From the NCBI GenBank assembly GCA_021819205.1, contig JAKARV010000006.1, positions 1 to 64,000 on the forward strand: a DNA stretch of 64,000 nucleotides, given 5' to 3'. The notes beneath the pieces were generated by a model. It had not been told where the DNA came from, searched no databases, and was given only the letters and a program-made list of their open reading frames with translations. Made by a program: the position numbers and the translations under genes. Positions 1-64,000 of the stretch are shown here, in pieces. Source of the stretch: Actinomycetes bacterium (lineage in GTDB: Bacteria > Actinomycetota > Acidimicrobiia > Acidimicrobiales > Acidimicrobiaceae). Numbering within the stretch: position 1 is the first letter of the stretch; the number at the start of each line of letters is the position of its first letter.

Positions 1-667
1 CGCCATGTTGTCCGGAACCAGCCGGGCGACGACGCCCCCAAAGGAGTAAAGCGCCCTCTCGGTCGCATCGATCACCGAGGCAACGTCCTGGTACCTGGTC
101 GCCCAGGCGAAGGTCTTTCTGCGAGTACGCAAGCGTGGCGACAAAGATCGAGGCCTCGAAGTCCGGCTCCTTTGCACCGGGGGAGGAGTAGATCCCCACT
201 TTGTCACCGGCGAAGTCGATGAAGAGCTTGTCCGCGGGGACGTGCTCCAAGTGCATGGTGAGGGTGCTCATGGAGCGCTCTTTGCGAACCAGCTCGGCAA
301 AGCGGGAGTATCCGTAGCTTGCTTCCCGGTGCTGCTCGCGGTACTCCTCCCAGAGGACCTTTCGGGTCGGGGCGTTTGGCTTGGCCAGCTCCGCTATGAT
401 CGCCGCGAGATCCGGCATCGCCTTGGAGCTTGCCCTTGGACCGGGGGCGGCGGGATAGCAGATCGCCTCCAGGGCCTCGTCCGTCAGCTCCATGGCGCGA
501 TCGATGCCAAGGCCTGCCTTTGCGATCCGGGCGAGATGCCGGGTCACGCTCTGGTGGGAGACTCCCAGCGATGTCGCAATCTCCCGTGTGCTATAGCGAT
601 CGCTTGCCGCAAGCGCCAACATGTCGCGAATGTCTTTCATGTCCACCTTCCATTTCTTCGTACCCAT
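1..667 (-). pseudogene. istA: IS21-type transposase IstA, N-terminal part, frameshifted and cut by window edge
   Basis: Read on the minus strand from an ATG at 667 (AAGGAG lies about 9-12 nt upstream), the translation has a helix-turn-helix near residues 25-48 (STREIATSLGVSHQSV) and then the start of a DDE catalytic core (LFIDFAGDKV). This is the order found in IS21-family IstA proteins. Near positions 112-125 the frame breaks: the frame in use runs into unrelated sequence, while the neighbouring frame continues with KTFAWATRYQDVAS and ends at a PDN motif at the window edge, as in IstA. The gene therefore has a one-base type frameshift and is probably inactive, unless this is a sequencing error. 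The helper ATPase istB would lie to the left, outside the window. Family assignment is from motifs read by eye. Confidence 0.75.
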
Positions 668-739
668 CGATGTCTTCCACTCCTTCGGTTCCGGCATGGC
701 GCCGGAGGCCAAAGAGAGTTTCCCAGGTGAAGAATCAGG

Positions 740-778
740 TGGTCCAAAGATTTTGGCGGGCTGGTCCTAAGATCGTGG
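740..778. repeat. IS21-like terminal direct repeats
   Basis: Two 17-bp direct repeats, TGGTCCAAAGATTTTGG (740-756) and TGGTCCTAAGATCGTGG (762-778), match at 14 of 17 positions. They lie about 75 bp upstream of the istA start, where IS21-family elements carry repeated transposase-binding sites near their end. The element probably ends close to position 780-790. The other end is outside the window. Confidence 0.5.
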
Positions 779-789
779 AATAGTCACCC

Positions 790-933
790 GTGGCCGATCT
801 CGTGCCCTCAGAAGGGGTGCGTCGGTACCCGACCAACTTTCGAGCCATGACAAAAGAGGCGATGGAGGCAATCAGCTTGCGCGGCGAACAGCTAACGCGG
901 ACGTTGCTCGCGCACTACTGCCCCCAGCTGTGA
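790..933 (+). other. Short open frame beside the IS end, unknown
   Basis: A 47-codon frame opens at GTG 790 (with an internal ATG at 847) and closes at TGA 931-933. It starts just outside the presumed IS21 end, so it may be the tail of a gene interrupted by the insertion. No family was recognised. It could equally be chance. Confidence 0.2.
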
Positions 934-1261
934 GTCATTCCCCGCTTCAACCTTCCAGATCCACTTCGCAAGAGCGACAGTTCGCGATCCGGAAGCATCC
1001 GTCGTGTTCGACAGGCGCGACCTCCGCTGCCCGCGCCGCCCACGCGATGCCGGAATTCGTTGAGCCGCCTTGCTCGATCTTCGGGGCAAGAATCCAGTGC
1101 CAAATCGCGTCGATGCGGACCTCGTAAACGACTTTGACAGGTTTGAGTGCCGATACCAACTCTGCCAGCCTGCCTCGGGCGGGCCCAGAAGATACTTACA
1201 GTCACTTCAGACTTCCCGGCTGTGCACTGGTCCCACATCCGCACCACCAATGCCATATAAG
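934..1261. other. Intergenic stretch, no supported gene
   Basis: This stretch lies between the IS21 remnant and the IS256 remnant. Several overlapping frames of 60-110 codons are open on both strands. The best looking is on the minus strand at 947-1159, but none shows a recognisable family or a convincing ribosome-binding site. It is most likely degraded mobile-element or flanking DNA. Confidence 0.4.
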
Positions 1262-1456
1262 CCCACCTTTGCCACGCTTCACCACCGCACCATGGCCCAA
1301 AGGGGGGCGTTCTCGAAAGAGACCGCGATGGCGATGCTGTTTGAGCTTGCCATGGAGGCGGAGAAGTCCTGGCGGAGGATTAACGGGTCCGAGCGCTTGG
1401 CAGAGGTGATCTCGGGGGTATTTGTTGATTGGAAAGCCCGGCCACTGACCAGCTGA
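1262..1456 (+). pseudogene. IS256-type transposase, C-terminal remnant
   Basis: The last 64 codons of an open frame ending at TGA 1454-1456 resemble the C-terminus of IS256 (mutator)-family transposases. The sequence runs LHHRT, then KETAMAMLFELAMEAEKSW and RRINGSERLAEVISGV, corresponding to the family's 'AMVFKL...A.K.WRRL.G...L..VI.GV' tail. The catalytic DDE residues and everything upstream are missing, so only a decayed 3' end remains. Together with the adjacent istA it marks this end of the window as an insertion hot spot. Assignment is by remembered family pattern and needs a database comparison. Confidence 0.55.
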
Positions 1457-1658
1457 CGAACGTTGTGCCCGTAGAAACTCGAGCCCGCTTGCAGAAACCG
1501 GGAGAGGGGGGATTCGCACGCCAAACCGGTGTGCATGCCGCGGCGAACCGACAGTCTGATTAACGAGATTGCGGAAGGGATCTCCCCGGTTGGGAGCAGG
1601 CTCGAACCAAGACGGATCCAGGGCCCCAAACACAAGATTTGGGTATAGCTCATACTTC

Positions 1659-1994
1659 CTACTTCGCCGTCCCGTCGATCTTCTCATGCAGCTCCTCCAC
1701 CAGCTTCCGTAACGCCGCAATTTCGTTCCGGTGCGCCCGATGTGATTTGATCACGTGCAGCGTTCCGCCCGCGGCTATGCAAGCTCCAAGGTCGCTGGTG
1801 ACGTTGGTGTAGTTTCCCCCAACGAGTTCGGCAAACGAAGAGACGTGCACGCCAACCAGGGGTAGCAGTACCAGGAAGACCCCCAGCAGGGTGAGGAAGA
1901 TGATGTGCGGCTTGGAGGCGAGAGCCCTCGGCACCAGCGCAAGGACCTTTACCAGCTTCGAGGTCGGCTGCTCTGCGGTTATCTGGCTGATCAT
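1659..1994 (-). CDS. Small membrane protein with C-terminal coiled coil
   Basis: A 111-residue protein starts at ATG 1994, preceded by AGGAGA at good spacing. Residues 29-50 form a hydrophobic segment (IIFLTLLGVFLVLLPLVGV). A second weaker hydrophobic stretch lies near 62-80, and a charged, heptad-like helix fills the C-terminus (RAHRNEIAALRKLVEELHEK). The layout is like small DUF1003 or low-affinity iron permease-type proteins, which end in a similar cytoplasmic helix, but the similarity is weak and no function is assigned. It sits between the IS debris and an EamA transporter on the same strand, about 85 bp downstream of it. Confidence 0.6.
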   Translation of the reverse strand: MISQITAEQPTSKLVKVLALVPRALASKPHIIFLTLLGVFLVLLPLVGVHVSSFAELVGGNYTNVTSDLGACIAAGGTLHVIKSHRAHRNEIAALRKLVEELHEKIDGTAK

Positions 1995-2079
1995 CGAGGA
2001 TCTCCTCTCTTCGTCGCGAAAGCTGCCTTTCAGCCTACATTTGTAACTGCCGCAGCAGGGGGACTGTTTGTTGCGATCT

Positions 2080-2973
2080 CTAGGAGGAGATTAGGACGAC
2101 GGAGATAAGCACCAAGATCATCCCAATGCCGAGGCCCCAGCTGAGGCGGGTTCCGAGGGCAATGACCGAGACGATAGCGACCGCGATCGGCTCCAGGGTT
2201 CCGATCACGTTGGCGACCAGCGGTTCGATTGTGGCCAGTGAAACCAAGTAGAGGAGGAACGGTATAGCGGTCCCGCCGACGATTACGAAAGCGACCAGCA
2301 TCACTTGAGAGGGATCGATCTGCTGCGGCAGGTCGAGCAGGAGCCAGGGAAAGAGCACGACCGCCCCGATCAGGAAGGCGGCGGCGACCACCGAATCTGG
2401 CGAGTGGCTCCTGAGCAGTTGCTTGGGAAGCACGTTATAGAGCGCGGTGAGAACCGCGGTGATCACGCCCCAGACAAGTCCGGCGAGCGGCATCGCGAGA
2501 TGTCCGAAGGAGCCGTGCGTCACCACCATTGCCACTCCGACCACGGCGAGCACGGTGAGGGCAACCTGCCTTGCCGGTGGAGGCTTGGAGGAGGAGAGGG
2601 CGACCCACACCACGATCAACAGTGGCGAGGTGAATTGCAGCAGGGTGGCGGTGATCGCGTTTCCGTGGTCGATGGCGAGAAAGAAGGTGAGCTGTACTCC
2701 GTCCAAGGCAAAGATGGCAAAAGCAAGGAGCACGAGCAGTTGCTTCCGGTCGGCCACGAAGCTCTTAACGTCCGGATGGCGAAGGTGACGGAACCTCCAG
2801 GTCGCCAAGATTATCCCAGACCCGAGCACCCTCACCGAAGCCAACCAGGCCGGGGAGATCCTTCCGCCCTCGAAGAGCTTCTGTGCGGCTACTCCCGAGA
2901 AACCCCAGAGGATGGCGGCTGCGACTATCCCCATTATCGCTCGGCGGTGGGCGCGCTGCGCGGTGACAGTCAT
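2080..2973 (-). CDS. EamA/DMT-family transporter
   Basis: A 297-residue polytopic membrane protein starts at ATG 2973. It is almost entirely hydrophobic, with about ten predicted transmembrane helices arranged as two EamA repeats. The first repeat begins near residue 12 (GIVAAAILWGFSGVAAQKLF, the usual N-terminal 'WG' helix) and the second near residue 150. The C-terminal helix carries the typical E-P motif (IGTLEPIAVAIVSV). Members export or import metabolites such as amino acids or drugs, and the substrate cannot be told from sequence. The family's usual length is about 290-310, so the gene looks complete. It follows aroK on the same strand after a 190-bp gap that shows no clear terminator. 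Confidence 0.85.
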   Translation of the reverse strand: MTVTAQRAHRRAIMGIVAAAILWGFSGVAAQKLFEGGRISPAWLASVRVLGSGIILATWRFRHLRHPDVKSFVADRKQLLVLLAFAIFALDGVQLTFFLAIDHGNAITATLLQFTSPLLIVVWVALSSSKPPPARQVALTVLAVVGVAMVVTHGSFGHLAMPLAGLVWGVITAVLTALYNVLPKQLLRSHSPDSVVAAAFLIGAVVLFPWLLLDLPQQIDPSQVMLVAFVIVGGTAIPFLLYLVSLATIEPLVANVIGTLEPIAVAIVSVIALGTRLSWGLGIGMILVLISVVLISS

Positions 2974-3165
2974 AACCGAAAGCCTAGCTGAAACGCTTGG
3001 TAGGAGACCGTGTGGCCATCGGTTCTGTTGTAGAGGGCAGTGAAAACTGCGGAAAGCGTGGTGGTCAAACCGTTCTGCCGTACTTTTGCGATCAGCAGCC
3101 TCGGCTATTGGTGTCCAGCTTTCGTCTAGGGCGGTCGGCTCAGATCACGAAACGTTTGAAGGCGG

Positions 3166-3681
3166 CTAGACAACGAGGTGAAGGCGGTCCGCAATCCTTC
3201 TGGCGACGGCTTCGGCGTCGCCAACGGCAGCATCCACAGCGACCGTCGCCATCGCCGCATATGTTTGGCATCTCGCCTCGTACAGCGACGCCAGATCCGG
3301 GTGCAACAGCAGCGGCCGGCTGGTGTCGCCTTCGGTTCGCGCTTTGACGACCTCGAGCGGCACCTCCACGTAGACGATGGTGTGCCCGGCGAGCAGGGGA
3401 GCGTTCTCGGGTTGGGCGGGTACGCCGCCACCGACCGATATCACCGCGGCTGAAAGCTGCAGGGCCACCGCCAGCGCCGCCGTCTCCAGCTTGCGAAAGC
3501 TCTGTTCGCCCTTCGTGGTGAAGATCTCTGCGATCGAAACCCCAGCTCTCTCCTCGACGAGCGAGTCGGTGTCGACGAATGGAACCCCGATGAGTTCGGC
3601 GAGGCGCTTTCCGACCGTGGTCTTTCCCGAACCCATGAAGCCGATGAGCACAATCGGTTGAGGCTTTCCCGTCTCCTCCAA
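3166..3681 (-). CDS. aroK: Shikimate kinase
   Basis: Phosphorylates shikimate at O3 with ATP, step five of chorismate synthesis, in the cytosol. Visible motifs are the Walker A GFMGSGKT, DTD for Mg and shikimate binding, the FRKLE arginine, the VISVGGG substrate loop and the SRPLL lid arginine. I prefer the TTG start at 3681, which gives 171 residues, the usual AroK length, and has GAGGAAGG about 9 nt upstream. An in-frame ATG at 3756 would add 25 basic residues without family similarity and its only purine-rich tract is too far away. Other aro genes are not in the window. It is followed on the same strand by the EamA transporter. Confidence 0.9.
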   Translation of the reverse strand: MEETGKPQPIVLIGFMGSGKTTVGKRLAELIGVPFVDTDSLVEERAGVSIAEIFTTKGEQSFRKLETAALAVALQLSAAVISVGGGVPAQPENAPLLAGHTIVYVEVPLEVVKARTEGDTSRPLLLHPDLASLYEARCQTYAAMATVAVDAAVGDAEAVARRIADRLHLVV

Positions 3682-3944
3682 ACTTTTTACCTTCCTCGAA
3701 AGCCGATTCCCAAAGCGCCCTCGCGGTGTCGACCGAAGCAGTTCCCCTTTGGCCATTGGCTTTGGCTCAAATCTCCGCCTTAGGCTAGCGGCACCGCCGC
3801 CCCTGGCAGGGCGGAAGTATCCTCTTTCGCTGCCGGCCCCGTAGTTTCCGGTTTGGATGCGAAGCTTGCCGGGGAGTTCGGCGAATTGTTGTAGATTTCA
3901 CTCTGTAACCAGCCGGACGTTGAACCGGCGAAAAGAGGTCTTCC

Positions 3945-5348
3945 ATGAAAGGCAGGACGCACTTGACCACCCCCAGCGCCTCGTTCTCGGTCACGCTGAG
4001 AATCGACCTCGACGATCCGAAGCTGGTGGGCACGCTCTCTTCCCGGCTGGTGGAGGAGGGCGGGGTTATCACTGCCATGGACATGGTCGAGTCCAGGGTC
4101 GATGGCCTAGTGGTCGACATCACCTGCAACGCCATCGACGAGGGCCACGCGACCCAACTCGCGGAGACCGTCTCCAAGATCGAGGGCGCGAGGATGCGGG
4201 TCATGAGCGACCGCACTTTGCTTCTCCATTTGGGGGGCATCCTCGGCACGGCGGCGAAGATTCCGCTCAAGACCAGGGACGACCTCTCTATGGCCTACAC
4301 CCCGGGGGTGGCCAGGGTGTGCAGGGCAATCGCCGCCGACCGGGGAGCGGCTCGCAACCTCACCATCAAGCACAACTCGGTTGCGGTGGTTACCGACGGC
4401 TCCGCGGTTCTTGGCCTGGGAAATTTGGGGCCGGAGGCGGCCCTCCCGGTGATGGAGGGGAAGGCGGCGCTTTTCAAGCGCTTCGCCGACGTCGATGCCT
4501 GGCCCATCTGCCTGGACACCCAGGACGTCGACGAGATCGTCCGCACCGTTGAGATCATCGCTCCGGTCTTTGGTGGAATCAACTTGGAGGATATCTCGGC
4601 CCCGCGCTGCTTCGAGGTGGAGAGGCGCCTCCGCTCCTCGCTCGCCATTCCAGTCTTCCACGATGACCAGCACGGCACGGCGATCGTGGTGCTGGCTGCG
4701 CTTCTCAACGCCCTGCGGGTGGTGAACAAGGCGCTAGGGGAGGTGAGGGTGGTGGTACTCGGGGTTGGAGCGGCCGGCGTCGCCATCTCCGAACTCCTTC
4801 TAGCCGAGGGGGTCGGCGAGCTGATCGCCGTCGACCGCGAGGGCATCCTCGACCCCAAGGCGGCCGTGATGGACGAGAACCGCCGGCTGGTAGCGGAGCG
4901 CTCCAACCGTCGGGGCATCACCGGAGACCTCTCGGTCGCCATGGCCGGAGCCGACGTGGTCATCGGAGTATCCGGTCCCAACCTGATTACCGAGGAGCAC
5001 CTGCGGTCGATGGCGCCCTCTCCGATCGTCTTCGCGCTCGCCAACCCCGATCCCGAAATCGACCCGGCCGTAGCCCGCAAGGTCGCCGCGGTGGTGGCCA
5101 CCGGCAGGAGCGACGAGCCCAACCAGATCAACAACGTCCTGGTTTTTCCGGGGTTTTTCCGGGGGCTCCTCGACTCGCGTGCCCGCGAGGTTACCCCGGC
5201 GATGGAGATCGCCGCTGCCAAGGCGCTGGCCGGCATCGTCTCCGAGGGTGAACTCTCCTCCGCCTACATCGTCCCGACCGTCTTCAACCCGGTGGTAGCC
5301 CCTGCGATCGCGCAAGCGGTAGTGCAGGCGGCCAGGTACGGTGGCTAG
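3945..5348 (+). CDS. NAD-type malic enzyme with N-terminal ACT domain
   Basis: Oxidative decarboxylation of malate to pyruvate, linking the TCA cycle to pyruvate. The 467-residue protein begins with an ACT domain (about residues 9-88) that in related enzymes binds amino-acid or other small effectors. The malic enzyme core follows: catalytic Tyr in SMAYTPGVA, catalytic Lys region IKHNSVAVVTDG, metal site FHDDQHGTA, Rossmann motif VLGVGAAGVA, and the C-terminal NQINN segment. The ATG at 3945 has GAAAAGAGG upstream. It is transcribed alone, divergent from aroK, with the promoter inside the 150-bp gap. Its stop codon shares the palindrome CTAG with the stop codon of the convergent lipoprotein gene. 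NAD versus NADP preference cannot be settled by eye. Confidence 0.92.
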   Translation: MKGRTHLTTPSASFSVTLRIDLDDPKLVGTLSSRLVEEGGVITAMDMVESRVDGLVVDITCNAIDEGHATQLAETVSKIEGARMRVMSDRTLLLHLGGILGTAAKIPLKTRDDLSMAYTPGVARVCRAIAADRGAARNLTIKHNSVAVVTDGSAVLGLGNLGPEAALPVMEGKAALFKRFADVDAWPICLDTQDVDEIVRTVEIIAPVFGGINLEDISAPRCFEVERRLRSSLAIPVFHDDQHGTAIVVLAALLNALRVVNKALGEVRVVVLGVGAAGVAISELLLAEGVGELIAVDREGILDPKAAVMDENRRLVAERSNRRGITGDLSVAMAGADVVIGVSGPNLITEEHLRSMAPSPIVFALANPDPEIDPAVARKVAAVVATGRSDEPNQINNVLVFPGFFRGLLDSRAREVTPAMEIAAAKALAGIVSEGELSSAYIVPTVFNPVVAPAIAQAVVQAARYGG

Positions 5349-6112
5349 GGGCAGCTGTAGCGGGCGGCCGAGAAGGTCTGTACCCGGTCGAGGCGGACGA
5401 GTAAACCCTTGAGCGTGAAGGCGTAGTTGGCGATCGCAGCTGGCGGGATGTCGGCCTCTTCGAAGTTGGGGTCGGTGAGCCCGACCACGGTGAAAGTGTT
5501 CGAATCGATGTACGCCGGTGCGTGGGTGACGCACTCTACCTGCGGCAGAACCGGGCCGCCGACGGTGTAGGCGTCCTTGGTGGTGGTTCCCGGCGGACTT
5601 GGAGTCGCTCGCTGTGGCTGGTTTCCGGCGCGGATCGCGGTGTAGTAGAAGACCGAGGAGGGGTTGTCCCGCAGAAGCGGGCTCGGTGGGACCTTGACCA
5701 ACACGCCGTCGAGCTTGGGACTTCGGGTTCCCGGCGTTGGCGGCGAGAAGAGGTAGACCCCCGTCGGAACGCTCCCGACGACGTTGGCGCAGCTTCCCAC
5801 TACAACCGCGACGTTCGACCTGGGGATGTAACCGACCACCTTGCCGGTCTCTTGAGCGGGTTTTCCGGCTGCTGGGTGGCAGTGCGAAGCCAACCCCGGA
5901 TAGGCGATGCCATCCCAGTTGACGTTTGAGAAGGCGGCCTTTGCCGACAGGTCGGCGGCGGTAAGCGGCGGTTGCTTTATGGCTGGGGCCTTCGGAGCGG
6001 CTTGTGCGGAGACCCCGTTAGCTGGCTGCGAGCCGCAGGCACTCATGGTGATGGCGGCCGCCCCGGCGATGACCAGGGGCCTAAGCTTTGATTGCCCTTT
6101 GAACACGAACAC
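5345..6112 (-). CDS. Putative lipoprotein of unknown function
   Basis: A 255-residue protein from GTG 6112. It has a signal peptide with a basic start (KGQSKLR), a hydrophobic core and a lipobox-like ITMSAC with the lipidated Cys near residue 26. After a Pro/Ala-rich linker there is a globular domain with paired cysteines (SHCHP, GSCANVV, VECVTH, YSCP) that may form disulphides outside the cell. No family was recognised. It is convergent with the malic enzyme, overlapping it by 4 bp, and divergent from the thioredoxin gene, with about 70 bp of shared promoter region. Confidence 0.7.
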   Translation of the reverse strand: MFVFKGQSKLRPLVIAGAAAITMSACGSQPANGVSAQAAPKAPAIKQPPLTAADLSAKAAFSNVNWDGIAYPGLASHCHPAAGKPAQETGKVVGYIPRSNVAVVVGSCANVVGSVPTGVYLFSPPTPGTRSPKLDGVLVKVPPSPLLRDNPSSVFYYTAIRAGNQPQRATPSPPGTTTKDAYTVGGPVLPQVECVTHAPAYIDSNTFTVVGLTDPNFEEADIPPAAIANYAFTLKGLLVRLDRVQTFSAARYSCP

Positions 6113-6181
6113 AGGCTAATTGGATGCGCCAAAGCGCAGATGCCTTCTATTTGCCTCGGTTTATCAGTTAGAGTAAAAGAG

Positions 6182-6622
6182 ATGCCCGAGATCCAGTCCT
6201 GCCCCAACTGCGGGAGGAGGAATCGAGTCCCGCGAATCGCTGGCGGGGTACCGGTTTGCGCCGCGTGCGGCTCCCGCCTTCCCTGGATCGTGGAGGCGCG
6301 CGATGCCGACTTCGGCTCCATCCTGGGGAATAAGGTCCGCATGCACTTGGTCGACTTTTGGGCGCCGTGGTGCGGTCCGTGCAAGCTGATCGAGCCCGCG
6401 CTTGGCGAGCTTGGCCGGGAGTTTGCCGGCTTCCTCCAGGTGGTGCGGGTCAACGTCGACAAGGCGCCGGAGACGGCGCGCGCCTTTGGGATTCGCTCAA
6501 TACCCACTCTGGTCTTTATCCGTGGCGGGGAGGAGGTCGCGAGGCAGGTAGGGGCCGCTCCGATCGAGCGGATCCGGGCGGTACTCGGGGATGACCTGGT
6601 CAACTGGCGGTCCGGAGCGTGA
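6182..6622 (+). CDS. trxC: Thioredoxin with N-terminal zinc ribbon (thioredoxin 2 type)
   Basis: A 146-residue thiol-disulphide oxidoreductase of the cytosol. The N-terminus carries two Cys pairs (CPNC and CAAC) that form the zinc ribbon seen in TrxC/thioredoxin 2. The active-site WCGPC follows at about residue 62 in the context FWAPWCGPCK, and the cis-proline loop is SIPTLV. The start at ATG 6182 is chosen because AAAAGAG lies directly upstream. A longer in-frame start at 6092 would add 30 unconserved residues across the divergent promoter. The stop codon overlaps the GTG start of the recombinase gene (GTGA), so the two are translationally coupled. Zinc-ribbon thioredoxins are often oxidative-stress proteins (family knowledge). 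Confidence 0.9.
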   Translation: MPEIQSCPNCGRRNRVPRIAGGVPVCAACGSRLPWIVEARDADFGSILGNKVRMHLVDFWAPWCGPCKLIEPALGELGREFAGFLQVVRVNVDKAPETARAFGIRSIPTLVFIRGGEEVARQVGAAPIERIRAVLGDDLVNWRSGA

Positions 6623-7470
6623 GCATGCTCGAAGACCCCTGGGAAATAGAGGCGTACCTTGCCAGCAAGGCGCACCTCCGTCCGGCCACCAAGCGCAGAT
6701 ACCAGGCGGCACTACGCGGACTGAAGGAGTCGTGCGCGCAGATCGGGGTGGATGATCCGCAGGGTCTCACCCCGCAGGTGCTTCGCAAGGTGGTGGGACG
6801 GGAGCTGGTGCGGAGGGGGAGTAGAGCTACGGTCGACGTGGAGCTTGCCGCCCTCCGGGGTTACCTCCGTTTTCGCGGGATACCCGACCAGGGCGTGGCC
6901 GCCGGACGTAGCGGGGAGCGGGGAAGACGGCTTCCAAGGACCATCTCCAAACAGGAGTTGCGAGAACGGCTTGAGGCCGCTCCCGCTGCTGCGCCGTCCG
7001 GAGCGCGGGACCTGGCCATCCTCGAGCTTCTCTACGGTTCGGGGCTCCGAGTATCCGAGGCTGCGGCGCTCGATCGCTCTGACCTCGACTTTGGCAGGGC
7101 TCTGGTCCGCATCCGCTCCGGCAAAGGAGGAAGGGCGCGGGTGGTGCCGGTCTCTTCGGTCTGCCTCGAGCGCATCGCTAGCTACCTCGAGGAGCGAAAA
7201 GACACGAAAGACCCGCTTTTTCTGGGGGTCCGCGGGGAGCGGATCGGCGTCCGGGCTATCTACGCCCTCGTCGCCAAGGCGATTCCTGGCGCGCACCCCC
7301 ATATGCTAAGACATAGCTTTGCCACGCACATGCTTGAGGGAGGAGCGGACATCCGTAGCATTCAAGAGCTCTTGGGGCACTCCAGGCTGGGGACGACTGA
7401 GATCTACACCCATGTCAGCCGGGCCCAGCTCACGGAGGTTTACCGGGAAAAGCATCCGAGGGGACGATGA
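6619..7470 (+). CDS. xerC: Tyrosine recombinase, XerC/XerD type
   Basis: A 283-residue site-specific recombinase, normally resolving chromosome dimers at dif together with FtsK. It has the N-terminal SAM-like core-binding domain (about 1-95), then the catalytic domain with Arg in GSGLRVSEA, Lys in SGKGGRARV, the [10 protein letters not shown] box, LGHSRLG and the nucleophile Tyr in TEIYTHVS. The full catalytic set is present. The GTG start at 6619 overlaps the thioredoxin stop, and its own end overlaps whiG (ATGA). Position next to a WhiG-type sigma factor and rpsB is like other actinobacteria, so this is more likely a housekeeping Xer protein than a phage integrase. Whether it is XerC or XerD cannot be decided without its partner. 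Confidence 0.85.
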
Positions 7471-8249
7471 CCGAGCGCAGCGAGACCGGCACCGCCGAAA
7501 TGGATGACTTCTGGCGCTCCTACAAGCAGAGCGGCGAGCGTTCGGTGCGAGACAAGATTGTCGTCCACTACGCTCCGCTGGTCAGGTTCGTCGCCTCCCG
7601 TGTGGCAGTCGGGCTCCCCAGCTCCATCGACCAGGCCGATCTGACTAGCTACGGCATGTTCGGGCTGCTGGACGCGATCGAGAAGTTCGATCTTGCCCGG
7701 AACATCAAGTTCGAGACCTACGCCATTGCCCGGATCAAAGGCGCCATCATCGACGAGCTTCGCGCTATCGATTGGGTTCCGCGTTCGGTACGGGCCAAGG
7801 CGAAGGCGGTCGAGGGCGCCTACGCCAAACTGGAGGCGGAGCTCCACCGGAGCCCCACCGATGCCGAGGTGGCCAAGGAGCTCTCCATCGACGACGAAGA
7901 GCTGCAGAGCATCTTCTCGAAGATCTCCTTTTTGGGGATTGCCGCCCTGGACGAGGTGGTGATGGGGGGAGAGCGTGGCGAGGGATTGACGCTGGGCGAC
8001 ACTATCGCCGATCGGCGGGAGTCGGCTTCGGGCAACTTCGAGCGCGAGGAGACCCGCCGGATACTGGTGGACGCCATCAACCGGCTTGGCGATCGTGAGA
8101 AGATGGTGCTCACCCTCTACTACTACGAAGGCTTCACCCTGGCCGAGATTGGCGAGATTCTCGGGGTTACCGAAAGCCGGGTATGCCAGATCCACTCCAA
8201 AGCGGTCCTCCAGCTCAGGGGGAAGCTTGGGGATGCTTCCTCGGGTTAG
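7467..8249 (+). CDS. whiG: RNA polymerase sigma factor, FliA/WhiG type
   Basis: A 260-residue group-3 sigma factor. Region 2 is recognisable ([18 protein letters not shown] and [20 protein letters not shown]), with region 3 near residues 110-160 and region 4 as a helix-turn-helix at the C-terminus ([19 protein letters not shown]). In actinobacteria WhiG directs sporulation or developmental genes, and in flagellated bacteria the same family directs motility genes. No flagellar gene is present, so the developmental role is inferred only from the rpsB-linked position. The ATG at 7467 overlaps the recombinase stop. Three hairpins follow at the 3' end. Confidence 0.88.
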
Positions 8250-8288
8250 AACCCGAAGATCGGAGCGGCACGCCGGTTTTTGCCGGCG
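8221..8288 (+). terminator. Cluster of three hairpins at the end of whiG
   Basis: Three consecutive perfect inverted repeats: GGAAGC-N8-GCTTCC (8221-8240), TCGGGTT-AG-AACCCGA (8241-8256, spanning the whiG stop) and CGCCGG-TTTTTG-CCGGCG (8271-8288). None has a strong U tract after it, so this is a possible terminator or mRNA-stability region separating whiG from the ribosomal operon. Confidence 0.4.
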
Positions 8289-8431
8289 AGCCTGTTGGAT
8301 GCTGCGGGACCGCTAAGCTCTCTTCGTCCGAAACGGCGCATACGCGCCCGGATGCAGTAACCGATCTGCCCGACCCACGGTCGCCCCTTTGGGCGCTAGG
8401 GCTGATCGCTGTGTAACCGATGGGAGGAATA

Positions 8432-9151
8432 GTGCCAGATAAGCCCTTAGTAACCATGTCGCAGCTGCTCGAGGCGGGTGTCCACTTTGGACACCAGACC
8501 AGGCGGTGGAACCCGCAGATGAAGCCGTACATCTACGGCGAGCGGAGCGGCATCTACCTGATCGATTTGAGGAAGACCCTCTCCGGGATCGACGCGTCCT
8601 TCCGCTTTTTGCGCAGCCTCTCCGAGCGCGGCGGGACCGTGCTCTTCGTCGGGACCAAGAAGCAGGCGCAGGACGCCATCGCCCAGTACGCCAAGATGGC
8701 CCGGATGCCCTACATATCCCACCGTTGGCTGGGCGGCATGCTCACCAACTTCCCGACCATCGCCTCCCGGGTGCGCAAGCTTCAGGAGTACGAGACGATG
8801 AAGGCCCAGGGCGACTTCGACGCCATGCCGAAGAAGGAGGCGTTGCTTCTCCAGCGGGAGCTCACCAAGCTGGAGCTGAACCTGGGTGGCATCCGCACCA
8901 TGCCCAGGCTTCCTGACGCCATTTTCGTCATCGATACCGTCAAAGAGTACATTGCGGTCACCGAGGCCAACAAGCTTGGAATCCCGGTAATTGCGGTCGC
9001 CGACACCAACTCCGACCCCAACCAAGCCGACTTCGTGATGCCGGGGAACGACGACGCCATTCGTGCTTGCGAGCTCTTCACCAGGTTGATGGCGACCGCG
9101 GTCATCGAGGGGCGGAGCCGCGCCAACCAGGTTCAGCCGGTAGGCGCCTAA
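8432..9151 (+). CDS. rpsB: 30S ribosomal protein S2
   Basis: Ribosomal small-subunit protein. The GTG start at 8432 follows GGGAGG at 8422-8427 and gives 239 residues. The sequence has the S2 signatures GVHFGHQTRRWNP, the VGTKKQAQ loop, ISHRWLGGMLTN and the C-terminal GIPVIAVADTNSDP. It leads the conserved cluster rpsB-tsf-pyrH-frr-cdsA. The 180-bp gap after whiG contains hairpins at its start. Confidence 0.96.
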   Translation: MPDKPLVTMSQLLEAGVHFGHQTRRWNPQMKPYIYGERSGIYLIDLRKTLSGIDASFRFLRSLSERGGTVLFVGTKKQAQDAIAQYAKMARMPYISHRWLGGMLTNFPTIASRVRKLQEYETMKAQGDFDAMPKKEALLLQRELTKLELNLGGIRTMPRLPDAIFVIDTVKEYIAVTEANKLGIPVIAVADTNSDPNQADFVMPGNDDAIRACELFTRLMATAVIEGRSRANQVQPVGA

Positions 9152-9188
9152 TTTTCAACTGGAGCGAGTCCCAAGGAAAGGAACCGAA

Positions 9189-9986
9189 GTGGTACAGGTA
9201 AAGGCCTCAGACGTCCAGGCTCTTCGCAAAGCGACCGGGGCCGGGATGCTCGACGTCAAGAAGGCGCTGGAGGAGGCGGATGGAGACTCGGAGCGGGCGG
9301 CGCAGATCCTCCGAGAGAAGGGAATCGTATCCGCCGCAAAGCGCAGCGATCGCGACAGCTCCGAGGGGGCGGTGGCGCTCTCGATGATAGGCGAGCGGGT
9401 GGGAGCCATGGTCGAGCTGAAGTGCGAGACCGACTTCGTGGCAAAATCCCAGGAGTTTGTCAATACCGCTAACGAGATCGCAACCGCGGTTGCCGAGGGC
9501 GGTACCGGTGCGGCCGACGAGTTCAAGGCGATGCTGGAGTCGCTGCAGCTAACCCTGAAGGAGAACATCTCCGCGGGGAAGGTGGTAAGGATTGAGGCCG
9601 GGGAGGGTGAGCTGGTTTCGGGATACCTCCATGTCCAGGCGGATCGCGGAGTTAACGGGGTCCTAGTCCACGTGGCCGACGTCGGCTCCGAACTCGCACA
9701 CGAGATCGCGCTCCACATCGCCTTCTCAAAGCCGGGGTACCTCTCCAAGGAGGACGTTCCCGCCGCCGTTGTCGAGGCCGAGCGGCAGACGCTCGAGACC
9801 TTGACGCGCAACGAAGGCAAGCCGGAGGCGGCGATTCCCAAGATCATCGAGGGACGGCTCAACGGCTTCTTCCGTTCGGTGTGCCTGCTCGAGCAGCCGT
9901 TCGTCAAGGATGAGAAGCAGCGGGTGCGCGAGGTGCTCGGCTCTGGGAGAATTCTGAGCTTCGCCCAGGTCGTGATCGGCGATTAG
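9189..9986 (+). CDS. tsf: Translation elongation factor Ts
   Basis: Nucleotide exchange factor for EF-Tu. The 265-residue protein starts at GTG 9189 with AAGGAA upstream. It has the N-terminal UBA-like domain (VKALRKATGAGM type), the conserved ELKCETDFVAKS motif, the two dimerisation sub-domains and the C-terminal module. It lies 37 bp after rpsB and 4 bp before pyrH, so it is co-transcribed with them. Confidence 0.96.
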   Translation: MVQVKASDVQALRKATGAGMLDVKKALEEADGDSERAAQILREKGIVSAAKRSDRDSSEGAVALSMIGERVGAMVELKCETDFVAKSQEFVNTANEIATAVAEGGTGAADEFKAMLESLQLTLKENISAGKVVRIEAGEGELVSGYLHVQADRGVNGVLVHVADVGSELAHEIALHIAFSKPGYLSKEDVPAAVVEAERQTLETLTRNEGKPEAAIPKIIEGRLNGFFRSVCLLEQPFVKDEKQRVREVLGSGRILSFAQVVIGD

Positions 9987-9990
9987 GCGA

Positions 9991-10719
9991 GTGGGGAATG
10001 GGCATCCGGCGAAGTGGCCACGCATCCTGCTGAAGGTCTCGGGCGAGTCGCTGGGCGGAGCTGCTTCCGGTCCGCTTAACGCGCAGACGCTGAACCAGAT
10101 GGCTCGCGAGATTGCCAGCCTCCAGGAGAACGAGGGCGTTCAGGTCGCCGTGGTGGTGGGTGGTGGAAACATCTGGCGGGGCACCCACGGGACCGGGATC
10201 GGCATCGACCCTCCGACCTCCGACAACATCGGGATGCTGGCGACGGTGATGAATGCGCTTGCCCTTCAGAGCGCCATCGAAAGGCAGGGCCAGCCGGTGC
10301 GGCTCCAGAGCGCGATCTCGATGGCCGAACTTGCCGAGCCGTACATTCGCCGGAGGGCGATTAGGCACCTTGAGAAGGGGCGCACCGTCATCTTTGCCGC
10401 CGGGACCGGCTCTCCATTCTTTACCACCGACACCGCGGCGGCGTTGAGGGCCGCCGAGATCGGTGCCGACGTGGTACTCAAAGGGACCCACTCGGGAGTG
10501 AGCGGCGTATACACCGCCGATCCGCGGGTCGATCCCACAGCTACCCTCTACGACAAGGTCGGCTACATGGAGGTAATTGCCAATAATCTGGGCGTCATGG
10601 ATATGACGGCGATAACCTTTTGCAAGGACCACGGGATCAAGGTCGTGGTGTTCGACGTCGTGACCGAGGGAAATATTGGCCGCGCCTGGCGCGGCGAGGT
10701 CGGGACATTGGTGGAGTGA
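9991..10719 (+). CDS. pyrH: UMP kinase
   Basis: Converts UMP to UDP with ATP in pyrimidine nucleotide synthesis. The 242-residue amino-acid-kinase fold has LLKVSGESLGG near the N-terminus, VVGGGNIWRG, DNIGMLATVMNALAL, the FAAGTGSPFFTTDTAA loop and VLKGTHSGVSGVYTADPR. All are typical of bacterial UMP kinase, a hexamer regulated by GTP and UTP. The GTG start at 9991 follows tsf by 4 bp and the stop overlaps the frr ATG. Confidence 0.96.
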   Translation: MGNGHPAKWPRILLKVSGESLGGAASGPLNAQTLNQMAREIASLQENEGVQVAVVVGGGNIWRGTHGTGIGIDPPTSDNIGMLATVMNALALQSAIERQGQPVRLQSAISMAELAEPYIRRRAIRHLEKGRTVIFAAGTGSPFFTTDTAAALRAAEIGADVVLKGTHSGVSGVYTADPRVDPTATLYDKVGYMEVIANNLGVMDMTAITFCKDHGIKVVVFDVVTEGNIGRAWRGEVGTLVE

Positions 10720-11285
10720 TGGTGGAAGAGATCGAGGAAATTATCCGGGAGTGCGCGGACAGGATGGCAAAGGCAATCTCCCATACCGAGTCGGAGTTTG
10801 CGTCGGTGCGCACTGGACGGGCGGCGCCGGCGTTGGTCGAACGGATGGGGATCGACTACTACGGCTCGACCGTTCCGCTGATGACCATCGCCGGCATCTC
10901 GGTGCCGGATGCGCGAACGCTGACGATAACCCCGTACGACCGGAGCAGCCTGGGTGCCATCGAGAGGGCCATTCGCGACTCCGATCTCGGAGTGAACCCC
11001 ACGAACGACGGGAATCTGATCCGGATCACGCTGCAACCCCCTACCGAAGAGAGGCGGCGGGAGTTGATCAAGGTGGTGAAGCAGAAGGCCGAGGAGGGGA
11101 GGGTGGCGATTCGCACCGTGCGCCGGAACGCCAGGCATCAGCTTGAGCAGCTGCAGAAGCAGGGCACGATGACCACCGACGACCTTGCAACCTCGGAGAA
11201 GGAGCTCGAGCAGCTGACCGCCAAGTACATAGCCGAGCTTGACCGCGCCCTGGAGACGAAGGAAAGCGATCTTCTCGAGGTCTAG
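10719..11285 (+). CDS. frr: Ribosome recycling factor
   Basis: Dissociates post-termination ribosomes together with EF-G. The 188-residue protein starts at ATG 10719, overlapping the pyrH stop. It shows the long three-helix bundle with the family's FASVRTGRAAPALVE, ISVPDARTLTITPYD and GVNPTNDGNLIRI segments. It is complete and of standard length. Confidence 0.96.
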   Translation: MVEEIEEIIRECADRMAKAISHTESEFASVRTGRAAPALVERMGIDYYGSTVPLMTIAGISVPDARTLTITPYDRSSLGAIERAIRDSDLGVNPTNDGNLIRITLQPPTEERRRELIKVVKQKAEEGRVAIRTVRRNARHQLEQLQKQGTMTTDDLATSEKELEQLTAKYIAELDRALETKESDLLEV

Positions 11286-11286
11286 A

Positions 11287-12660
11287 TTGGACGAGCACGG
11301 GCAGAAGGACGCTGGGGGAGGCGAGGCGGAAGAGACGCTTACCGGTTTGTCGGGTGCCGAGGAGCGCTCGGCGGAGTCGCGGCTTCCAAATGGTTCCGCC
11401 CCGAATCCACGTCCTGGCCTGGTTGGTGATGGCGATACCGATCTGACCCTGCCGGACTGGCGCGATCCGCCCACGGGCGAGATTCCCAGGCTCATCGAGG
11501 AGCTCGTGGGGGAGCCTCTTCCCAACTGGAGCAGTTCGCGGGCGGGGGACATCTCCGGAGAGCTTCCCGAGGTGGACTTGGACGTGACCATTCAGGCAAA
11601 TGGAGCAGTTTGGCCCTCGGGCGCAATCGGAGGGGACACTCTCGTGCAGCCGCCGACTGCTTCTGAGCCGAGCCGGTCCACCGGGGTGAGACCGCCTCAG
11701 CGGTCCTACTTCAAGCTTGGGAGCGCCCGCCCGAGGCGGGGACCCTCCAAGCACAGCAAGCGCAGTCGGCGCAAAGAGGTTGCGGCTTCAACCTCCCGCC
11801 AAGAAGAGGAGGCCTTGGGGGATGCCGCCTCCGCCGACGGCGGTGGTGGCCGCTCCAAGCTGGTCTCATCGATTACCGGGGTGCTTCTTGGCGCGGTGGT
11901 GCTGGGAGCTTTCGCCGTTGGGCGCCTTGGCGCGGTGGTGGTGGTTGCGCTTGCGCTTACGCTAGCGACCGGGGAACTCTACGGGCTTTTGCGAAAGGGC
12001 GGGTACCGGCCCGCTGCGTTTCTTGGGCTTCCCGCGACGATCGTTTCGGCGGTCGGTGTTTACTTTTTCGGGCTGGGGGCGATTGGAGCCGCGATGGGGG
12101 CGCTGGCTTTTGCAACCGTGGCGTGGTACACGATGGGCCGGCCGAGCTCCAGTTTGGTCGGCGGCGCCGGATCGACGCTGCTCGGTGCGCTCTGGGTCGG
12201 TGGCCTTGGCTCTTTTGGCGTGGCCCTTCTGGCTCCGTCCCGTTTTGGAGGTGACGGCTTGGGGCTTCTGCTCGGGACGTTGATCTGCACCTCTGGTGCC
12301 GACACCTTCGCGTACTTTGGCGGCTCGCTATTTGGCCGGCACAAGCTGGCTGAACGGATCTCGCCCAACAAGACCATCGAAGGGGTGATCATCGGGGGCT
12401 TGGCTTCGATCGCTTTTGGAGCGCTGGCTCTTCCGCACATCCATCCCTTCACCATCGTCGCCGGCGGCCTTGCCGGCTTGGCGGTAGCCGTTGTGGCGCC
12501 GCTCGGGGACCTTGCCGAGTCTGCGCTCAAGCGCGAGGTGAAGATTAAGGATTCGTCACACCTTCTCCCTGGCCACGGAGGAATGCTTGATCGCATAGAC
12601 GGTATTCTTTTTGTATTGCCCGTCGTTTATGCCCTCTTTACGCTTCTCCGGCTGGGCTGA
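11287..12660 (+). CDS. cdsA: Phosphatidate cytidylyltransferase with long hydrophilic N-terminal extension
   Basis: Makes CDP-diacylglycerol from phosphatidate and CTP in the membrane. The C-terminal half has about eight membrane helices and the CdsA signature SALKREVKIKDSS...PGHGGMLDRIDG. I place the start at TTG 11287, one base after the frr stop, with GAGG 7 nt upstream, giving 457 residues. The first 190 residues are acidic then basic, low in hydrophobics, with many Ser, Pro and Gly, and end in a basic patch (ARPRRGPSKHSKRSRRKE) just before the first helix. Typical CdsA is about 270 residues, so this extension is unusual. Its function is unknown and it is probably disordered and cytoplasmic. 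Confidence 0.9.
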   Translation: MDEHGQKDAGGGEAEETLTGLSGAEERSAESRLPNGSAPNPRPGLVGDGDTDLTLPDWRDPPTGEIPRLIEELVGEPLPNWSSSRAGDISGELPEVDLDVTIQANGAVWPSGAIGGDTLVQPPTASEPSRSTGVRPPQRSYFKLGSARPRRGPSKHSKRSRRKEVAASTSRQEEEALGDAASADGGGGRSKLVSSITGVLLGAVVLGAFAVGRLGAVVVVALALTLATGELYGLLRKGGYRPAAFLGLPATIVSAVGVYFFGLGAIGAAMGALAFATVAWYTMGRPSSSLVGGAGSTLLGALWVGGLGSFGVALLAPSRFGGDGLGLLLGTLICTSGADTFAYFGGSLFGRHKLAERISPNKTIEGVIIGGLASIAFGALALPHIHPFTIVAGGLAGLAVAVVAPLGDLAESALKREVKIKDSSHLLPGHGGMLDRIDGILFVLPVVYALFTLLRLG

Positions 12661-12676
12661 GCCCGAAGGGAGTCTT

Positions 12677-13831
12677 ATGGACCAGGTAGCCGTCATGGGC
12701 TCTTCCGGCTCCATCGGGCGGCAGTGCCTCGATGTCATCAGGGACTCGAACGGACGTTTTGGCGTATCGGCCCTGGTGGCGAGGCGGAGCGCCGTGGAGA
12801 TTGCCCGGCAGGCGGCGGAGTTCAACGTCAAGAGGGTGGGACTCCTCGACTTCGAGGCTGCCGCCGAGGCGCGGGAGCTGTTAGGACCCGGCGTGGAGGT
12901 GGTTGCAGGCGACTCCGCATTCGAACTGCTCGAAGGGGCCGATATTGTGGTGAACGGGGTGATCGGCTTTGCCGGACTCCGGGTTACCATGGGTGCAATC
13001 GCTCAGGGAGCCCGCATCGGGCTCGCCAACAAGGAGTCGCTGGTTGCTGCCGGGGATTTGGTGGAGGAGGCGCTGCTTAGCCACCCCGAGGCGGAGATGA
13101 TCCCGGTCGACTCCGAACACTCGGCGATCTTCCAGTGTCTCGGCTTCACGAGACGGCCAGGGGCATCCCTCTTTGGCCTGGTGCTCACCGCTTCGGGTGG
13201 GCCGTTCCGGACGCGGAGCTTGGCCGATCTTGATTCTGTGACCGTCGAGGAGGCGCTGATCCACCCGAACTGGTCGATGGGGGCAAAGATAACTGTTGAC
13301 TCCTCTACCCTCTTCAACAAGGGGTTGGAGGTGATCGAGGCCCACTACCTCTTCGGGGTCGGGTACGACTCGATCCAGGTGGTAGTCCACCCGGAACAGG
13401 TTGTCCACTCCATGGTGAGCTTCTCCGATGGCACCTCTATCGCGCAGCTATCGGAGCCGACCATGCGGCTTCCGATTGCGGTTGCGCTCTACTATCCGGA
13501 GCGGTCGGAGGTGGCGTACGGGCCGATGAACTGGGCGAAGCCGCTTGCGCTTAACTTCGAGCCGGTTGACCATCGGCGCTTCCCGGCGGTAGGGCTGGCC
13601 TTCGAGGCCGGGACGCTGGCGGGAGGCGCGCCTTGCTGGTTCAACGCCGCAAATGAGGTAGCAGTGGCTGCCTTTCTCGAGGGTGGGATTCGCTGGCGGC
13701 AGATCTACGAGGTGGTGGCGGCATCCATGGAGGCCTACCCTGGCTCCGGACTGGAGAGTGCTGAGCACGTGGTTGAGCTCGATCGGGAGGCGAGGGCGGT
13801 GGCTGCCAAGGTGGTTGGATCCATTGGATAG
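12677..13831 (+). CDS. dxr: 1-deoxy-D-xylulose 5-phosphate reductoisomerase
   Basis: Second step of the MEP isoprenoid pathway: NADPH-dependent conversion of DXP to MEP. The 384-residue protein starts at ATG 12677 with AAGGGAG upstream. Visible are the NADPH loop VMGSSGSIGRQ, the GLANKESLVAAG motif, the metal site PVDSEHSAIFQ, the flexible-loop ASGGPFR and the substrate-binding PNWSMGAKITVDSSTLFNKGLE. It overlaps the start of rseP by 8 bp and stands in a dxr-rseP-ispG unit, a common grouping in actinobacteria. Confidence 0.95.
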   Translation: MDQVAVMGSSGSIGRQCLDVIRDSNGRFGVSALVARRSAVEIARQAAEFNVKRVGLLDFEAAAEARELLGPGVEVVAGDSAFELLEGADIVVNGVIGFAGLRVTMGAIAQGARIGLANKESLVAAGDLVEEALLSHPEAEMIPVDSEHSAIFQCLGFTRRPGASLFGLVLTASGGPFRTRSLADLDSVTVEEALIHPNWSMGAKITVDSSTLFNKGLEVIEAHYLFGVGYDSIQVVVHPEQVVHSMVSFSDGTSIAQLSEPTMRLPIAVALYYPERSEVAYGPMNWAKPLALNFEPVDHRRFPAVGLAFEAGTLAGGAPCWFNAANEVAVAAFLEGGIRWRQIYEVVAASMEAYPGSGLESAEHVVELDREARAVAAKVVGSIG

Positions 13832-15113
13832 AGGACAGGCTTCCGACGCCCCGGATCTAGCGGAGGCGAGATCGCTCTCCGGAAGGCGATTGATCGAGTT
13901 CCTTCTAGTCCTTGCGGCCGTCCTTGTCTACGTGATCGAGGGAAACTACCTCGCCACTTTCCTGGTGGTGCTGGGAATCGTTGCCATGGTCGTGCTCCAC
14001 GAGTTCGGCCACTACCTGGTTGCCAGGTGGTCGGGGATGAAGGTGAAGGAGTTCTTCGTTGGCTTTGGCCCCAAGATCTGGTCCTTTCGCGTTGGCGGGA
14101 TCGAGTACGGGCTAAAGGCATTCCTGGTTGGCGGTTACGTGAAGATAGTGGGGATGACCAGCGTTGACGAGGTTCCCGAGGAGGACGAACCCCGCAGCTA
14201 CCGGGCGGCCACCTTCCCGCGGCGATTGGCGGTCTCGGCAGCCGGCTCGGCGGTCCACTTCTTGGTTGCTTTCCTCCTGCTCTGGTACCTCCTCTCCGGA
14301 ATTGGGGTGGCGAGCGGAAAAACCACCACGATCACCTCGGTGGTCTCCTCGCCCGGGCACTCTTCGCCGGCGGCGCGGGCGGGCGTTCCGGCTAACTCGG
14401 AGGTAGTATCTGCCGGTGGAATCAGGTATCCGACCGTAAACCAGTTCGCTCAACTCATCTCGACTAGCGCTGGACACAGGGTCCAGTTGACACTCAAGAC
14501 CGGTAAGAGGTACCTGCGCACTTCGGTGGTGCCGGTATCCTCAACGGTGCTGGCGAAGTCGGATCCCGCCTACGCGACCAGCCATCCCTACGGGGTCATT
14601 GGGGTATCGATCTCACCCAGTATCGTCCGCGAGCCGCTCATCTCCGGTGCCGGTGCGGCGGCTACCGGTCTGGGGGCGTATGGGGTGCTCTCGGTCTCGG
14701 CTCTCCTATCCCACTTCTCCCCGCAGGGAATTGCCACCTACGTATCCGAGGTAGCACACCCATCGGCGAGCGCCACCTCGGCCAAGGCCCAGTCCCGCTT
14801 CGCCTCTCCCGTGGGGATCGTCACCCTCGCCAACGATGCGGCGCACGCCGGTCTCTCCGCGGTGATCGAGCTTTTGGTGATGATCAACATCTTCGTGGGA
14901 GTCTTCAACCTGATGCCGCTCTTGCCGCTCGACGGCGGGCACGTGGTGATTGCGATCTACGAGCGGGTGCGTTCGCGCAAGGGGGTGCGCTACCACGCCG
15001 ACGTGATGAAGCTGATGCCGCTTACCTACGCAGTCATCGCGGTAATCCTGTTCCTGGGGGTGACCGCCCTTTACTTGGATATATCCCATCCGATCTCGAA
15101 TCCGTTTGGTTAA
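13824..15113 (+). CDS. rseP: Site-2-type intramembrane zinc metalloprotease (RseP/RasP)
   Basis: A 429-residue membrane protease that cleaves anti-sigma factors or signal peptides inside the bilayer. The first helices carry the zinc motif HEFGH (in VVLHEFGHYLVARW), a PDZ domain lies in the middle (about residues 160-250), and the third zinc ligand is in the LLPLDGGH motif of the C-terminal helices. The start is uncertain because there is no ATG in the right place. TTG 13824 has AAGGTGG 9 nt upstream, and TTG 13815 is the alternative. The substrate is unknown. Confidence 0.9.
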   Translation: MDRGQASDAPDLAEARSLSGRRLIEFLLVLAAVLVYVIEGNYLATFLVVLGIVAMVVLHEFGHYLVARWSGMKVKEFFVGFGPKIWSFRVGGIEYGLKAFLVGGYVKIVGMTSVDEVPEEDEPRSYRAATFPRRLAVSAAGSAVHFLVAFLLLWYLLSGIGVASGKTTTITSVVSSPGHSSPAARAGVPANSEVVSAGGIRYPTVNQFAQLISTSAGHRVQLTLKTGKRYLRTSVVPVSSTVLAKSDPAYATSHPYGVIGVSISPSIVREPLISGAGAAATGLGAYGVLSVSALLSHFSPQGIATYVSEVAHPSASATSAKAQSRFASPVGIVTLANDAAHAGLSAVIELLVMINIFVGVFNLMPLLPLDGGHVVIAIYERVRSRKGVRYHADVMKLMPLTYAVIAVILFLGVTALYLDISHPISNPFG

Positions 15114-15126
15114 TGAGGAGGAGCTG

Positions 15127-16359
15127 ATGTCGCGTACTGCCGTAAAGCTTGCCGAGCGGAGGCCATCGCGCAAGGTGATGGTTGGCGCTGTTGCCGTCGG
15201 GGGCGACGCGCCGATATCTGTCCAGTCGATGACGACTACCCGAACCGCCGATGTGGAGGGGACGCTGACCCAGATCTACGCGTTGGCAGCGGCCGGCGCA
15301 GAGATCGTCAGGTGCACCTGCAACTCCCGGGAGGCAGCGGAGGGCCTTGCCGAGATCGTCCCGCGCTCGCCGGTCCCGCTCGTGGCCGACATTCACTTCC
15401 ACGTTGAGATGGCGCTGGCCGCCCTCGACGCCGGGGTGGCGGCGCTCCGGCTCAACCCGGGAAATCTGCGCAAGCCCGAGGAGGTGAAGCTGGTCGCCCG
15501 CGAGGCGGGGGAGCGGGGAGTCCCGATCCGGATCGGGGTCAACGCCGGTTCGCTCCACCCCGATTTTGCCGCGAAGTACGGGGGGATAACCCCCGAAGCC
15601 CTAGTGGCGTCGGCCCTCTACGAGCTCGACCTCTTTCACGAAGTCTCCTTCGATGACGTGGCCTTCTCGGTCAAGGCGTCCGATGTGGCACTGATGATCG
15701 AAGCGTACCGGCTTCTCGCGTCCAAGGTTGACCACCCTTTGCACCTGGGGGTGACCGAGGCCGGGCCCCCTCCCGGGGGGCTCGTCAAGGCTACCGCCGG
15801 GATCGGGACGCTGCTGGCGGAGGGGATCGGCGACACCATCAGGTACTCGCTCACCGCCGATCCGGTCGAGGAGGCGCGCGCCGGGCGCCAGCTGCTGGAG
15901 GCGCTGGGGCTGCGGGAGCGCAAAGGCCTCGATCTGATCGCTTGCCCCAGCTGCGGGCGAGCGGAGGTCGACGTCATCGCCGTGGCCGGCGAGGCGCAGC
16001 GGCAGCTGGAGGGGTTGGGGCTGCCGATCCAGGTAGCGGTGATGGGGTGCGCGGTCAACGGCCCGGGCGAGGCGCGGGAAGCCGATATCGGCATCGCCTG
16101 CGGCAAGCGGAAGGGGTCGCTTTTCATCAAGGGGAAGATCGTCCGGGTGGTTCCGGAGGAACGCATGGTGGAGGAGCTGGTGGCGGAGGCCAAACGGCTC
16201 GCCGAGGAGGGGGTTGAAGCGCGGCTGGCCGCGGCCGATCCTGGCGCTGCGCTGGAGGCGGCACGGGACCGCGAGGAGCTTCTCCGATTGCAAGGCGGCG
16301 ACGTCAACGGCGCCAGCGTAAAGATCTCCCGGATAAGGAGCCGTTCGGAGGAGGGATAG
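15127..16359 (+). CDS. ispG: 4-hydroxy-3-methylbut-2-enyl diphosphate synthase
   Basis: Converts MEcPP to HMBPP, the penultimate MEP-pathway step, using a [4Fe-4S] cluster. The 410-residue protein starts at ATG 15127 after GAGGAGGAG. It has the TIM-barrel opening VQSMTTTRTADV, the ADIHFH strand and the cluster Cys motifs CPSCGR and GCAVNGPGEA. The Glu-rich C-terminal tail is slightly longer than usual. It follows rseP by 13 bp. With dxr it gives two MEP enzymes in one cluster. Confidence 0.95.
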   Translation: MSRTAVKLAERRPSRKVMVGAVAVGGDAPISVQSMTTTRTADVEGTLTQIYALAAAGAEIVRCTCNSREAAEGLAEIVPRSPVPLVADIHFHVEMALAALDAGVAALRLNPGNLRKPEEVKLVAREAGERGVPIRIGVNAGSLHPDFAAKYGGITPEALVASALYELDLFHEVSFDDVAFSVKASDVALMIEAYRLLASKVDHPLHLGVTEAGPPPGGLVKATAGIGTLLAEGIGDTIRYSLTADPVEEARAGRQLLEALGLRERKGLDLIACPSCGRAEVDVIAVAGEAQRQLEGLGLPIQVAVMGCAVNGPGEAREADIGIACGKRKGSLFIKGKIVRVVPEERMVEELVAEAKRLAEEGVEARLAAADPGAALEAARDREELLRLQGGDVNGASVKISRIRSRSEEG

Positions 16360-16394
16360 CTTCCCGCTTTGGCTGGGAGCGTCCGCCCTATCGG

Positions 16395-16411
16395 TAGCAT
16401 GGTTTGTCATG
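16395..16411 (+). promoter_or_regulatory. -10 box positioned for leaderless proS mRNA
   Basis: TAGCAT at 16395-16400 is followed by 8 nt and then the proS ATG at 16409, with no ribosome-binding site between. This spacing would place the transcription start at the start codon itself. A matching -35 is not clear (TTGGCT at 16369-16374, 20-bp spacing). Confidence 0.45.
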
Positions 16412-18133
16412 CGATCGTCACAGCTTGTCTTTAGAACCCGGCGAGAGGTTCCACAAGACGCCGAGGCCGCCTCCCACCAGCTACTGGTGCGCGGGGGATA
16501 TATCCGTCGACTGGCAAGCGGGGTCTACAGCTTTCTGCCCTTGGGCTACCTTTTGCTGGAGCGGATCTCGGCTATCGTATCCGAGGAGTTCCGCAATGCC
16601 GAGGGCAACCAGGTGCTGCTTCCGGCGCTCCACCCCACTGAGATCTGGGCAGCCACCGGCAGGCTGGCAAAGATGGCCGACGTGCTCTTCCGGGTGGAGT
16701 CGAAGGCCGGATCCTTCGTTCTTGGCCCAACCCACGAGGAGGCGGTGATCGAGGCGATCGCCCCCGATCTTGCCAGTTACCGCGACCTCCCAGCCATGGT
16801 CTACCAACTCCAGACGAAGTTCCGCGACGAGCCGCGCGCCCGCTTCGGTCTGATGCGGACCCGGGAGTTCATCATGGCGGACGGCTACACCTTCGATGCC
16901 GATCAGGAGGGCATGAGAATCGCGTACATGAAGGTGTACCGTGCCTATCAGAGAATGTTTGAGCGGCTTGGCCTGCTGGCCGTACCGGTGGAGGCGGATG
17001 CCGGATCGATCGGCGGCGACGTCAACCACGAGTTCATGGTGGCCTCCGCCATCGGCGAGGACCACTTTGCAGAGTGCGCAAACTGCGGCTATCGCGCCAA
17101 CATCGAGGCGGCGGTCGCCGGGGAGTTTTCAGTGGCCGAGGTGCCCGAGATTGATGGGGTCACCGTCTACTCCACCCCCGGCGCTCCGGGCGTGGAGATC
17201 GCCATCCGGGCCCTCAAGGAGCAGGGGGCGTTGGTGGACGACTCGGCGATGCTGAAGTGCATGGTCGCAGTCGACGACCGAGGTGAGCCGGCAATACTCC
17301 TCATTCCCGGTGAACGCACCCTAAAGGTTCCCGGAGGCTACACGCTCGCGGGCGAGGAGATCTTTGGCGAGGGAAGCATCTTTTGCAAGGGATACGTGGG
17401 TCCGGTGGGTATGCGGGAGCGGGGAGTGAAGATTCTTGCCGATCCGTCGATTCGCGCCCGCGCCTGGTGGGCAACGGGAAACAATGTTGACGGGGAGCAC
17501 GTTGTCGGCGTCCGTATAGACCGCGACTTCTCCGTGGACGACTACCGGAATCTGATCGTTGTCGAGGAGGGGGATCCCTGTCCGAGGTGCTCCGCACAGC
17601 TTCACCTCGTTCGCGCCGTCGAGGTCGGACACACCTTCCAGCTTGGCCTGACTTACTCTTCCGTCCTGCCGCACGCATCGTTTGTCGATCCGGAGGGCGC
17701 GCGGCAGCCCTACTGGATGGGCTGCTACGGGGTGGGGGTCACCCGGTTGCCTGCGGTGATCGCGGAGCAGTTCATCGGGGAGGGCGCTACCGCCGTTGCC
17801 TGGCCGGTCGAGGTCGCCCCCTTCGAGGTAGCCGTGGTGGCTGCGGGGAGGTCCGCCCAGGCTGCCGATGCGGCCGAACGGCTCTACCAGGAGCTATTGG
17901 CCCGGGGTCTGCGGGTGCTCCTTGAAGACCGCGGGCTGAGCTTCGGCAACGCCATGGGCGATCTGGAGCTGATCGGTCCTCCCTTCGTGGTGATCGCCGG
18001 TGCGAAGGTTGCCGCTGAGGGGGTAGTGGAGGTTCGCGACCGGCTCCTGGGGACAGTGGAGCAGGTGGCGCTCGGAAGCTGTGGTGACCGGGTGGAGGAG
18101 CTGCGCAAAGCGGCGGTGCCGATCAGGCGCTAG
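16409..18133 (+). CDS. proS: Prolyl-tRNA synthetase, bacterial type
   Basis: Charges tRNA-Pro in the cytosol. The 574-residue class II synthetase has motif 1 near ASGVYSFLPLGYLLLE, motif 2 (FRDEPRARFGLMRTREF), an editing (YbaK-like) insertion about residues 225-385, motif 3 (MGCYGVGVTRL) and a C-terminal anticodon-binding domain. Length and insertion mark the bacterial long form. The ATG at 16409 has no Shine-Dalgarno sequence and follows a -10-like TAGCAT by 8 nt, so a leaderless transcript is likely. Confidence 0.95.
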   Translation: MRSSQLVFRTRREVPQDAEAASHQLLVRGGYIRRLASGVYSFLPLGYLLLERISAIVSEEFRNAEGNQVLLPALHPTEIWAATGRLAKMADVLFRVESKAGSFVLGPTHEEAVIEAIAPDLASYRDLPAMVYQLQTKFRDEPRARFGLMRTREFIMADGYTFDADQEGMRIAYMKVYRAYQRMFERLGLLAVPVEADAGSIGGDVNHEFMVASAIGEDHFAECANCGYRANIEAAVAGEFSVAEVPEIDGVTVYSTPGAPGVEIAIRALKEQGALVDDSAMLKCMVAVDDRGEPAILLIPGERTLKVPGGYTLAGEEIFGEGSIFCKGYVGPVGMRERGVKILADPSIRARAWWATGNNVDGEHVVGVRIDRDFSVDDYRNLIVVEEGDPCPRCSAQLHLVRAVEVGHTFQLGLTYSSVLPHASFVDPEGARQPYWMGCYGVGVTRLPAVIAEQFIGEGATAVAWPVEVAPFEVAVVAAGRSAQAADAAERLYQELLARGLRVLLEDRGLSFGNAMGDLELIGPPFVVIAGAKVAAEGVVEVRDRLLGTVEQVALGSCGDRVEELRKAAVPIRR

Positions 18134-18158
18134 CGCGGTGGACGCCCCGTTCCGCTGC

Positions 18159-18164
18159 TATAAT
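18159..18164 (+). promoter_or_regulatory. -10 box of the rimP-nusA-infB operon
   Basis: A perfect TATAAT lies 26 bp after the proS stop. The -35 is weak (TGGACG-like near 18139). Transcription from here would begin near 18171, giving a leader of about 70 nt before rimP that contains an intrinsic terminator. Confidence 0.55.
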
Positions 18165-18184
18165 AAGGGGTTGAACATTCGCGG

Positions 18185-18220
18185 GTTTGTGGCAAACGTG
18201 GGCAGTTGCCCACGTTTTTT
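18185..18220 (+). terminator. Intrinsic terminator/attenuator in the nusA-operon leader
   Basis: The stem AACGTGGGC...GCCCACGTT (18195-18216) runs directly into six Ts (18215-18220), a textbook intrinsic terminator lying between the TATAAT at 18159 and the rimP start at 18240. A smaller hairpin GTTTG-TGG-CAAAC (18185-18197) shares bases 18195-18197 with the terminator's 5' arm, so the two cannot fully form together. It could end proS transcripts, attenuate the rimP-nusA operon, or do both. Confidence 0.8.
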
Positions 18221-18239
18221 ATCGTACTCTGGAGGCACG

Positions 18240-18737
18240 GTGGTTGATGGCGGAGAGTTGAAGGCTCGGCTCGATCCTGCCATCGCGGAGATGGGGGTTC
18301 GGGTTCTCTCCGCGCACTGGAGCGGGAGAAAGCTCGTCGTGCGCGTTGAGCATGGCGACGCCTCCTCTCCGGCGTTGGACGAAATCGCCCAGATCACGCC
18401 GGTCATCTCCGAGCTGCTCGACCGGATCCTCCCGGGAGGGGGCGAACCGTACGAACTCGAGGTCTCGAGCCCTGGGCTGGAGCGGGAGCTGTACCTTCCG
18501 GAGCACTATCTCTTTGCGGTAGGCGGCCAGGTGACGGCGAAGCTGGCGGATGGCGGCGGCGTTTCCGGGGTACTCGTTGCGGCGACGGTGCAACAGTTGA
18601 GCATCGAAGAGGCGGGAGAGGTTCGCACGGTGCCGATCTCGGAGATTCGGAGCGCAAGCACCCGGTTCGAATGGGGTGGCGCTACGAAGGGCCGGTCGCA
18701 AGGAAGAGGGAGGAGTCAGGTCGATGGCAAGGGATAA
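18240..18737 (+). CDS. rimP: Ribosome maturation factor RimP
   Basis: Assists 30S subunit assembly. The 165-residue protein from GTG 18240 (GGAGG at 18231-18235) has the N-terminal alpha/beta domain ending in the conserved YELEVSSPGLERELY stretch, followed by the small SH3-like barrel. It is the first gene of the rimP-nusA-ylxR-infB-rbfA-truB-ribF cluster and overlaps nusA by 14 bp. Confidence 0.93.
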   Translation: MVDGGELKARLDPAIAEMGVRVLSAHWSGRKLVVRVEHGDASSPALDEIAQITPVISELLDRILPGGGEPYELEVSSPGLERELYLPEHYLFAVGGQVTAKLADGGGVSGVLVAATVQQLSIEEAGEVRTVPISEIRSASTRFEWGGATKGRSQGRGRSQVDGKG

Positions 18738-19749
18738 CCAGGATTTCATGGATGCCCTGGAGGTGATTGCCCGAGAGAAGGGCCTGGCTGTGGAGACGCT
18801 TCTCGAGTCCTTGGCCAACGCGCTGGTGGCCGCCTACAAGCGGATGCCGGGAGCTGCCGACGAGGCCTACGTGGAGATCGATCCGGAGTCGGGGGAGATT
18901 CACGTATTCGGGCAAGAGCTGGATGAGGACGGCAACGTGCTCCGGGAGTGGGAGGATACCCCCAAGGACTTTGGGCGGATCGCGGCGCAGACCGCCAAGC
19001 AGGTAATGCTGCAGAAGATCCGCGACGCCGAGCGGGAGCAGAAGTACGAGGAGTATGCGGGGCGCGAGGGGGACGTGGTCACCGGGATCGTATCCCAGTG
19101 TGACAGCCGCTTTACCCTCCTTGACTTGGGGAAGATCGAGGCGATCATGCCGCACGCGGAGTGCCCGCCCAACGAGCGCTACTCGGTGGGGCAACGGCTC
19201 AAGGCGTACATCGTCGAGGTTCGCCGCTCGATCAAGGGGCCGCAGATCGTGGTGTCGAGGACGCACCCGGGGCTGGTGAAACGCCTTTTCGAGCTCGAGG
19301 TTCCGGAGATCGCTTCCGGAGTCGTCGAGATCAAGGCGGTAGCCAGGGAACCTGGTCACCGATCGAAGATCTCCGTCTGGTCAAATGACGGTGCGGTCGA
19401 TCCAGTTGGTGCCTGCGTCGGCTCGCGGGGTTCGCGAGTGCGGATGGTCACCAACGAACTGATGGGCGAGAAGATCGACATCGTCCCCTTCTCGGAGGAT
19501 ATCGTCGAGTACGTGGAGCGGGGAATCCAGCCAGCCTACGCCATCGAGGTCAGGGTTGGCGAGGATGGGACGGCTTTGGTGGTGGTCCCTGACGACCAGC
19601 TCTCCTTGGCCATCGGCAGAGAGGGCCAGAACGCCCGGCTTGCAGCCCGGCTGACCGGTCTCCGGATCGACATCCGTTCCGAGTCCGAGGTCGTCGCCGG
19701 GCTGGCGGAGGCCAGAGGGACCGAGGGAGATGACGAGGGCAAGGAGTGA
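18724..19749 (+). CDS. nusA: Transcription termination/antitermination factor NusA
   Basis: Binds RNA polymerase and nascent RNA, controlling pausing and termination. The 341-residue protein starts at ATG 18724 after GGGAGGAG. In order: N-terminal RNAP-binding domain (1-125), S1 domain (about 128-195, [15 protein letters not shown]), KH1 ([15 protein letters not shown]) and KH2 ([15 protein letters not shown]). It lacks the C-terminal acidic repeats of E. coli NusA, as is usual outside proteobacteria. NusA stimulates hairpin-dependent pausing and termination, so the leader terminator ahead of rimP could give feedback control (inference). Confidence 0.95.
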
Positions 19750-20032
19750 GCGCACCGGCGCTGTAGTCCGTACCTGCGTCGGCTGCCGACGGCGGAAGGG
19801 TCCCGGCGAGCTGATGAGGGTGTCCTTTGGCGAGGAGGGTCCCCGGCTCGAGGTTCGTGGGGGCCGGGGTGCTTGGATCTGCCGTGAGTCGCCGGAATGC
19901 CTGGAGATGGCGTTGCGGTCGAAGCGGATTCTCAAGGCATTGCGGGTAGCTGGGGGAGAAGGGGAGATCGAAGCGATAAGGCGTCTCTTCGATACTGGCG
20001 CGGGTGGTTGGCAGTCTGGAAGGGACGGATAA
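19730..20032 (+). CDS. ylxR: YlxR-family RNA-binding protein
   Basis: A 100-residue basic protein of the DUF448/YlxR family between nusA and infB, its standard position. It has the signature [18 protein letters not shown] and the second conserved Cys-containing block [16 protein letters not shown]. YlxR is described as a nucleoid- or RNA-associated regulator and as an RNase P modulator in some firmicutes. The ATG at 19730 lies inside the end of nusA (20-bp overlap), so translation is coupled. Confidence 0.9.
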
Positions 20033-20081
20033 ACCTTCTAGGCTGTGCAAGGCAAGAATTTTGCGGAGGTTTTGGCAGCAG

Positions 20082-22844
20082 TTGGCGAAGAAGTTACGCG
20101 TCTATGAGATCGGGAGAGAGCTTGGGCTCTCCAATAAAGAGGCCCTGGATCTGTGCATCGCGCTCGGGATCGACGTCAAGTCGCACTCCTCCAGCGTAGA
20201 GGAGGCGCACGCGGACCGGGTAAGGCGCCGGGCCGAGAGAGAGCACCTGGGCATCTTTGGTGGCGGCAAGGAGGCCGCAGCCCCGGTCGCCCCTGTGGCA
20301 AAGCCCGAGGCAGAGGCGCCACGGGAAGAGAAGTCAGTTGTCGCGCCCCCGCGACCAGAGGTGGCAAAGGAAGCCAGCTTGGACCAGCCAGAGCCGAAAA
20401 AGCCCGACCTTGCTGCAGTGATTGCAGAAGAGGCGGCGAGGCGCGAGGAGGCGGAGCGTGTAGCTATCGCCAATGCCGCCAAGTCCACCCGTCCGGATGC
20501 CCCTGATGGGATCTCTCCGCGTAGGTCTGCACCAATGTCGCCGTCGGGCCAGCCGATCCCACCGCCCCCGCGGCCGACCCCGATGACCTCGCTCTCCGGT
20601 CGTCCGATCCCACCGCCCCCGCGGCCGCAGACTACGGAGGCGCGTGCCGGCGGTTTTGACCGTGGCCGGCGCCCGCAAGGTCCGCCGCGTCCTGGTGGAC
20701 CACCGCGTCCCGGTGGAGCGCCCGGTCGTCCCGGTGGAGCCCCTGGCCGGCCGGGAGCAGACCGGGGACCACGCCCTGATCAAGGGGCGCCCCGCGGGCC
20801 CGGCGGATTCCGCCCGCAAGGTCCGCCGCGTCCTGGTGGACCACCGCGTCCCGGTGGAGGCCCCGGCCGTCCTGGTGGACCACCGCGTCCCGGTGGAGCG
20901 CCCGGTCGTCCCGGAGCGGGACCGATGCCGCCGGCACCCGCCGGTAGGGGTCGCGGTGTGCGCCCAGCGCCAAAGTCGAAGCGGCGGGTGTCGCGCAAAG
21001 AGTACGAGGAGTTGGAGCCGACCAGGGTTACCAGCTACGTCCCTTCCAATGCGCCGGTCCCCGACTACGAGGTGATCGTGGAGCGGGGAAGCACAGCCCA
21101 GGAGGTCGCCCCGAAGCTGAACCGCTCGGCTGGCGATCTGATTCGGTTCCTTCTGCTCCAGGGCGAGGTGGTCATGGCGACCCAGAGCCTCTCCGACGAG
21201 ATGATAGAGCTCTACGCCGCGGAGTTGGGCGCGCAGCTGAGGCTGGTAGATCCTGGTCAGGAGCAGGAGGCGGTGCTTGCTGCCAAGTATCTTGACGGCG
21301 ACGACACCGTTGACGAGGGGAGGGTGACGTCACGTCCGCCGGTGGTGACCGTGATGGGCCACGTCGATCATGGAAAGACGCTTCTTCTCGATCGGATCCG
21401 GCATACCAACGTGGTTGCTGGGGAGGCCGGCGGCATAACCCAGCACATCGGTGCCTACCAGGTAGAACTCGAGAGCGGGAGGATCACTTTCATCGATACC
21501 CCGGGGCACGAGGCGTTTACCGCCATGCGGGCGCGCGGAGCCGGGGTCACCGACATCGTCATTCTGGTGGTGGCGGCTGACGACGGCGTTATGCCGCAGA
21601 CCATCGAGGCGATTAACCACGCGAAGGCGGCGGGAGCTCCGATCATCGTCGCCATCAACAAGATCGATCGCGCAGACGCGGATCCGAACCGGGTGATGCA
21701 GCAGCTCTCCGAGTATGAGCTGGTTCCGGAGAAGTGGGGCGGTGACACGATCATGGTGGAGGTCTCAGCGCTGCAGAACCTCGGGGTCGACGATCTGCTC
21801 GAGCAGGTAATCGTGCTTGCAGAGGTGCTCGAACTCAAGGCCAACCCGAGCGGGAGAGCTCGGGGAACGGTGCTTGAGGGCCATCTTGACGTTGGTCGCG
21901 GTCCGGTCGCCACGGTGCTGGTGCAGTCGGGGACGCTGACCGTTGGCGACGCCATGGTGGCGGGTCAGGCCTGGGGCAAGGCGAAGGCGCTTTTGAGCGA
22001 TCGGGGAGAGAAGGTGGCGCTGGCACTCCCCTCCACCCCAGTCCAGGTGCTGGGATTTTCCGAAGTTCCAAGCGCCGGAGACCAGTTCCGGGTCACCGTC
22101 GACGTGGCGAGCGCCCGTGAGGTCGGGGAGTCCAGGGAGCAGCGGCTTCGGCTGGCCCAGAACGCTACGAAGTCGGTTGGCGCCAGCGGTGCCCGGCTCG
22201 AGGATCTGTTCGAGCAGATTCAAAAGGGCGAGGTTCCAACGCTCAACATTATTCTCAAAGCGGACGTTCAGGGCAGCCTGGAGGCGCTGGCTGACGCGCT
22301 GCTCAAGCTGAGCCGGGACGAGGTCAAGCTGGCCATCATCCACAAGGCGGTTGGCGGGATAACCGAGAGCGACGCGACCCTGGCTGCAGCCTCCGACGCG
22401 CTGATAATCGGGTTTAACGTCCGCCCCGATCGCAGGGCGCGCGAGGCGGCCGAGGTCCGGCACGTCCAGATCCGGACGTACGAGATTATTTACCAGGTCA
22501 TCGAGGATATCGAAGCCGCGGTGATCGGGTTGCTCAAGCCCGAGTTCGAAGAGGTGGTCACCGGCGAAGCCGAGGTTCGGGAGGTATTCCGGATTCCGAG
22601 GGTGGGGGCGGTTGCCGGGTGTTACGTGCGCTCGGGAACTATCACCCGCGGTTCCAAAGTGCGCTTCCTCCGCGATGGCGTGGTTCTGTGGAAGGGATCG
22701 ATCTCCTCGCTCCGGCGGTTCAAAGAGGATGTCCGGGAGGTACAGACCGGCTTCGAGTGCGGCGTTGGCCTCTCCGACTTCCAGGACCTCCACGCGGGCG
22801 ATGTGATCGAGACCTACGACTTGCGCGAGATACCCAGGAGCTGA
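20082..22844 (+). CDS. infB: Translation initiation factor IF-2
   Basis: GTPase that places initiator tRNA on the 30S subunit. I choose the TTG at 20082 (GGAGG at 20065-20069), which gives the classic opening [15 protein letters not shown] and 920 residues. Domains: short IF2-N (1-50), a low-complexity Pro/Arg/Gly linker (about 150-310), a second IF2-N-like domain near 310-410, the GTPase domain with GHVDHGKT (about residue 426), DTPGHEAF and NKID, then domains II, III and the fMet-tRNA-binding IV. The linker contains many near-identical PPRPGG and APGRPGG units, long but in line with actinobacterial IF-2. Confidence 0.96.
20668..20950 (+). repeat. Degenerate tandem repeats coding the Pro/Arg/Gly linker of IF-2
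   Basis: Direct repeats of about 15-21 bp based on CCGCGTCCTGGTGGACCA and GGAGCGCCCGGTCGTCCC code for PPRPGG and APGRPGG units. They are arranged in two similar blocks, around 20685-20765 and 20820-20925. Such repeats expand and contract easily between strains. The result is a flexible linker, not a separate gene. Confidence 0.75.
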
Positions 22845-22848
22845 TCGC

Positions 22849-23205
22849 GTGCCGGCGGGGCGCGGCGGGAGCCGCTACTCCAGAGTCGAGCGGGTGGGCA
22901 GGCTTCTCCGCGAGGTGATCGCGGAGGAGATCGAGCGGCTCTTTGACGTGGACGAGGAGCTGGGTATGGTAACGGTCACCGACGTTGTGGTCAAGCCGGA
23001 TCTGCGTTCAGCGATCGTGCTGCTGGCCTCGGCTTCGGATGCGCAGCGGGTGGCGCTGGAGCGCGCCCGCCCGCAGCTGCAACGGGCGATCGCCAGCCAG
23101 GTCCGATTGAAGCGCACTCCGCACCTCTCCTTCGAGGCGGATAGCGTGCTTGCGTCGGCGGAGGAGATCGAGCGGGTCATGAGGCGGATCCAACCCGATG
23201 GGTGA
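22849..23205 (+). CDS. rbfA: Ribosome-binding factor A
   Basis: A KH-type protein needed for 30S maturation and 16S rRNA 5' end processing. It has 118 residues from GTG 22849, 4 bp after infB. Recognisable blocks are RVGRLLREVIAEEIERL at the N-terminus and the central VTVTDVVVKPDLRSAIV strand. It is complete, and it precedes truB by 3 bp. Confidence 0.93.
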   Translation: MPAGRGGSRYSRVERVGRLLREVIAEEIERLFDVDEELGMVTVTDVVVKPDLRSAIVLLASASDAQRVALERARPQLQRAIASQVRLKRTPHLSFEADSVLASAEEIERVMRRIQPDG

Positions 23206-23208
23206 GAG

Positions 23209-24093
23209 TTGAACCAATCCAGCTGGGGCGGCCTCTACGCGGTGGACAAACCGGGAGGAATCTCCTCCAACGCCGCGCTCAACGTCCTTCGGAGGCGCTT
23301 TGCCACGCGGAGGGTTGGCCACGCGGGAACCCTTGATCCGCTGGCGACCGGGTTGCTGGTGGTGGCGGTGGGTTCCTACACCCGGCTGCTCAGCTTGATG
23401 ATCGGGGCCGACAAGGTTTACGAGGCCGAGATCGTGCTTGGGCTGGAGACCGATACCTACGACACCGATGGATCGGTGGTGGCACAGAGGCCGGGGGTTC
23501 AGGTGCGGAGGGAGGAGATCGAAGCCGGGCTCGGGCGCTTGGTTGGGGAGGTTCTCCAGGTGCCACCTTCCTTCTCGGCGTTGAAGGTGGCCGGAAGGCG
23601 GGCTTACGAGCTTGCCCGCGAGAGCGCTCCCGTAGAGCTTGCTCCGCGTGCGGTTAGCGTCAAGCGGCTCGAGCTTGACGAGGTCTACGCCGAGGATGGG
23701 TTTGTGCGCATCCGCGTCAAGGCCGAAGTGGGCTCGGGAACGTACATCCGCTCCATCGCCCACGATCTCGGGGAGATCCTTGGAACTGGGGGTTGCGTCT
23801 TTGCGCTGCGGCGAATCCGAGTCGGCGCCGTGGAGATCGGCCAAGCGGTAGGTCTCGAGGAGGTTGGAAGCAAAAAGGGGGAGCTAGTTCCTGAGAAGGT
23901 CTTGCCCGAAGTCGGCGTGGCGACGATAAGCCCCACGGCTGCTGTCGCCTTTCTTCATGGCCAACCGGTCGAGGGCGAGGGGAGCCCTTACGTGATGGTC
24001 TACAGCGAGGATTCGCCGGAAGAGCCGCTTGGCTTGGCCGTGGCCAAAGCGAAGAGGCTGTTTCCACGGATCATCCTGCGGAGGATGGCGTGA
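23209..24093 (+). CDS. truB: tRNA pseudouridine-55 synthase
   Basis: Makes pseudouridine 55 in the T loop of tRNAs. It has 294 residues from TTG 23209 (GGGTGAGAG upstream). The catalytic Asp lies in GHAGTLDPLATG. Other family blocks are YAVDKPGGISS, the VPPSFSALKVAGRRAYELAR stretch and the GSGTYIRSIAHDLG motif. A C-terminal PUA-like tail follows. Its end overlaps ribF (GTGA). Confidence 0.94.
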   Translation: MNQSSWGGLYAVDKPGGISSNAALNVLRRRFATRRVGHAGTLDPLATGLLVVAVGSYTRLLSLMIGADKVYEAEIVLGLETDTYDTDGSVVAQRPGVQVRREEIEAGLGRLVGEVLQVPPSFSALKVAGRRAYELARESAPVELAPRAVSVKRLELDEVYAEDGFVRIRVKAEVGSGTYIRSIAHDLGEILGTGGCVFALRRIRVGAVEIGQAVGLEEVGSKKGELVPEKVLPEVGVATISPTAAVAFLHGQPVEGEGSPYVMVYSEDSPEEPLGLAVAKAKRLFPRIILRRMA

Positions 24094-25055
24094 AGGTAGT
24101 TCGGGAAGAGGAGTCGAGGGGGTTCCGGCTCGATCGGTCGGTAGTGACCGTGGGTGCCTTTGACGGCATCCACTTGGGGCACCGGGTGCTGTTGGAGGCG
24201 GCGCGGGAGCGCGCAAGAGAGCTCGGGGTCCCTTCGGTTGCGGTCAGCTTCGACCGGCATCCGCTCGCGGTGCTGGCCCCCGAGCGCGTGCCCAAGCTGC
24301 TGATGAGCCCGGCGATGCGGGACGAGGTACTTGAGGAGGCCGGAGTCGACTACCTCTACCTGCTTCACTTCGACCACGCCCGGGCGTCGCAGACGGCGGA
24401 GGAGTTTGCCCGGAGCACGCTCTGTGCAACGCTGGGCGCAGCGGTCGTTGTGGTCGGGGAGAACTTTACCTTCGGGGCACGCGGGGCGGGGACCCCGGCT
24501 GTGCTCGTTGCCCTCGGCAAGGAGATGGGCTTTGAGGCGGTAGCACTCGAGCTGACCAAGGTCGGCGCCGTCGGTGGGATAGCCGGATTTGCCGATTCGG
24601 AGCCGATCTCCGCTACTCTTATCCGGCTGCTGATCCAGGAGGGGAGGCTGCCCGAGGCGGAAGTGCTTTTGGGGCGGCCGTTCGCCATGGAGGGGGCGGT
24701 CGCAAGCGGGGACCAACGAGGACGGCAGCTGGGCTTTCCCACCGCCAACGTTATGGTCCCGCCAAGCTTCGTCAAACCTCCCGATGGAGTCTACGCCGGA
24801 CGCACCGTTATCGGCGGCGAGGAGCGGCTGGTGGCGCTGTCTCTGGGGACGAGGCCGATGTACTACCCGGACGGTGGCCTGCGGCTTCTCGAGGCGCACG
24901 TTCTCGACTTTGGCGGTGATCTTTACGGGACTGTTATGCGGGTAGAGTTTGCGGCAAGGATTCGGGAGCAGCGGGTCTTCGACGACGAGAGCGAGCTCCT
25001 GCTGCAGATCGAGGCGGACGTAGGCGAGGTGCGCCGCCTGCTATTGCCGGAGTAA
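24090..25055 (+). CDS. ribF: Bifunctional riboflavin kinase/FAD synthetase
   Basis: Phosphorylates riboflavin to FMN and adenylates FMN to FAD. It has 321 residues from GTG 24090, overlapping truB by 4 bp. The N-terminal nucleotidyltransferase domain has VGAFDGIHLGH and the SFDRHP motif, and the C-terminal kinase domain has GRQLGFPTANV and the PDGVYAG segment. Both halves look intact. It is the last gene of the nusA operon. Confidence 0.95.
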   Translation: MKVVREEESRGFRLDRSVVTVGAFDGIHLGHRVLLEAARERARELGVPSVAVSFDRHPLAVLAPERVPKLLMSPAMRDEVLEEAGVDYLYLLHFDHARASQTAEEFARSTLCATLGAAVVVVGENFTFGARGAGTPAVLVALGKEMGFEAVALELTKVGAVGGIAGFADSEPISATLIRLLIQEGRLPEAEVLLGRPFAMEGAVASGDQRGRQLGFPTANVMVPPSFVKPPDGVYAGRTVIGGEERLVALSLGTRPMYYPDGGLRLLEAHVLDFGGDLYGTVMRVEFAARIREQRVFDDESELLLQIEADVGEVRRLLLPE

Positions 25056-25125
25056 TTGGCCGATATCGCTGGTTGCTGCTAATCGTTGCGCTACGCTGTA
25101 TGCCGTACTAGTAGAGTCCATGAAA

Positions 25126-25140
25126 TCTGGTTGTTCCAGA
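25126..25140 (+). promoter_or_regulatory. Small hairpin in the rpsO leader
   Basis: TCTGG-TTGTT-CCAGA forms a perfect 5-bp stem 22 nt upstream of the rpsO ATG. S15 represses its own mRNA through leader structures in several bacteria, so this could be part of such a site. It is small and could be chance. Confidence 0.3.
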
Positions 25141-25162
25141 CAAGAAGAGGAATCAGCTCAAT

Positions 25163-25420
25163 ATGGCCACCAAGCAAGAGGTTATCGCCAACTACGGGCT
25201 AAGCCCCAACGACACCGGCTCTCCCGAGGTCCAGGTTGCCCTGCTGACTGAGCACATTGCCCAGTTGACCGAGCATCTTCGGGTGCACAAGGGTGACCAC
25301 CACTCGCGCCGAGGGTTGATGATGATGATCGGTCGGCGTCGCCGCCTCCTTGACTACCTGCGCAATCAAGACGTGGAGCGCTACCGTACTTTGATTGCCC
25401 GCCTTGGGCTTCGGCGCTAA
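25163..25420 (+). CDS. rpsO: 30S ribosomal protein S15
   Basis: An 85-residue primary 16S rRNA-binding protein. It shows the family blocks [32 protein letters not shown] and RRRRLLDYL. The ATG at 25163 follows AGAGGA. It stands in the usual rpsO-pnp pair, with pnp starting 41 bp downstream. Confidence 0.96.
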
Positions 25421-25460
25421 GCGCCACCTGTCGGGCATTTTCGGTTGTACAAGGAGATAG

Positions 25461-27809
25461 ATGTCAATAGTTTCGGTTGAGCGCGAGCTCAAAGATGTTC
25501 CGGCTCGCCTGCAGTTCGAGACCGGCAAGCTGGCTCTGCAGGCTGATGGTGCGGTAGTTGCCCGCCTCGGAGATACCACGGTGCTGGTCACTGCCACCGC
25601 GTCCAAGCAGATTCGGGAGGGGATCGACTTCTTCCCGCTCACGGTCGACGTCGAGGAGCGGATGTACGCGGCCGGCAAAATTCCCGGTTCCTTCTTTCGC
25701 CGGGAGGGGAGGGCTACCGACTACGCGATCCTCACCGCGCGGTTGATCGACAGGCCAGTTAGGCCCAGCTTTCCGGACGGCTTCCGCAACGATGTTCACG
25801 TGGTTGCCACCATTCTTGGCGTGGATCTGGTCAACCCCCACGACGTTCTCGCCATCAACGGCGCGTCGGCGGCGCTCATGGTCTCCGGTATCCCCTTCGA
25901 GGGACCGGTGGGAGCGGTCCGGGTTGCCCTGGGCCCCGACGGAACCTGGATTCCTTTCCCGACCTACCAGCAGGGGGATGACTCCAGCTTCGAGCTGGTG
26001 GTAGCTGGCAGGCTTACCAGCGACCGCAGCGACATCGCCATCATGATGGTCGAAGCGGGAGGTACCGAGACCACCTGGGATATCTTTGCCGCTGGTGGTG
26101 TCATGCCCACCGAAGAGAAGGTGGCGGAGGGGCTGGTGGTCGCCAAGGAGTGGATCCGCGAATCGATCGAGCTCCAAGAAGAGTTGGTCAGCAAGGTGGA
26201 GACCAGAAAGCGGCTCGAGTGGACTCCGGTCTTCGACTACGCCGAGGATGTCTCGGCCAAGGTGTCCGAACTTGGCCGCACCCGGCTCGAGGCGGCCAAC
26301 GCCACTTTGGGCAAGCAGGAGCGGGCCCAGGCTGTGGAGGACGTAAACGCCTACGTCATGGCGGAGATGTCCACTGAGTTCGAGGGGCGCGAGAAGGAGA
26401 TCAAGGCGGCGCTCCGTTCACTGCTGAAGAGCGTCGTCCGGCAGCGGATCGTCGACGAGGGCATCCGCATGGATGGCCGCGACACCACTACGATAAGGCA
26501 GCTCACCGTGGAGGTCGGGCTGATCCCCACCGCTCACGGCTCCGGACTGTTTCAGCGTGGGGAGACCCAGGTGCTCAACATCTGCACCTTGGGGATGCCG
26601 CGGATGAACCAGCAGCTCGATACCTTGAGCATCGACGAGCAGAAGCGGTACATGCACCACTACAACATGCCGCCATTCGCCACCGGGGAGGCTGGGTTTA
26701 TGCGCGGCCCCAAGCGTCGCGAGATCGGCCATGGCCTCCTTGCCGAGCGGGCGCTCTTGCCGGTGATTCCGCCGGAGGGGGAGTTTGGCTACGCTCTGCG
26801 GCTGGTCTCAGAGGTGTTGAGTTCGAACGGCTCGACTTCGATGGCTTCGGTGTGCGGCTCTTCACTTTCGTTGATGGACGCAGGCGTTCCGATCAGGGCT
26901 ATGGTTGGCGGGATCGCCATGGGCCTTATCTACGAGGGCGGGAAGTACGTCACTTTGACCGACATTCTCGGTGCCGAGGACGCCTTTGGGGACATGGACT
27001 TCAAGGTCGCCGGGACCGGCGAGTTTGTCACCGCACTCCAGCTCGACACCAAGATCGATGGCATCCCTTCCGAAGTCCTTGGAGCGGCTCTAGAGCAGGC
27101 GCGCAGGGCAAGGATGGAGATCCTTGGAGCGATGACCGCGGTCATCTCCGAACCGAGGACGGAGGTCGCGGCTGGTGCGCCGCGGATTCTCACTCTCGAG
27201 GTTCCGATGGACAAGATCGGCGAGATAATCGGGCCAAAGGGCAAGAACATCAACGCCCTCCAGCAAGAGACCGGTGCGGACGTGGAGGTAAGCGATGACG
27301 GAGTCGTCGGCCGCGTAGTTATCGGCTCTCGAGACCTGGCGGCGGCCAAGGAGGCCGAGCGGAGGATCTTGCTGATCTTGAACCCGCCGGAGGCGACTCT
27401 TGGGGCTGTTTACCAGGGCAAGGTCGTGGGGATCACCAAGTTTGGCGCGTTTGTGAACATCCTTCCCGGAAAAGACGGACTGGTCCACATCTCCAAGTTG
27501 GGGAGGGGTAGCCGGGTTGAGCGGGTCGAGGACGTGCTCGAGCTGAATCAGGAGATCTCGGTCCGGGTTGACGAGATCGATCGGAACGGGAAGCTTGCGC
27601 TCTCCATCGTCGACGGGGAGTCCGAGGAAGCAGAGGTCCGTCACGAAGGCCATCGCGATGCCCATCGCGAGGAGCGGGCCGAGTCTCCCGCGCCCAAGGG
27701 AAACCGGGTCTCTTTCGAGGAGGATTTCGAGAGCGAGCTTTCGCAGGAGATTGGCGATCTTGGGCCGCGGATCGACCCCTCGCGTTCAGAGCAGAGACCG
27801 CGCCGGTAG
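25461..27809 (+). CDS. pnp: Polyribonucleotide nucleotidyltransferase (PNPase)
   Basis: Phosphorolytic 3'-5' exoribonuclease of mRNA decay, which in actinobacteria can also add 3' tails. The 782-residue protein starts at ATG 25461 (AAGGAG upstream). It has two RNase PH domains (about 5-225 and 325-550), with the active-site GDMDFKVAGT motif in the second and the helical linker between them. The KH domain follows (IIGPKGKNINALQQETGA), then S1 (GKVVGITKFGAFVNILPG) and an acidic, disordered tail. The peptidase M16 gene that often follows pnp is absent. dapB comes next. Confidence 0.96.
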   Translation: MSIVSVERELKDVPARLQFETGKLALQADGAVVARLGDTTVLVTATASKQIREGIDFFPLTVDVEERMYAAGKIPGSFFRREGRATDYAILTARLIDRPVRPSFPDGFRNDVHVVATILGVDLVNPHDVLAINGASAALMVSGIPFEGPVGAVRVALGPDGTWIPFPTYQQGDDSSFELVVAGRLTSDRSDIAIMMVEAGGTETTWDIFAAGGVMPTEEKVAEGLVVAKEWIRESIELQEELVSKVETRKRLEWTPVFDYAEDVSAKVSELGRTRLEAANATLGKQERAQAVEDVNAYVMAEMSTEFEGREKEIKAALRSLLKSVVRQRIVDEGIRMDGRDTTTIRQLTVEVGLIPTAHGSGLFQRGETQVLNICTLGMPRMNQQLDTLSIDEQKRYMHHYNMPPFATGEAGFMRGPKRREIGHGLLAERALLPVIPPEGEFGYALRLVSEVLSSNGSTSMASVCGSSLSLMDAGVPIRAMVGGIAMGLIYEGGKYVTLTDILGAEDAFGDMDFKVAGTGEFVTALQLDTKIDGIPSEVLGAALEQARRARMEILGAMTAVISEPRTEVAAGAPRILTLEVPMDKIGEIIGPKGKNINALQQETGADVEVSDDGVVGRVVIGSRDLAAAKEAERRILLILNPPEATLGAVYQGKVVGITKFGAFVNILPGKDGLVHISKLGRGSRVERVEDVLELNQEISVRVDEIDRNGKLALSIVDGESEEAEVRHEGHRDAHREERAESPAPKGNRVSFEEDFESELSQEIGDLGPRIDPSRSEQRPRR

Positions 27810-27831
27810 GAGTGGCTTCGGCAACTCCGGC

Positions 27832-27847
27832 TAGCATTGGCGCCATG
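27832..27847 (+). promoter_or_regulatory. -10 box positioned for leaderless dapB mRNA
   Basis: TAGCAT at 27832-27837 lies 7 nt ahead of the dapB ATG at 27845, with no ribosome-binding site between. It has the same hexamer and nearly the same spacing as in front of proS. The -35 is not recognisable. Confidence 0.4.
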
Positions 27848-28648
27848 CGAGTTGGCGTATACGGAGCTGGCGGGAAAGTTGGGGTCACCGTCTGCCGGGC
27901 GCTGATGGACGATGGCGGCTTCGATCTGGTTGCCGCTGTCGATCCCAAGCTTGCCGGGATCGACATGGGACAGGTGCTCGGGTCGGCGGCTGTCGGGCTG
28001 ATCGCCGCCGGTGGCTACGAGGAGTTCCAGCGTGCCAGGGCCGAGGTTGTTGTCGACTTCTCCGAGCCGAGGAGTTCGGGCGCTATGCTCCCAAAGCTCG
28101 CCGGTTTTGGGATCTCGGCGGTAGTGGGCACGACCGGCTTTACTCCATTGGAGCTGGGCCGGATCAAGGCTGCGTACGGCGAGTCGGAGGCTGCTTGCCT
28201 GATCAGCGCGAACTTTTCGATCGGCGCGATCATGATGATCAAATGCGCTGAGCTGGTCTCCCCGTACTTTGATACCATCGAGATCATCGAGTTGCACCAC
28301 GATGAGAAGATTGACGCTCCGTCGGGAACCGCTCTCTCCACCGCCAGCCGGATCGATGAGGCGCGGAAGGCGGCGAGCGCTGCCCCGCTGCCTGCGGATC
28401 CGACGCGTTCGCTCCGTCTTGAAGGCGCTCGCGGAGCCCGGAGTGACTCCGGTATTGCCATCCACTCGGTTCGAATGCGGGGGATGGTAGCGCACCAGGA
28501 GGTCATCTTTGGCACCAGGGGGCAGACCCTCACCATCCGCCACGACTCCTACGACCGGAGTTCATTTGTTCCGGGGGTTTTTTTGGCCCTGCGCCGGATC
28601 GCCGGCCTCAGGGGTTTTATCGATGGATTCGAACAGCTGATCGAGTGA
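27845..28648 (+). CDS. dapB: 4-hydroxy-tetrahydrodipicolinate reductase
   Basis: NAD(P)H-dependent step of lysine/diaminopimelate synthesis. The ATG at 27845 gives 267 residues beginning MRVGVYGAGGKVG, the dinucleotide fold with GxGGxxG. Other motifs are VGTTGFT, the catalytic ELHHDEKIDAPSGTAL and a C-terminal REVIFGT-like strand (HQEVIFGTRGQ). A GTG at 27812 is in frame, but the 11 extra residues precede the conserved fold. It is followed by dapA at 12 bp, so the two successive enzymes are co-transcribed. Confidence 0.94.
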   Translation: MRVGVYGAGGKVGVTVCRALMDDGGFDLVAAVDPKLAGIDMGQVLGSAAVGLIAAGGYEEFQRARAEVVVDFSEPRSSGAMLPKLAGFGISAVVGTTGFTPLELGRIKAAYGESEAACLISANFSIGAIMMIKCAELVSPYFDTIEIIELHHDEKIDAPSGTALSTASRIDEARKAASAAPLPADPTRSLRLEGARGARSDSGIAIHSVRMRGMVAHQEVIFGTRGQTLTIRHDSYDRSSFVPGVFLALRRIAGLRGFIDGFEQLIE

Positions 28649-28660
28649 ATTGGAGGAGGC

Positions 28661-29581
28661 ATGGACGTGTACCGCTTTGGGCGGATGATGACGGCTATCG
28701 TTACTCCGTTTGAACCCAGTGGGAGCGTTGACTTCCCGGCATTAGAGCGGGTAGCCAGATACCTGGAGGCGGCGGGCAACGACGCCTTGGTGGTCACCGG
28801 CTCGACCGGCGAGTCGGCGACGCTCACCGATGGTGAGCGCTACGAGGTCTGGAGGGCGGTCGTCGAGGCGACCACGATTCCGGTGATCGCCGGTGCGACG
28901 ACGAACGACACCGCTCACTCGTTGCGGCTGGTCGCCGAGGCAGAGCGGGCCGGTGCTCAAGGGATCCTCGCGGTCACCCCGTACTACAACCGGCCACCGC
29001 AGGCCGGACTCGTCAGACACTTTGGGGCGATCTGCGACGCTACGGAGCTGCCGGTGATTCTCTACGACATTCCGGTGAGGACCGGGCGCAAGATCGCCAT
29101 CAACACCACGCTGGAGCTGATCGGGCGCCACTCCAACCTGGTTGGAGTGAAGGACGCCTCCGGCGACGTGGTGGGCGCTGGGCAACTCCTTGCCGCGGCT
29201 TCTCGGGAGATCGTTCTGTACTCTGGCGACGACGCGTTGCTTCTTCCCTTCCTTTCGGTTGGAGGGTACGGGCTGATCTCGGTCGCCGGACACTGGGCTA
29301 CTCCGGTGTTTGCGGCGCTGATCGACGCCTTTGCGAAGGGGGATGTGGCCCGGGCAGTGCGGTTGGGGGCGGTATTGGACGAATCTTGCCGCTTCGAGAC
29401 CGGCGATCTCTATCCGAATCCGATTCCGAGCAAGGCAATGCTCACCGAGCTTGGCCTGCTCTCGCCGGTACTGCGCTCCCCGATGATCGATGTGCCGGCG
29501 GAGCTGTTTCCGATGGCTAGGCGGGTCTTTGACGGGCTGGTTGCGGCGGCGCGCTCGGAGGGGATAGAGCTTGGTGAGTAG
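28661..29581 (+). CDS. dapA: 4-hydroxy-tetrahydrodipicolinate synthase
   Basis: Condenses pyruvate with aspartate semialdehyde at the entry to lysine/diaminopimelate synthesis. The 306-residue TIM barrel starts at ATG 28661 after GGAGGAGG. Motifs are GSTGESATLT, the proton-relay Tyr in YDIPVRTG and the Schiff-base Lys in GVKDASGD. It overlaps the rnj start by 11 bp, the frequent dapA-rnj arrangement in actinobacteria. Confidence 0.95.
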   Translation: MDVYRFGRMMTAIVTPFEPSGSVDFPALERVARYLEAAGNDALVVTGSTGESATLTDGERYEVWRAVVEATTIPVIAGATTNDTAHSLRLVAEAERAGAQGILAVTPYYNRPPQAGLVRHFGAICDATELPVILYDIPVRTGRKIAINTTLELIGRHSNLVGVKDASGDVVGAGQLLAAASREIVLYSGDDALLLPFLSVGGYGLISVAGHWATPVFAALIDAFAKGDVARAVRLGAVLDESCRFETGDLYPNPIPSKAMLTELGLLSPVLRSPMIDVPAELFPMARRVFDGLVAAARSEGIELGE

Positions 29582-31232
29582 GGAGCCAGTTCGCGTAGAG
29601 TTTCTCGGCGGCTTGGGGGAGATAGGCCGGAACGCGGCGCTCGTGAGCCAGGGGCTGGATGCGATGCTCATCGACTTCGGGGTGATGTTTCCGAAGGCGG
29701 ACATGCCCGGGGTTGATCTGGTTCTCCCTGACTTCAGGGCGATCTCCGACCGGGAGATCCGGCTTCATGGGGTGGTGGTCACTCATGGACACGAGGACCA
29801 CATCGGCGGGTTGCCCTATCTCCTTCGCGAGGTGCCGGCGCCGGTCTACGGTTCGCGCTTCACTATCGAGCTGGTCTCGGCGCGGCTCAAGGAGCACAAG
29901 CTGCTGGCCTCCTCCGAACTGGTGGTGGTGGAGGACTACGGTACCGTTCAAATCGGACCGTTCCGGGTCGAGCTCATCCCGGTCACCCACTCGGTTCCGG
30001 ATGCGATGTCGGTGGCGGTCTACACCAGCGAGGGGGTTATCTTCCACACCGGGGACTTCAAGATCGATAGCGCTCCGGTGGATCACCGGCAGATGGGGTT
30101 GTCGCGGCTGGCGGTGCTGGGACGCGAGCAAGGGATCCGGCTCCTGCTCTCGGACTCTACCAACGCCGAAGAGGGAGGCTACACCGCCTCTGAGTCATCG
30201 GTATTTCCGTCGCTCGCGGAGATCTTCTACTCCAACCCGGGAAAGCGGATCGTGATCGCCTGCTTCGCCTCCCACCTCCACCGGATTTTGCAGATCACCC
30301 AGATCGCCGAGTTGGTTGGGCGGAAGGTTGTCTTCATGGGACGGTCGCTGAAGCGCAACGTCAGCCTTGGGGTCGATCTTGGCATTATCCCCAAGCGGAT
30401 ACTGGACGAGTCTATCGAGGTGGAGCGGATCGACGCTTTCGATCCAGAGGAGATCTGCGTGATCGCCACCGGCAGCCAGGGGGAGCAGATGGCGGTGCTT
30501 CACACGCTGGCCTTCCAGCCGGAGCGGTTTTTCAAGATTGGGGAGAACGATCTGGTGATCTTCTCTTCCGACGTGATTCCTGGGAACGAATCCGCGGTCA
30601 ATCGGTTGATCAACCAGTTTGCCCGGCTTGGGGTGCGCTCCATCTATCCGCCGATGAAAACGGTGCACGCCTCCGGCCACGCAAAGCGCGAGGAGCTGGC
30701 GACGGTGCTCTCGCTTGCCTCCCCGGAGTTCTTCATCCCGGTTCACGGCGAGTACCGCCAGATGAGCGCCCACGCTGATCTGGCGCGCAAGCTTGGAGTC
30801 GTCACCAAGGAGGTGCTGGTGTGCCAGGACGGCGAGGAGATTGTGCTCTCCGGCAACGGATTGGAGCGGCATCCGACCGGCTATGGGGAGTACCTCTACG
30901 TTGACGGAGTCGTCGGCGATGTCTCCCGGGGACTGCTTCGCGACCGGCGAGTCCTCTCCGAGGACGGGGTCGTGGTGGTCGCAGTCACCGTTGACTCGGC
31001 GGGCGTGCTCCAGGGAGCTCCGGAGATGCTCTCGATTGGGTGGGTCCACGACGAGCGCGAGGAGGAGCTCCTCGACGAGGTGGGAACCTTGGTGGCCAAG
31101 TACTTTGAAGGACTGGTAGGCCCGCTCGGAGAGGGCGAGATCCGGGAGGAGTTGAAACGCAGGGTGGGCAAGTTCGTTCGGGAGCGCACCAAGCGGAGGC
31201 CGATGATCGTCTCTCTCATCACCGAGGTCTGA
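29571..31232 (+). CDS. rnj: Ribonuclease J
   Basis: A metallo-beta-lactamase/beta-CASP endo- and 5'-exoribonuclease for rRNA and mRNA processing. It has 553 residues from GTG 29571, inside the end of dapA. The zinc motif is THGHEDHIGG, with further ligands in FHTGDFKID and PVHGEYRQMSAHA, and the C-terminal RNase J domain follows. With pnp nearby, the region encodes two major RNA-decay enzymes. Confidence 0.95.
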   Translation: MVSREPVRVEFLGGLGEIGRNAALVSQGLDAMLIDFGVMFPKADMPGVDLVLPDFRAISDREIRLHGVVVTHGHEDHIGGLPYLLREVPAPVYGSRFTIELVSARLKEHKLLASSELVVVEDYGTVQIGPFRVELIPVTHSVPDAMSVAVYTSEGVIFHTGDFKIDSAPVDHRQMGLSRLAVLGREQGIRLLLSDSTNAEEGGYTASESSVFPSLAEIFYSNPGKRIVIACFASHLHRILQITQIAELVGRKVVFMGRSLKRNVSLGVDLGIIPKRILDESIEVERIDAFDPEEICVIATGSQGEQMAVLHTLAFQPERFFKIGENDLVIFSSDVIPGNESAVNRLINQFARLGVRSIYPPMKTVHASGHAKREELATVLSLASPEFFIPVHGEYRQMSAHADLARKLGVVTKEVLVCQDGEEIVLSGNGLERHPTGYGEYLYVDGVVGDVSRGLLRDRRVLSEDGVVVVAVTVDSAGVLQGAPEMLSIGWVHDEREEELLDEVGTLVAKYFEGLVGPLGEGEIREELKRRVGKFVRERTKRRPMIVSLITEV

Positions 31233-31233
31233 G

Positions 31234-33501
31234 ATGGCGACGCGCGCAACCGGGGGATCGCGCGGGCGCAGTCCGTCGCCGAGGCGGCCAACCTCGCGAT
31301 CGAAACCAGTCGCGAAAGGAGCATCCAAAGGGGGTAGCAAGGTGGCCGCCAAGTCCCGCGCAAGCGCCTCGGGAAAAGGGCAGCAAGAGCTGCACTGGAG
31401 TCGCGAGGCCTCCGGGCTGACCTGGGCGGTGCTCTCGCTCATGGCGCTCTTTGTCGCCTACTCCGGGCTTTTCGGGGGGCTGGGGAACGCCCTTCACCTG
31501 GCTGGCGAGGAGATCGCCGGACCCGCGGCGTGGACGGTTTACGTGGTCGCGAGCCTTGCCGGGCTCGCGGTGTTGCTGCGGTTCCAGGGACTCCCCCGGT
31601 GGCCGTGGAGCTACGCGGCGCTTTTGGAGTTTGCCGTGTGCACCTGGGTCGTCGTTGAGGAGGGGACCGTGCGCGCAAGGGGACTTGCGGAGCGCGGGCT
31701 GATCTCGGGGGTGGCGGGAAGGGCGCTTGTCGCGCTGGCCGGAACCTCCGGCACCCTGATCATTTTGGCGACCCTGGCGGTGGTGCTGGTCGCAGCGCTT
31801 GCCGGTGTGCGGGTGCAGACGCTTGCACCCCGAGTCGTTGCCTGGCTGCTTTCGGGCTCTTCCGAAAAGCCGGCAAGGCAAAGCGGGAAAAAACCGGTAT
31901 CGGCTGATGTTTTCGAGCCGGCTGAGGGTCAAGAGGATGAGGCGCTCGCCTTCGAGTCACCGCCGGTGGAGCAGATCGTACTTCCGGCCGAGCCTACGCC
32001 GGTTTCACCGGCGGTCGCAGTCGAGGTCCACGAACCTCCAGCTTCCGTTCCCGGACCGGCCGGGAATCGTTGGCGGCTTCCAAAAACTTCGTTGCTGGGA
32101 AGAGGTACTCGAGCCCGGGTGGATCGGAACGGCCTGATCCGCAGGGGGCAGGTCCTCCAAGGTGCGCTCTCGTCCCACGGCGTCGCGGTGTCGGTCGTGG
32201 GGATGACGGTCGGTCCAACCGTAACCCGCTACGAACTCGAGCTTGGTGAGGGGGTGAAGGTGGCCCGGGTACTCTCGCTCCAGCGGGACATCGCCTACGC
32301 CATGGCCGCAGCCGACGTCCGCATTCTTGCCCCGATACCAGGAAAGAGCGCTATCGGAGTGGAGGTTCCCAATCAGACGAGGGAGATCGTAACCCTTGGC
32401 GATGTCTTTGCCTCCAGCCAGATGGCCAGGGCGTCGAGGGTGCTCGACGTCCCGCTTGGGCAAGACATCGCCGGCGTTACCACCGTGCTCGATCTGGCAA
32501 CCATGCCGCACGTGCTCATCGCCGGTTCAACCGGTTCGGGAAAGTCTTCCCTGATCAACTCGGTTCTGGTCGGCTTGCTGGTTCGCAACACCCCGCGCGA
32601 CCTCCGGATGATTTTGGTCGACCCGAAGCGGGTCGAACTTAGCCAGTACTCCGGCCTTCCCCACCTCCTCACCCAGGTGGTGGTGGACCCGAAGAAGGCG
32701 GCGCACGCCCTCAACTGGGCGGTCGCCGAGATGGAGCGCCGTTACGACATCCTCGCCAACTGGGGTGTCCGCGACATATCCGGCTACCGGCAGCTCCCGG
32801 CTGACGCCGACTTCGGCGAGGAGGGGGCCCCGGAGGAGCTGCCCTACATCCTGGTGGTCGTCGACGAGCTCAACGATCTGATGATGGCGGCACCGCGCGA
32901 CGTCGAGGATTCGATCTGCCGCATTGCCCAGAAGGCGAGAGCGGTCGGTATCCACCTGGTCCTCGCGACCCAGAGGCCATCGGTGGACGTCATCACCGGG
33001 GTGATCAAGACCAACGTGCCATCGCGGATCGCGTTCGCGGTCGCCTCCCAGACCGACTCCAGGGTGATCCTGGACCAGCCGGGAGCGGAGAAGCTGGTCG
33101 GGCGGGGAGACATGCTGGTAGTAACTGCGGCCAGTTCGCAGGCCCACCGCCTCCAGGCGCCGTGGGTTGCCGAGACCGAGGTGGCCTCCGTAGTCGGTTT
33201 CTGGCGACGGCAGGGGACGCCAAGTTTTGTGGAAGAGCTGGAGAAGGCGGAGGAGTCGGCGCGTGGCCGGGAAGCTGGAGGTGATGATATCGACGAGCTG
33301 TTCGGGGCGGCGGCGAGGCTGGTCGTCGAGTCCGCCGCCGGTTCTACCTCGATGCTCCAGCGCCGGCTGAAGGTGGGGTTTGCCCGCGCCGGCCGGCTGA
33401 TGGACCTCCTCGAGGAGCACGGGATCGTCGGTCCACCCGAGGGTTCCAAGCAGCGCCAAGTTTTGATAACGCCGGACGAGCTCGACGAGATGGGCCTTTA
33501 G
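31234..33501 (+). CDS. ftsK: DNA translocase FtsK/SpoIIIE
   Basis: Pumps chromosomal DNA through the division septum and activates Xer recombination. It has 755 residues from ATG 31234. Order: basic N-terminus, four membrane helices (about 60-210), a short Pro-rich linker (210-285), alpha/beta motor domains with Walker A GSTGSGKSS near residue 430 and Walker B in YILVVVDEL, and the winged-helix gamma domain at the C-terminus that reads KOPS sites. The linker is short compared with E. coli FtsK. The tyrosine recombinase at 6619 is a candidate partner. Confidence 0.94.
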   Translation: MATRATGGSRGRSPSPRRPTSRSKPVAKGASKGGSKVAAKSRASASGKGQQELHWSREASGLTWAVLSLMALFVAYSGLFGGLGNALHLAGEEIAGPAAWTVYVVASLAGLAVLLRFQGLPRWPWSYAALLEFAVCTWVVVEEGTVRARGLAERGLISGVAGRALVALAGTSGTLIILATLAVVLVAALAGVRVQTLAPRVVAWLLSGSSEKPARQSGKKPVSADVFEPAEGQEDEALAFESPPVEQIVLPAEPTPVSPAVAVEVHEPPASVPGPAGNRWRLPKTSLLGRGTRARVDRNGLIRRGQVLQGALSSHGVAVSVVGMTVGPTVTRYELELGEGVKVARVLSLQRDIAYAMAAADVRILAPIPGKSAIGVEVPNQTREIVTLGDVFASSQMARASRVLDVPLGQDIAGVTTVLDLATMPHVLIAGSTGSGKSSLINSVLVGLLVRNTPRDLRMILVDPKRVELSQYSGLPHLLTQVVVDPKKAAHALNWAVAEMERRYDILANWGVRDISGYRQLPADADFGEEGAPEELPYILVVVDELNDLMMAAPRDVEDSICRIAQKARAVGIHLVLATQRPSVDVITGVIKTNVPSRIAFAVASQTDSRVILDQPGAEKLVGRGDMLVVTAASSQAHRLQAPWVAETEVASVVGFWRRQGTPSFVEELEKAEESARGREAGGDDIDELFGAAARLVVESAAGSTSMLQRRLKVGFARAGRLMDLLEEHGIVGPPEGSKQRQVLITPDELDEMGL

Positions 33502-33513
33502 CCGCCGCAGCCT

Positions 33514-33561
33514 TGCGATTAACCAACCCTTCATGCTTTCGATTAGCCGAGCCGGTATATT
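33514..33561 (+). promoter_or_regulatory. Promoter region of the dac-thrB pair with direct repeat
   Basis: A -10-like TATATT lies at 33556-33561, 40 bp before the carboxypeptidase ATG. Immediately upstream are two direct repeats, CGATTAACCAACCC (33516-33529) and CGATTAGCCGAGCC (33540-33553), 11 of 14 identical and 24 bp apart. They could be an activator or repressor site. A -35 is not clear. Confidence 0.4.
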
Positions 33562-33600
33562 GGGGACTTCGCAGTTTCTTATTGGAGTTGGAGGCGTGGT

Positions 33601-34878
33601 ATGGCGGGTAAGGATCAGTGGGTCAAGCCGAGCAGCACGAGGGGGAGAAGGCGCGGAGGCGGCTCGGCGATCTTTGCCAGGAGGCTGGCGGTTGGCGCGC
33701 TGATCGTGGTGATCCTGATCGCGGCGCTAAGCGTGATTCAACTACTCCGGCCGGTACCCGCCCCCACCTTCAACTCCACGCTCTCGGCCACCGTGCTTCC
33801 AGGACCGCGCCCGTCGATAGCGTGGCCAGCCCAGGGAGAGGCGGCGGCTGAGATCCTTGGGGTTGGAAGCCTTGGCCGCTCCGGCGGTTCCACGCCTACC
33901 CAGATTGCTTCGGTCGCAAAGATGATGACCGCGCTGCTGGTGGTCCACGAGCACCCGCTGTCTCTGGGGCAAGGGGGCCCGACGTTGACCATGACCCAGC
34001 AGGACTATCAGATCTATCTAGCGGACAAGAACGCCCAGGATTCGGTGATGGCGATTGCCCCTGGCGAGCGGCTCGACGAGTTCCAGCTCCTCGAGGCGCT
34101 GCTTATTCCCTCCGCGGACAACATTGCAACTGTGCTCGCGAACTGGGACGCCGGCTCGGTCCCGGCATTCGTAGCCAAGATGAACGCCTACGCCGCCTCG
34201 CTTGGCCTCACTCACACCCACTACGGTGATCCAAGTGGCCTTACCCCCTCCACCACCTCCACCCCATCCAATCAGCTGCAGCTGGCGTCGCTGGTTCTGC
34301 AGAACCCGGTGCTGGCGCAAATCGTCTCCGAAGCCCAGGCGACGCTTCCGGTGGCCGGCACGGTCTACAACGTCGACTACGCGCTTGGGCACGACAACAT
34401 CGTCGGGGTCAAGACCGGTTCGATCTTGACCGGCAACTTCGTCATGGCGACGCAGCTTCCGGTGGGGTCGAGCGCGGCCTCCGCGCCGGGGACGGTAGGC
34501 GTCGGCGTCATTTTGGATCAGGGTGGCGTACAGCCCCTGATCACGGCGCTTGACGCTGGCAAGACCATGGCCAAGTCGATGCGGACGGTGGTGAGGCGGG
34601 TAACCGTAATCCGCAAGGGGGAGGTTGTTGGAGACCTGTCCGTTCCCGGCGGGAGTTCGGTGCCGGTCGTGGTCCGATCGTCGGTGAGCCTTCTTGGATG
34701 GGGTGGCCTTTCGGAGTCGCTGACCCCGGTCCTTGCCAAGCAGCTTTACGGCCTCAAGGCGGGTGCCAAAGTTGGGACTTTGACCGTCTCGGTCGGGCAG
34801 CAGGTGAAGGTCATCCCGCTCTTTGTGAGCGGGGCGATCGTCCACCCGTCGGTGATGTGGCGGCTCACCAACCTGTGA
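33601..34878 (+). CDS. D-alanyl-D-alanine carboxypeptidase (penicillin-binding protein, S11)
   Basis: Trims the terminal D-Ala of peptidoglycan stem peptides outside the cell membrane. It has 425 residues from ATG 33601: a basic cytoplasmic start (RGRRRGGGS), one signal-anchor helix (about 29-50), then the serine peptidase domain with SVAKMM (SxxK), SADN (SxN) and KTGS (KTG), all three active-site motifs. A beta-rich C-terminal domain follows, as in DacA-type enzymes. It is placed between ftsK and thrB, whose GTG start overlaps its stop. Confidence 0.88.
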   Translation: MAGKDQWVKPSSTRGRRRGGGSAIFARRLAVGALIVVILIAALSVIQLLRPVPAPTFNSTLSATVLPGPRPSIAWPAQGEAAAEILGVGSLGRSGGSTPTQIASVAKMMTALLVVHEHPLSLGQGGPTLTMTQQDYQIYLADKNAQDSVMAIAPGERLDEFQLLEALLIPSADNIATVLANWDAGSVPAFVAKMNAYAASLGLTHTHYGDPSGLTPSTTSTPSNQLQLASLVLQNPVLAQIVSEAQATLPVAGTVYNVDYALGHDNIVGVKTGSILTGNFVMATQLPVGSSAASAPGTVGVGVILDQGGVQPLITALDAGKTMAKSMRTVVRRVTVIRKGEVVGDLSVPGGSSVPVVVRSSVSLLGWGGLSESLTPVLAKQLYGLKAGAKVGTLTVSVGQQVKVIPLFVSGAIVHPSVMWRLTNL

Positions 34879-35750
34879 TCTCCGAGTTCGGCTCGGTTCG
34901 GGTTCCGGCGTCGGCGGCCAACCTCGGTCCTGGCTTCGACACCCTTGCGGTGGCGCTTCCGCTCTACCTTACGGTCTCGGCCACTCCGGCGGCGCAGTTC
35001 GGCTTTCGCGGAAGCGGGGCGGGTGCGTCCGAGACGGTCGGCGAGGGGCACCTCGTCCACCGGCTGGTACTGGCCGCAGCCGGCACCGACAAGGTGAGCC
35101 TCAGCATCGACTCGGAGATTCCTCTGGCGCGGGGTTTGGGTTCTTCTGGGGCGCTCGCTATCGGGGTGGCGGCGGCTTGCGGTCACCCCGATCCGCTGGC
35201 GGTGGCGCTGGAGTTCGAGGGGCACCCGGAGAACGTGGCTGCCTCTTACTACGGTGGGTTGGTGGCGGCGCTAATGGATGGCCAGCAGGTGGTGGTCCGG
35301 AAGATTCCCGTCGATGTGGACCTCCGCTTCGTCGTGGTCATTCCCGAGGATCGACTCTCCACCAAGGCGGCGCGGCGCGCTTTGCCAACGGAGGTGCCCT
35401 TCGGCGATGCGGTGGCCACGATCTCGCGGGCTGTCCTGCTGTCTCAAAGCTTTTCCCGGCTGGAACTGCTCGCGCCGGTACTCTTCGAAGACTTGATCCA
35501 CCAGCCTTACCGGGGCAAGATCTACCCGCTTGCCAGCACCTTGATGGGCGTGCTCGTCGACGCCGGTTGCATCGGGGCGTGCTGGTCGGGTGCCGGTTCG
35601 AGCTGCCTTGGCGTGGCGGCTGCCGCTGAAACGGCGGCGATCCGCTTGCGGGTGGAACGGAGCCTAGAGGCTCGGGGGGTGAAGGCGGCGGTTCTTGCCA
35701 TGGCGCCGGACCTCGAGGGGATCAGGCGCTTTAGCGGCGCTCGGCCGTGA
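34875..35750 (+). CDS. thrB: Homoserine kinase
   Basis: Phosphorylates L-homoserine in threonine synthesis. The GTG at 34875 overlaps the preceding stop (GTGA) and gives 291 residues. It is a GHMP kinase: VRVPASAANLGPGFD at the N-terminus, the ATP loop PLARGLGSSGALAIG, and the C-terminal GACWSGAGSSCLG. The usual partners hom and thrC are not here, so the gene is separated from its pathway and coupled to a cell-wall gene. Confidence 0.92.
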   Translation: MISEFGSVRVPASAANLGPGFDTLAVALPLYLTVSATPAAQFGFRGSGAGASETVGEGHLVHRLVLAAAGTDKVSLSIDSEIPLARGLGSSGALAIGVAAACGHPDPLAVALEFEGHPENVAASYYGGLVAALMDGQQVVVRKIPVDVDLRFVVVIPEDRLSTKAARRALPTEVPFGDAVATISRAVLLSQSFSRLELLAPVLFEDLIHQPYRGKIYPLASTLMGVLVDAGCIGACWSGAGSSCLGVAAAAETAAIRLRVERSLEARGVKAAVLAMAPDLEGIRRFSGARP

Positions 35751-35823
35751 TCGATCTTTGACCGGGCTGAGTACGGGAAGTTCTTTGGCGGATTTCGTGA
35801 AGACGCGGGTGGTATCACCCGAT

Positions 35824-35840
35824 TAACATGGTCCCTAATG
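35824..35840 (+). promoter_or_regulatory. -10 box positioned for leaderless pgsA mRNA
   Basis: TAACAT at 35824-35829 precedes the pgsA ATG at 35838 by 8 nt, with no ribosome-binding site between. This is the same arrangement as at proS and dapB. Confidence 0.45.
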
Positions 35841-36401
35841 TCAACCTCGGAGAACCTCACCACCTATGGGCCGAGCGCCCTGGCGACCCCGGCCAACGCG
35901 ATCACCCTGGTGAGGATCGGTTTGGCGCCAGTCCTGGTTATGATCTTGATCTCGGCGCCGGACTCGCTGATTCCGGTGTGGATGTGGATTGGGCTTGCGT
36001 TCAGCGACGGGGCTGACGGTTACATTGCACGGCGGCAGGGAGTTACCCGGTCCGGGGCGTTTCTCGACCCACTGGCCGATAAGCTGCTGGTCTTCTCGGC
36101 TTTTGCCGCGCTCTGGTTTTTGCATCGGGTAGCGGGAACCCCGATTTTGATCATGGGGGCACGCGAAATTGCGGTGAGCGTATATCGCACCCAGGTCCTC
36201 GCCTCGGGGCATAGCCTGCCCGCCCGGCTTCCGGGGAAGCTGAAGATGGTGCTGCAGATCTTGGTGATCGGGATGGCGCTGATTCCGGCGGTCGCGACCC
36301 ACGATGCAGCGCTGATCAACGTTACTGCTTGGGTCGCAACCGGAGTCGCTGTGGTGAGCGGTATCCAGTACTTTGTCGACTCCCGGAGCATAAAAGCGTA
36401 A
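35838..36401 (+). CDS. pgsA: CDP-diacylglycerol--glycerol-3-phosphate 3-phosphatidyltransferase
   Basis: Makes phosphatidylglycerophosphate in the membrane, downstream of CdsA. The 187-residue protein has about five helices and the CDP-alcohol phosphotransferase motif spread over DGADGYIARRQG and SGAFLDPLADK, i.e. D-x2-D-G-x2-A-R-x8-G-x3-D-x3-D with all acidic residues present. The ATG at 35838 has no Shine-Dalgarno but a -10-like TAACAT 8 nt ahead. It precedes cinA by 2 bp. Other CDP-alcohol transferases, for example for inositol, are possible, but the pgsA-cinA-recA synteny favours this call. Confidence 0.88.
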   Translation: MSTSENLTTYGPSALATPANAITLVRIGLAPVLVMILISAPDSLIPVWMWIGLAFSDGADGYIARRQGVTRSGAFLDPLADKLLVFSAFAALWFLHRVAGTPILIMGAREIAVSVYRTQVLASGHSLPARLPGKLKMVLQILVIGMALIPAVATHDAALINVTAWVATGVAVVSGIQYFVDSRSIKA

Positions 36402-36403
36402 CC

Positions 36404-37669
36404 GTGAGGGTCGCGGTCGTAGCCATCGGCACCGAGCTGCTGTTGGGACAGATAGTCGACACCAACTCGGCAACCATCGGGAGGGCTCTCGCCGAGCGGG
36501 GGATGAGCAGTCATCTCCAGATAAAGGTCGGCGACAACCACGCCCGGATCGTAGCGGCGCTCCGGCAGGCGCTAGAGTCGGCTGACGCGGTGATCACCTG
36601 TGGGGGGTTGGGACCGACCCAAGACGACATCACCCGGGAGGCGATCGCTGAGGTGGCGGCTAGGCCCCTGCTCCGCGACGAGGCTATGGCAACCCGGATC
36701 GAGCAGTTGTTCTCCGGTCGAGGCCTGCGCATGCCGGAGAACAACTACCGGCAGGCGATGGTGCCCGATGGGGCGGCGGTTATCGTGCAGCGGAAGGGTA
36801 CGGCTCCCGGCTTGGTGGTTCCTGTTGGAGAGAAGGTGATCATCGCCCTCCCCGGCGTGCCATACGAGCTCGAGGATATGCTTCCGGAGGTGCTTGCCGA
36901 GTTGGTCCGGCGCTCCGGCGAGGAGGGGGTGATCCGGTCGCGGATCGTACGGACCTGGGGGCTAGGCGAATCGCGGTTGGCGGAGATGGTCACCCCGAGG
37001 TTGGAGGCCGTAGAGGGCTCGAACGTGACTCTCGCCTTCCTGGCTTCGGGCATCGAGGGAATCAAGGTCAGGGTGACGGTGAGGGCGGGAAGCGATTTTG
37101 AGGCCGCCAGCTACCTCGACCGCGAGGAGGGCGAGCTGCGGGCGATTCTCGGCGACTACGTCTTTGGCGTCGACGAGGTCTCTCTGGAGAAGTGTCTTGC
37201 CGGCCTACTGGAGCGTGGCGGGCTGCGTCTAGCGGTTGCGGAGTCGTTGACCGGCGGGATGCTCGCCAGCCGGTTGGTCGGGGTCCCGGGGGCCTCCTCG
37301 TGGTTTCGGGGAGGGGTGGTCAGCTACGCAAACGAGGTGAAGCGGGAGCTCCTCGGGGTTGGGGCGCCCAGCGTGGTATCCGAGGCTGCGGCCGCGGAGA
37401 TGGCCCTGGGCGCGGCGAGGGTGTTGGGTGCCGAGGTCGGCATCGCAACCACCGGCGTGGCCGGACCGGAGTCGCTCGAGGGGCGTGAACGCGGGGTGGT
37501 GTGCATCGGGGTTGCGATCGGCCAAGCGGTAGGCGCGAGAGAGGTCAAGCTGCTGGGGGACCGGGAGCGGGTGCGCACCTACGCGACTGCGACCGCCATC
37601 GATCTCGCCCGGCTGACGCTCGAGGGCTCCAGCCGGGGTATCGCTCTCGACGCTCCAGCCGGGGTTTAA
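36404..37669 (+). CDS. cinA: CinA-family protein (competence/damage-inducible, NMN deamidase)
   Basis: It has 421 residues from GTG 36404. The N-terminal MoaB/MogA-like domain (AIGTELLLGQIVDTNS, TCGGLGPTQDDITRE) is an ADP-ribose pyrophosphatase in studied members. The C-terminal PncC domain (LAVAESLTGGMLASRL and the TTGVAGP loop) hydrolyses nicotinamide mononucleotide in pyridine-nucleotide recycling. Both domains are complete. It lies between pgsA and recA as in many Gram-positive genomes. The name refers to competence co-expression with recA elsewhere, and no competence gene is seen here. Confidence 0.93.
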   Translation: MRVAVVAIGTELLLGQIVDTNSATIGRALAERGMSSHLQIKVGDNHARIVAALRQALESADAVITCGGLGPTQDDITREAIAEVAARPLLRDEAMATRIEQLFSGRGLRMPENNYRQAMVPDGAAVIVQRKGTAPGLVVPVGEKVIIALPGVPYELEDMLPEVLAELVRRSGEEGVIRSRIVRTWGLGESRLAEMVTPRLEAVEGSNVTLAFLASGIEGIKVRVTVRAGSDFEAASYLDREEGELRAILGDYVFGVDEVSLEKCLAGLLERGGLRLAVAESLTGGMLASRLVGVPGASSWFRGGVVSYANEVKRELLGVGAPSVVSEAAAAEMALGAARVLGAEVGIATTGVAGPESLEGRERGVVCIGVAIGQAVGAREVKLLGDRERVRTYATATAIDLARLTLEGSSRGIALDAPAGV

Positions 37670-37688
37670 CCAGCTGCTCGGCGAACAG

Positions 37689-37704
37689 TAGAGCAAATGT
37701 TCGA
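37689..37704 (+). promoter_or_regulatory. Candidate LexA (SOS) box of recA
   Basis: TAGAGC-AAAT-GTTCGA matches the actinobacterial SOS box TCGAAC-N4-GTTCGA at 10 of 12 arm positions, with one perfect half site. It lies 59 bp upstream of recA and immediately before a RecA-NDp-like promoter. Confidence 0.55.
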
Positions 37705-37705
37705 A

Positions 37706-37728
37706 TTGTCTTAGCGTTGCGCTAGTCT
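37706..37728 (+). promoter_or_regulatory. RecA-NDp (PafBC/ClpR-type) promoter of recA
   Basis: TTGTCTTAG, 8 nt, then TAGTCT reproduces the spacing of the mycobacterial RecA-NDp motif (TTGTCrGTG-N8-TAnnnT), which drives LexA-independent DNA-damage induction. The GTG of recA is 34 bp downstream. Match read by eye. Confidence 0.6.
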
Positions 37729-37762
37729 TGGGGTGAAGTAGACATCGCGTTGGGAGGTTCAG

Positions 37763-38806
37763 GTGGAGCGGGATAAGGCCTTGGATTTGGCGATCTCTCA
37801 GATCGAGAAGCAGTTCGGCAAGGGTTCAATCATGCGGATGGGCGAGAATCCGCAGATGGCCATCGAGTCAATCTCAACCGGCGCGATGGCGCTTGATTTG
37901 GCACTTGGCGTTGGGGGGCTCCCTCGGGGGAGGGTCGTGGAGGTGTTCGGTCCGGAGAGCTCCGGAAAGTCCACCCTTGCACTCCACGTTGTGGCGGAGG
38001 CGCAGCGCAGCGGTGGCAACTGCGCCTATATCGACGCCGAGCATGCGCTCGATCCAGTGTACGCCCAGGCGATCGGGGTCGATATCGACTCCTTGCTGAT
38101 CAGCCAGCCCGACTACGGGGAGCAGGCGCTGGAGATCGCCGACGTTTTGATCCGCTCGGGGTCGCTGGACGTGGTGGTGGTCGACTCGGTGGCCGCCTTG
38201 ACTCCCAGGGCGGAGATCGAGGGGGATATCGGCGACTCCCACGTCGGCCTGCAGGCGCGGCTCATGTCGCAGGCGATGCGGAGGCTCACCGCGAACCTGA
38301 GCCGCACCAACACGCTCGCTATCTTCATAAACCAGCTGCGAGAGAAGATCGGAGTGATGTACGGCTCTCCCGAGGTGACGCCGGGTGGCAGGGCTTTGAA
38401 GTTTTACTCTTCGGTGCGCATCGACATCCGCAAGGTCGAGATCATCAAGGATGGGGCGGAGATGGTCGGATCAAGGACCCGGGTGAAGGTGGTGAAGAAC
38501 AAGTGCGCCCCCCCCTTCCGGCAGGCGGAGTTCGACATCATGTACGGGAAGGGGATCTCCCGCGAGGGGTCGGTCCTCGATGTTGGGGTGGAGATGGGCT
38601 TGATAAAGAAGTCGGGCTCCTGGTACACCTACGACGGGGAGCAGCTGGGCCAGGGCCGCGAGAACGTTAAGACCTTTCTTTTTGCGAACCCGCAGCTGAT
38701 GGCGGAGCTGGACATGAAGATCCGCGAGAAGGTGAAGGGTGCCGCCAGCGACGGATTGACCCATGGGATGGGACCGGCGGAGGACGAGGCGTTCCTGGAG
38801 AGCTAG
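37763..38806 (+). CDS. recA: Recombinase A
   Basis: ATP-dependent strand-exchange protein and SOS co-protease. It has 347 residues from GTG 37763 (GGGAGG upstream). Walker [10 protein letters not shown] is at about residue 63, followed by [18 protein letters not shown], the L2 loop with [16 protein letters not shown], and a short acidic C-terminus. There is no intein. No recX follows, and miaB starts 42 bp later. The upstream region carries two damage-response elements, described separately. Confidence 0.97.
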
Positions 38807-38835
38807 CCGCAGCAATTGTGGCCGCTTGCCGCCGG

Positions 38836-38851
38836 TAGACTTGCTCCGGTG
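38836..38851 (+). promoter_or_regulatory. -10 box positioned for leaderless miaB mRNA
   Basis: TAGACT at 38836-38841 precedes the GTG of miaB at 38849 by 7 nt, with no ribosome-binding site. It is another example of the spacing seen at proS, dapB and pgsA. Confidence 0.4.
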
Positions 38852-40303
38852 AGCGATCGCTACTACATCAAGACCTTTGGGTGCCAGATGAACGAGAACG
38901 ACTCCGAGCGAATCGCGCAGCTGCTTGAAGGCCAGGGGCTGGAGCCGGCGCTCGATCTTGAAGCGGCGGACGTAGTCGTCTTCAACACCTGCACCATCCG
39001 CGAGAACGCCGACAACAAGTTCTACGGCCGGGTGAACCAGCTCCGTGAGCTGAAGCGGTCCCGCCCGGAACTCCGGATCGTTGTCGCGGGCTGCCTCGCG
39101 CAAGGCGAGCGGGAGGCTATCTTTAGGCGCGCGCCCCACGTTGACGTGGTGGTGGGCACCCATGCGCTCGGCAGGCTGCCGGAGTTGCTTGCCCAGGCGG
39201 ACGGGGCGCGCCAGTTCATCGCGGTGGAGGAGACGGAGGAGGTTGGGGATCCGTTCGACGAACTGGGGGCAAAGCGCGATGGCGGTGCCAACGCCTGGGT
39301 CACGATTCAAACCGGGTGCGACAACTCCTGCGCTTTTTGCATCGTCCCCCAGGTGCGCGGGCCGGAACGGTCGCGGCCGTTTGCGGCGATCGTTGACGAG
39401 GTGGCGTCGCTGGTGGCAGCCGGGGTCTCCGAGGTGACCTTGCTTGGGCAGAACGTCAACTCCTACGGGCGCGATCTTACCAGGCGGCTGCGGGCCGTTG
39501 ACGGCGAAGGCGAGTGGACGGAGGTCGTCGGGGCTTCCTACCTTGGAGACGCCCCGATCATGCGGATCCGGCCGCTGTTTCCGGAGCTGTTGAGGGCGGT
39601 GGGATCGGTTCCCGGGGTGCGGAGGGTGCGCTTCACCTCTCCACACCCCAAGGACATGCGCGAGACCACCTTTCGGGCGATGGCGGAGACCTCCACGGTC
39701 TGCGAGAGCCTTCACTTTCCGCTCCAGTCGGGGAGCGACCGGGTGCTCTCCGCCATGCACCGGGGGTACACCGCCGAGCGATTTCTCGAACGGCTCGCGC
39801 TCGCCCGCTCGATAGTTCCGGATCTGGCGGTCACCACGGACATCATCGTTGGCTTTCCCGGCGAGACCGAAGATGAGTTCGAAGAGACGCTCGCGGTTAC
39901 CGCGGCGGCTGGCTTCGACTCCGCGTACACCTTCATCTACTCCCCACGCCCCGGAACCGAGGCGTCCGCTTTGGTTGATCGCTTTCTCCATCCGGTCGTC
40001 GTCCAGGAGCGCTTTGAGCGCCTCAAGGCGGTGGTGGAGCGGAGCGCCCTTATCAAACACCAGGAGCGGGTGGGCAGGGTCGAGGAGGTCTTGATCGAGG
40101 GGGTGAGCAAGCGCGACTCGCAGACGGCGACCGGGAGGACTCGCCAGAACAAGCTCGTTCACCTTTCCGGCGTCGATGGTGCCGCTTTGGCGGGCAGCTA
40201 CGTTGATGTCGAGGTAACTGCGGCGCGTCCCCACTATCTTCTCGGCCGCCTTGCCGGCGGTGTCGAGCTGCCGCTTCAAGCCGCCGACTCAATCTCGGCG
40301 TAG
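38849..40303 (+). CDS. miaB: tRNA-2-methylthio-N6-dimethylallyladenosine synthase
   Basis: Radical-SAM methylthiotransferase acting on A37 of tRNAs. It has 484 residues from GTG 38849. The N-terminal UPF0004 domain holds the three cluster cysteines (TFGCQMNENDSE, NTCTIRENAD, VAGCLAQ), the radical-SAM motif is CDNSCAFC, and a C-terminal TRAM domain follows. An insertion of about 30 residues sits in the radical-SAM domain (around RRLRAVDGEGEWTEVVGAS). A substrate-generating miaA is not in the window. Confidence 0.94.
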   Translation: MSDRYYIKTFGCQMNENDSERIAQLLEGQGLEPALDLEAADVVVFNTCTIRENADNKFYGRVNQLRELKRSRPELRIVVAGCLAQGEREAIFRRAPHVDVVVGTHALGRLPELLAQADGARQFIAVEETEEVGDPFDELGAKRDGGANAWVTIQTGCDNSCAFCIVPQVRGPERSRPFAAIVDEVASLVAAGVSEVTLLGQNVNSYGRDLTRRLRAVDGEGEWTEVVGASYLGDAPIMRIRPLFPELLRAVGSVPGVRRVRFTSPHPKDMRETTFRAMAETSTVCESLHFPLQSGSDRVLSAMHRGYTAERFLERLALARSIVPDLAVTTDIIVGFPGETEDEFEETLAVTAAAGFDSAYTFIYSPRPGTEASALVDRFLHPVVVQERFERLKAVVERSALIKHQERVGRVEEVLIEGVSKRDSQTATGRTRQNKLVHLSGVDGAALAGSYVDVEVTAARPHYLLGRLAGGVELPLQAADSISA

Positions 40304-40307
40304 CCGC

Positions 40308-41765
40308 GTGGGTTCGGGCGCAAGGGGGTTGCTGGTCGCCGGGACCAACTCGAATGCCGGCAAGTCGACCATGGTCGCCGGAATGCTTCGCTGGGCGCGG
40401 ATGCGCGGCGTGCGGGCGGTTCCGTTCAAGGGGCAGAACATGGCGCTCAACTCGTCGGCCACAGTTGACGGCGGAGAGATTGCGAGAGCGCAGGTACTTC
40501 AGGCGCAGGCGGCGGGGGTTGAGCCGGTGATCGACATGAACCCGGTTCTGATCAAGCCGAGTGGTAAGGACCGTTCCCAGCTGGTGGTGCTGGGCAGGCC
40601 GGCGGGGGAGCTTTCCGGGGACGGATGGATGGAGGGCCGGGCCGAGCTGCTGGAGACTGTCGCCGGCGCCTACGAGAGGCTGGCGGCCGACGCCGATCTG
40701 GTTATCGCCGAGGGTGCCGGATCGTCCGCGGAGATCAACCTGATTGGGGGAGATCTCGCCAATTTGAGGCTTGCAAAGCGTACCGGCATGGGCGCGGTGC
40801 TGGTGGGCGATATCGACCTTGGCGGGGTCTTTGCGAGCGTTTACGGGCACTTCAAGGTGGTGGATCCCGTATATGCGAGCTGCTACCGCGGGTTCATCAT
40901 CAACAAGCTGCGCGGGAGCGCCAAGCTGCTCGAGTCGGGCATCGTCGAGCTGGAGGAGCGCCTCTTGACCAGGTGCTTCGGGGTGGTTCCGTACTTCGAC
41001 CTCCGGCTTCCCGGAGAGGACTCCTACAACCGGCAGGATTGGGTTGGCGTAAAGGAGCGCGATCGGGCAAGGCTGCAGGTGGCGGTGGTAACGCTGCCGT
41101 ACCTCGCCAACTTCACCGACTTCGACCCGCTCTTCCTCGAGCCGGAGGTTGACGTCTTCTACGCGCGCTCCCCTGCCGAGATTGCCGGAGCGGACCTGGT
41201 GGTGCTTCCGGGGACCAAGGCCACCGTCGCCGACCTCGAGTGGCTCGCGGGAGCCGGCCTCGACCGCGCGATCTGGGAGCACCTGGAGAGGCAGGGGTGG
41301 CTGCTGGGGATCTGTGGCGGTTACCAGATGTTGGCGGGAGAGATCGTCGATCGAGTCGAATCGGGGCGGGGGCGGGTCCGCGGCCTCGGCCTGTTCGATG
41401 CCGAGGTGGAGTTTACGCCGGAGAAGGTGACCAAGCTGATTGCCGGGGTGTCGCGCTTCCCCGAGGGGGAAAAGGTCAGCGGTTACCTCATCCACCACGG
41501 CCGGGTCACCAGCAAGGAGGCGCCACTTCTTTTTGTCGACGGCGAAGAGGAGGGTTCGGCCAAGGGAAGAGCGCTTGGCACTACCGTGCACGGCCTTTTC
41601 GACAGCGACCCCTTCCGATCGCGGCTGCTCGCCACGGTGGCGGATGATCGGGGGAAGCGCTTCACCTCTAGGGTAGGCTACGCGAGCCATGTGGACGGGG
41701 AACTCGACCGGTTGGCGCTGCTCCTCGACGCCCACCTTGACCTTTCCGCGCTGCTGCGGCTCTAA
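40308..41765 (+). CDS. cobQ: Cobyric acid synthase
   Basis: Glutamine-dependent amidation of adenosylcobyrinate a,c-diamide to adenosylcobyric acid. It has 485 residues from GTG 40308, 4 bp after miaB. The N-terminal P-loop domain has VAGTNSNAGKST and VPFKGQNMALNS, and the C-terminal glutaminase has the nucleophile Cys in GICGGYQML and the His in TVHGLFDSD. Together with cobN and the chelatase subunit about 5 kb downstream it shows cobalamin synthesis. The intervening DNA looks like an insert. Confidence 0.94.
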   Translation: MGSGARGLLVAGTNSNAGKSTMVAGMLRWARMRGVRAVPFKGQNMALNSSATVDGGEIARAQVLQAQAAGVEPVIDMNPVLIKPSGKDRSQLVVLGRPAGELSGDGWMEGRAELLETVAGAYERLAADADLVIAEGAGSSAEINLIGGDLANLRLAKRTGMGAVLVGDIDLGGVFASVYGHFKVVDPVYASCYRGFIINKLRGSAKLLESGIVELEERLLTRCFGVVPYFDLRLPGEDSYNRQDWVGVKERDRARLQVAVVTLPYLANFTDFDPLFLEPEVDVFYARSPAEIAGADLVVLPGTKATVADLEWLAGAGLDRAIWEHLERQGWLLGICGGYQMLAGEIVDRVESGRGRVRGLGLFDAEVEFTPEKVTKLIAGVSRFPEGEKVSGYLIHHGRVTSKEAPLLFVDGEEEGSAKGRALGTTVHGLFDSDPFRSRLLATVADDRGKRFTSRVGYASHVDGELDRLALLLDAHLDLSALLRL

Positions 41766-42210
41766 CTGGGAGGCGCTGCCGAATCGCTTGCGGTGTTTGC
41801 GGAGCATTCTCAGGCATTGCGGTTCCGGGCCTTTTGCAATGGGCTGGCCGGTTGATCGACCGGCTGGTGCTCAACCGTTGCTCTGCCTTTATGCGAGCCA
41901 GACTGCTGCCGGGTATCGTCGTGCACGGCGGTAACCCCAAACGCCCGAGAGATCGCGGACCTGCTCGGCGAGTCCCGATCCCAAGCCGATTGCCAGCCGT
42001 GGGCTGCCTGGTTCAAACTTGAGCCAATACCAAATGCCGGTGCGCCAATCGTGGTTGCCAGAGGAGTAGGTCTATTTCCACACCCTTGTCCATCAACGAT
42101 TGCACCCGAAGAATCGGCGCCCAATCTTCCAAAGCGATCGCACTCCAATCATTGGAGTGTTCGGTTTTCGGTCGGTATCAACGATCGGCCCGGTTGGAGC
42201 AAGTTCTACT
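41766..42210. other. Non-coding stretch between cobQ and the acyl-CoA synthetase
   Basis: No supported gene. Short frames are open on both strands but lack family resemblance or ribosome-binding sites. A perfect inverted repeat CACTCCAAT-C-ATTGGAGTG lies at 42141-42159, and a GC-rich one around GCCGGT-TGATCG-ACCGGC at 41847-41864. Either could help end transcription between these convergent genes, although neither has a U tract. Confidence 0.45.
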
Positions 42211-43836
42211 TCAATTTCCGCCTTCGGGTCGAGGCGTTTCCGCTTGCAACAGAGCGGCCTTGTCCACCTTGCCGGAGGCGGTTAACGGGAGCTCAACGGC
42301 TACTTGAAGATACTTTGGAACCTTGTAATCAGCCAGACGGGTGGCGAGATAGGTCTTGATGGCTCCTGGGTCGAGCGCTGCTCCGGGCTTGGGAACGACA
42401 AAAAATTTGCCAACCTCGCCAAGTACTGGATCGGGGACACCGATTCCCGCAACGATCGCCACCCCGGGATAGTTCGAGATCTCGCTCTCCACCTCCGCTG
42501 GATAGACGTTGTATCCACCCTGAATGTACATCTCCTTCTTGCGCCCAAGCAGAGTGATACGGCCTTCCTCTGAGACTTTCGCAATGTCTCCTGTAGCAAG
42601 CCAGCCGTTCTCGAGAAAGGCTTGGTGGGTCTCGTCGTAGAGGTCCCAGTAACCGCTGGCTACGCAGGCCCCCTTCACTTGGAGCTCGCCGGGCTGACCC
42701 GATTCGACGAGTGCGCCATTTGGGTCGACGATTTTCGCTTGGAAGTCTCCTATCATGCGTCCAAGAGTCGTGGAAAGCGTCGGCAGGTCGTCATCTAGGT
42801 CGGATAGAATGCACGCCCCCGAGGTTTCGGAGAGCCCGTAAAGGTTGATGATCGGTCGATTCGGGAAGTGCTCTGCAAGTCGTGAGTAGAGTTCGGAGGT
42901 CACGCTCGCCCCGCCTACGACGCACAGCCGCACCCCCGAGAGCGGGGCAGTTGACATCGAGTCCAGGCCAAAGAGCAGAGTGTACATCGTCGGAACCGCG
43001 AGGAGAACGGTTACACCTCGCTCGGCGAGCAGCTTGAGAACTTGATTCGGCTTGAAGGCTGGGACTAAAAGTACGCTTGCTCCGCTAAGGAGCGATGACA
43101 GTACGGTACAGGTGATCCCCCCTACGTGATTCAGTGGGAGATGCCCGACCAAGACATCGTCCTCGACAAAGCCAAGGTGGCGGACCTGGGCGCTCGCCGA
43201 GGCTAGCAAACTTCCTTGGGTCAGCACCGCACCTTTAGGAAGGCCAGTCGTCCCGGAGGTATAGAGTATGGCAGCTGGATCTTCCGGTTTAGGAACGAGG
43301 TCCACGGCAAGAGCGCTGGAGGCAGTTAGCAAATCGGAATAAGGGACGGCACGCTCGATCTTCGATAGGTCGCCAGGGACGCCGGATGCGTCCGGCAGTA
43401 CGATCAAACGCTCTATGTTTTTAAAAATCTCCGGCGAGTCTTGGACGAACTGGAGAAAATCGATCTCCGCGGTCTTTGCCGCGATAGCGAGGGAGGTTGC
43501 CCCAGACTGATGAAGCATGTGGCTCAGCTCCCGTCCGCGGTACCTTGGGTTGATGGTAACCACCGGTGTCCTGATCCGCGCCGCAGCGAAGAAAAGCGCG
43601 ATCCACTCGCTTTGGTTCTCGGCCATCAGGGCGACACGGTCACCTGGCCGGACCCCGATTCGAAGCAGATTCCCGGCCAAGATTCGCGAAATCTCGGCGA
43701 GTTCGCGGTAGGTGGTCACGCGCTCCGCCGTGGTTCCTGCGTTGTCGACCAGAAAGGTTCTATCCGGCCAGGCGCTGGCGGCGCACTCAAGGGCTGTTAT
43801 CAACGTTTCATTTTCTTGGAGTCCTTGGAAACTCAT
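42211..43836 (-). CDS. AMP-forming acyl-CoA synthetase/ligase
   Basis: Activates a carboxylic acid through an acyl-adenylate and transfers it to CoA. The 541-residue protein starts at ATG 43836 after GGGGGAG. It has the P-loop-like YTSGTTGLPKGAV, the A5 motif YGLSETSG, A7 NGWLATGD, A8 GRKKEMYIQGGYNVYP and the A10 lysine TASGKVDKA, so all core motifs are intact. The substrate (fatty, aromatic or other acid) cannot be read from sequence. It is isolated on the minus strand with no beta-oxidation neighbours, and its base composition looks less GC-rich than the flanking core genes, which suggests acquisition. Confidence 0.88.
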   Translation of the reverse strand: MSFQGLQENETLITALECAASAWPDRTFLVDNAGTTAERVTTYRELAEISRILAGNLLRIGVRPGDRVALMAENQSEWIALFFAAARIRTPVVTINPRYRGRELSHMLHQSGATSLAIAAKTAEIDFLQFVQDSPEIFKNIERLIVLPDASGVPGDLSKIERAVPYSDLLTASSALAVDLVPKPEDPAAILYTSGTTGLPKGAVLTQGSLLASASAQVRHLGFVEDDVLVGHLPLNHVGGITCTVLSSLLSGASVLLVPAFKPNQVLKLLAERGVTVLLAVPTMYTLLFGLDSMSTAPLSGVRLCVVGGASVTSELYSRLAEHFPNRPIINLYGLSETSGACILSDLDDDLPTLSTTLGRMIGDFQAKIVDPNGALVESGQPGELQVKGACVASGYWDLYDETHQAFLENGWLATGDIAKVSEEGRITLLGRKKEMYIQGGYNVYPAEVESEISNYPGVAIVAGIGVPDPVLGEVGKFFVVPKPGAALDPGAIKTYLATRLADYKVPKYLQVAVELPLTASGKVDKAALLQAETPRPEGGN

Positions 43837-45006
43837 TTAATTACTCCCCCTACTTCTAAACTTCGCGGATGTTTTGCCCAGTTGGTTTGGGAATTCGCGG
43901 CTGCGGAACCTGCGCAAGAGTTTGACACATGGCTCAATCGCTGCTTTTCCCGATCGAGATCGGCTGGGAATCTCGAAAATGCCGTGCAGCCCGCCTTGTT
44001 TCGACGAGATTGCACTCCGCCCATGGAAATGTCGGGCTGCACTGTGCAGTCTGACGCTGCTGCCGACCGCCTGTTAGCGCGGCAATACCGGTGAATCGGG
44101 TCGCATCGGCTTTGGCGGCGCTGGTATCCCTGCTGGCGCAGTAGGGATGCTTGTGGAGGTCGATCTGTGTGATGAACTCGGATGAGTTGCACCGACAAGT
44201 TTGATTGGAAAGAGAACTGCTAACACAGTCCGACCGTTCTCCAAAGTATCTGGCGATCCTGTGGAGCAGTAATTCAATGGTCCCGACGGTTGGGAGAGCG
44301 GCGATCGTTCGCTGGCCCTGGTACCCGGCCAGCTGTTGCTGAGGGTTTCTTTCGACGACACCAATGGCGCGCGCTACCTGAACCACGGCTCAGCCACCCT
44401 TGAGGAGGCCGTTTTCGGGGAGGAGACGTCGAGGCGGTGCCGGTTGGGGCGAATCGAGGCTCCCGATTCCGGAGCAGGGGTAATGCCTATCGGCATCCAG
44501 CAATAACCGCCTTAGGCCGATCTCCGGAATAGCCGGCAAAGCGGATCGGCCCGCGCACCGTTGCGCAAGGCAGAGGTCGGTCACGCCGACGCCCTGTTTG
44601 CAAGGATCCTTGAAGACCCGGACGCAAAGCCCGGCGACAGCAGAAATTGCATCCAATTCGACGGCCGTGAGGGAGCCGATAGCTGGGGCCCTGGCCTTGG
44701 AGCCAAAGAGTGTCCTTCAACTTTATCGGCGCCAAACTGGCAAAGACGTAGACGGGCAGCGCCGGTCTCCGGCGCAATCGTTACGGGAACACGCTTTGCC
44801 GCTGGCCCTTGAGGGATCTTTACCCAAGACCGGCTCGAACGAGCGGTCAAAAGCTTCGAGAGCACATTCTAAATCGTACTCCAATCTCAGGGGACCGTGT
44901 GAGCCGAGAACTGCAAAAGCTCCCGTTGGCGCAGAGTTGCTTATTCTCTTGACGCTCGACGGAGAGTCCGGTACTTCAGGCAACGGGGTAGCAAGGCACG
45001 AGCTTC
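43837..45006. other. Decayed, gene-poor stretch
   Basis: About 1.2 kb with no supportable gene. It looks AT-richer than its surroundings. A 77-codon stop-free frame at 44273-44506 (with the string FDDTNGARYL) lacks a usable start and may be a gene relic. Other frames up to about 150 codons are out of register with any family. With the ATPase relic that follows, this looks like an eroded accessory segment. Confidence 0.5.
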
Positions 45007-45145
45007 AACAGCTCGTGGTCTTCTCGATTCGCGCCGGAAATTAACACCGGCCACCACGGGAGCCCCGCTGCCGTGGTGGCCGTCACCGCAACGGAGGGAG
45101 GAGGCAGACGCGCCAACGCGGTCCACGTTGCACCGACCAACCACG
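45007..45145 (+). pseudogene. Relic of a DUF4143-type ATPase C-terminus
   Basis: This stretch is a diverged copy of the end of the intact ATPase gene at 46415-46535. The shared core GGTCTTCTCGATT is followed by closely matching DNA for about 110 bp, coding HGSPAAVVAVTATEGGG here and HGSPAALVVITATGGGG in the intact copy. One base is missing after the shared core, and the rest of the gene is absent, so this is a dead 3' fragment. The intact gene starts 146 bp downstream in the same orientation. Confidence 0.7.
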
Positions 45146-45222
45146 CTCAAAACCTTGAGATGCCAAAAGAAATAGATACCCGCCAAGCCAATTTGCGATG
45201 TTGGCTGAAAGGATGCGACTGC

Positions 45223-45278
45223 GTCAAAAACTACGATTACAACCCGTCAAAAACTACGATTACAACCTGTCAAAATGG
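45223..45278 (+). repeat. 23-bp tandem repeat upstream of the ATPase gene
   Basis: GTCAAAAACTACGATTACAA plus CCC/CCT is repeated twice in direct succession (45223-45245 and 45246-45268). The opening GTCAAAA then appears a third time (45269-45275). The repeats end just before the -10-like TAGGCT at 45279, so they may be operator or activator sites. There are too few copies and no spacers, so this is not a CRISPR array. Confidence 0.75.
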
Positions 45279-45290
45279 TAGGCTTGCCGA

Positions 45291-46553
45291 GTGTTCAAAT
45301 ACCTTTGGCGGGTGGTGGACGATGAACTCGGCGTCCGGCTCGCTTCGAGCGGTGCAGTGCTCATCGAGGGACCAAAGGGTTGCGGAAAGACTGAGACGGC
45401 CTTGCAGCGCGCGAGAAGCGTCCTGCGTTTCGACACCAACCCGGCCGCCAGGGCTCAGGTCGGTCTTGATCCCGATGCGCTCTTCGAGCAACCCACTCCA
45501 ATCGTTTTTGACGAGTGGCAGCGCGTCCCGGCGCTCTGGGACCACGTCCGGCGTCACGTTGACGATCGTCGCCAGCGCGGACTCTATATTCTGACTGGAT
45601 CCGCGACTCCAACCGACTCCCGCGAACTGCACTCTGGCGCGGGCCGGATCGGAACTTTGCAGATGCGCCCGATGAGCCTTTTCGAGTCGGGTCATTCGAC
45701 GGGAGAGGTTTCGCTCGCGGCTCTGCTGCGCGGTGAGGATCAACGGGCGCAGCTCACCGGGATCACGATTCGCGAACTAATGCAGCTGGCCGTGATTGGT
45801 GGGTGGCCGGCGCTTGTGGGAGAGGATGAGCGGTTTGCCAGGCGATGGCTGGCTGACTACCTTGGCCAGATCATCGAGGTCGACATTCCTAATATCGGCG
45901 CCACCCGTCGAGCTCCTGATCGGCTCCGACGGACGCTCGCTTCCCTCGGTCGCGGTGTGGGGCAGTCGGTGAAGTTGACCGAGATTGGCGGGGATGTCGC
46001 AGGGAGCGACGGGCCGAGGCCGGCCAGGGAGACGGTAATGGCGTATTTAGACGCGCTCGACCGGTTGAAGCTTACCGAGAACGTGCCGCCATGGCGACCG
46101 CATATGCGCTCTCGTACCCGGCTCCGCGAAGCGCCGGTCCGCTACTTCGTTGATCCTTCGCTGGGCACAGCGGCTCTCGGCGTCGGTTCCAGGGATCTGC
46201 TCTTGGACCCTCGGGCGGCTGGATTCCACTTTGGGGCGCTGGTCATCCGTGATCTTCGTGTATATGCACAACCACTTGATGGCACGATCTTCGCCTGGCG
46301 AGAGGCGCACGGACGCAAAGAGATCGACGCTGTCGTCGAAACCCCAAGCGCTTGGGCAGCCTTTGAGGTCAGGTTGACCTCCGAGCAGGACGTGATTGAC
46401 CGTGCGGCTCGCGGTCTTCTCGATTTTGCTTCAGAGATCGATCACGGCCGCCACGGGAGCCCCGCTGCCCTGGTCGTCATCACCGCAACGGGGGGAGGAG
46501 GCAAACGTGCCGACGGTGTCCACGTAGTACCGATTGCCGCGCTGGGACCCTGA
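45291..46553 (+). CDS. P-loop ATPase with DUF4143 domain (COG1373 type)
   Basis: A 420-residue protein from GTG 45291, with no ribosome-binding site but TAGGCT 6 nt upstream, so possibly leaderless. Walker A is in IEGPKGCGKTETA (about residue 30), Walker B in PIVFDEWQRVP, a sensor-like ILTGSATPT follows, and the MRPMSLFESG motif is characteristic of this AAA-type family. The C-terminal DUF4143 region (about 210-400) has the nuclease-like FEVRLTSEQDV segment. The cellular role of this common accessory family is poorly known. A dead relative of its 3' end lies just upstream, and tandem repeats lie between them. Confidence 0.82.
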   Translation: MFKYLWRVVDDELGVRLASSGAVLIEGPKGCGKTETALQRARSVLRFDTNPAARAQVGLDPDALFEQPTPIVFDEWQRVPALWDHVRRHVDDRRQRGLYILTGSATPTDSRELHSGAGRIGTLQMRPMSLFESGHSTGEVSLAALLRGEDQRAQLTGITIRELMQLAVIGGWPALVGEDERFARRWLADYLGQIIEVDIPNIGATRRAPDRLRRTLASLGRGVGQSVKLTEIGGDVAGSDGPRPARETVMAYLDALDRLKLTENVPPWRPHMRSRTRLREAPVRYFVDPSLGTAALGVGSRDLLLDPRAAGFHFGALVIRDLRVYAQPLDGTIFAWREAHGRKEIDAVVETPSAWAAFEVRLTSEQDVIDRAARGLLDFASEIDHGRHGSPAALVVITATGGGGKRADGVHVVPIAALGP

Positions 46554-46595
46554 CCGGCGCCACGGGAAAGATTGCTTGGTTACACTACCCCCGTG

Positions 46596-46740
46596 GGGCA
46601 AAACGATCGAAACCAGTAGGTGCGCACGGCAACGGAGCCGGCTCCACTCGCTCCAGCCCACGGGGAATCGTCGTGCCAGGTGGGTCACGCTATGGGGTCC
46701 TGTCGGTATGGCGGGTTGAAAGCCCGAAGACCGCGGGGGC
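46596..46740 (+). promoter_or_regulatory. Candidate cobalamin riboswitch upstream of cobN
   Basis: The stretch AAGCCCGAAGACCG at 46720-46733 fits the B12-box consensus rAGYCMGgAgaCCkGC closely. Further upstream GGGGAA (46667-46672) resembles the conserved GGGAA core, and CCCCCG near 46589-46594 can pair with CGGGGG at 46733-46738 to close the structure. A -10-like TACACT lies at 46581. The middle of the element does not match the consensus well, so it may be divergent or degraded. Its position ahead of cobN is what would be expected. Confidence 0.4.
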
Positions 46741-46914
46741 GACGCCTGCAAACGAAAGTGATAGCTGTCGCCTTCGACCACCCGTCCTTAACCGTTTAAT
46801 CAGATATGGAGTTGATATTGATGCTTCCCTTCGGCTTGTGGCCACCGGCGCGCCGAGTTGTGGACTTCCGCCCCGCGGCCGGAGAGTGTTTTGATGTTCG
46901 CAGGAGGGGCGTGC

Positions 46915-49900
46915 GTGGCTGATTTCGTCTACCTGACCAACGCCGATACCGAGGTGCTCGCGATGCGGAGCGTCTGGGAGGAGGTCCCCTCCGGGTTCGG
47001 GCTGGTGGTGAGGGCGATCGACACCGTCGATGACCCCGGCGCTCTCGCTGAGGCTGCAAGGGTGGTGGTGGTAAGGCTGCTTGGCGGGGTGCGCGCACAC
47101 ACCGGCTTCGTCGAGCTGGCGGCGAAGTGCCGCACGCTTGGTGTACCGCTGATCGCCTACCCGGGGGACGCCTCGATCGACCCGGAGATGATCGGTGCTT
47201 CGACGGTAGCCGCCGGGGTCTGGAAGGAGGGCTTTGCCTACCTGATCCAGGGAGGGGTGGAGAACCTCGCTAACTTCGTCCGCTTCATCTCCGACGTGGT
47301 CGCAAGGACCGGTTACGGATTTGCTCCCGTGGCCGAGGTTCCCAGTTATGGAAGGTACCGCTCCAACACCACTGGCGCTCCGGAGGTGGGGCTGCTTTTC
47401 TACCGCGCCCACCTGGTCTCCGGCAACCTCTCCTTTGTCAACCGCTTCCTCGAGGTGGCCTCGGGCATGGGGATCGCAGCCACCGCCTACTTTGCTTACT
47501 CGCTCAGGGACATCTCCGATCCGGCCGATTCGGTTATCGGGCTCATGCGCGCCGATGGCTTGCAGGTGCTGGTGGCTACGGTTCTTGCCGGCGGATCCCA
47601 GGAAGGGCTGGAGTGGGACGCCGGGCCGCTCCTGTCCCTAGGGGTCCCGGTCCTCCAGGGCATCGTGGCGACTACCAGCCGCTCGGAGTGGCTGGAGTCG
47701 GAGTCCGGTTTGCGGCCGATGGACGTGGCGATGAACGTGGCCATCCCGGAGTTCGATGGACGCGTCGTCACCGTCCCGATCGCCTTCAAGGAGCGGGTGG
47801 ACGAGGACGAACTCTACGGGGCCGCGCTCTCCGCCTACCAGCTCGACGAGGACCGGGCCGGTTACGTGCTCGCTCTCTCCCGCCGCTACCTGAGGCTGCG
47901 GCGAAAGCCGAACTCCGAAAAGCGGATTGCCGTGGTCCTCTCCGCCTACCCGACCAAGCGGTCCCGCCTGGGCAACGCGGTTGGGCTGGACACCCCGGCG
48001 AGCCTGGTGCGCCTTGCCAAAGCGATGGCCAGCAGCGGCTACCGCGTCGAGGAGCTGCCGGATGATCCGGTTGAGCTGATGCAAAGGCTTGGCGAGCTGA
48101 TTGACTACCACTCGCCCGACACCGTCGCCGGCGGAGGCCTCGCCCTCGATGCCAACGCCTACACCCGCTGGTTCCGGCGGCTTCCGAACCGCGTCCAGCG
48201 GGAGGTCGAGGCGGCTTGGGGGCCGCCTCCCGGAGAGGTCTACCTAACCGAGGGCAAGCTTTGGTTTCCGGCGATCGAGTTCGGCAATTTGGTTGTCGCG
48301 ATCCAGCCGCCGCGAGGGTTCGGGGACAACCCAATCGCGGTCTACCACTCACCGGAGTTGGTACCGACCCACCACTACCTGGCGTTTTATCATTTTGTCG
48401 AGGCGGTCCTCGACTGCGATGCCATCGTCCATTTGGGCAAGCACGGAACCATGGAGTGGCTTCCGGGCAAATCGGTCGGACTCTCCGACTCCTGCTATCC
48501 GGCGATCGCCGCCGGGAGCCTCCCGGTTGTGTACCCCTTCGTGATCAACGACCCCGGGGAGGGGACCCAGGCCAAGCGGCGCTCGCACGCCACCATCGTC
48601 GGGCACCTGGTTCCGCCGATGACCCGGGCGGAGAGCTACGGTGGCCTCACCGACCTCGAGGTCCTTCTGGACGAGCATCAGCGGATTGCCGCCCTCGACC
48701 CGGAGAAGCTGCCAGCGATCAGGGAACGGGTGTGGGAGTCGATCGCCTCGATCCAGTTGAACGTGGACATGGGGGTGGAGCACGTCCCGGATGGCGAGGA
48801 GTTCGACGACTTCCTGGTCGATGTGGACGGCTACCTTTGCGAGCTCAAGGACGCCTTGATCAGGGGTGGGCTCCACATCCTGGGCGAAGCCCCCTCTGGG
48901 CAGGCACTTGTCGATCTCATCGTCGCCATCACCAGAGTGCCGCAGCTCGATGCTCCGGCGTTGAGGACCGCCCTCGCGAGCGGGGGCGGGCGAGCTGGCC
49001 TCGACGAGACGGACGCCAGGGCGGGAGAGCTGATCTGGGGGCTCTACGACCAGGGGTTCGACCCCCGCGCACTTGACGATCCGGGGTGGCTGCACTCGGT
49101 TGGACTTCCCAGCCCGCTTGAAGGGGAGATCCGGGAGGTGCTGGCGTGGATCTGCACGCGCCTCGTCCCCAACCTGGCAGCGACCTCCGGGGAGGTGGCA
49201 AGGGTGGTCGAGGCGCTCGGAGGTCTTCCTATCCCGCCGGGGCCATCGGGGGCTCCGACCCGGGGGATGGCGCACTGCCTCCCGACCGGCAGGAACTTCT
49301 ACTCCATCGACCCTCGGGCGATCCCCACCCGCCTCTCCTGGGAGACCGGGGTGCGGCTTGCCGACGCCCTTGTCGCGAAGTACCTGGAGGAGCGGGGGTC
49401 GTATCCCATTTCGGTGGGGGTGGTTTTTTGGGGAACGGCCGCCATCCGCACCGGCGGCGACGACCTAGCGCTCGCGCTCAGCCTGGTCGGGGTCGAACCG
49501 GTCTGGGATCGGGTGTCGCAGCGCGTTGGCGGCCTGCGGCTGATCCCGCTCTCCGAACTTGGCCGGCCCCGGATCGACGTTACCTGCAAGATCTCCGGTT
49601 TTTTTCGCGATGCCTTCCCGCACGCGGTCGAACTCCTCGACGAGGCGTTTGCCATGGTGTCCAAGGAGGCCAGCGAGGGGGAGGCCAACCCGCTCGCCGG
49701 AGCCGGTGTCGTTCCGCGGATCTTCGGTCCGCAACCACGCTCCTACGGTTCGGGGATCCTTCCGCTCCTGGAGACCAGGAGCTGGAGGGACCAGGGCGAT
49801 CTGGCCGAGGTCTACTTGGCCTGGAGCGGCTTCTCCTACTCCCGGGGTGGCTTTGGCGAGCCGGCAAAAGAGGCGCTCTCCTCGCGGCTCGCCGGGATGC

Positions 49901-50436
49901 AGGTGGCCTTCAAGGCGCAGGACAACCGGGAGCACGACATCTTCGACTCCGACGACTACTTCCAAGAGCACGGCGGGATGATCGCGGCGGCGCGGGCTGC
50001 TGGGAACTCCGGGATCGCCGGGTACTTCGGAGACTCATCGGTCCAGGCTATGCCCAAGGTGCGCTCTATCGAGGAGGAGGCCGCCCGGGTGGTGAGAACC
50101 CGGGTGGTGAATCCGAAGTGGATCGATGCCATGATGAACCATGGATACAAGGGGGCGTCCGAGATGGCGGCAACCGTGGACTACCTTTTCGGGTACGACG
50201 CCACCGCCGAAGTCGCCCGGGATTGGATGTACGACGCGGTGGCCGACCGCTACGTGGCCGACGCCGAGGTGGCCACGTTCATCCGGGAGGTCAATCCGCA
50301 CGCTTTGGTCTCGATCTGCGAGCGGCTCCTTGAGGCGGAGTCGAGGGGGATGTGGAGACCTTCTGGAGATCGTGCCGGCCAGGTGAGGTCGGCGCTGCTT
50401 CGGGTAGAGGGCGACGAGGAGGAGCGGTCGAGTTGA
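46915..50436 (+). CDS. cobN: Cobaltochelatase large subunit CobN
   Basis: ATP-dependent insertion of cobalt into hydrogenobyrinate a,c-diamide during cobalamin synthesis, with AAA subunits. I choose GTG 46915, which has GGAGGGG 5 nt upstream, giving 1173 residues beginning ADFVYLTNADTE. An ATG at 46894 is possible. Family motifs are the metal-site block HLGKHGTMEWLPGKSVGLS near residue 506, AKRRSHATIVGHLVPP, and GRNFYSIDPRAIPT in the C-terminal half. The relative BchH/ChlH (magnesium) is possible by domain, but length, sequence and the cobQ neighbourhood favour cobalt. It overlaps the next gene by 4 bp. Confidence 0.92.
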   Translation: MADFVYLTNADTEVLAMRSVWEEVPSGFGLVVRAIDTVDDPGALAEAARVVVVRLLGGVRAHTGFVELAAKCRTLGVPLIAYPGDASIDPEMIGASTVAAGVWKEGFAYLIQGGVENLANFVRFISDVVARTGYGFAPVAEVPSYGRYRSNTTGAPEVGLLFYRAHLVSGNLSFVNRFLEVASGMGIAATAYFAYSLRDISDPADSVIGLMRADGLQVLVATVLAGGSQEGLEWDAGPLLSLGVPVLQGIVATTSRSEWLESESGLRPMDVAMNVAIPEFDGRVVTVPIAFKERVDEDELYGAALSAYQLDEDRAGYVLALSRRYLRLRRKPNSEKRIAVVLSAYPTKRSRLGNAVGLDTPASLVRLAKAMASSGYRVEELPDDPVELMQRLGELIDYHSPDTVAGGGLALDANAYTRWFRRLPNRVQREVEAAWGPPPGEVYLTEGKLWFPAIEFGNLVVAIQPPRGFGDNPIAVYHSPELVPTHHYLAFYHFVEAVLDCDAIVHLGKHGTMEWLPGKSVGLSDSCYPAIAAGSLPVVYPFVINDPGEGTQAKRRSHATIVGHLVPPMTRAESYGGLTDLEVLLDEHQRIAALDPEKLPAIRERVWESIASIQLNVDMGVEHVPDGEEFDDFLVDVDGYLCELKDALIRGGLHILGEAPSGQALVDLIVAITRVPQLDAPALRTALASGGGRAGLDETDARAGELIWGLYDQGFDPRALDDPGWLHSVGLPSPLEGEIREVLAWICTRLVPNLAATSGEVARVVEALGGLPIPPGPSGAPTRGMAHCLPTGRNFYSIDPRAIPTRLSWETGVRLADALVAKYLEERGSYPISVGVVFWGTAAIRTGGDDLALALSLVGVEPVWDRVSQRVGGLRLIPLSELGRPRIDVTCKISGFFRDAFPHAVELLDEAFAMVSKEASEGEANPLAGAGVVPRIFGPQPRSYGSGILPLLETRSWRDQGDLAEVYLAWSGFSYSRGGFGEPAKEALSSRLAGMQVAFKAQDNREHDIFDSDDYFQEHGGMIAAARAAGNSGIAGYFGDSSVQAMPKVRSIEEEAARVVRTRVVNPKWIDAMMNHGYKGASEMAATVDYLFGYDATAEVARDWMYDAVADRYVADAEVATFIREVNPHALVSICERLLEAESRGMWRPSGDRAGQVRSALLRVEGDEEERSS

Positions 50437-52160
50437 CTTTGGGCTTTGACGACGTGGTCGGGCAGCAGAACGCGAAGCTTGCGCTGGAGTTGACGGCGGT
50501 GGATCCGACCATTGGCGGGGTGCTGCTGGTGGGACCTCCAGGGTCGGCGAAGTCCACGTTGGCCCGTGGACTCGCTGCGCTGATGGGTGCTCGCTTTGTT
50601 GAACTCCCGCTAGGGGTCACCGAGGATCGGGTAAAGGGGAGCATAGATATCCAGTCAGCCCTCGCCGACGCGGCGATAAGAGTCTCCGACGGCCTGCTGG
50701 TGGCGGCCGACGGCGGGGTGCTCTACGTCGACGAGGTGAACCTCCTCCCCGACCACATAGTCGATCTGGTGCTGGACGCCGCTGCGACCGGGGTCAACCG
50801 GTTGGAGCGTGACGGCCTTTCCGCGGTCCAGCAGGCGCGATTCTCGCTGGTGGGGACCATGAATCCTGAGGAGGGAGAGCTGCGCCCGCAGCTGCTCGAC
50901 CGCTTTGCCATGGTAGTTGCGATCGAACCGCTGTTGGAGCCGGAAGAGCGCCGGCTGGCGCTCGCCCGTAATTTTGGCTCGGCGCCCGCCGGTGCCGACG
51001 GCTTTGTCCTCCGGGTAGAGGAGGCGCGGGAACGCCTTTTGCACATCGACACCGCCGATGCGATCGATTGGGTCTCGCACTACTGCGCGCAGGCGCGGGT
51101 TAGCTCGCTCCGGGCTGATGTCGCCCTGGTGAAGGCGGTTGCCGCTTACACGGCGCTCTCCGGACGGATACGCCCCGAGCCCGGGGACGTGGAGCTGATC
51201 GCACCGCTGGTGATCGGACACCGGAGACGGCAGCCACCGGCAGCAAAAGAAGGCCGTTCCGGCGGCGAGAGGAGGGGGCACGCGGCCGATCGGGAGGCGA
51301 GCAGCGGCAGAGGGCCTTCTCACGCCGCTTCCTCGCGAGACGAGGATGTCGAAGCAGACGGTGGCGAAGCAGACGGTGGCGAGGCGGGGGAAGCCGACGC
51401 GGGCGGGGACGGAGTCCGGGAGAGTCTTCGCGCCGATCGGGATCCGGCTGTGGGCTTGGGGGAGGTCGAGCTGACCCGCCTTTCGAACCTGGGCGATGGA
51501 GAGGCGGGGGCAGAGACGGGAACGTCCAGCTTCTCTGGGGAGATCTCCATGGTGAAGACGATCCTTGCCCATCTTGAGAGCGGCGCGCCCGGGCGGCTTC
51601 AGCCCAAGGACCTCCGCCGTGTCGAGCGGAGCCGGAGGGAGGAGCGCTGCGTGGTGCTGGCGGTGGACACCTCGGGTTCGGTGGCATCGGAGCGCGCGGT
51701 GGTCTTTGCAAAAAGCGTCATTGCCGAGCTGCTAGATCGGGCCTACCAGCAGCGCGCGCAGGTGGCTGTGGTCGGCTTCGGGGGTGATGGGGCGGATGTG
51801 GTGCTCAGGCCGACCCGTTCGTTGGAGGTGGCCGCCAGCCGGTTGGAGCGGCTGGAGAGGGGGGGCCGGACGCCGCTTGCCGCTGGGTTGAGCGCGGCGC
51901 TTGCGCTCTGCCGCGAACTTCGGCAGCGCCACATCGAGCCGCTTCTGGTGGTGCTCTCCGACGGGAGGGCCACCGCTCCGGCTTCCGGTGACCCGGTGGC
52001 GGCAGCGCACGCGGTCGCCGGCGAAGTGCAAAGGGCAAAGCTCGATTCGGTGGTGGTCGATCTGGAGCAGGGCGGCGTCCGGCTTGGCCTTGCAAGGGGG
52101 CTTGCCGATGAGCTGGGGGCGCTCTACCTGGGTGGCGCCCTATCCGTCGGCGGCCACTGA
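50433..52160 (+). CDS. chlD: Chelatase AAA+/VWA subunit (fused ChlI-ChlD type), partner of CobN
   Basis: A 575-residue ATPase/adaptor subunit. The TTG at 50433 overlaps the cobN stop (TTGA) and has GAGGAGG upstream. The N-terminal AAA+ domain has Walker A GPPGSAKSTLARG (about residue 34), VLYVDEVNLLPDH and GTMNPEEGELRPQLLDRF. Then comes a charged linker with repeated DGGEADGG units (about 260-370), and a C-terminal von Willebrand A domain with the MIDAS motif DTSGS near residue 412 and the downstream RTPLAAGL. Having both an intact AAA and a VWA domain, it could serve alone with CobN. No separate cobS/cobT are seen. Confidence 0.88.
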   Translation: MTLGFDDVVGQQNAKLALELTAVDPTIGGVLLVGPPGSAKSTLARGLAALMGARFVELPLGVTEDRVKGSIDIQSALADAAIRVSDGLLVAADGGVLYVDEVNLLPDHIVDLVLDAAATGVNRLERDGLSAVQQARFSLVGTMNPEEGELRPQLLDRFAMVVAIEPLLEPEERRLALARNFGSAPAGADGFVLRVEEARERLLHIDTADAIDWVSHYCAQARVSSLRADVALVKAVAAYTALSGRIRPEPGDVELIAPLVIGHRRRQPPAAKEGRSGGERRGHAADREASSGRGPSHAASSRDEDVEADGGEADGGEAGEADAGGDGVRESLRADRDPAVGLGEVELTRLSNLGDGEAGAETGTSSFSGEISMVKTILAHLESGAPGRLQPKDLRRVERSRREERCVVLAVDTSGSVASERAVVFAKSVIAELLDRAYQQRAQVAVVGFGGDGADVVLRPTRSLEVAASRLERLERGGRTPLAAGLSAALALCRELRQRHIEPLLVVLSDGRATAPASGDPVAAAHAVAGEVQRAKLDSVVVDLEQGGVRLGLARGLADELGALYLGGALSVGGH

Positions 52161-52559
52161 CGGCAGGTCTACGGTGCAGAAGGCGCATTTTGTGGCGGCG
52201 ATCGGGATGGTGCTTAGGCAGGCGGGGCAGCTCTTGGTGGTGGCCGCTGCGGCCGGCTTCCGGCCGCTGGCGAGGGCTTGGGCACGCTCGATGGGCTTTA
52301 TGACGAGGAAGAAGATCACCAGCGCCGTGACCAGGAATGCAATGGCGGCGTTGATCACCAGGCCATAGTGGAAGGCGGCTTTCCCAACGGTGAAGCTGAG
52401 CGCGGAGAAGTCGATTTTTCCGGGAATGCCAAGCAGCGGGGTGATGAGGTTGAGCACGACGGACTGGACTAAGGTGGTGACCGCTGCGCCGATCACCACC
52501 GCCACCGCAAGGTTGACCACGTTGGCTTGCAGCAAGAACTTTTTGAAATCCTTCATCAT
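52140..52559 (-). CDS. mscL: Large-conductance mechanosensitive channel with C-terminal zinc ribbon
   Basis: A tension-gated channel that releases solutes on osmotic downshock. The start ATG at 52559 (ATG 52556 also possible, GGAG upstream) gives 139 residues. TM1 is LAVAVVIGAAVTTLVQSVV, the middle loop carries FSALSFTVG, and TM2 is INAAIAFLVTALVIFFLV. In place of the usual C-terminal helical bundle it has a short Ala-rich linker and a CPAC-N10-CAFC zinc-ribbon pair. It is convergent with the chelatase gene, overlapping it by 21 bp. A perfect 38-bp palindrome lies 12 bp upstream of the start. Confidence 0.92.
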   Translation of the reverse strand: MMKDFKKFLLQANVVNLAVAVVIGAAVTTLVQSVVLNLITPLLGIPGKIDFSALSFTVGKAAFHYGLVINAAIAFLVTALVIFFLVIKPIERAQALASGRKPAAAATTKSCPACLSTIPIAATKCAFCTVDLPSVAADG

Positions 52560-52571
52560 CTCCGTCTCCTG

Positions 52572-52609
52572 GTCTTTGGCACTGCAGCGGCCGCTGCAGT
52601 GCCAAAGAC
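52572..52609. repeat. Perfect 38-bp palindrome upstream of mscL
   Basis: The 19-base arm GTCTTTGGCACTGCAGCGG is followed directly by its exact reverse complement, with no spacer and no mismatch. It lies 12 bp before the mscL start, so in the mRNA it would form a very stable hairpin next to the ribosome-binding site. As DNA it could be an operator. There is no U tract, so it is not an ordinary terminator. Confidence 0.9.
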
Positions 52610-52698
52610 TATCCCGTTTCAATCGCGAAAAGCCGTTGGATACGAGTTGATGTTCTCCGGCAAGCACCGGCTGTGGTCGATAAAACCCTAATTGCAAG

Positions 52699-52726
52699 TT
52701 GTTTAGTCGGAATTATCAGCTAAGCT
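52699..52726 (+). promoter_or_regulatory. Candidate cysK promoter
   Basis: TTGTTT (52699-52704), a 16-bp spacer and TAAGCT (52721-52726) form a plausible housekeeping promoter ahead of cysK, leaving a leader of about 55 nt. The region also carries the divergent mscL promoter. Confidence 0.35.
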
Positions 52727-52786
52727 CTTGGGTTGTTCAGATAGGTCGCACTTGCGTCAGTCCGGTTTGCAAGGGGGTCAGATAAG

Positions 52787-53719
52787 GTGAAGATCGCTGG
52801 AAGTGTAGTCGAGCTGGTCGGGAATACCCCGCTAGTCAGGCTGAACCGGGTTACCGAGGGGTGTGTCGCCTCCGTCGTTGCCAAGCTCGAGTTTTTCAAC
52901 CCCGGAAATTCGGTCAAGGACCGGATCGGGGTGGCGATGATCGAGGCCGCCGAACGCGACGGCCAGCTCCATCCGGGGTCGGTAATCGTGGAGCCGACCA
53001 GCGGAAACACCGGCATAGCCCTGGCCATGGTGGCGGCAGCCCGGGGATACCGCTGCGTGCTCACCATGCCGGAGACCATGAGCAAGGAGCGGCGGATGCT
53101 GCTCCGGGCTTTTGGGGCGGAGCTGATCTTGACGCCGGGGCCGGAGGGAATGGGAGGGGCAATCGCCAAGGCCGAGGAGCTCGCCAAGAGCAACGACGGG
53201 TACGTCATCCTCCAGCAGTTCGAGAACCCGGCAAACCCGGCGATACACCGGGCCACCACCGCCGAGGAGATCTGGCGGGATACCGACGGGACCGTGGACA
53301 TCGTCGTCGGCGGGGTCGGCACCGGGGGCACCGTCAGCGGGGTCGGGCAGGCGTTGAAGCCGCGCCGGCCGGAGCTTCGCATCGTCGCGGTCGAGCCGGC
53401 GGCCTCCCCGGTTCTATCGGGTGGGCAGAAGGGGCCGCACCCGATCCAGGGGATCGGTGCCGGCTTCGTTCCCGGCACCTACGATGCCGGAGTGATCGAC
53501 GAGGTGATCCGGATCGAGAACGAGGACGCCTTCGACTACGCCCGGCGGATGGCGAAGGAGGAGGGTCTCCTGGTGGGGATCTCCTCTGGAGCGGCGGTGG
53601 CGGCGGCGCTCCAACTTGGAAGGCGGCCCGAGAACGCCGGGAAGCTGATCGTGGTGATCATCCCCTCCTACGGCGAGCGGTACCTCTCTACGCAGCTTTT
53701 TGCGGATTTGGGCGACTGA
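52787..53719 (+). CDS. cysK: Cysteine synthase (O-acetylserine sulfhydrylase)
   Basis: PLP enzyme forming cysteine from O-acetylserine and sulphide. It has 310 residues from GTG 52787. The PLP lysine is in [11 protein letters not shown], the substrate loop is TSGNTGIAL, the PLP phosphate loop is [11 protein letters not shown], and the C-terminal Ser motif is GISSGAAV. It precedes cysE by 1 bp, so the two partners of the cysteine synthase complex are made together. Confidence 0.95.
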
Positions 53720-53720
53720 G

Positions 53721-54362
53721 ATGTTTGGGGAGATGCGGGAAGACCTGCGCGCCGCGCTTGAGCGCGACCCGGCGGCGAGAAACGCCCTCGAGGTCGCGCT
53801 GCTCTACCCGGGCGTCCACGCAGTCTGGGGTCACCGTATCGCTCATCGCCTCTGGATCGGCGGCCACCTCTTCGCCGGCAGGGCGCTATCCATGCTCTTC
53901 CGGTTGGCAACCGGGGTGGAGATCCACCCGGGTGCACAGCTTGGGCCGGGGCTCTTCATCGATCACGCGAGCGGGGTGGTCATCGGCGAGACCGCCGAGG
54001 TGGGCCGGGACGTGACCCTGTATCACGGGGTAACCCTGGGCGGGAGGTCGCTGTCAAAGGGGAAGCGCCACCCGACCCTGGAGGATCGGGTGGTAGTCGG
54101 TTCGGGGGCAAAGATCCTTGGCCCGGTGACCATCGGCCATGACACCCAGGTGGGGGCCAATGCGGTCGTTCTCGAGTCGATGCCGTCCCACGCGGTGGTT
54201 GTCGGGGTTCCGGCCAAGGTCGTCCGCCGGGATCCGCGGCTTTGCGCCGCGGTCGAGGAGGAGGACGAGGAGGGTACTATCACCGACCTCTCCTCCCGGT
54301 TGTCGACCGACGCTTCCGGGCTGCCGAAGGCGGCATCGGACGTGGTCGACTACTCGATCTAG
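53721..54362 (+). CDS. cysE: Serine O-acetyltransferase
   Basis: Acetylates serine from acetyl-CoA, supplying CysK, and is normally feedback-inhibited by cysteine. It has 213 residues from ATG 53721. A helical N-terminal domain ends in YPGVHAVWGHRIAH, followed by a left-handed beta-helix of hexapeptide repeats containing the catalytic His in FIDHASGVVIGETA and in LYHGVTLGG. The tail after about residue 180 is Ser- and acid-rich and does not end in Ile-rich family style, although the last residue is Ile. Confidence 0.94.
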   Translation: MFGEMREDLRAALERDPAARNALEVALLYPGVHAVWGHRIAHRLWIGGHLFAGRALSMLFRLATGVEIHPGAQLGPGLFIDHASGVVIGETAEVGRDVTLYHGVTLGGRSLSKGKRHPTLEDRVVVGSGAKILGPVTIGHDTQVGANAVVLESMPSHAVVVGVPAKVVRRDPRLCAAVEEEDEEGTITDLSSRLSTDASGLPKAASDVVDYSI

Positions 54363-54388
54363 GTCGGCGTTAACTCCGCCCCTGCCGG

Positions 54389-55189
54389 TTAGGACTGCAG
54401 CTTTCGGGAGATCTTCAGGTGCTCGGCGATCCGCGCGCGCCCCTCTTTCAGCGAGCCGGGGGAGTAGTAGACCGGTGCGGGGTGGCGCTGCAGCGGTCCG
54501 GCGGCGGCCGGTGCCGCAAAGGCTACCTCCCAGCGCTTGATCGGCCCCTGGAACTGGGTGGCGAGGAGTATTCCGGAGACGATCGCGAAGAGCGTTACCA
54601 GCGTGCGCAGCCGCGCCCGCCCCGGCTCGACTCCGCGCCGCGGGGTGGCGGCAAGATCGCGTCCGGCCGACCGGAACGAGCGGTTCGCGTAGGCGACGAC
54701 GTGGAACCCGAAGAGCAGAAGCCAGATGATCGAGAAGAGGATGTGCGCCGCGTCGAGGAAGGTGAGCGAGAAGGAGGTGGGGCCGCCAAAGGTCATCTCC
54801 ACCCCGCTCCCGAAGACGATGAGGGTGGTGACGATGAAGGGGAGGGAGAGCAGCCTCAGGGGAAGCCATGGGGCGCCGGCCTCGACAAAGGCGGGTGACT
54901 GGCGGTAGTAGGCGATCGCGCGGTAGCTGTTGACGCCGATCTTGATCAAGAGCGCGGGCAGAATCACCAAGCCAATCGCGATGTGCCAGCCGATTGTTTT
55001 TGCGATGAGCGGGATGGTGGCGAGTTCGGCCAGGATGAGGAGGAGAAGCAGGGCCCCAAAGATTGCCGCGCTCCGCGATACGCCGATCACCTTGGCGGAG
55101 GCGTTGTGAATCTCGGCGTCGAGGCGTTTCTGGCGAGCGTGGGGGAGGAGGTTGTCGAAGAAGGGTTCGGTGGTCTCAAAGTGCTGCAT
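54389..55189 (-). CDS. Polytopic membrane protein, possible b-type cytochrome (cytochrome b561/ferric reductase-like)
   Basis: It has 266 residues from ATG 55189 with about five membrane helices (near 38-60, 66-90, 110-130, 140-165 and 195-215). Histidines lie inside or at the ends of helices: TIGWHIAIG, DAAHILFS and LLLFGFHVVAYA. They are spaced as in di-haem b561-type or DUF4405-like proteins, so haem binding and transmembrane electron transfer are plausible but unproven. No redox partner gene is adjacent. It is convergent with cysE and divergent from the liv operon. Confidence 0.65.
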   Translation of the reverse strand: MQHFETTEPFFDNLLPHARQKRLDAEIHNASAKVIGVSRSAAIFGALLLLLILAELATIPLIAKTIGWHIAIGLVILPALLIKIGVNSYRAIAYYRQSPAFVEAGAPWLPLRLLSLPFIVTTLIVFGSGVEMTFGGPTSFSLTFLDAAHILFSIIWLLLFGFHVVAYANRSFRSAGRDLAATPRRGVEPGRARLRTLVTLFAIVSGILLATQFQGPIKRWEVAFAAPAAAGPLQRHPAPVYYSPGSLKEGRARIAEHLKISRKLQS

Positions 55190-55321
55190 GCGCTCTCCCC
55201 CTTTGTAGCTCTGCCGGGCCCGATGAGGGTATCCAGTTGCGTTCTGGTCAGCCTAGAGCGCCGATTTGGCATCCTGGATGGCGCGGCCATGAGCGGTAGC
55301 TTAGAAAAACTTTAAATTATG

Positions 55322-55350
55322 TTGTGAGACCTTTGACACACCTGTAATAT
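55322..55350 (+). promoter_or_regulatory. Promoter of the liv operon
   Basis: TTGTGA (55322-55327), a 17-bp spacer and TAATAT (55345-55350) form a good housekeeping promoter 73 bp ahead of livK. The stretch is strikingly AT-rich for this genome. Confidence 0.55.
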
Positions 55351-55360
55351 TTTGAGCGAA

Positions 55361-55387
55361 GAGGTTTAGCCGGTGTTAACCGACCTC
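55361..55387 (+). promoter_or_regulatory. Inverted repeat in the livK leader
   Basis: GAGGT...ACCTC (55361-55365 and 55383-55387) encloses CGGT-GTTA-ACCG (55371-55382), just downstream of the promoter. It could be a repressor operator or an mRNA 5' hairpin. The two stems are stacked with a 5-nt bulge on the 5' side. Confidence 0.4.
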
Positions 55388-55422
55388 TCGCACAAATGCA
55401 ACCTTAGGGGGAGTTCAACCAG

Positions 55423-56691
55423 ATGAAAATTCGTAAGTTCCTGTCCGCAGCCCTTTCGGTGACTGCGCTTGGTGCGTTGGCGGCTGCATGCGGCTCGTCC
55501 TCCTCGAGCAGCTCGTCCTCGACGACAAGCTCGGCACCCTCGTCGATTACCATTGGGACCGCCTACTCGGGTTCCGGCGCCTTCGCGACCTCGTCGGTTC
55601 CGGAGCTGAACGGCCTGAAGCTGTGGATGAGTTTGGAGAACGCCAAGGGCGGCGTCTACGTCGGGGCCTACAAGAAGCGGATCCCGTTGAAGCTGATCGC
55701 CTACAACGACCAGAGCAGCGCGCAGACCGCCGGCGTCCAGTACAACCAGCTGATCACCCAGAACAAGGTGAACATTCTGGTAGCCGACTTCGGATCGGTG
55801 CTCACCGCACCCGCCGTCTCCATCGCCCAGGCCCATCACCAGCTCCTCTTCGACCAGAGCGGAACCGGCATTCCGTTCTTCACGCCGGGGAACCCGTACA
55901 TCGTGCTCTGCAACCTGCCGGAGTCGTCGATTTGGCCTACGCCGCTAGCCCAGTACATGATCAGCAAGAAGATCACCAAGGTGGCGATCGTGTACGGGAC
56001 CAACGACTTCGACGCCTCGCAGGCTGAGACGGTTCAGGCGAAGTTGAAGGCGGCCGGGATCACTCCGGTCTTCTATCAGGGAATCCCGACCTCGACCACC
56101 AGTTACGGCACCATCCTAACCTCGATCGCCGCCACGCACCCGCAGGCGGTCCTCGAGTTGGGTTACCAGCCGAACGATACCGCGTTCCTGCAGGCGCTCC
56201 AGTCCTCGGGGCTCCACTTCCCGATGGTCTTCACCGTCTTCCCGGGGCAGCTCTTCAGCCTCTTCCAGCAGCAGGTCGGCAACGCTGGTTTGCAGTACAC
56301 CTACACCTACGCGACCAACTTCTTCCACAACTACACCTCGGTCAACGAGGGGTTGAACAGTGCGCAGTTCCTTGCGACGCTGAAGAAGCAGTACCCGTCG
56401 TCGGTCAACACCCTTGGCCTGCTCGGATACAACACCGGTCTGGTCGTTGAGGCGGCGCTGAAGAATGCGACCTCGCTCTCGCAGCTGGCACTTCGAAACG
56501 CCCTCACCAAGGTGTCCGGGAACCTGAACACCGTTGATGGCAACTTCAAGATCAACTCCGAGGGTGCCCAGATCGGCGAGTTGCTTCCGGTGGCGCAGAT
56601 TCTTCCATCCGGATCGACCACTAAGATTGGGATCGTCTATCCGAGTTCGGCGGCTAACGCGACGGCGGTATACCCAGCGCCCGGAGCGTAG
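55423..56691 (+). CDS. livK: Branched-chain amino-acid-type ABC transporter, substrate-binding lipoprotein
   Basis: A 422-residue periplasmic-binding-fold protein (type I, Leu/Ile/Val-binding family) anchored by a lipobox LAAAC (Cys near residue 23), followed by a run of serines that acts as a linker. The two-lobe domain starts at ITIGTAYSGSGAFA. ATG 55423 follows AGGGGGAG. The ligand may be a branched-chain amino acid, amide, urea or other small compound, as the family is broad. It is the first gene of a complete five-gene operon. Confidence 0.9.
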   Translation: MKIRKFLSAALSVTALGALAAACGSSSSSSSSSTTSSAPSSITIGTAYSGSGAFATSSVPELNGLKLWMSLENAKGGVYVGAYKKRIPLKLIAYNDQSSAQTAGVQYNQLITQNKVNILVADFGSVLTAPAVSIAQAHHQLLFDQSGTGIPFFTPGNPYIVLCNLPESSIWPTPLAQYMISKKITKVAIVYGTNDFDASQAETVQAKLKAAGITPVFYQGIPTSTTSYGTILTSIAATHPQAVLELGYQPNDTAFLQALQSSGLHFPMVFTVFPGQLFSLFQQQVGNAGLQYTYTYATNFFHNYTSVNEGLNSAQFLATLKKQYPSSVNTLGLLGYNTGLVVEAALKNATSLSQLALRNALTKVSGNLNTVDGNFKINSEGAQIGELLPVAQILPSGSTTKIGIVYPSSAANATAVYPAPGA

Positions 56692-56719
56692 TTTCGTCCT
56701 TAAGGTTACTGTCAATGGC

Positions 56720-56749
56720 ATCGAGAGGGGAGTTCGCTCCCCTCTCGAT
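56720..56749 (+). terminator. Strong hairpin between livK and livH
   Basis: A 13-bp perfect stem ATCGAGAGGGGAG with a TTCG loop lies between the binding-protein gene and the first permease gene. No U tract follows. Such hairpins usually stabilise the upstream mRNA and partly block read-through, letting the binding protein be made in excess over the membrane parts. Confidence 0.65.
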
Positions 56750-56764
56750 CTTGTGGAGGCATAG

Positions 56765-57643
56765 GTGCTTGTTGAGTACTCGATAGTTGCCGGCGTACTG
56801 CTCGGCCTGTTCTACGCGTTGATGGCGATGGGCCTCAATCTGGTTTTTGGCGTGCAGCGGATCATCAACCTTGCTCACGGCGACATGGTGATGCTCGGCG
56901 GCTTCGGGGCCTGGGAGCTTTACTACGGATACCACCTAAACCCGGTGGTGGCGATAGTGGTGATGATCCCGATCACGGTTGCAGTGGGTTTTGGCCTTTA
57001 CTACCTGCTGATTCCCCGGCTCAAGAGCGCTGTCGACTTCGAGACGCTTTCCCTGGTGCTTTTTTTTGGAGTGTCCCAGGTTGTCGAGGCGCTCGCGGCG
57101 CTTGGATTTGGGAACAACGAGCGGAGCCTCCCGGTGAGCTCGATACCATCGCACCCGGTTAACTTCTTGGGCCAGCCGTATCCGGCGGACTGGTGGGTGG
57201 CGGCCGGGGTCGCGCTCCCGCTGCTTGCGATCTTCTTCCTCTACCTGTACCGGACCCGCCTCGGACGGGAGACGCGGGCGGTGATGGCCGATGAGCATGA
57301 GGCGGTGAGCGTGGGAATCGATGCCGCCCGGGTCTCGGCGATCTCATTTGGAGTCGGCCTTGCCTTGGCCGCCGCCGCCGGAGTGCTTGCCGTCTTCGTC
57401 TTTGGGGGGGTGGACCCCTCCGAGGGGGTTGGAATCACCATCACCGCCTTTGCCATCATCGTTTTCGGCTCGTTGGGGAGCCCGCTCGGCACGGTGGTGG
57501 GGAGCATCCTCTTTGGAGTGGCGTACCAACTGGCGCAGGTCTATACCCCATCGTGGTCTAACCTCGTTCCCTACGTCTTGGTCATCGGCACCATGCTGCT
57601 GCGCCCGCAGGGACTATTTGGCAGGAGGACACGGATTGCTTGA
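56765..57643 (+). CDS. livH: Branched-chain amino-acid-type ABC permease LivH
   Basis: A 292-residue inner-membrane permease with about eight helices, from GTG 56765 (GGAGG 5 nt before). It contains the family segments MGLNLVFGVQRIINLAHGD near the N-terminus and AFAIIVFGSLGSPLGTVVG near the C-terminus. It forms the translocation channel with LivM. Its end overlaps the start of livM. Confidence 0.92.
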   Translation: MLVEYSIVAGVLLGLFYALMAMGLNLVFGVQRIINLAHGDMVMLGGFGAWELYYGYHLNPVVAIVVMIPITVAVGFGLYYLLIPRLKSAVDFETLSLVLFFGVSQVVEALAALGFGNNERSLPVSSIPSHPVNFLGQPYPADWWVAAGVALPLLAIFFLYLYRTRLGRETRAVMADEHEAVSVGIDAARVSAISFGVGLALAAAAGVLAVFVFGGVDPSEGVGITITAFAIIVFGSLGSPLGTVVGSILFGVAYQLAQVYTPSWSNLVPYVLVIGTMLLRPQGLFGRRTRIA

Positions 57644-58625
57644 TTCGAAGGGGGGCGGGAAGCCGTTGGCCGGGCTGTTGCGCAGGAAGACGCTTCTGCT
57701 CGACCTGCTGGCAGTGGCGATCCCGGTCATTGGCTTTTCATTTGGACTGAACTTCTACTCCAACGAGCTGCTCCTCGTTTACATGATGGTCTACGTGGCG
57801 CTTGCGCACGGGATCAACATCTCCTACGGCTTTACCGGTTACCTTCCCTTCGGCTACTTTGGCTTCTTTGGGGCCGGCGCCTACGGAGCAACCCTCGCGA
57901 TTTTGGACCTTCACGTTCCGGCTCTGCTGGGAATGCTCTTTGGCGGGGTCGCCGGCGTCCTTGTCGGGCTGCTTTTGCTTCCACTGTTCCGGCTTCGCGG
58001 CGCCTACTTCGCTATTGCCACGCTCGCCGCGGGTGAGGCGGTCGCCGATATCGTCGCCAACCCGTCCTTGCAGAGCATCACCAACGGTCCCTACGGCGAA
58101 AACCTGGCTTCGGTCTACTCCTCCGGACAGATCTACGTGGCCGCGTTGGTCTTCATGGCGCTGGCTCTGCTCGCGGTGGTCTTGGTTAAGAACTCCCGCT
58201 TCGGCCTCTCGCTTCGGGCCATCAAGGAGTCGGAGTACTCGGCGGCGATGGCCGGGGTCAACGTGGTTCAACTCCGTTCGCTGGCGTGGGTCATCGCTGC
58301 CGCCATCGCCGGGGTCGGCGGGGCAATTTTTGGCTGGGCTACGACGGTCTTCTATCCATCTGCGGTCTTTGACTCGGCAATTTCGGTCTTTGCGATCGTC
58401 TTTGCGCTCTTTGGCGGAACCGGGAGCGTGTGGGGGCCCACGCTGGGAACGGTGCTGCTCTACGGGCTCTACTCCGCGGTTGGACTCTCCAGCCCGCAGT
58501 ACTTCCAGTTGATCTACGGCCTCGCCATCGTCGGTTTGATCTTGTTTGCTCCGCGGGGACTGGTCGGCTTCGGGCGCGCTGCTGTCCGGCGCCTCTCGCT
58601 GAGGAGGGCAGGTGCCAATGGCTGA
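57636..58625 (+). CDS. livM: Branched-chain amino-acid-type ABC permease LivM
   Basis: A 329-residue inner-membrane permease. The start is TTG 57636 (AGGAGG at 57623-57628), inside the end of livH. It has about nine helices and the LivM motifs GINISYGFTGYLPFGYFGFFG and FALFGGTGSVWGPTLG. Its end overlaps livG by 8 bp. Confidence 0.92.
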   Translation: MLDSKGGGKPLAGLLRRKTLLLDLLAVAIPVIGFSFGLNFYSNELLLVYMMVYVALAHGINISYGFTGYLPFGYFGFFGAGAYGATLAILDLHVPALLGMLFGGVAGVLVGLLLLPLFRLRGAYFAIATLAAGEAVADIVANPSLQSITNGPYGENLASVYSSGQIYVAALVFMALALLAVVLVKNSRFGLSLRAIKESEYSAAMAGVNVVQLRSLAWVIAAAIAGVGGAIFGWATTVFYPSAVFDSAISVFAIVFALFGGTGSVWGPTLGTVLLYGLYSAVGLSSPQYFQLIYGLAIVGLILFAPRGLVGFGRAAVRRLSLRRAGANG

Positions 58626-59331
58626 TGAGATCTTGCGCCTGGAGGGTATCTCCAAGCACTTTGGCGGCTTGAGCGCGCTCCAGGAGGTCTCTTTCTCGGT
58701 CGAGGGCGGCGAGGCCCTAGGCCTCGTTGGTCCTAACGGTTCCGGGAAGACGACGCTGATCAACGTGGTCTGCGGGCTCTACACCCCCAACGCGGGGAAC
58801 ATCTATCTCGAGGGGGCGAAGCTGGGGAAGACGACCCCCCACAAGCTGGCGAAGTCGGGCATCAACCGGACCTTCCAGGTTCCACAACCCTTCGCTTCAC
58901 TGACGGTGCGCGAGAACGTTGAGATCGCGGCGGCCCACCGGAGGGGAGACGGCATGAGCGTCGTCGAGATCCTCGACTTTGTCAATCTGGGAAAGTGGGC
59001 GGGCCAGGAGGCTGGATCGCTCAACGCCGCGCAACAGAAGCGGCTCGACCTTGGCCGCGCGCTTGCGCTCAACCCGAAGGTGCTCTTCGTTGACGAGCTT
59101 GGTGCCGGGCTGAACCCCGCCGAGCTTGCCGAGGTCGCGGCGATGCTTCGGAGCTTGCTCAACGGAGGCCGGGCACTGGTGGTGGTCGAGCATCTTATGG
59201 GGTTTTTGGACAAGCTGGTGGACAGGGTGATCGTGTTGAACGCCGGACGCGAGATCTTCCACGGCGGTCTCCGCTCCGCACTCGACGATGGCGAGGTAAA
59301 GAGGGTGTTTCTTGGAACCGTTGGCGCTTGA
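58618..59331 (+). CDS. livG: Branched-chain amino-acid-type ABC ATPase LivG
   Basis: A 237-residue nucleotide-binding subunit from ATG 58618. Walker A is GPNGSGKTTL, Walker B VLFVDELGAGL and the H-loop VVEHLM. The signature region reads LNAAQQKRLDLGRAL, where the usual LSxGQ is LNAAQQ, as tolerated in LivG-type proteins, which often have LPYGxQ. This weakened signature is worth noting. It overlaps livF by 20 bp. Confidence 0.9.
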   Translation: MADEILRLEGISKHFGGLSALQEVSFSVEGGEALGLVGPNGSGKTTLINVVCGLYTPNAGNIYLEGAKLGKTTPHKLAKSGINRTFQVPQPFASLTVRENVEIAAAHRRGDGMSVVEILDFVNLGKWAGQEAGSLNAAQQKRLDLGRALALNPKVLFVDELGAGLNPAELAEVAAMLRSLLNGGRALVVVEHLMGFLDKLVDRVIVLNAGREIFHGGLRSALDDGEVKRVFLGTVGA

Positions 59332-60037
59332 AATTACCGGAGTGTCCAGTGGATACGGCCGGGTGCAGGTCCTTTGGGATGTGAGCTTCTCCGTGAAGCA
59401 GGGTAGCTCCATCGTGCTTCTGGGTGCGAATGGAGCCGGGAAGACCACGCTGTTGAAGGTCGTTGTCGGCCTGGTGAAGGCGTGGTCGGGCGACGTCAAA
59501 GTCTTTGGAGAGGACATTGGGCGTCTCAACACTTCCCACCGGGTGCGTACCGGCATCGCCTACATGAGCGAACAGGGCATCTTTCCAAGCTTGAGCGTCA
59601 AGGAGAACTTGGCGCTCGGCGCGGGGAGGGTGGCAAAGAGCGAGGTGCAGGATCGGCTCGCGACGGTTTATGAGATGTTTCCGGAGCTGGTCCAGCGGGG
59701 GAAGAGCCTTGCCGGCTCGCTCTCGGGCGGCCAGCGGAAGATGGTGGGGATCTCCAAGTGCCTGATGTCCAAGCCCAAGCTCCTGATCCTTGACGAGCCC
59801 TCGTCGGGGCTTTCGCCGAGGTACGTTGCCGAGGTGGTGGAGCAGCTGCAGACGCTGCGGGGGGTGGGCATCACCATGGTGGTTGCGGAGCAGAACGTTT
59901 CGTTTCTCGAGACCGCCGACTCCGCCTGCGTCCTCGAGGGCGGGAGGATCAACTTTGCAGGGGGAGTCGAGGAGTTCGAGGGAGACGAGGCGCTCCACGC
60001 CGCCTTCTTCGGCCTCGAGGGCATCCAAGAGGTCTAG
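59312..60037 (+). CDS. livF: Branched-chain amino-acid-type ABC ATPase LivF
   Basis: A 241-residue second nucleotide-binding subunit from TTG 59312. Walker A is GANGAGKTTLL, the signature SLSGGQRKMVGISK is canonical, Walker B is LLILDEPSSGLS and the H-loop is VVAEQNV. With LivG it makes the ATPase pair of the importer. An intrinsic terminator follows 22 bp after the stop. Confidence 0.92.
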   Translation: MEPLALEITGVSSGYGRVQVLWDVSFSVKQGSSIVLLGANGAGKTTLLKVVVGLVKAWSGDVKVFGEDIGRLNTSHRVRTGIAYMSEQGIFPSLSVKENLALGAGRVAKSEVQDRLATVYEMFPELVQRGKSLAGSLSGGQRKMVGISKCLMSKPKLLILDEPSSGLSPRYVAEVVEQLQTLRGVGITMVVAEQNVSFLETADSACVLEGGRINFAGGVEEFEGDEALHAAFFGLEGIQEV

Positions 60038-60059
60038 CCGGATCCTTTGAAGAGCTTGT

Positions 60060-60098
60060 TGCGGCGGCAGCCCGAGTGGCGGCCGCCGTTGCTTTTTT
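60060..60098 (+). terminator. Intrinsic terminator of the liv operon
   Basis: CGGCGGC (60062-60068) pairs with GCCGCCG (60082-60088), and TTGCTTTTTT follows at 60089-60098. It lies 22 bp after the livF stop. Confidence 0.8.
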
Positions 60099-60130
60099 GG
60101 GAGCGGAGCGGTTTTGGCCATTTGGAAGCG

Positions 60131-60164
60131 TAACCGCTGTTAGGTGCTATGCTAACCACCGTTA
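60131..60164. promoter_or_regulatory. Pair of TAAC-N4-GTTA inverted repeats (operator)
   Basis: TAACCGCTGTTA (60131-60142) and TAACCACCGTTA (60153-60164) are two copies of the same dyad, 22 bp centre to centre, about two helical turns. The -10-like TATGCT (60148-60153) lies between them. This is the geometry of a repressor binding as two dimers on one face of the DNA, 25 bp ahead of the membrane-protein operon. The regulator is not identified. Confidence 0.55.
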
Positions 60165-60188
60165 GTACACAGAACGCGAAAGATTGCC

Positions 60189-60971
60189 ATGGGAGGGGAT
60201 GTGACTGGCTGGTTCTTGTTTGCCGCCGCCTTCTTGGCCTGCACCGTTGAGGCGGTCGAGGCTACGACGGTGGTGATGGCGGTTGGGCTTACCCGCGGCT
60301 GGCGCTCGCCGTTGCGGGGAGCGTTGGCCGCGATCGGAGTGCTGGCGGTGATCGTAGCTGCGCTGGGTCCGGCGCTAACCGTCATTCCGATCGGGGTGCT
60401 TCGGATGGTTGTCGGCTCGCTGCTGCTTATTTTCGGGCTCGGGTGGTTGCGCAAGGCGATACTGCGTGCCTCGGGATACAAGGCCCTCCACGACGAAGAC
60501 GAGATCTTTGCCAGGCAGCGCGCTGCGGCGGAGTCGGCCTCGCCGGGCGATTCCGGCAGCTTTCACGGCGGTGATCCGTACTCCTTCACGCTCTCCTTCA
60601 AAGCGGTCCTTCTCGAGGGGCTGGAGGTGGCGTTCATCGTGATCACCTTTGGCGCCAACGCCAACGCGATTCCGCTCGCTTCGGTAGCGGCGGCGGCGGC
60701 GATCGCAGTGACCGTGCTGGTGGCGTTGATAGTGCGCGGGCCGCTATCCCGGGTCCCGGAGAACACTATCAAGTTCGTGGTAGGCATGCTTCTTACCAGC
60801 TTTGGCACCTTTTGGAGCGCCGAGGGGGCGGGTGCGCACTGGCCGGGTTCCGACGCCTCTCTCCTCGCCATCGTTCCTTTCGTCGCGGCGGTCTCGCTGC
60901 TTCTGGTAGGGCAACTCCGGTACCGGTACCGGACATCTTCCGGGGGTTCGGCTCGGGCGGTGCTGCCGTGA
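60189..60971 (+). CDS. Polytopic membrane protein with two E-x-x-E motifs, putative metal transporter (COG4280-like)
   Basis: A 260-residue membrane protein with about seven helices from ATG 60189. Two helices carry acidic motifs: TVEAVEATTVVMAVGLTRG near residue 20 and LLEGLEVAFIVITFG near residue 145. They look like the duplicated E-x-x-E helices of FTR1-type iron permeases or the acidic motifs of UPF0016/GDT1 manganese transporters. A charged, His-containing loop separates the halves. Metal transport is inferred from the motifs only. Its stop overlaps the next start (GTGA), and a ChrB-N-type gene follows. Confidence 0.65.
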   Translation: MGGDVTGWFLFAAAFLACTVEAVEATTVVMAVGLTRGWRSPLRGALAAIGVLAVIVAALGPALTVIPIGVLRMVVGSLLLIFGLGWLRKAILRASGYKALHDEDEIFARQRAAAESASPGDSGSFHGGDPYSFTLSFKAVLLEGLEVAFIVITFGANANAIPLASVAAAAAIAVTVLVALIVRGPLSRVPENTIKFVVGMLLTSFGTFWSAEGAGAHWPGSDASLLAIVPFVAAVSLLLVGQLRYRYRTSSGGSARAVLP

Positions 60972-61186
60972 TCCGCGCTGGCTTTGCGTTGAAGTCCTTT
61001 GGTCGCTTTCTGTGGAAGTTCATCGTCGGGGACGACCTTACGCTCGCCATTGGGGTGCTTTTGGGAGCCATCGGGGTGGCTGTTGCGGCGCGTTCAACCG
61101 GTGCGGCCTGGTTAATTCTCCCACTGCTGTGGGTGGTCGCCCTCTTCATCTCCCTGCGCAGGGCGACTAGGCGCAATGGAGCCTGA
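60968..61186 (+). CDS. Small membrane protein
   Basis: A 72-residue protein from GTG 60968, overlapping the stop of the preceding gene. It has a short amphipathic start (ALKSFGRFLWKFIVGDD), two hydrophobic helices (LAIGVLLGAIGVAVAA and WLILPLLWVVALFI) and a basic tail (RRATRRNG). It overlaps the next gene by 11 bp. No family was recognised. Tight coupling on both sides suggests a subunit or accessory of the adjacent transporter. Confidence 0.6.
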   Translation: MIRAGFALKSFGRFLWKFIVGDDLTLAIGVLLGAIGVAVAARSTGAAWLILPLLWVVALFISLRRATRRNGA

Positions 61187-61760
61187 GCAGGTAGGCGTCG
61201 GCCGCAACGAGCCCGCTTCCGCCGGAAACCGGGGAGACCGCTGGCTTCTCCTCGCCTATCGGGTTCCCAGCGATCCCAGCAGGCTAAGGGCGTCGATCTG
61301 GAGAAAATTGAAGACTCTAGGGGCCGTCTATCTCGTAAACGGCGCAGCGGTGCTTCCGGAGAGCCCGGCGGCGCGTCGAGCCCTCCGGCGCCTCCGGAGC
61401 GAGATCGTTGACGAGATGGACGGCTTTGCCGTGCTCCTTGGGTGCGGCCCGCTCGCCGGCGGCGAGGAGATCGCGGCGATCTTCAACGCCGCCAGAGATG
61501 ACGAGTACGAGGAGATCGTCGACCGCTGCGAAGACTTTGTATCCGGCGTGGCCAAGGAGATCGCCGCCGACCACTTCACCTTTGCCGAGCTGGAGGAGAA
61601 CGAGGAGGATCTCGCGAAGTTGAAGCGGTGGTTGGAGAAGGTGCGGAGCCGCGATGCCTTGGGGAGTGCCGGCCTCGCCGGGGCGGAGTCGGCAATAGAG
61701 CGCTGCGCCGCTGTTCTCGACGACTACGCGGAGCGCGTCTACCGGCGTGAAGAGGTCTAG
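61176..61760 (+). CDS. ChrB N-terminal-domain protein
   Basis: A 194-residue soluble protein from ATG 61176. Residues 23-70 (WLLLAYRVPSDPSRLRASIW, then KLKTLGAVYLVNGAAVLP) match the N-terminal domain of chromate-resistance protein ChrB. The C-terminal chromate-resistance domain of full-length ChrB is absent and is replaced by an acidic helical tail. ChrB is a chromate-responsive regulator in studied systems. No chrA chromate pump is in the window. A regulatory or sensing role for the adjoining membrane proteins is the simplest guess. Confidence 0.7.
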   Translation: MEPEQVGVGRNEPASAGNRGDRWLLLAYRVPSDPSRLRASIWRKLKTLGAVYLVNGAAVLPESPAARRALRRLRSEIVDEMDGFAVLLGCGPLAGGEEIAAIFNAARDDEYEEIVDRCEDFVSGVAKEIAADHFTFAELEENEEDLAKLKRWLEKVRSRDALGSAGLAGAESAIERCAAVLDDYAERVYRREEV

Positions 61761-61886
61761 CCGTACGAATTCGGCCGCTGGCGGTACCTGGGCCAAGAAG
61801 TTGTTAGGTCAGAGTTCAGTGCTTTGCACCGGCGGCGCCAGCATCCGGTAACGCTCCTTCGGTAGAACTGTTACTGCGGAAAAGGG

Positions 61887-61903
61887 TTTGGACCCTGTCC
61901 AAA
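61887..61903. promoter_or_regulatory. Inverted repeat upstream of the sugar ABC operon
   Basis: TTTGGAC-CCT-GTCCAAA is a perfect 7-bp-arm dyad just upstream of the GGAGG of the ATPase gene. It could be an operator for a sugar-responsive repressor or a hairpin that masks translation. Confidence 0.45.
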
Positions 61904-61924
61904 GAGACGGAGGGAGTGGCGGTA

Positions 61925-63073
61925 TTGGCATCGATCAGGCTTGATGGGGTCAGCAAGAGTTACGGCAAGGACCACGACCGCGCGGTCGCCGATGTGGACC
62001 TCTCGATTGCCCAAGGGGAATTTGTCGTCTTGCTTGGACCTTCCGGATGCGGAAAGACGAGCACGCTTCGACTGATTGCCGGCTTGGAGAAGCCGACCGC
62101 AGGCTCGATCAGCTTTGACGGCACTGTGGTCAACGAGCTTCCCGGGTCGAGCCGCGGAGTCGGCATGGTCTTCCAGAACTATGCGCTCTACCCGCATATG
62201 ACGGTCTTTGAGAATCTTGCCTTTGGCCTCCGCTCCCGCGGAGTCGGCAAACAGGAGACCGCGGCCCGGGTGGCGGAGGTGCTCGAGTTGTTAGAGCTGT
62301 CGGAACTTGCCAGGCGCCGGCCCCGCGAGCTCTCCGGGGGGCAGCGGCAGCGGGTTGCTCTTGGCCGGGCTCTGGTTGGGAGGCCGTCGGTCTTTCTCAT
62401 GGACGAGCCGCTCTCCAACCTCGACGCCAACCTCCGCGAGCAGATGCGGATCGAGCTTGGCAGGCTACATGGCCGGCTGGGGATCACCACCGTCTACGTC
62501 ACCCACGATCAGGGGGAGGCGATGACGCTCGCCGACCGGGTCGTGGTAATGGAGGGTGGCAGGATCCGGCAGGTCGGCACCCCTAAGGACATCTACAACG
62601 CTCCCTCGGATACCTTTGTGGCGCGCTTCATCGGATCTCCGGGCATGAATGTGCTGGCTCTGCCGTGGCGCCGAGACGGCGAGCAGGTACTTTGCGGCGA
62701 GTCGGTGAGCTTTCCTGCCGAGTGGCTTCCCATGGGTGGTGAGGCCGGGCGAGTCGTCCTTGGCATCCGGCCCGAGCAGCTTTCGCTGGCGGAGGTGTCG
62801 GGGAACGCTCACTTCTCTTGCCGGGTCGACGTGGTCGAACAGCTTGGCAGCCATCAACAGGCGCACCTGGTGCTCGCCGGCGGGCAAGACGCCAACCGGC
62901 TTGTCGCGAGACTCTCCGGTGATGCCGCGGTCTCGGCGGGTGATACCCTGAAGCTGAGCGCCAGCGGCGGCGACCTGCGCTTCTTCGATCCCGACACCGG
63001 TCTTTCGCTCGCCGGCGAAATGTGGTCCGCTGCCGCGGTCCCCGCTGGCGTCGGCGAGATGGAGAGGGGTTAG
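61925..63073 (+). CDS. ugpC: Sugar-type ABC transporter ATPase (MalK/UgpC family)
   Basis: A 382-residue nucleotide-binding subunit. I prefer TTG 61925, since GGAGG at 61909-61913 is only 2 nt from the in-frame GTG at 61916. Walker A is GPSGCGKTS, the Q-loop VFQNYALYPHMTV, the signature LSGGQRQRVALGR, Walker B VFLMDEPLSNLD and the H-loop VTHDQ. A C-terminal TOBE/OB regulatory domain (about 240-365) places it among MalK/UgpC/MsmX proteins importing sugars, polyols or glycerol-3-phosphate. A permease gene follows after 4 bp. Confidence 0.9.
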   Translation: MASIRLDGVSKSYGKDHDRAVADVDLSIAQGEFVVLLGPSGCGKTSTLRLIAGLEKPTAGSISFDGTVVNELPGSSRGVGMVFQNYALYPHMTVFENLAFGLRSRGVGKQETAARVAEVLELLELSELARRRPRELSGGQRQRVALGRALVGRPSVFLMDEPLSNLDANLREQMRIELGRLHGRLGITTVYVTHDQGEAMTLADRVVVMEGGRIRQVGTPKDIYNAPSDTFVARFIGSPGMNVLALPWRRDGEQVLCGESVSFPAEWLPMGGEAGRVVLGIRPEQLSLAEVSGNAHFSCRVDVVEQLGSHQQAHLVLAGGQDANRLVARLSGDAAVSAGDTLKLSASGGDLRFFDPDTGLSLAGEMWSAAAVPAGVGEMERG

Positions 63074-63077
63074 CGCC

Positions 63078-64000
63078 TTGGCCCTCGATCTTGCTCTTCG
63101 CGAGCCCCGGGTCGATTTTGGCGAGGTTTCCCGGCGGAGGCGGCTGGCGCTTCCACCGCGGCTGGCGGCCGTCCAGGAGAAGCTGGTCGGTTACGGCCTG
63201 GTGCTCCCGGCGGCCGCGGTCTTCACCGTCTTTTTCTACATTCCGGCCATCTACCTGCTCTACATCTCCTTTTTCCACTGGAGCATTCTCTCCCCGGCAA
63301 CCGACTTTGTCGGCTTGAAAAACTTTCACACTCTTTTTGCCCAGCCGCTCTTTTGGAAGTCGCTTCTCAACTCCGCGTACTACACGGTGGTGATGATACC
63401 GGCCACGGTCTTTCTGGCTCTGGGCGTTGCGCTGCTTCTCCGGGAGGGGCTGACCGCAAAGCGCGGCGGTGTCTTCCGGGCGGCGGTATTTCTTCCCCAC
63501 GTTACCCCGGTGGTCGCCACGTCGATCATCTGGGTGTGGATCTTCAATCCGCACTTCGGGCTGGCCAACTACCTGCTCAACCTGGTGCATCTACCGGCTT
63601 TGGGCTGGTTGGAGAGCACCCAGTGGGCGCTCCCGGCGGTGATGATCGATTCACTCTGGCACTCCTTGGGGCTTTACGTGATCATCTTCCTGGCGGGCCT
63701 CTCCCGGGTGCCGCGGGAGCTGCTTGAGGTCGCGAGCCTTGACGGCGCCAAGCGTTCGCGGATCTTCCGCCGGATCGTATGGCCGATGATCTCGCCAACC
63801 ACCTTCTTCGTAGTAGTGCTCGCCACCATCAACACCTGGCAAGCGTTCTCGCAGATCTACACCATGACCGGCGGTGCGCACGGCGGAGCCGGAGGGCCGG
63901 CCTTTTCCACCACCACCGACGCGGTGCTGGTCTACCAGACCGCCTTCATCTACCTCCACTTCAGCCTGGGCGCCGCCATGAGCGTGGTGCTCTTTCTGAT
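63078..64000 (+). CDS. Sugar-type ABC permease (MalF/UgpA family), cut by the window edge
   Basis: The frame opens at TTG 63078 (GGAGAGGGG upstream) and runs to the end of the window, about 307 codons without a stop. After a basic N-terminus comes the first helix (LVLPAAAVFTVFFYIPAIYL), the family's typical YISFFHWS and FVGLKNF segments, and the cytoplasmic EAA loop EVASLDGAKRSRIFRRIVWP that docks on the ATPase. Only the last helices are missing. A second permease and a binding protein are expected further right. Confidence 0.88.
   Translation, partial: MALDLALREPRVDFGEVSRRRRLALPPRLAAVQEKLVGYGLVLPAAAVFTVFFYIPAIYLLYISFFHWSILSPATDFVGLKNFHTLFAQPLFWKSLLNSAYYTVVMIPATVFLALGVALLLREGLTAKRGGVFRAAVFLPHVTPVVATSIIWVWIFNPHFGLANYLLNLVHLPALGWLESTQWALPAVMIDSLWHSLGLYVIIFLAGLSRVPRELLEVASLDGAKRSRIFRRIVWPMISPTTFFVVVLATINTWQAFSQIYTMTGGAHGGAGGPAFSTTTDAVLVYQTAFIYLHFSLGAAMSVVLFL

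What the first reader, a model, noticed from the sequence alone, without database searches (positions are those of the whole stretch)
60131..61760. Three-gene putative metal-handling operon under a doubled dyad operator
A membrane protein with two E-x-x-E helices, a 72-residue membrane protein and a stand-alone ChrB N-terminal-domain protein are joined by overlapping start and stop codons, behind two TAAC-N4-GTTA dyads flanking a -10-like box. ChrB-N without its C-terminal half and without the ChrA pump suggests a different use of this sensor domain, perhaps with an iron- or manganese-type transporter.
Basis: partly seen in the sequence, partly recalled or inferred. Interest (0 to 1): 0.6.

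Follow-up and report, generated by a model that had tools for sequence, protein, structure and literature searches.

The report
ChrB-N-controlled metal transporter operon
Three overlapping genes encode an iron-transporter-like membrane protein, a small membrane partner and a half-length relative of the chromate regulator ChrB, and comparison of several hundred genomes indicates that the half-length protein is the DNA-binding switch for the doubled palindrome in front of them, giving a widespread, undescribed regulator a target sequence that can be tested.

Summary
Genes of 260, 72 and 194 codons overlap by 4 and 11 bases behind two exact TAAC-N4-GTTA dyads whose starts lie 22 bp apart (0.05 exact dyads expected in 64 kb). 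The doubled dyad recurs in the same register before the same genes in four relatives.

The interpretation needs one correction. The ChrB N-terminal domain is the DNA-binding half of ChrB, not the sensor. The two arginines that published mutagenesis ties to DNA binding (R18, R23) are R38 and R43 here, invariant in 69 proteins.

The operator appears to be read by this protein. In an unbiased palindrome count TAAC-N4-GTTA ranks first around ChrB_N genes. It lies before stand-alone chrB_N genes in Actinobacteria and Alphaproteobacteria, and before chrA-chrB_N-chrB_C chromate operons. Among 80 transporter loci it tracks ChrB_N presence (p = 4e-10). Three loci with a dyad but no neighbouring chrB_N proved to have a strong copy elsewhere in the genome.

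The best reading is an autoregulated ChrB_N repressor controlling an OFeT/FTR1-type transporter and its small partner. Stand-alone proteins share a private set of glutamates absent from chromate-type ChrB, a candidate built-in sensor. The metal, transport direction and inducer are not known. No published description was found.

The parts
60131..60142 (.). operator dyad 1, TAACCGCTGTTA
60153..60164 (.). operator dyad 2, TAACCACCGTTA, start 22 bp from dyad 1
60148..60153 (+). -10-like TATGCT (preceded by TGC, extended -10 type); promoter assignment is inference, not conserved in this exact place outside the genus
   Evidence: sequence; comparison
60189..60971 (+). gene 1: OFeT/FTR1-like membrane transporter, 260 aa (an in-frame GTG at 60201 is an alternative start)
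   Evidence: OFeT_1 28.6 bits, cut-off 26.9; conservation; model
60249..60260 (+). first E-x-x-E (E21, E24), helix 4-36
60615..60626 (+). second E-x-x-E (E143, E146, in LEGLEV), helix 130-157
60968..61186 (+). gene 2: small membrane protein, 72 aa, conserved partner of gene 1, fused to it in some relatives
61176..61760 (+). gene 3: stand-alone ChrB_N, 194 aa, proposed repressor
   Evidence: PF20229 1.5e-44; AlphaFold2 mean pLDDT 93.4
61287..61289 (+). codon of R38, equivalent to ChrB R18 (DNA binding)
61302..61304 (+). codon of R43, equivalent to ChrB R23 (DNA binding)
61461..61754 (+). helical half of gene 3 (residues 96-193) with residues conserved only in stand-alone proteins: E113, C118, E128, E138, E140, E141, W152, C177

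Best explanation
Gene 3 is a stand-alone ChrB_N transcriptional repressor that controls its own operon. It most likely binds as a dimer to each 16-bp palindrome of the form TGTAAC-N4-GTTACA (core TAAC-N4-GTTA). In this operon two such sites lie about two helical turns apart over the promoter, so two dimers on the same face of the DNA would block RNA polymerase. The DNA contacts include R38 and R43 on the first helix of a Cas2/PaaX-like domain, with no helix-turn-helix domain in the protein. When the repressor is released, the operon makes an OFeT/FTR1-type metal transporter (gene 1, two E-x-x-E helices) with its small partner subunit (gene 2). Shown by comparison here: the operon, the conserved doubled dyad, the dyad's association with ChrB_N across two phyla and across operon types, identity of the two arginines with those proven by published mutagenesis, and the fold. 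Inferred: repression rather than activation, cooperative binding, and a cation (iron or manganese most likely) as both cargo and signal. Gene 3 has no ChrB_C; the acidic cluster of its helical half (E113, E128, E138, E141) is the best candidate for signal sensing.
For: Dyad doubled with exact 22-bp register in G000, G001, G029, G032 and G034 and nowhere else as an exact match in 60 related genomes. Unbiased count over 256 half-sites and 13 spacers: TAAC-N4 ranks first in a ChrB_N survey of the phylum (10 of 29 loci, 0.44 expected) and in gene-1 loci with ChrB_N (21 of 28, 0.68 expected). Exact dyad within 320 bp before gene 1 in 20 of 31 loci whose genome has a strong ChrB_N against 1 of 49 without, Fisher p 4e-10; the one exception, L125, lies on a contig that ends just after gene 2. 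Of four dyad-bearing loci without a neighbouring ChrB_N, three genomes had a strong one elsewhere; none of the other 46 genomes searched did at E below 1e-40. Dyad 19-32 bp before the ChrB_N domain where chrB_N starts the unit, and at -27/-28 before alphaproteobacterial chrB_N, inside the 17-bp spacer between TTGACA and a -10-like box in L195. Dyad before chrA in chrA-chrB_N-chrB_C operons. R38/W42/R43 invariant in 69 proteins. Foldseek: PaaX 8a39 first, then Cas2 proteins; PaaX_M matched by 43 of 51. Gene 1 and gene 2 fused in L019, L021, L022, L025 and L029. ChrB as a repressor with R18/R23 needed for DNA binding: PMC3817168.
Against: No binding or expression data. PMC3817168 found the N-terminal half of O. 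tritici ChrB inactive on its own, so stand-alone proteins must have gained independence. About a third of gene-1 loci with a neighbouring ChrB_N lack an exact dyad (five have a one-mismatch site). The ABC importer that shares the operator in some actinobacteria has a binding protein without the tyrosine pair of ferric-binding proteins, which weakens the iron assignment. Stand-alone ChrB_N also sits with MFS transporters, cation transporters and mcr-5, so the signal need not be iron.
Confidence: 0.78

Rival explanations
1. The dyads are bound by a different regulator (for example a LexA-type protein, whose Gram-positive box GAAC-N4-GTTC is similar), and gene 3 has another function, such as acting on the transporter.
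For: No direct binding data. General knowledge: the half-site spacing resembles the Gram-positive SOS box. Another regulator could be inherited together with ChrB_N.
Against: In this genome the only promoter-proximal dyads are those of this operon; the other three exact sites lie inside genes or about 500 bp from the nearest clear gene start. The dyad follows ChrB_N into chromate operons and alphaproteobacterial plasmids whose other genes differ, and into genomes where ChrB_N is unlinked.
Confidence: 0.08
2. The operon is a variant chromate resistance system with gene 1 replacing ChrA.
For: ChrB_N domain; chrA-chrB_N-chrB_C operons use the same operator.
Against: No ChrB_C or ChrA in the genome; gene 1 is unrelated to ChrA and has paired carboxylates suited to cations; the chromate-sensing half is missing.
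Confidence: 0.03
3. The unit exports a metal in excess rather than importing a scarce one: gene 3 lets go of the operator when the metal is high.
For: Half of the gene-1 relatives also match GDT1, a divalent cation/proton antiporter family; alphaproteobacterial copies are annotated TMEM165/GDT1 and sit on plasmids near metal efflux genes; ChrB is relieved by the toxic ion it answers to (PMC3817168).
Against: In several actinobacteria the same operator and ChrB_N accompany a binding-protein-dependent ABC importer; OFeT_1/FTR1 is an uptake family.
Confidence: 0.4
4. Chance neighbourhood and chance palindromes.
For: None found.
Against: Conserved gene order and operator in several genera and two phyla; two exact dyads in 0 of 100 shuffles.
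Confidence: 0.01

Closest known systems
ChrB of chromate resistance operons (Ochrobactrum tritici TnOtChr, PMC3817168)
   Same: N-terminal domain; the two DNA-binding arginines; repressor of its own transport operon; operator near the -10. The promoter repeat reported for O. tritici contains GTAGTAACATCTAC, which is GTA-N8-TAC, the outer part of the consensus found here.
   Different: No ChrB_C sensor half, no ChrA; private conserved glutamates in the helical half; different transporter.
Split chrB-Nterm / chrB-Cterm of Arthrobacter sp. FB24 (PMC2751784)
   Same: ChrB_N as a separate 171-aa gene, in an operon.
   Different: There ChrB_C is encoded by the adjacent gene and chrA is present; the genes are induced by chromate.
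PaaX, phenylacetate repressor (8a39), and Cas2
   Same: Cas2-like domain followed by helices; best fold match and weak profile match.
   Different: No N-terminal winged helix: the Cas2-like domain begins near residue 22.
OFeT / FTR1 iron permeases (PF16955, PF03239)
   Same: Two E-x-x-E helices, LEGLE close to the REGLE motif of FTR1; OFeT_1 above its cut-off.
   Different: Below the FTR1 and EfeU cut-offs; has the small partner protein; half of its relatives also match GDT1.

Membership tests
ChrB (full-length chromate regulator) | ChrB_N domain | tested here: met
   PF20229, E 1.5e-44
ChrB (full-length chromate regulator) | ChrB_C (PF09828) fused or adjacent | tested here: not met
ChrB (full-length chromate regulator) | DNA-binding arginines equivalent to R18 and R23 | tested here: met
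   R38, R43
ChrB (full-length chromate regulator) | linked ChrA | tested here: not met
stand-alone ChrB_N regulators | TGTAAC-N4-GTTACA-type operator in the promoter of their operon | tested here: met
stand-alone ChrB_N regulators | binding of that operator in vitro | not testable with these tools
   needs gel shift or footprinting
PaaX | Cas2-like middle domain | tested here: met
   the single-sequence match is below the Pfam cut-off (19 bits, cut-off 24)
PaaX | N-terminal winged helix-turn-helix | tested here: not met
   first 22 residues without ordered domain
OFeT_1 iron permease | profile above curated cut-off | tested here: met
   28.6 bits, cut-off 26.9; 20 of 20 relatives match
FTR1 / EfeU | profile above curated cut-off | tested here: not met
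   18 bits, cut-off 25.3; 14.4 bits, cut-off 255
GDT1 | profile above curated cut-off | tested here: not met
   15.8 bits, cut-off 27; 10 of 20 relatives match at E below 0.01
Fe/Mn transporter activity | transport of iron or manganese | not testable with these tools
   needs transport or metal-content assays

The most novel reading that the evidence does not exclude
Stand-alone ChrB_N proteins are a widespread family of one-component metal-responsive repressors, so far annotated as chromate resistance protein ChrB, that read a common palindrome through a Cas2-like domain without a helix-turn-helix and sense their ligand through a private glutamate cluster in their helical half.
Probability: 0.5. 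Interest if true: 0.75.

Novelty: new variant of a known kind. Interest (0 to 1): 0.62.

Why it matters
Stand-alone ChrB_N genes are annotated as chromate resistance proteins, yet most of those seen here are not next to a chromate pump. A defined operator, two residues expected to contact it and a private set of candidate ligand residues turn a mis-named family into one that can be tested with a gel shift. The same operator in chromate, cation-transporter, MFS and mcr-5 contexts suggests one modular switch recruited many times. If DNA recognition by a Cas2-like domain without a helix-turn-helix is confirmed, it adds to the known ways in which bacterial repressors read DNA. The published O. tritici promoter repeat can also be re-read: its GTAGTAACATCTAC part fits the family consensus, which could explain why mutating the proposed longer repeat did not abolish binding.

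Tried and rejected
Foldseek of the gene-1 model against solved structures gave no match below E 0.001, and profile search of PDB sequences found none for gene 1 or gene 3. A ferric FbpABC assignment of the ABC transporter found next to gene 1 in some relatives was considered: its binding protein is in that superfamily but lacks the tyrosine pair, and this genome has no close homologue of its permease, so it was dropped as proof of iron. A wider regulon in this genome was looked for: three other exact dyads, none promoter-proximal. The one-mismatch doubled dyad in G008 has no ChrB_N beside it and was counted as chance. A conserved cysteine pair (C118, C177) as the essential sensor was considered and weakened: 7 of 56 stand-alone proteins lack one of the two, while E113, E128 and E138 are kept in all.

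Full report
Observation. The three genes are as described. Gene 1 (60189-60971, 260 aa), gene 2 (60968-61186, 72 aa, GTG start) and gene 3 (61176-61760, 194 aa) overlap by 4 and 11 bases. Two exact TAAC-N4-GTTA dyads lie at 60131 and 60153, upstream of gene 1; the window would hold 0.05 such sites by chance and none of 100 shuffles held two.

The genes. Gene 3 is ChrB_N (PF20229, E 1.5e-44), with a weak match to the Cas2-like domain of PaaX. Gene 1 matches OFeT_1 above its cut-off and FTR1 and GDT1 below theirs; all 20 aligned relatives match OFeT_1 and ten match GDT1. E21, E24, E143 and E146 are invariant in the 20, and the AlphaFold2 model (mean pLDDT 84.5) places each pair inside a long helix. 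A homologue aligns a second time with a shift of about 118 residues, as expected from an internal repeat that puts one E-x-x-E in each half. Gene 2 follows gene 1 in many relatives and is fused to its end in five (L019, L021, L022, L025, L029), which argues for a joint complex.

Conservation. Of 60 related genomes, 33 have gene 1. In the same genus and in several neighbours the order gene 1 - gene 2 - chrB_N is kept. In the wider scan of named genomes, 28 of 80 gene-1 loci have chrB_N within the fetched flanks, often in convergent orientation. In several actinobacteria a binding protein - permease - ATPase operon precedes gene 1, with a dyad before the binding protein and a second one before gene 1 (L068, L087, L095, L096, L112).

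The operator. The doubled dyad with the same 22-bp register is present in G000, G001, G029, G032 and G034, once per genome, each time before gene 1, and nowhere else as an exact match in 60 genomes. To test whether the dyad goes with ChrB_N rather than with gene 1, every palindrome with a 4-base half-site and a spacer of 0 to 12 was counted. TAAC-N4 came first both in a survey of ChrB_N across the phylum that did not use gene 1 (10 of 29 loci, 0.44 expected) and in gene-1 loci with ChrB_N (21 of 28, 0.68 expected) (that script stopped with an error before the third set, so the contrast set was tested). The expectation is from base composition only, so p-values there are indicative, but the rank is not affected.

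Where the sites lie. When chrB_N starts the transcription unit the dyad is 19 to 32 bp before the domain start. In six loci of another actinobacterial family it lies before chrA; in the ones read in full (L152, L154, L155) the order is chrA - chrB_N - chrB_C, a chromate operon. In alphaproteobacterial plasmids it lies at -27/-28 from the start codon; in L195 it fills the 17-bp spacer between TTGACA and a TATACA box. A weaker second site at 22-23 bp is common in other actinobacteria, so doubling is a general tendency. At many sites a TANNNT hexamer begins on the last two bases of the dyad (29 of 50 sites match the -10 consensus at four or more positions, of which two are given by the dyad). This arrangement suits repression.

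Prediction test. Among 52 gene-1 loci without a neighbouring chrB_N, four had an exact dyad within 320 bp before gene 1: L069, L080, L095 and L125. Fifty of these genomes were searched for ChrB_N. Strong matches (E below 1e-40) were found in exactly three, those of L069, L080 and L095. L125 lies on a contig that ends about 700 bp after gene 1. Over all 80 loci, 20 of 31 with a strong ChrB_N in reach have the dyad against 1 of 49 without, Fisher p 4e-10. Genomes of two loci (L132, L133) were not searched and were counted as without.

DNA-binding residues. Published work on O. tritici ChrB shows that it represses its own promoter, that R18A and R23A are constitutive, and that R180, R187 and H229 in the C-terminal half are needed for the chromate response; the authors proposed an N-terminal DNA-binding and a C-terminal metal-detecting part (PMC3817168). 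A Comamonas plasmid carries the identical 34-bp promoter repeat, and its ChrB reads MNLLSLILSLPTENATVRQRTWR, which puts R18 and R23 in the RxxxWR motif. In gene 3 these are R38 and R43, which with W42 are invariant in all 69 proteins aligned. The model of gene 3 (mean pLDDT 93.4) is closest to PaaX (8a39) and then to Cas2 proteins, and 43 of 51 relatives match PaaX_M. R38, W42 and R43 fall in helix 35-48. There is no helix-turn-helix domain before it.

A possible sensor. Stand-alone proteins, whether linked to gene 1 or not, share E113, E128, E138, E140, E141, W152 and usually C118 and C177 in the helical half; chromate-type ChrB proteins do not. E113, E128 and E138 are kept in 56 of 56 stand-alone proteins and E141 in 55; the cysteines are lost singly in seven. 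H133 is mostly limited to gene-1-linked proteins. Since these proteins lack ChrB_C, this cluster is the best candidate for signal sensing, but that is inference.

Same module in another phylum. On plasmids of Roseibium, Frigidibacter and Cereibacter, chrB_N is followed by a protein annotated TMEM165/GDT1; those of Cereibacter and Frigidibacter are 48% identical to gene 1. In all three a small membrane protein follows (in Roseibium as an unannotated reading frame), resembling gene 2 in layout but not detectably by BLAST. The operator is present before each chrB_N.

What is not settled. The cargo and direction of transport are open. OFeT_1 and the shared operator with an ABC importer argue for uptake; the GDT1 similarity and plasmid neighbours argue for export. 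The ABC binding protein lacks the tyrosine pair of ferric-binding proteins, so that link does not prove iron. Repression, rather than activation, is inferred from operator position and from ChrB.

Literature. The library holds no paper with COG4280, COG4275 or PF20229. ChrB with FTR1 gave only general surveys. Separate chrB-Nterm genes are known from Arthrobacter FB24, beside chrB-Cterm and chrA (PMC2751784). Subscription papers are not held, so absence here is not proof of novelty.

Noticed in passing
L164:3495-5696, L165:3112-5316: In Tn3-type elements on an E. coli and a Cupriavidus plasmid, a stand-alone ChrB_N gene directly precedes mcr-5, with a one-mismatch operator-like site 51 bp before the ChrB_N start, suggesting that the same kind of switch sits in front of this known colistin resistance gene.
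   Followed up: partly
L176:2501-2534; L171:1474-1507; L172:1442-1477: Promoters of proteobacterial full-length chrB carry GTA-N8-TAC palindromes, doubled in E. coli and Burkholderia plasmids. The O. tritici-type promoter repeat contains one, which offers another reading of the published inverted repeat.
   Followed up: partly
L068, L087, L095, L096, L112 (SBP-permease-ATPase before gene 1): A binding-protein-dependent ABC importer carries the same operator; its binding protein has QSSA where ferric-binding proteins have the tyrosine pair, so its substrate is unclear.
   Followed up: partly
L019, L021, L022, L025, L029: Gene 1 and gene 2 are fused into one reading frame of about 345-352 codons.
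   Followed up: yes
window 61916-64000 and L032:7632-10623: A sugar-type ABC operon lies beside the three genes in both genomes (ATPase 51% identical), downstream here and divergent upstream there; whether it is linked in function is unknown.
   Followed up: partly
window 55423-60037, L038:2331-6097: A branched-chain-amino-acid-type ABC operon precedes the three genes here and in the other genome of the genus, but not in the other relatives read.
   Followed up: no
L141, L143, L159, L138, L139, L135, L136, L158: Further stand-alone ChrB_N genes in actinobacteria have the operator or a one-mismatch form just before them; the genes they control were not examined.
   Followed up: no
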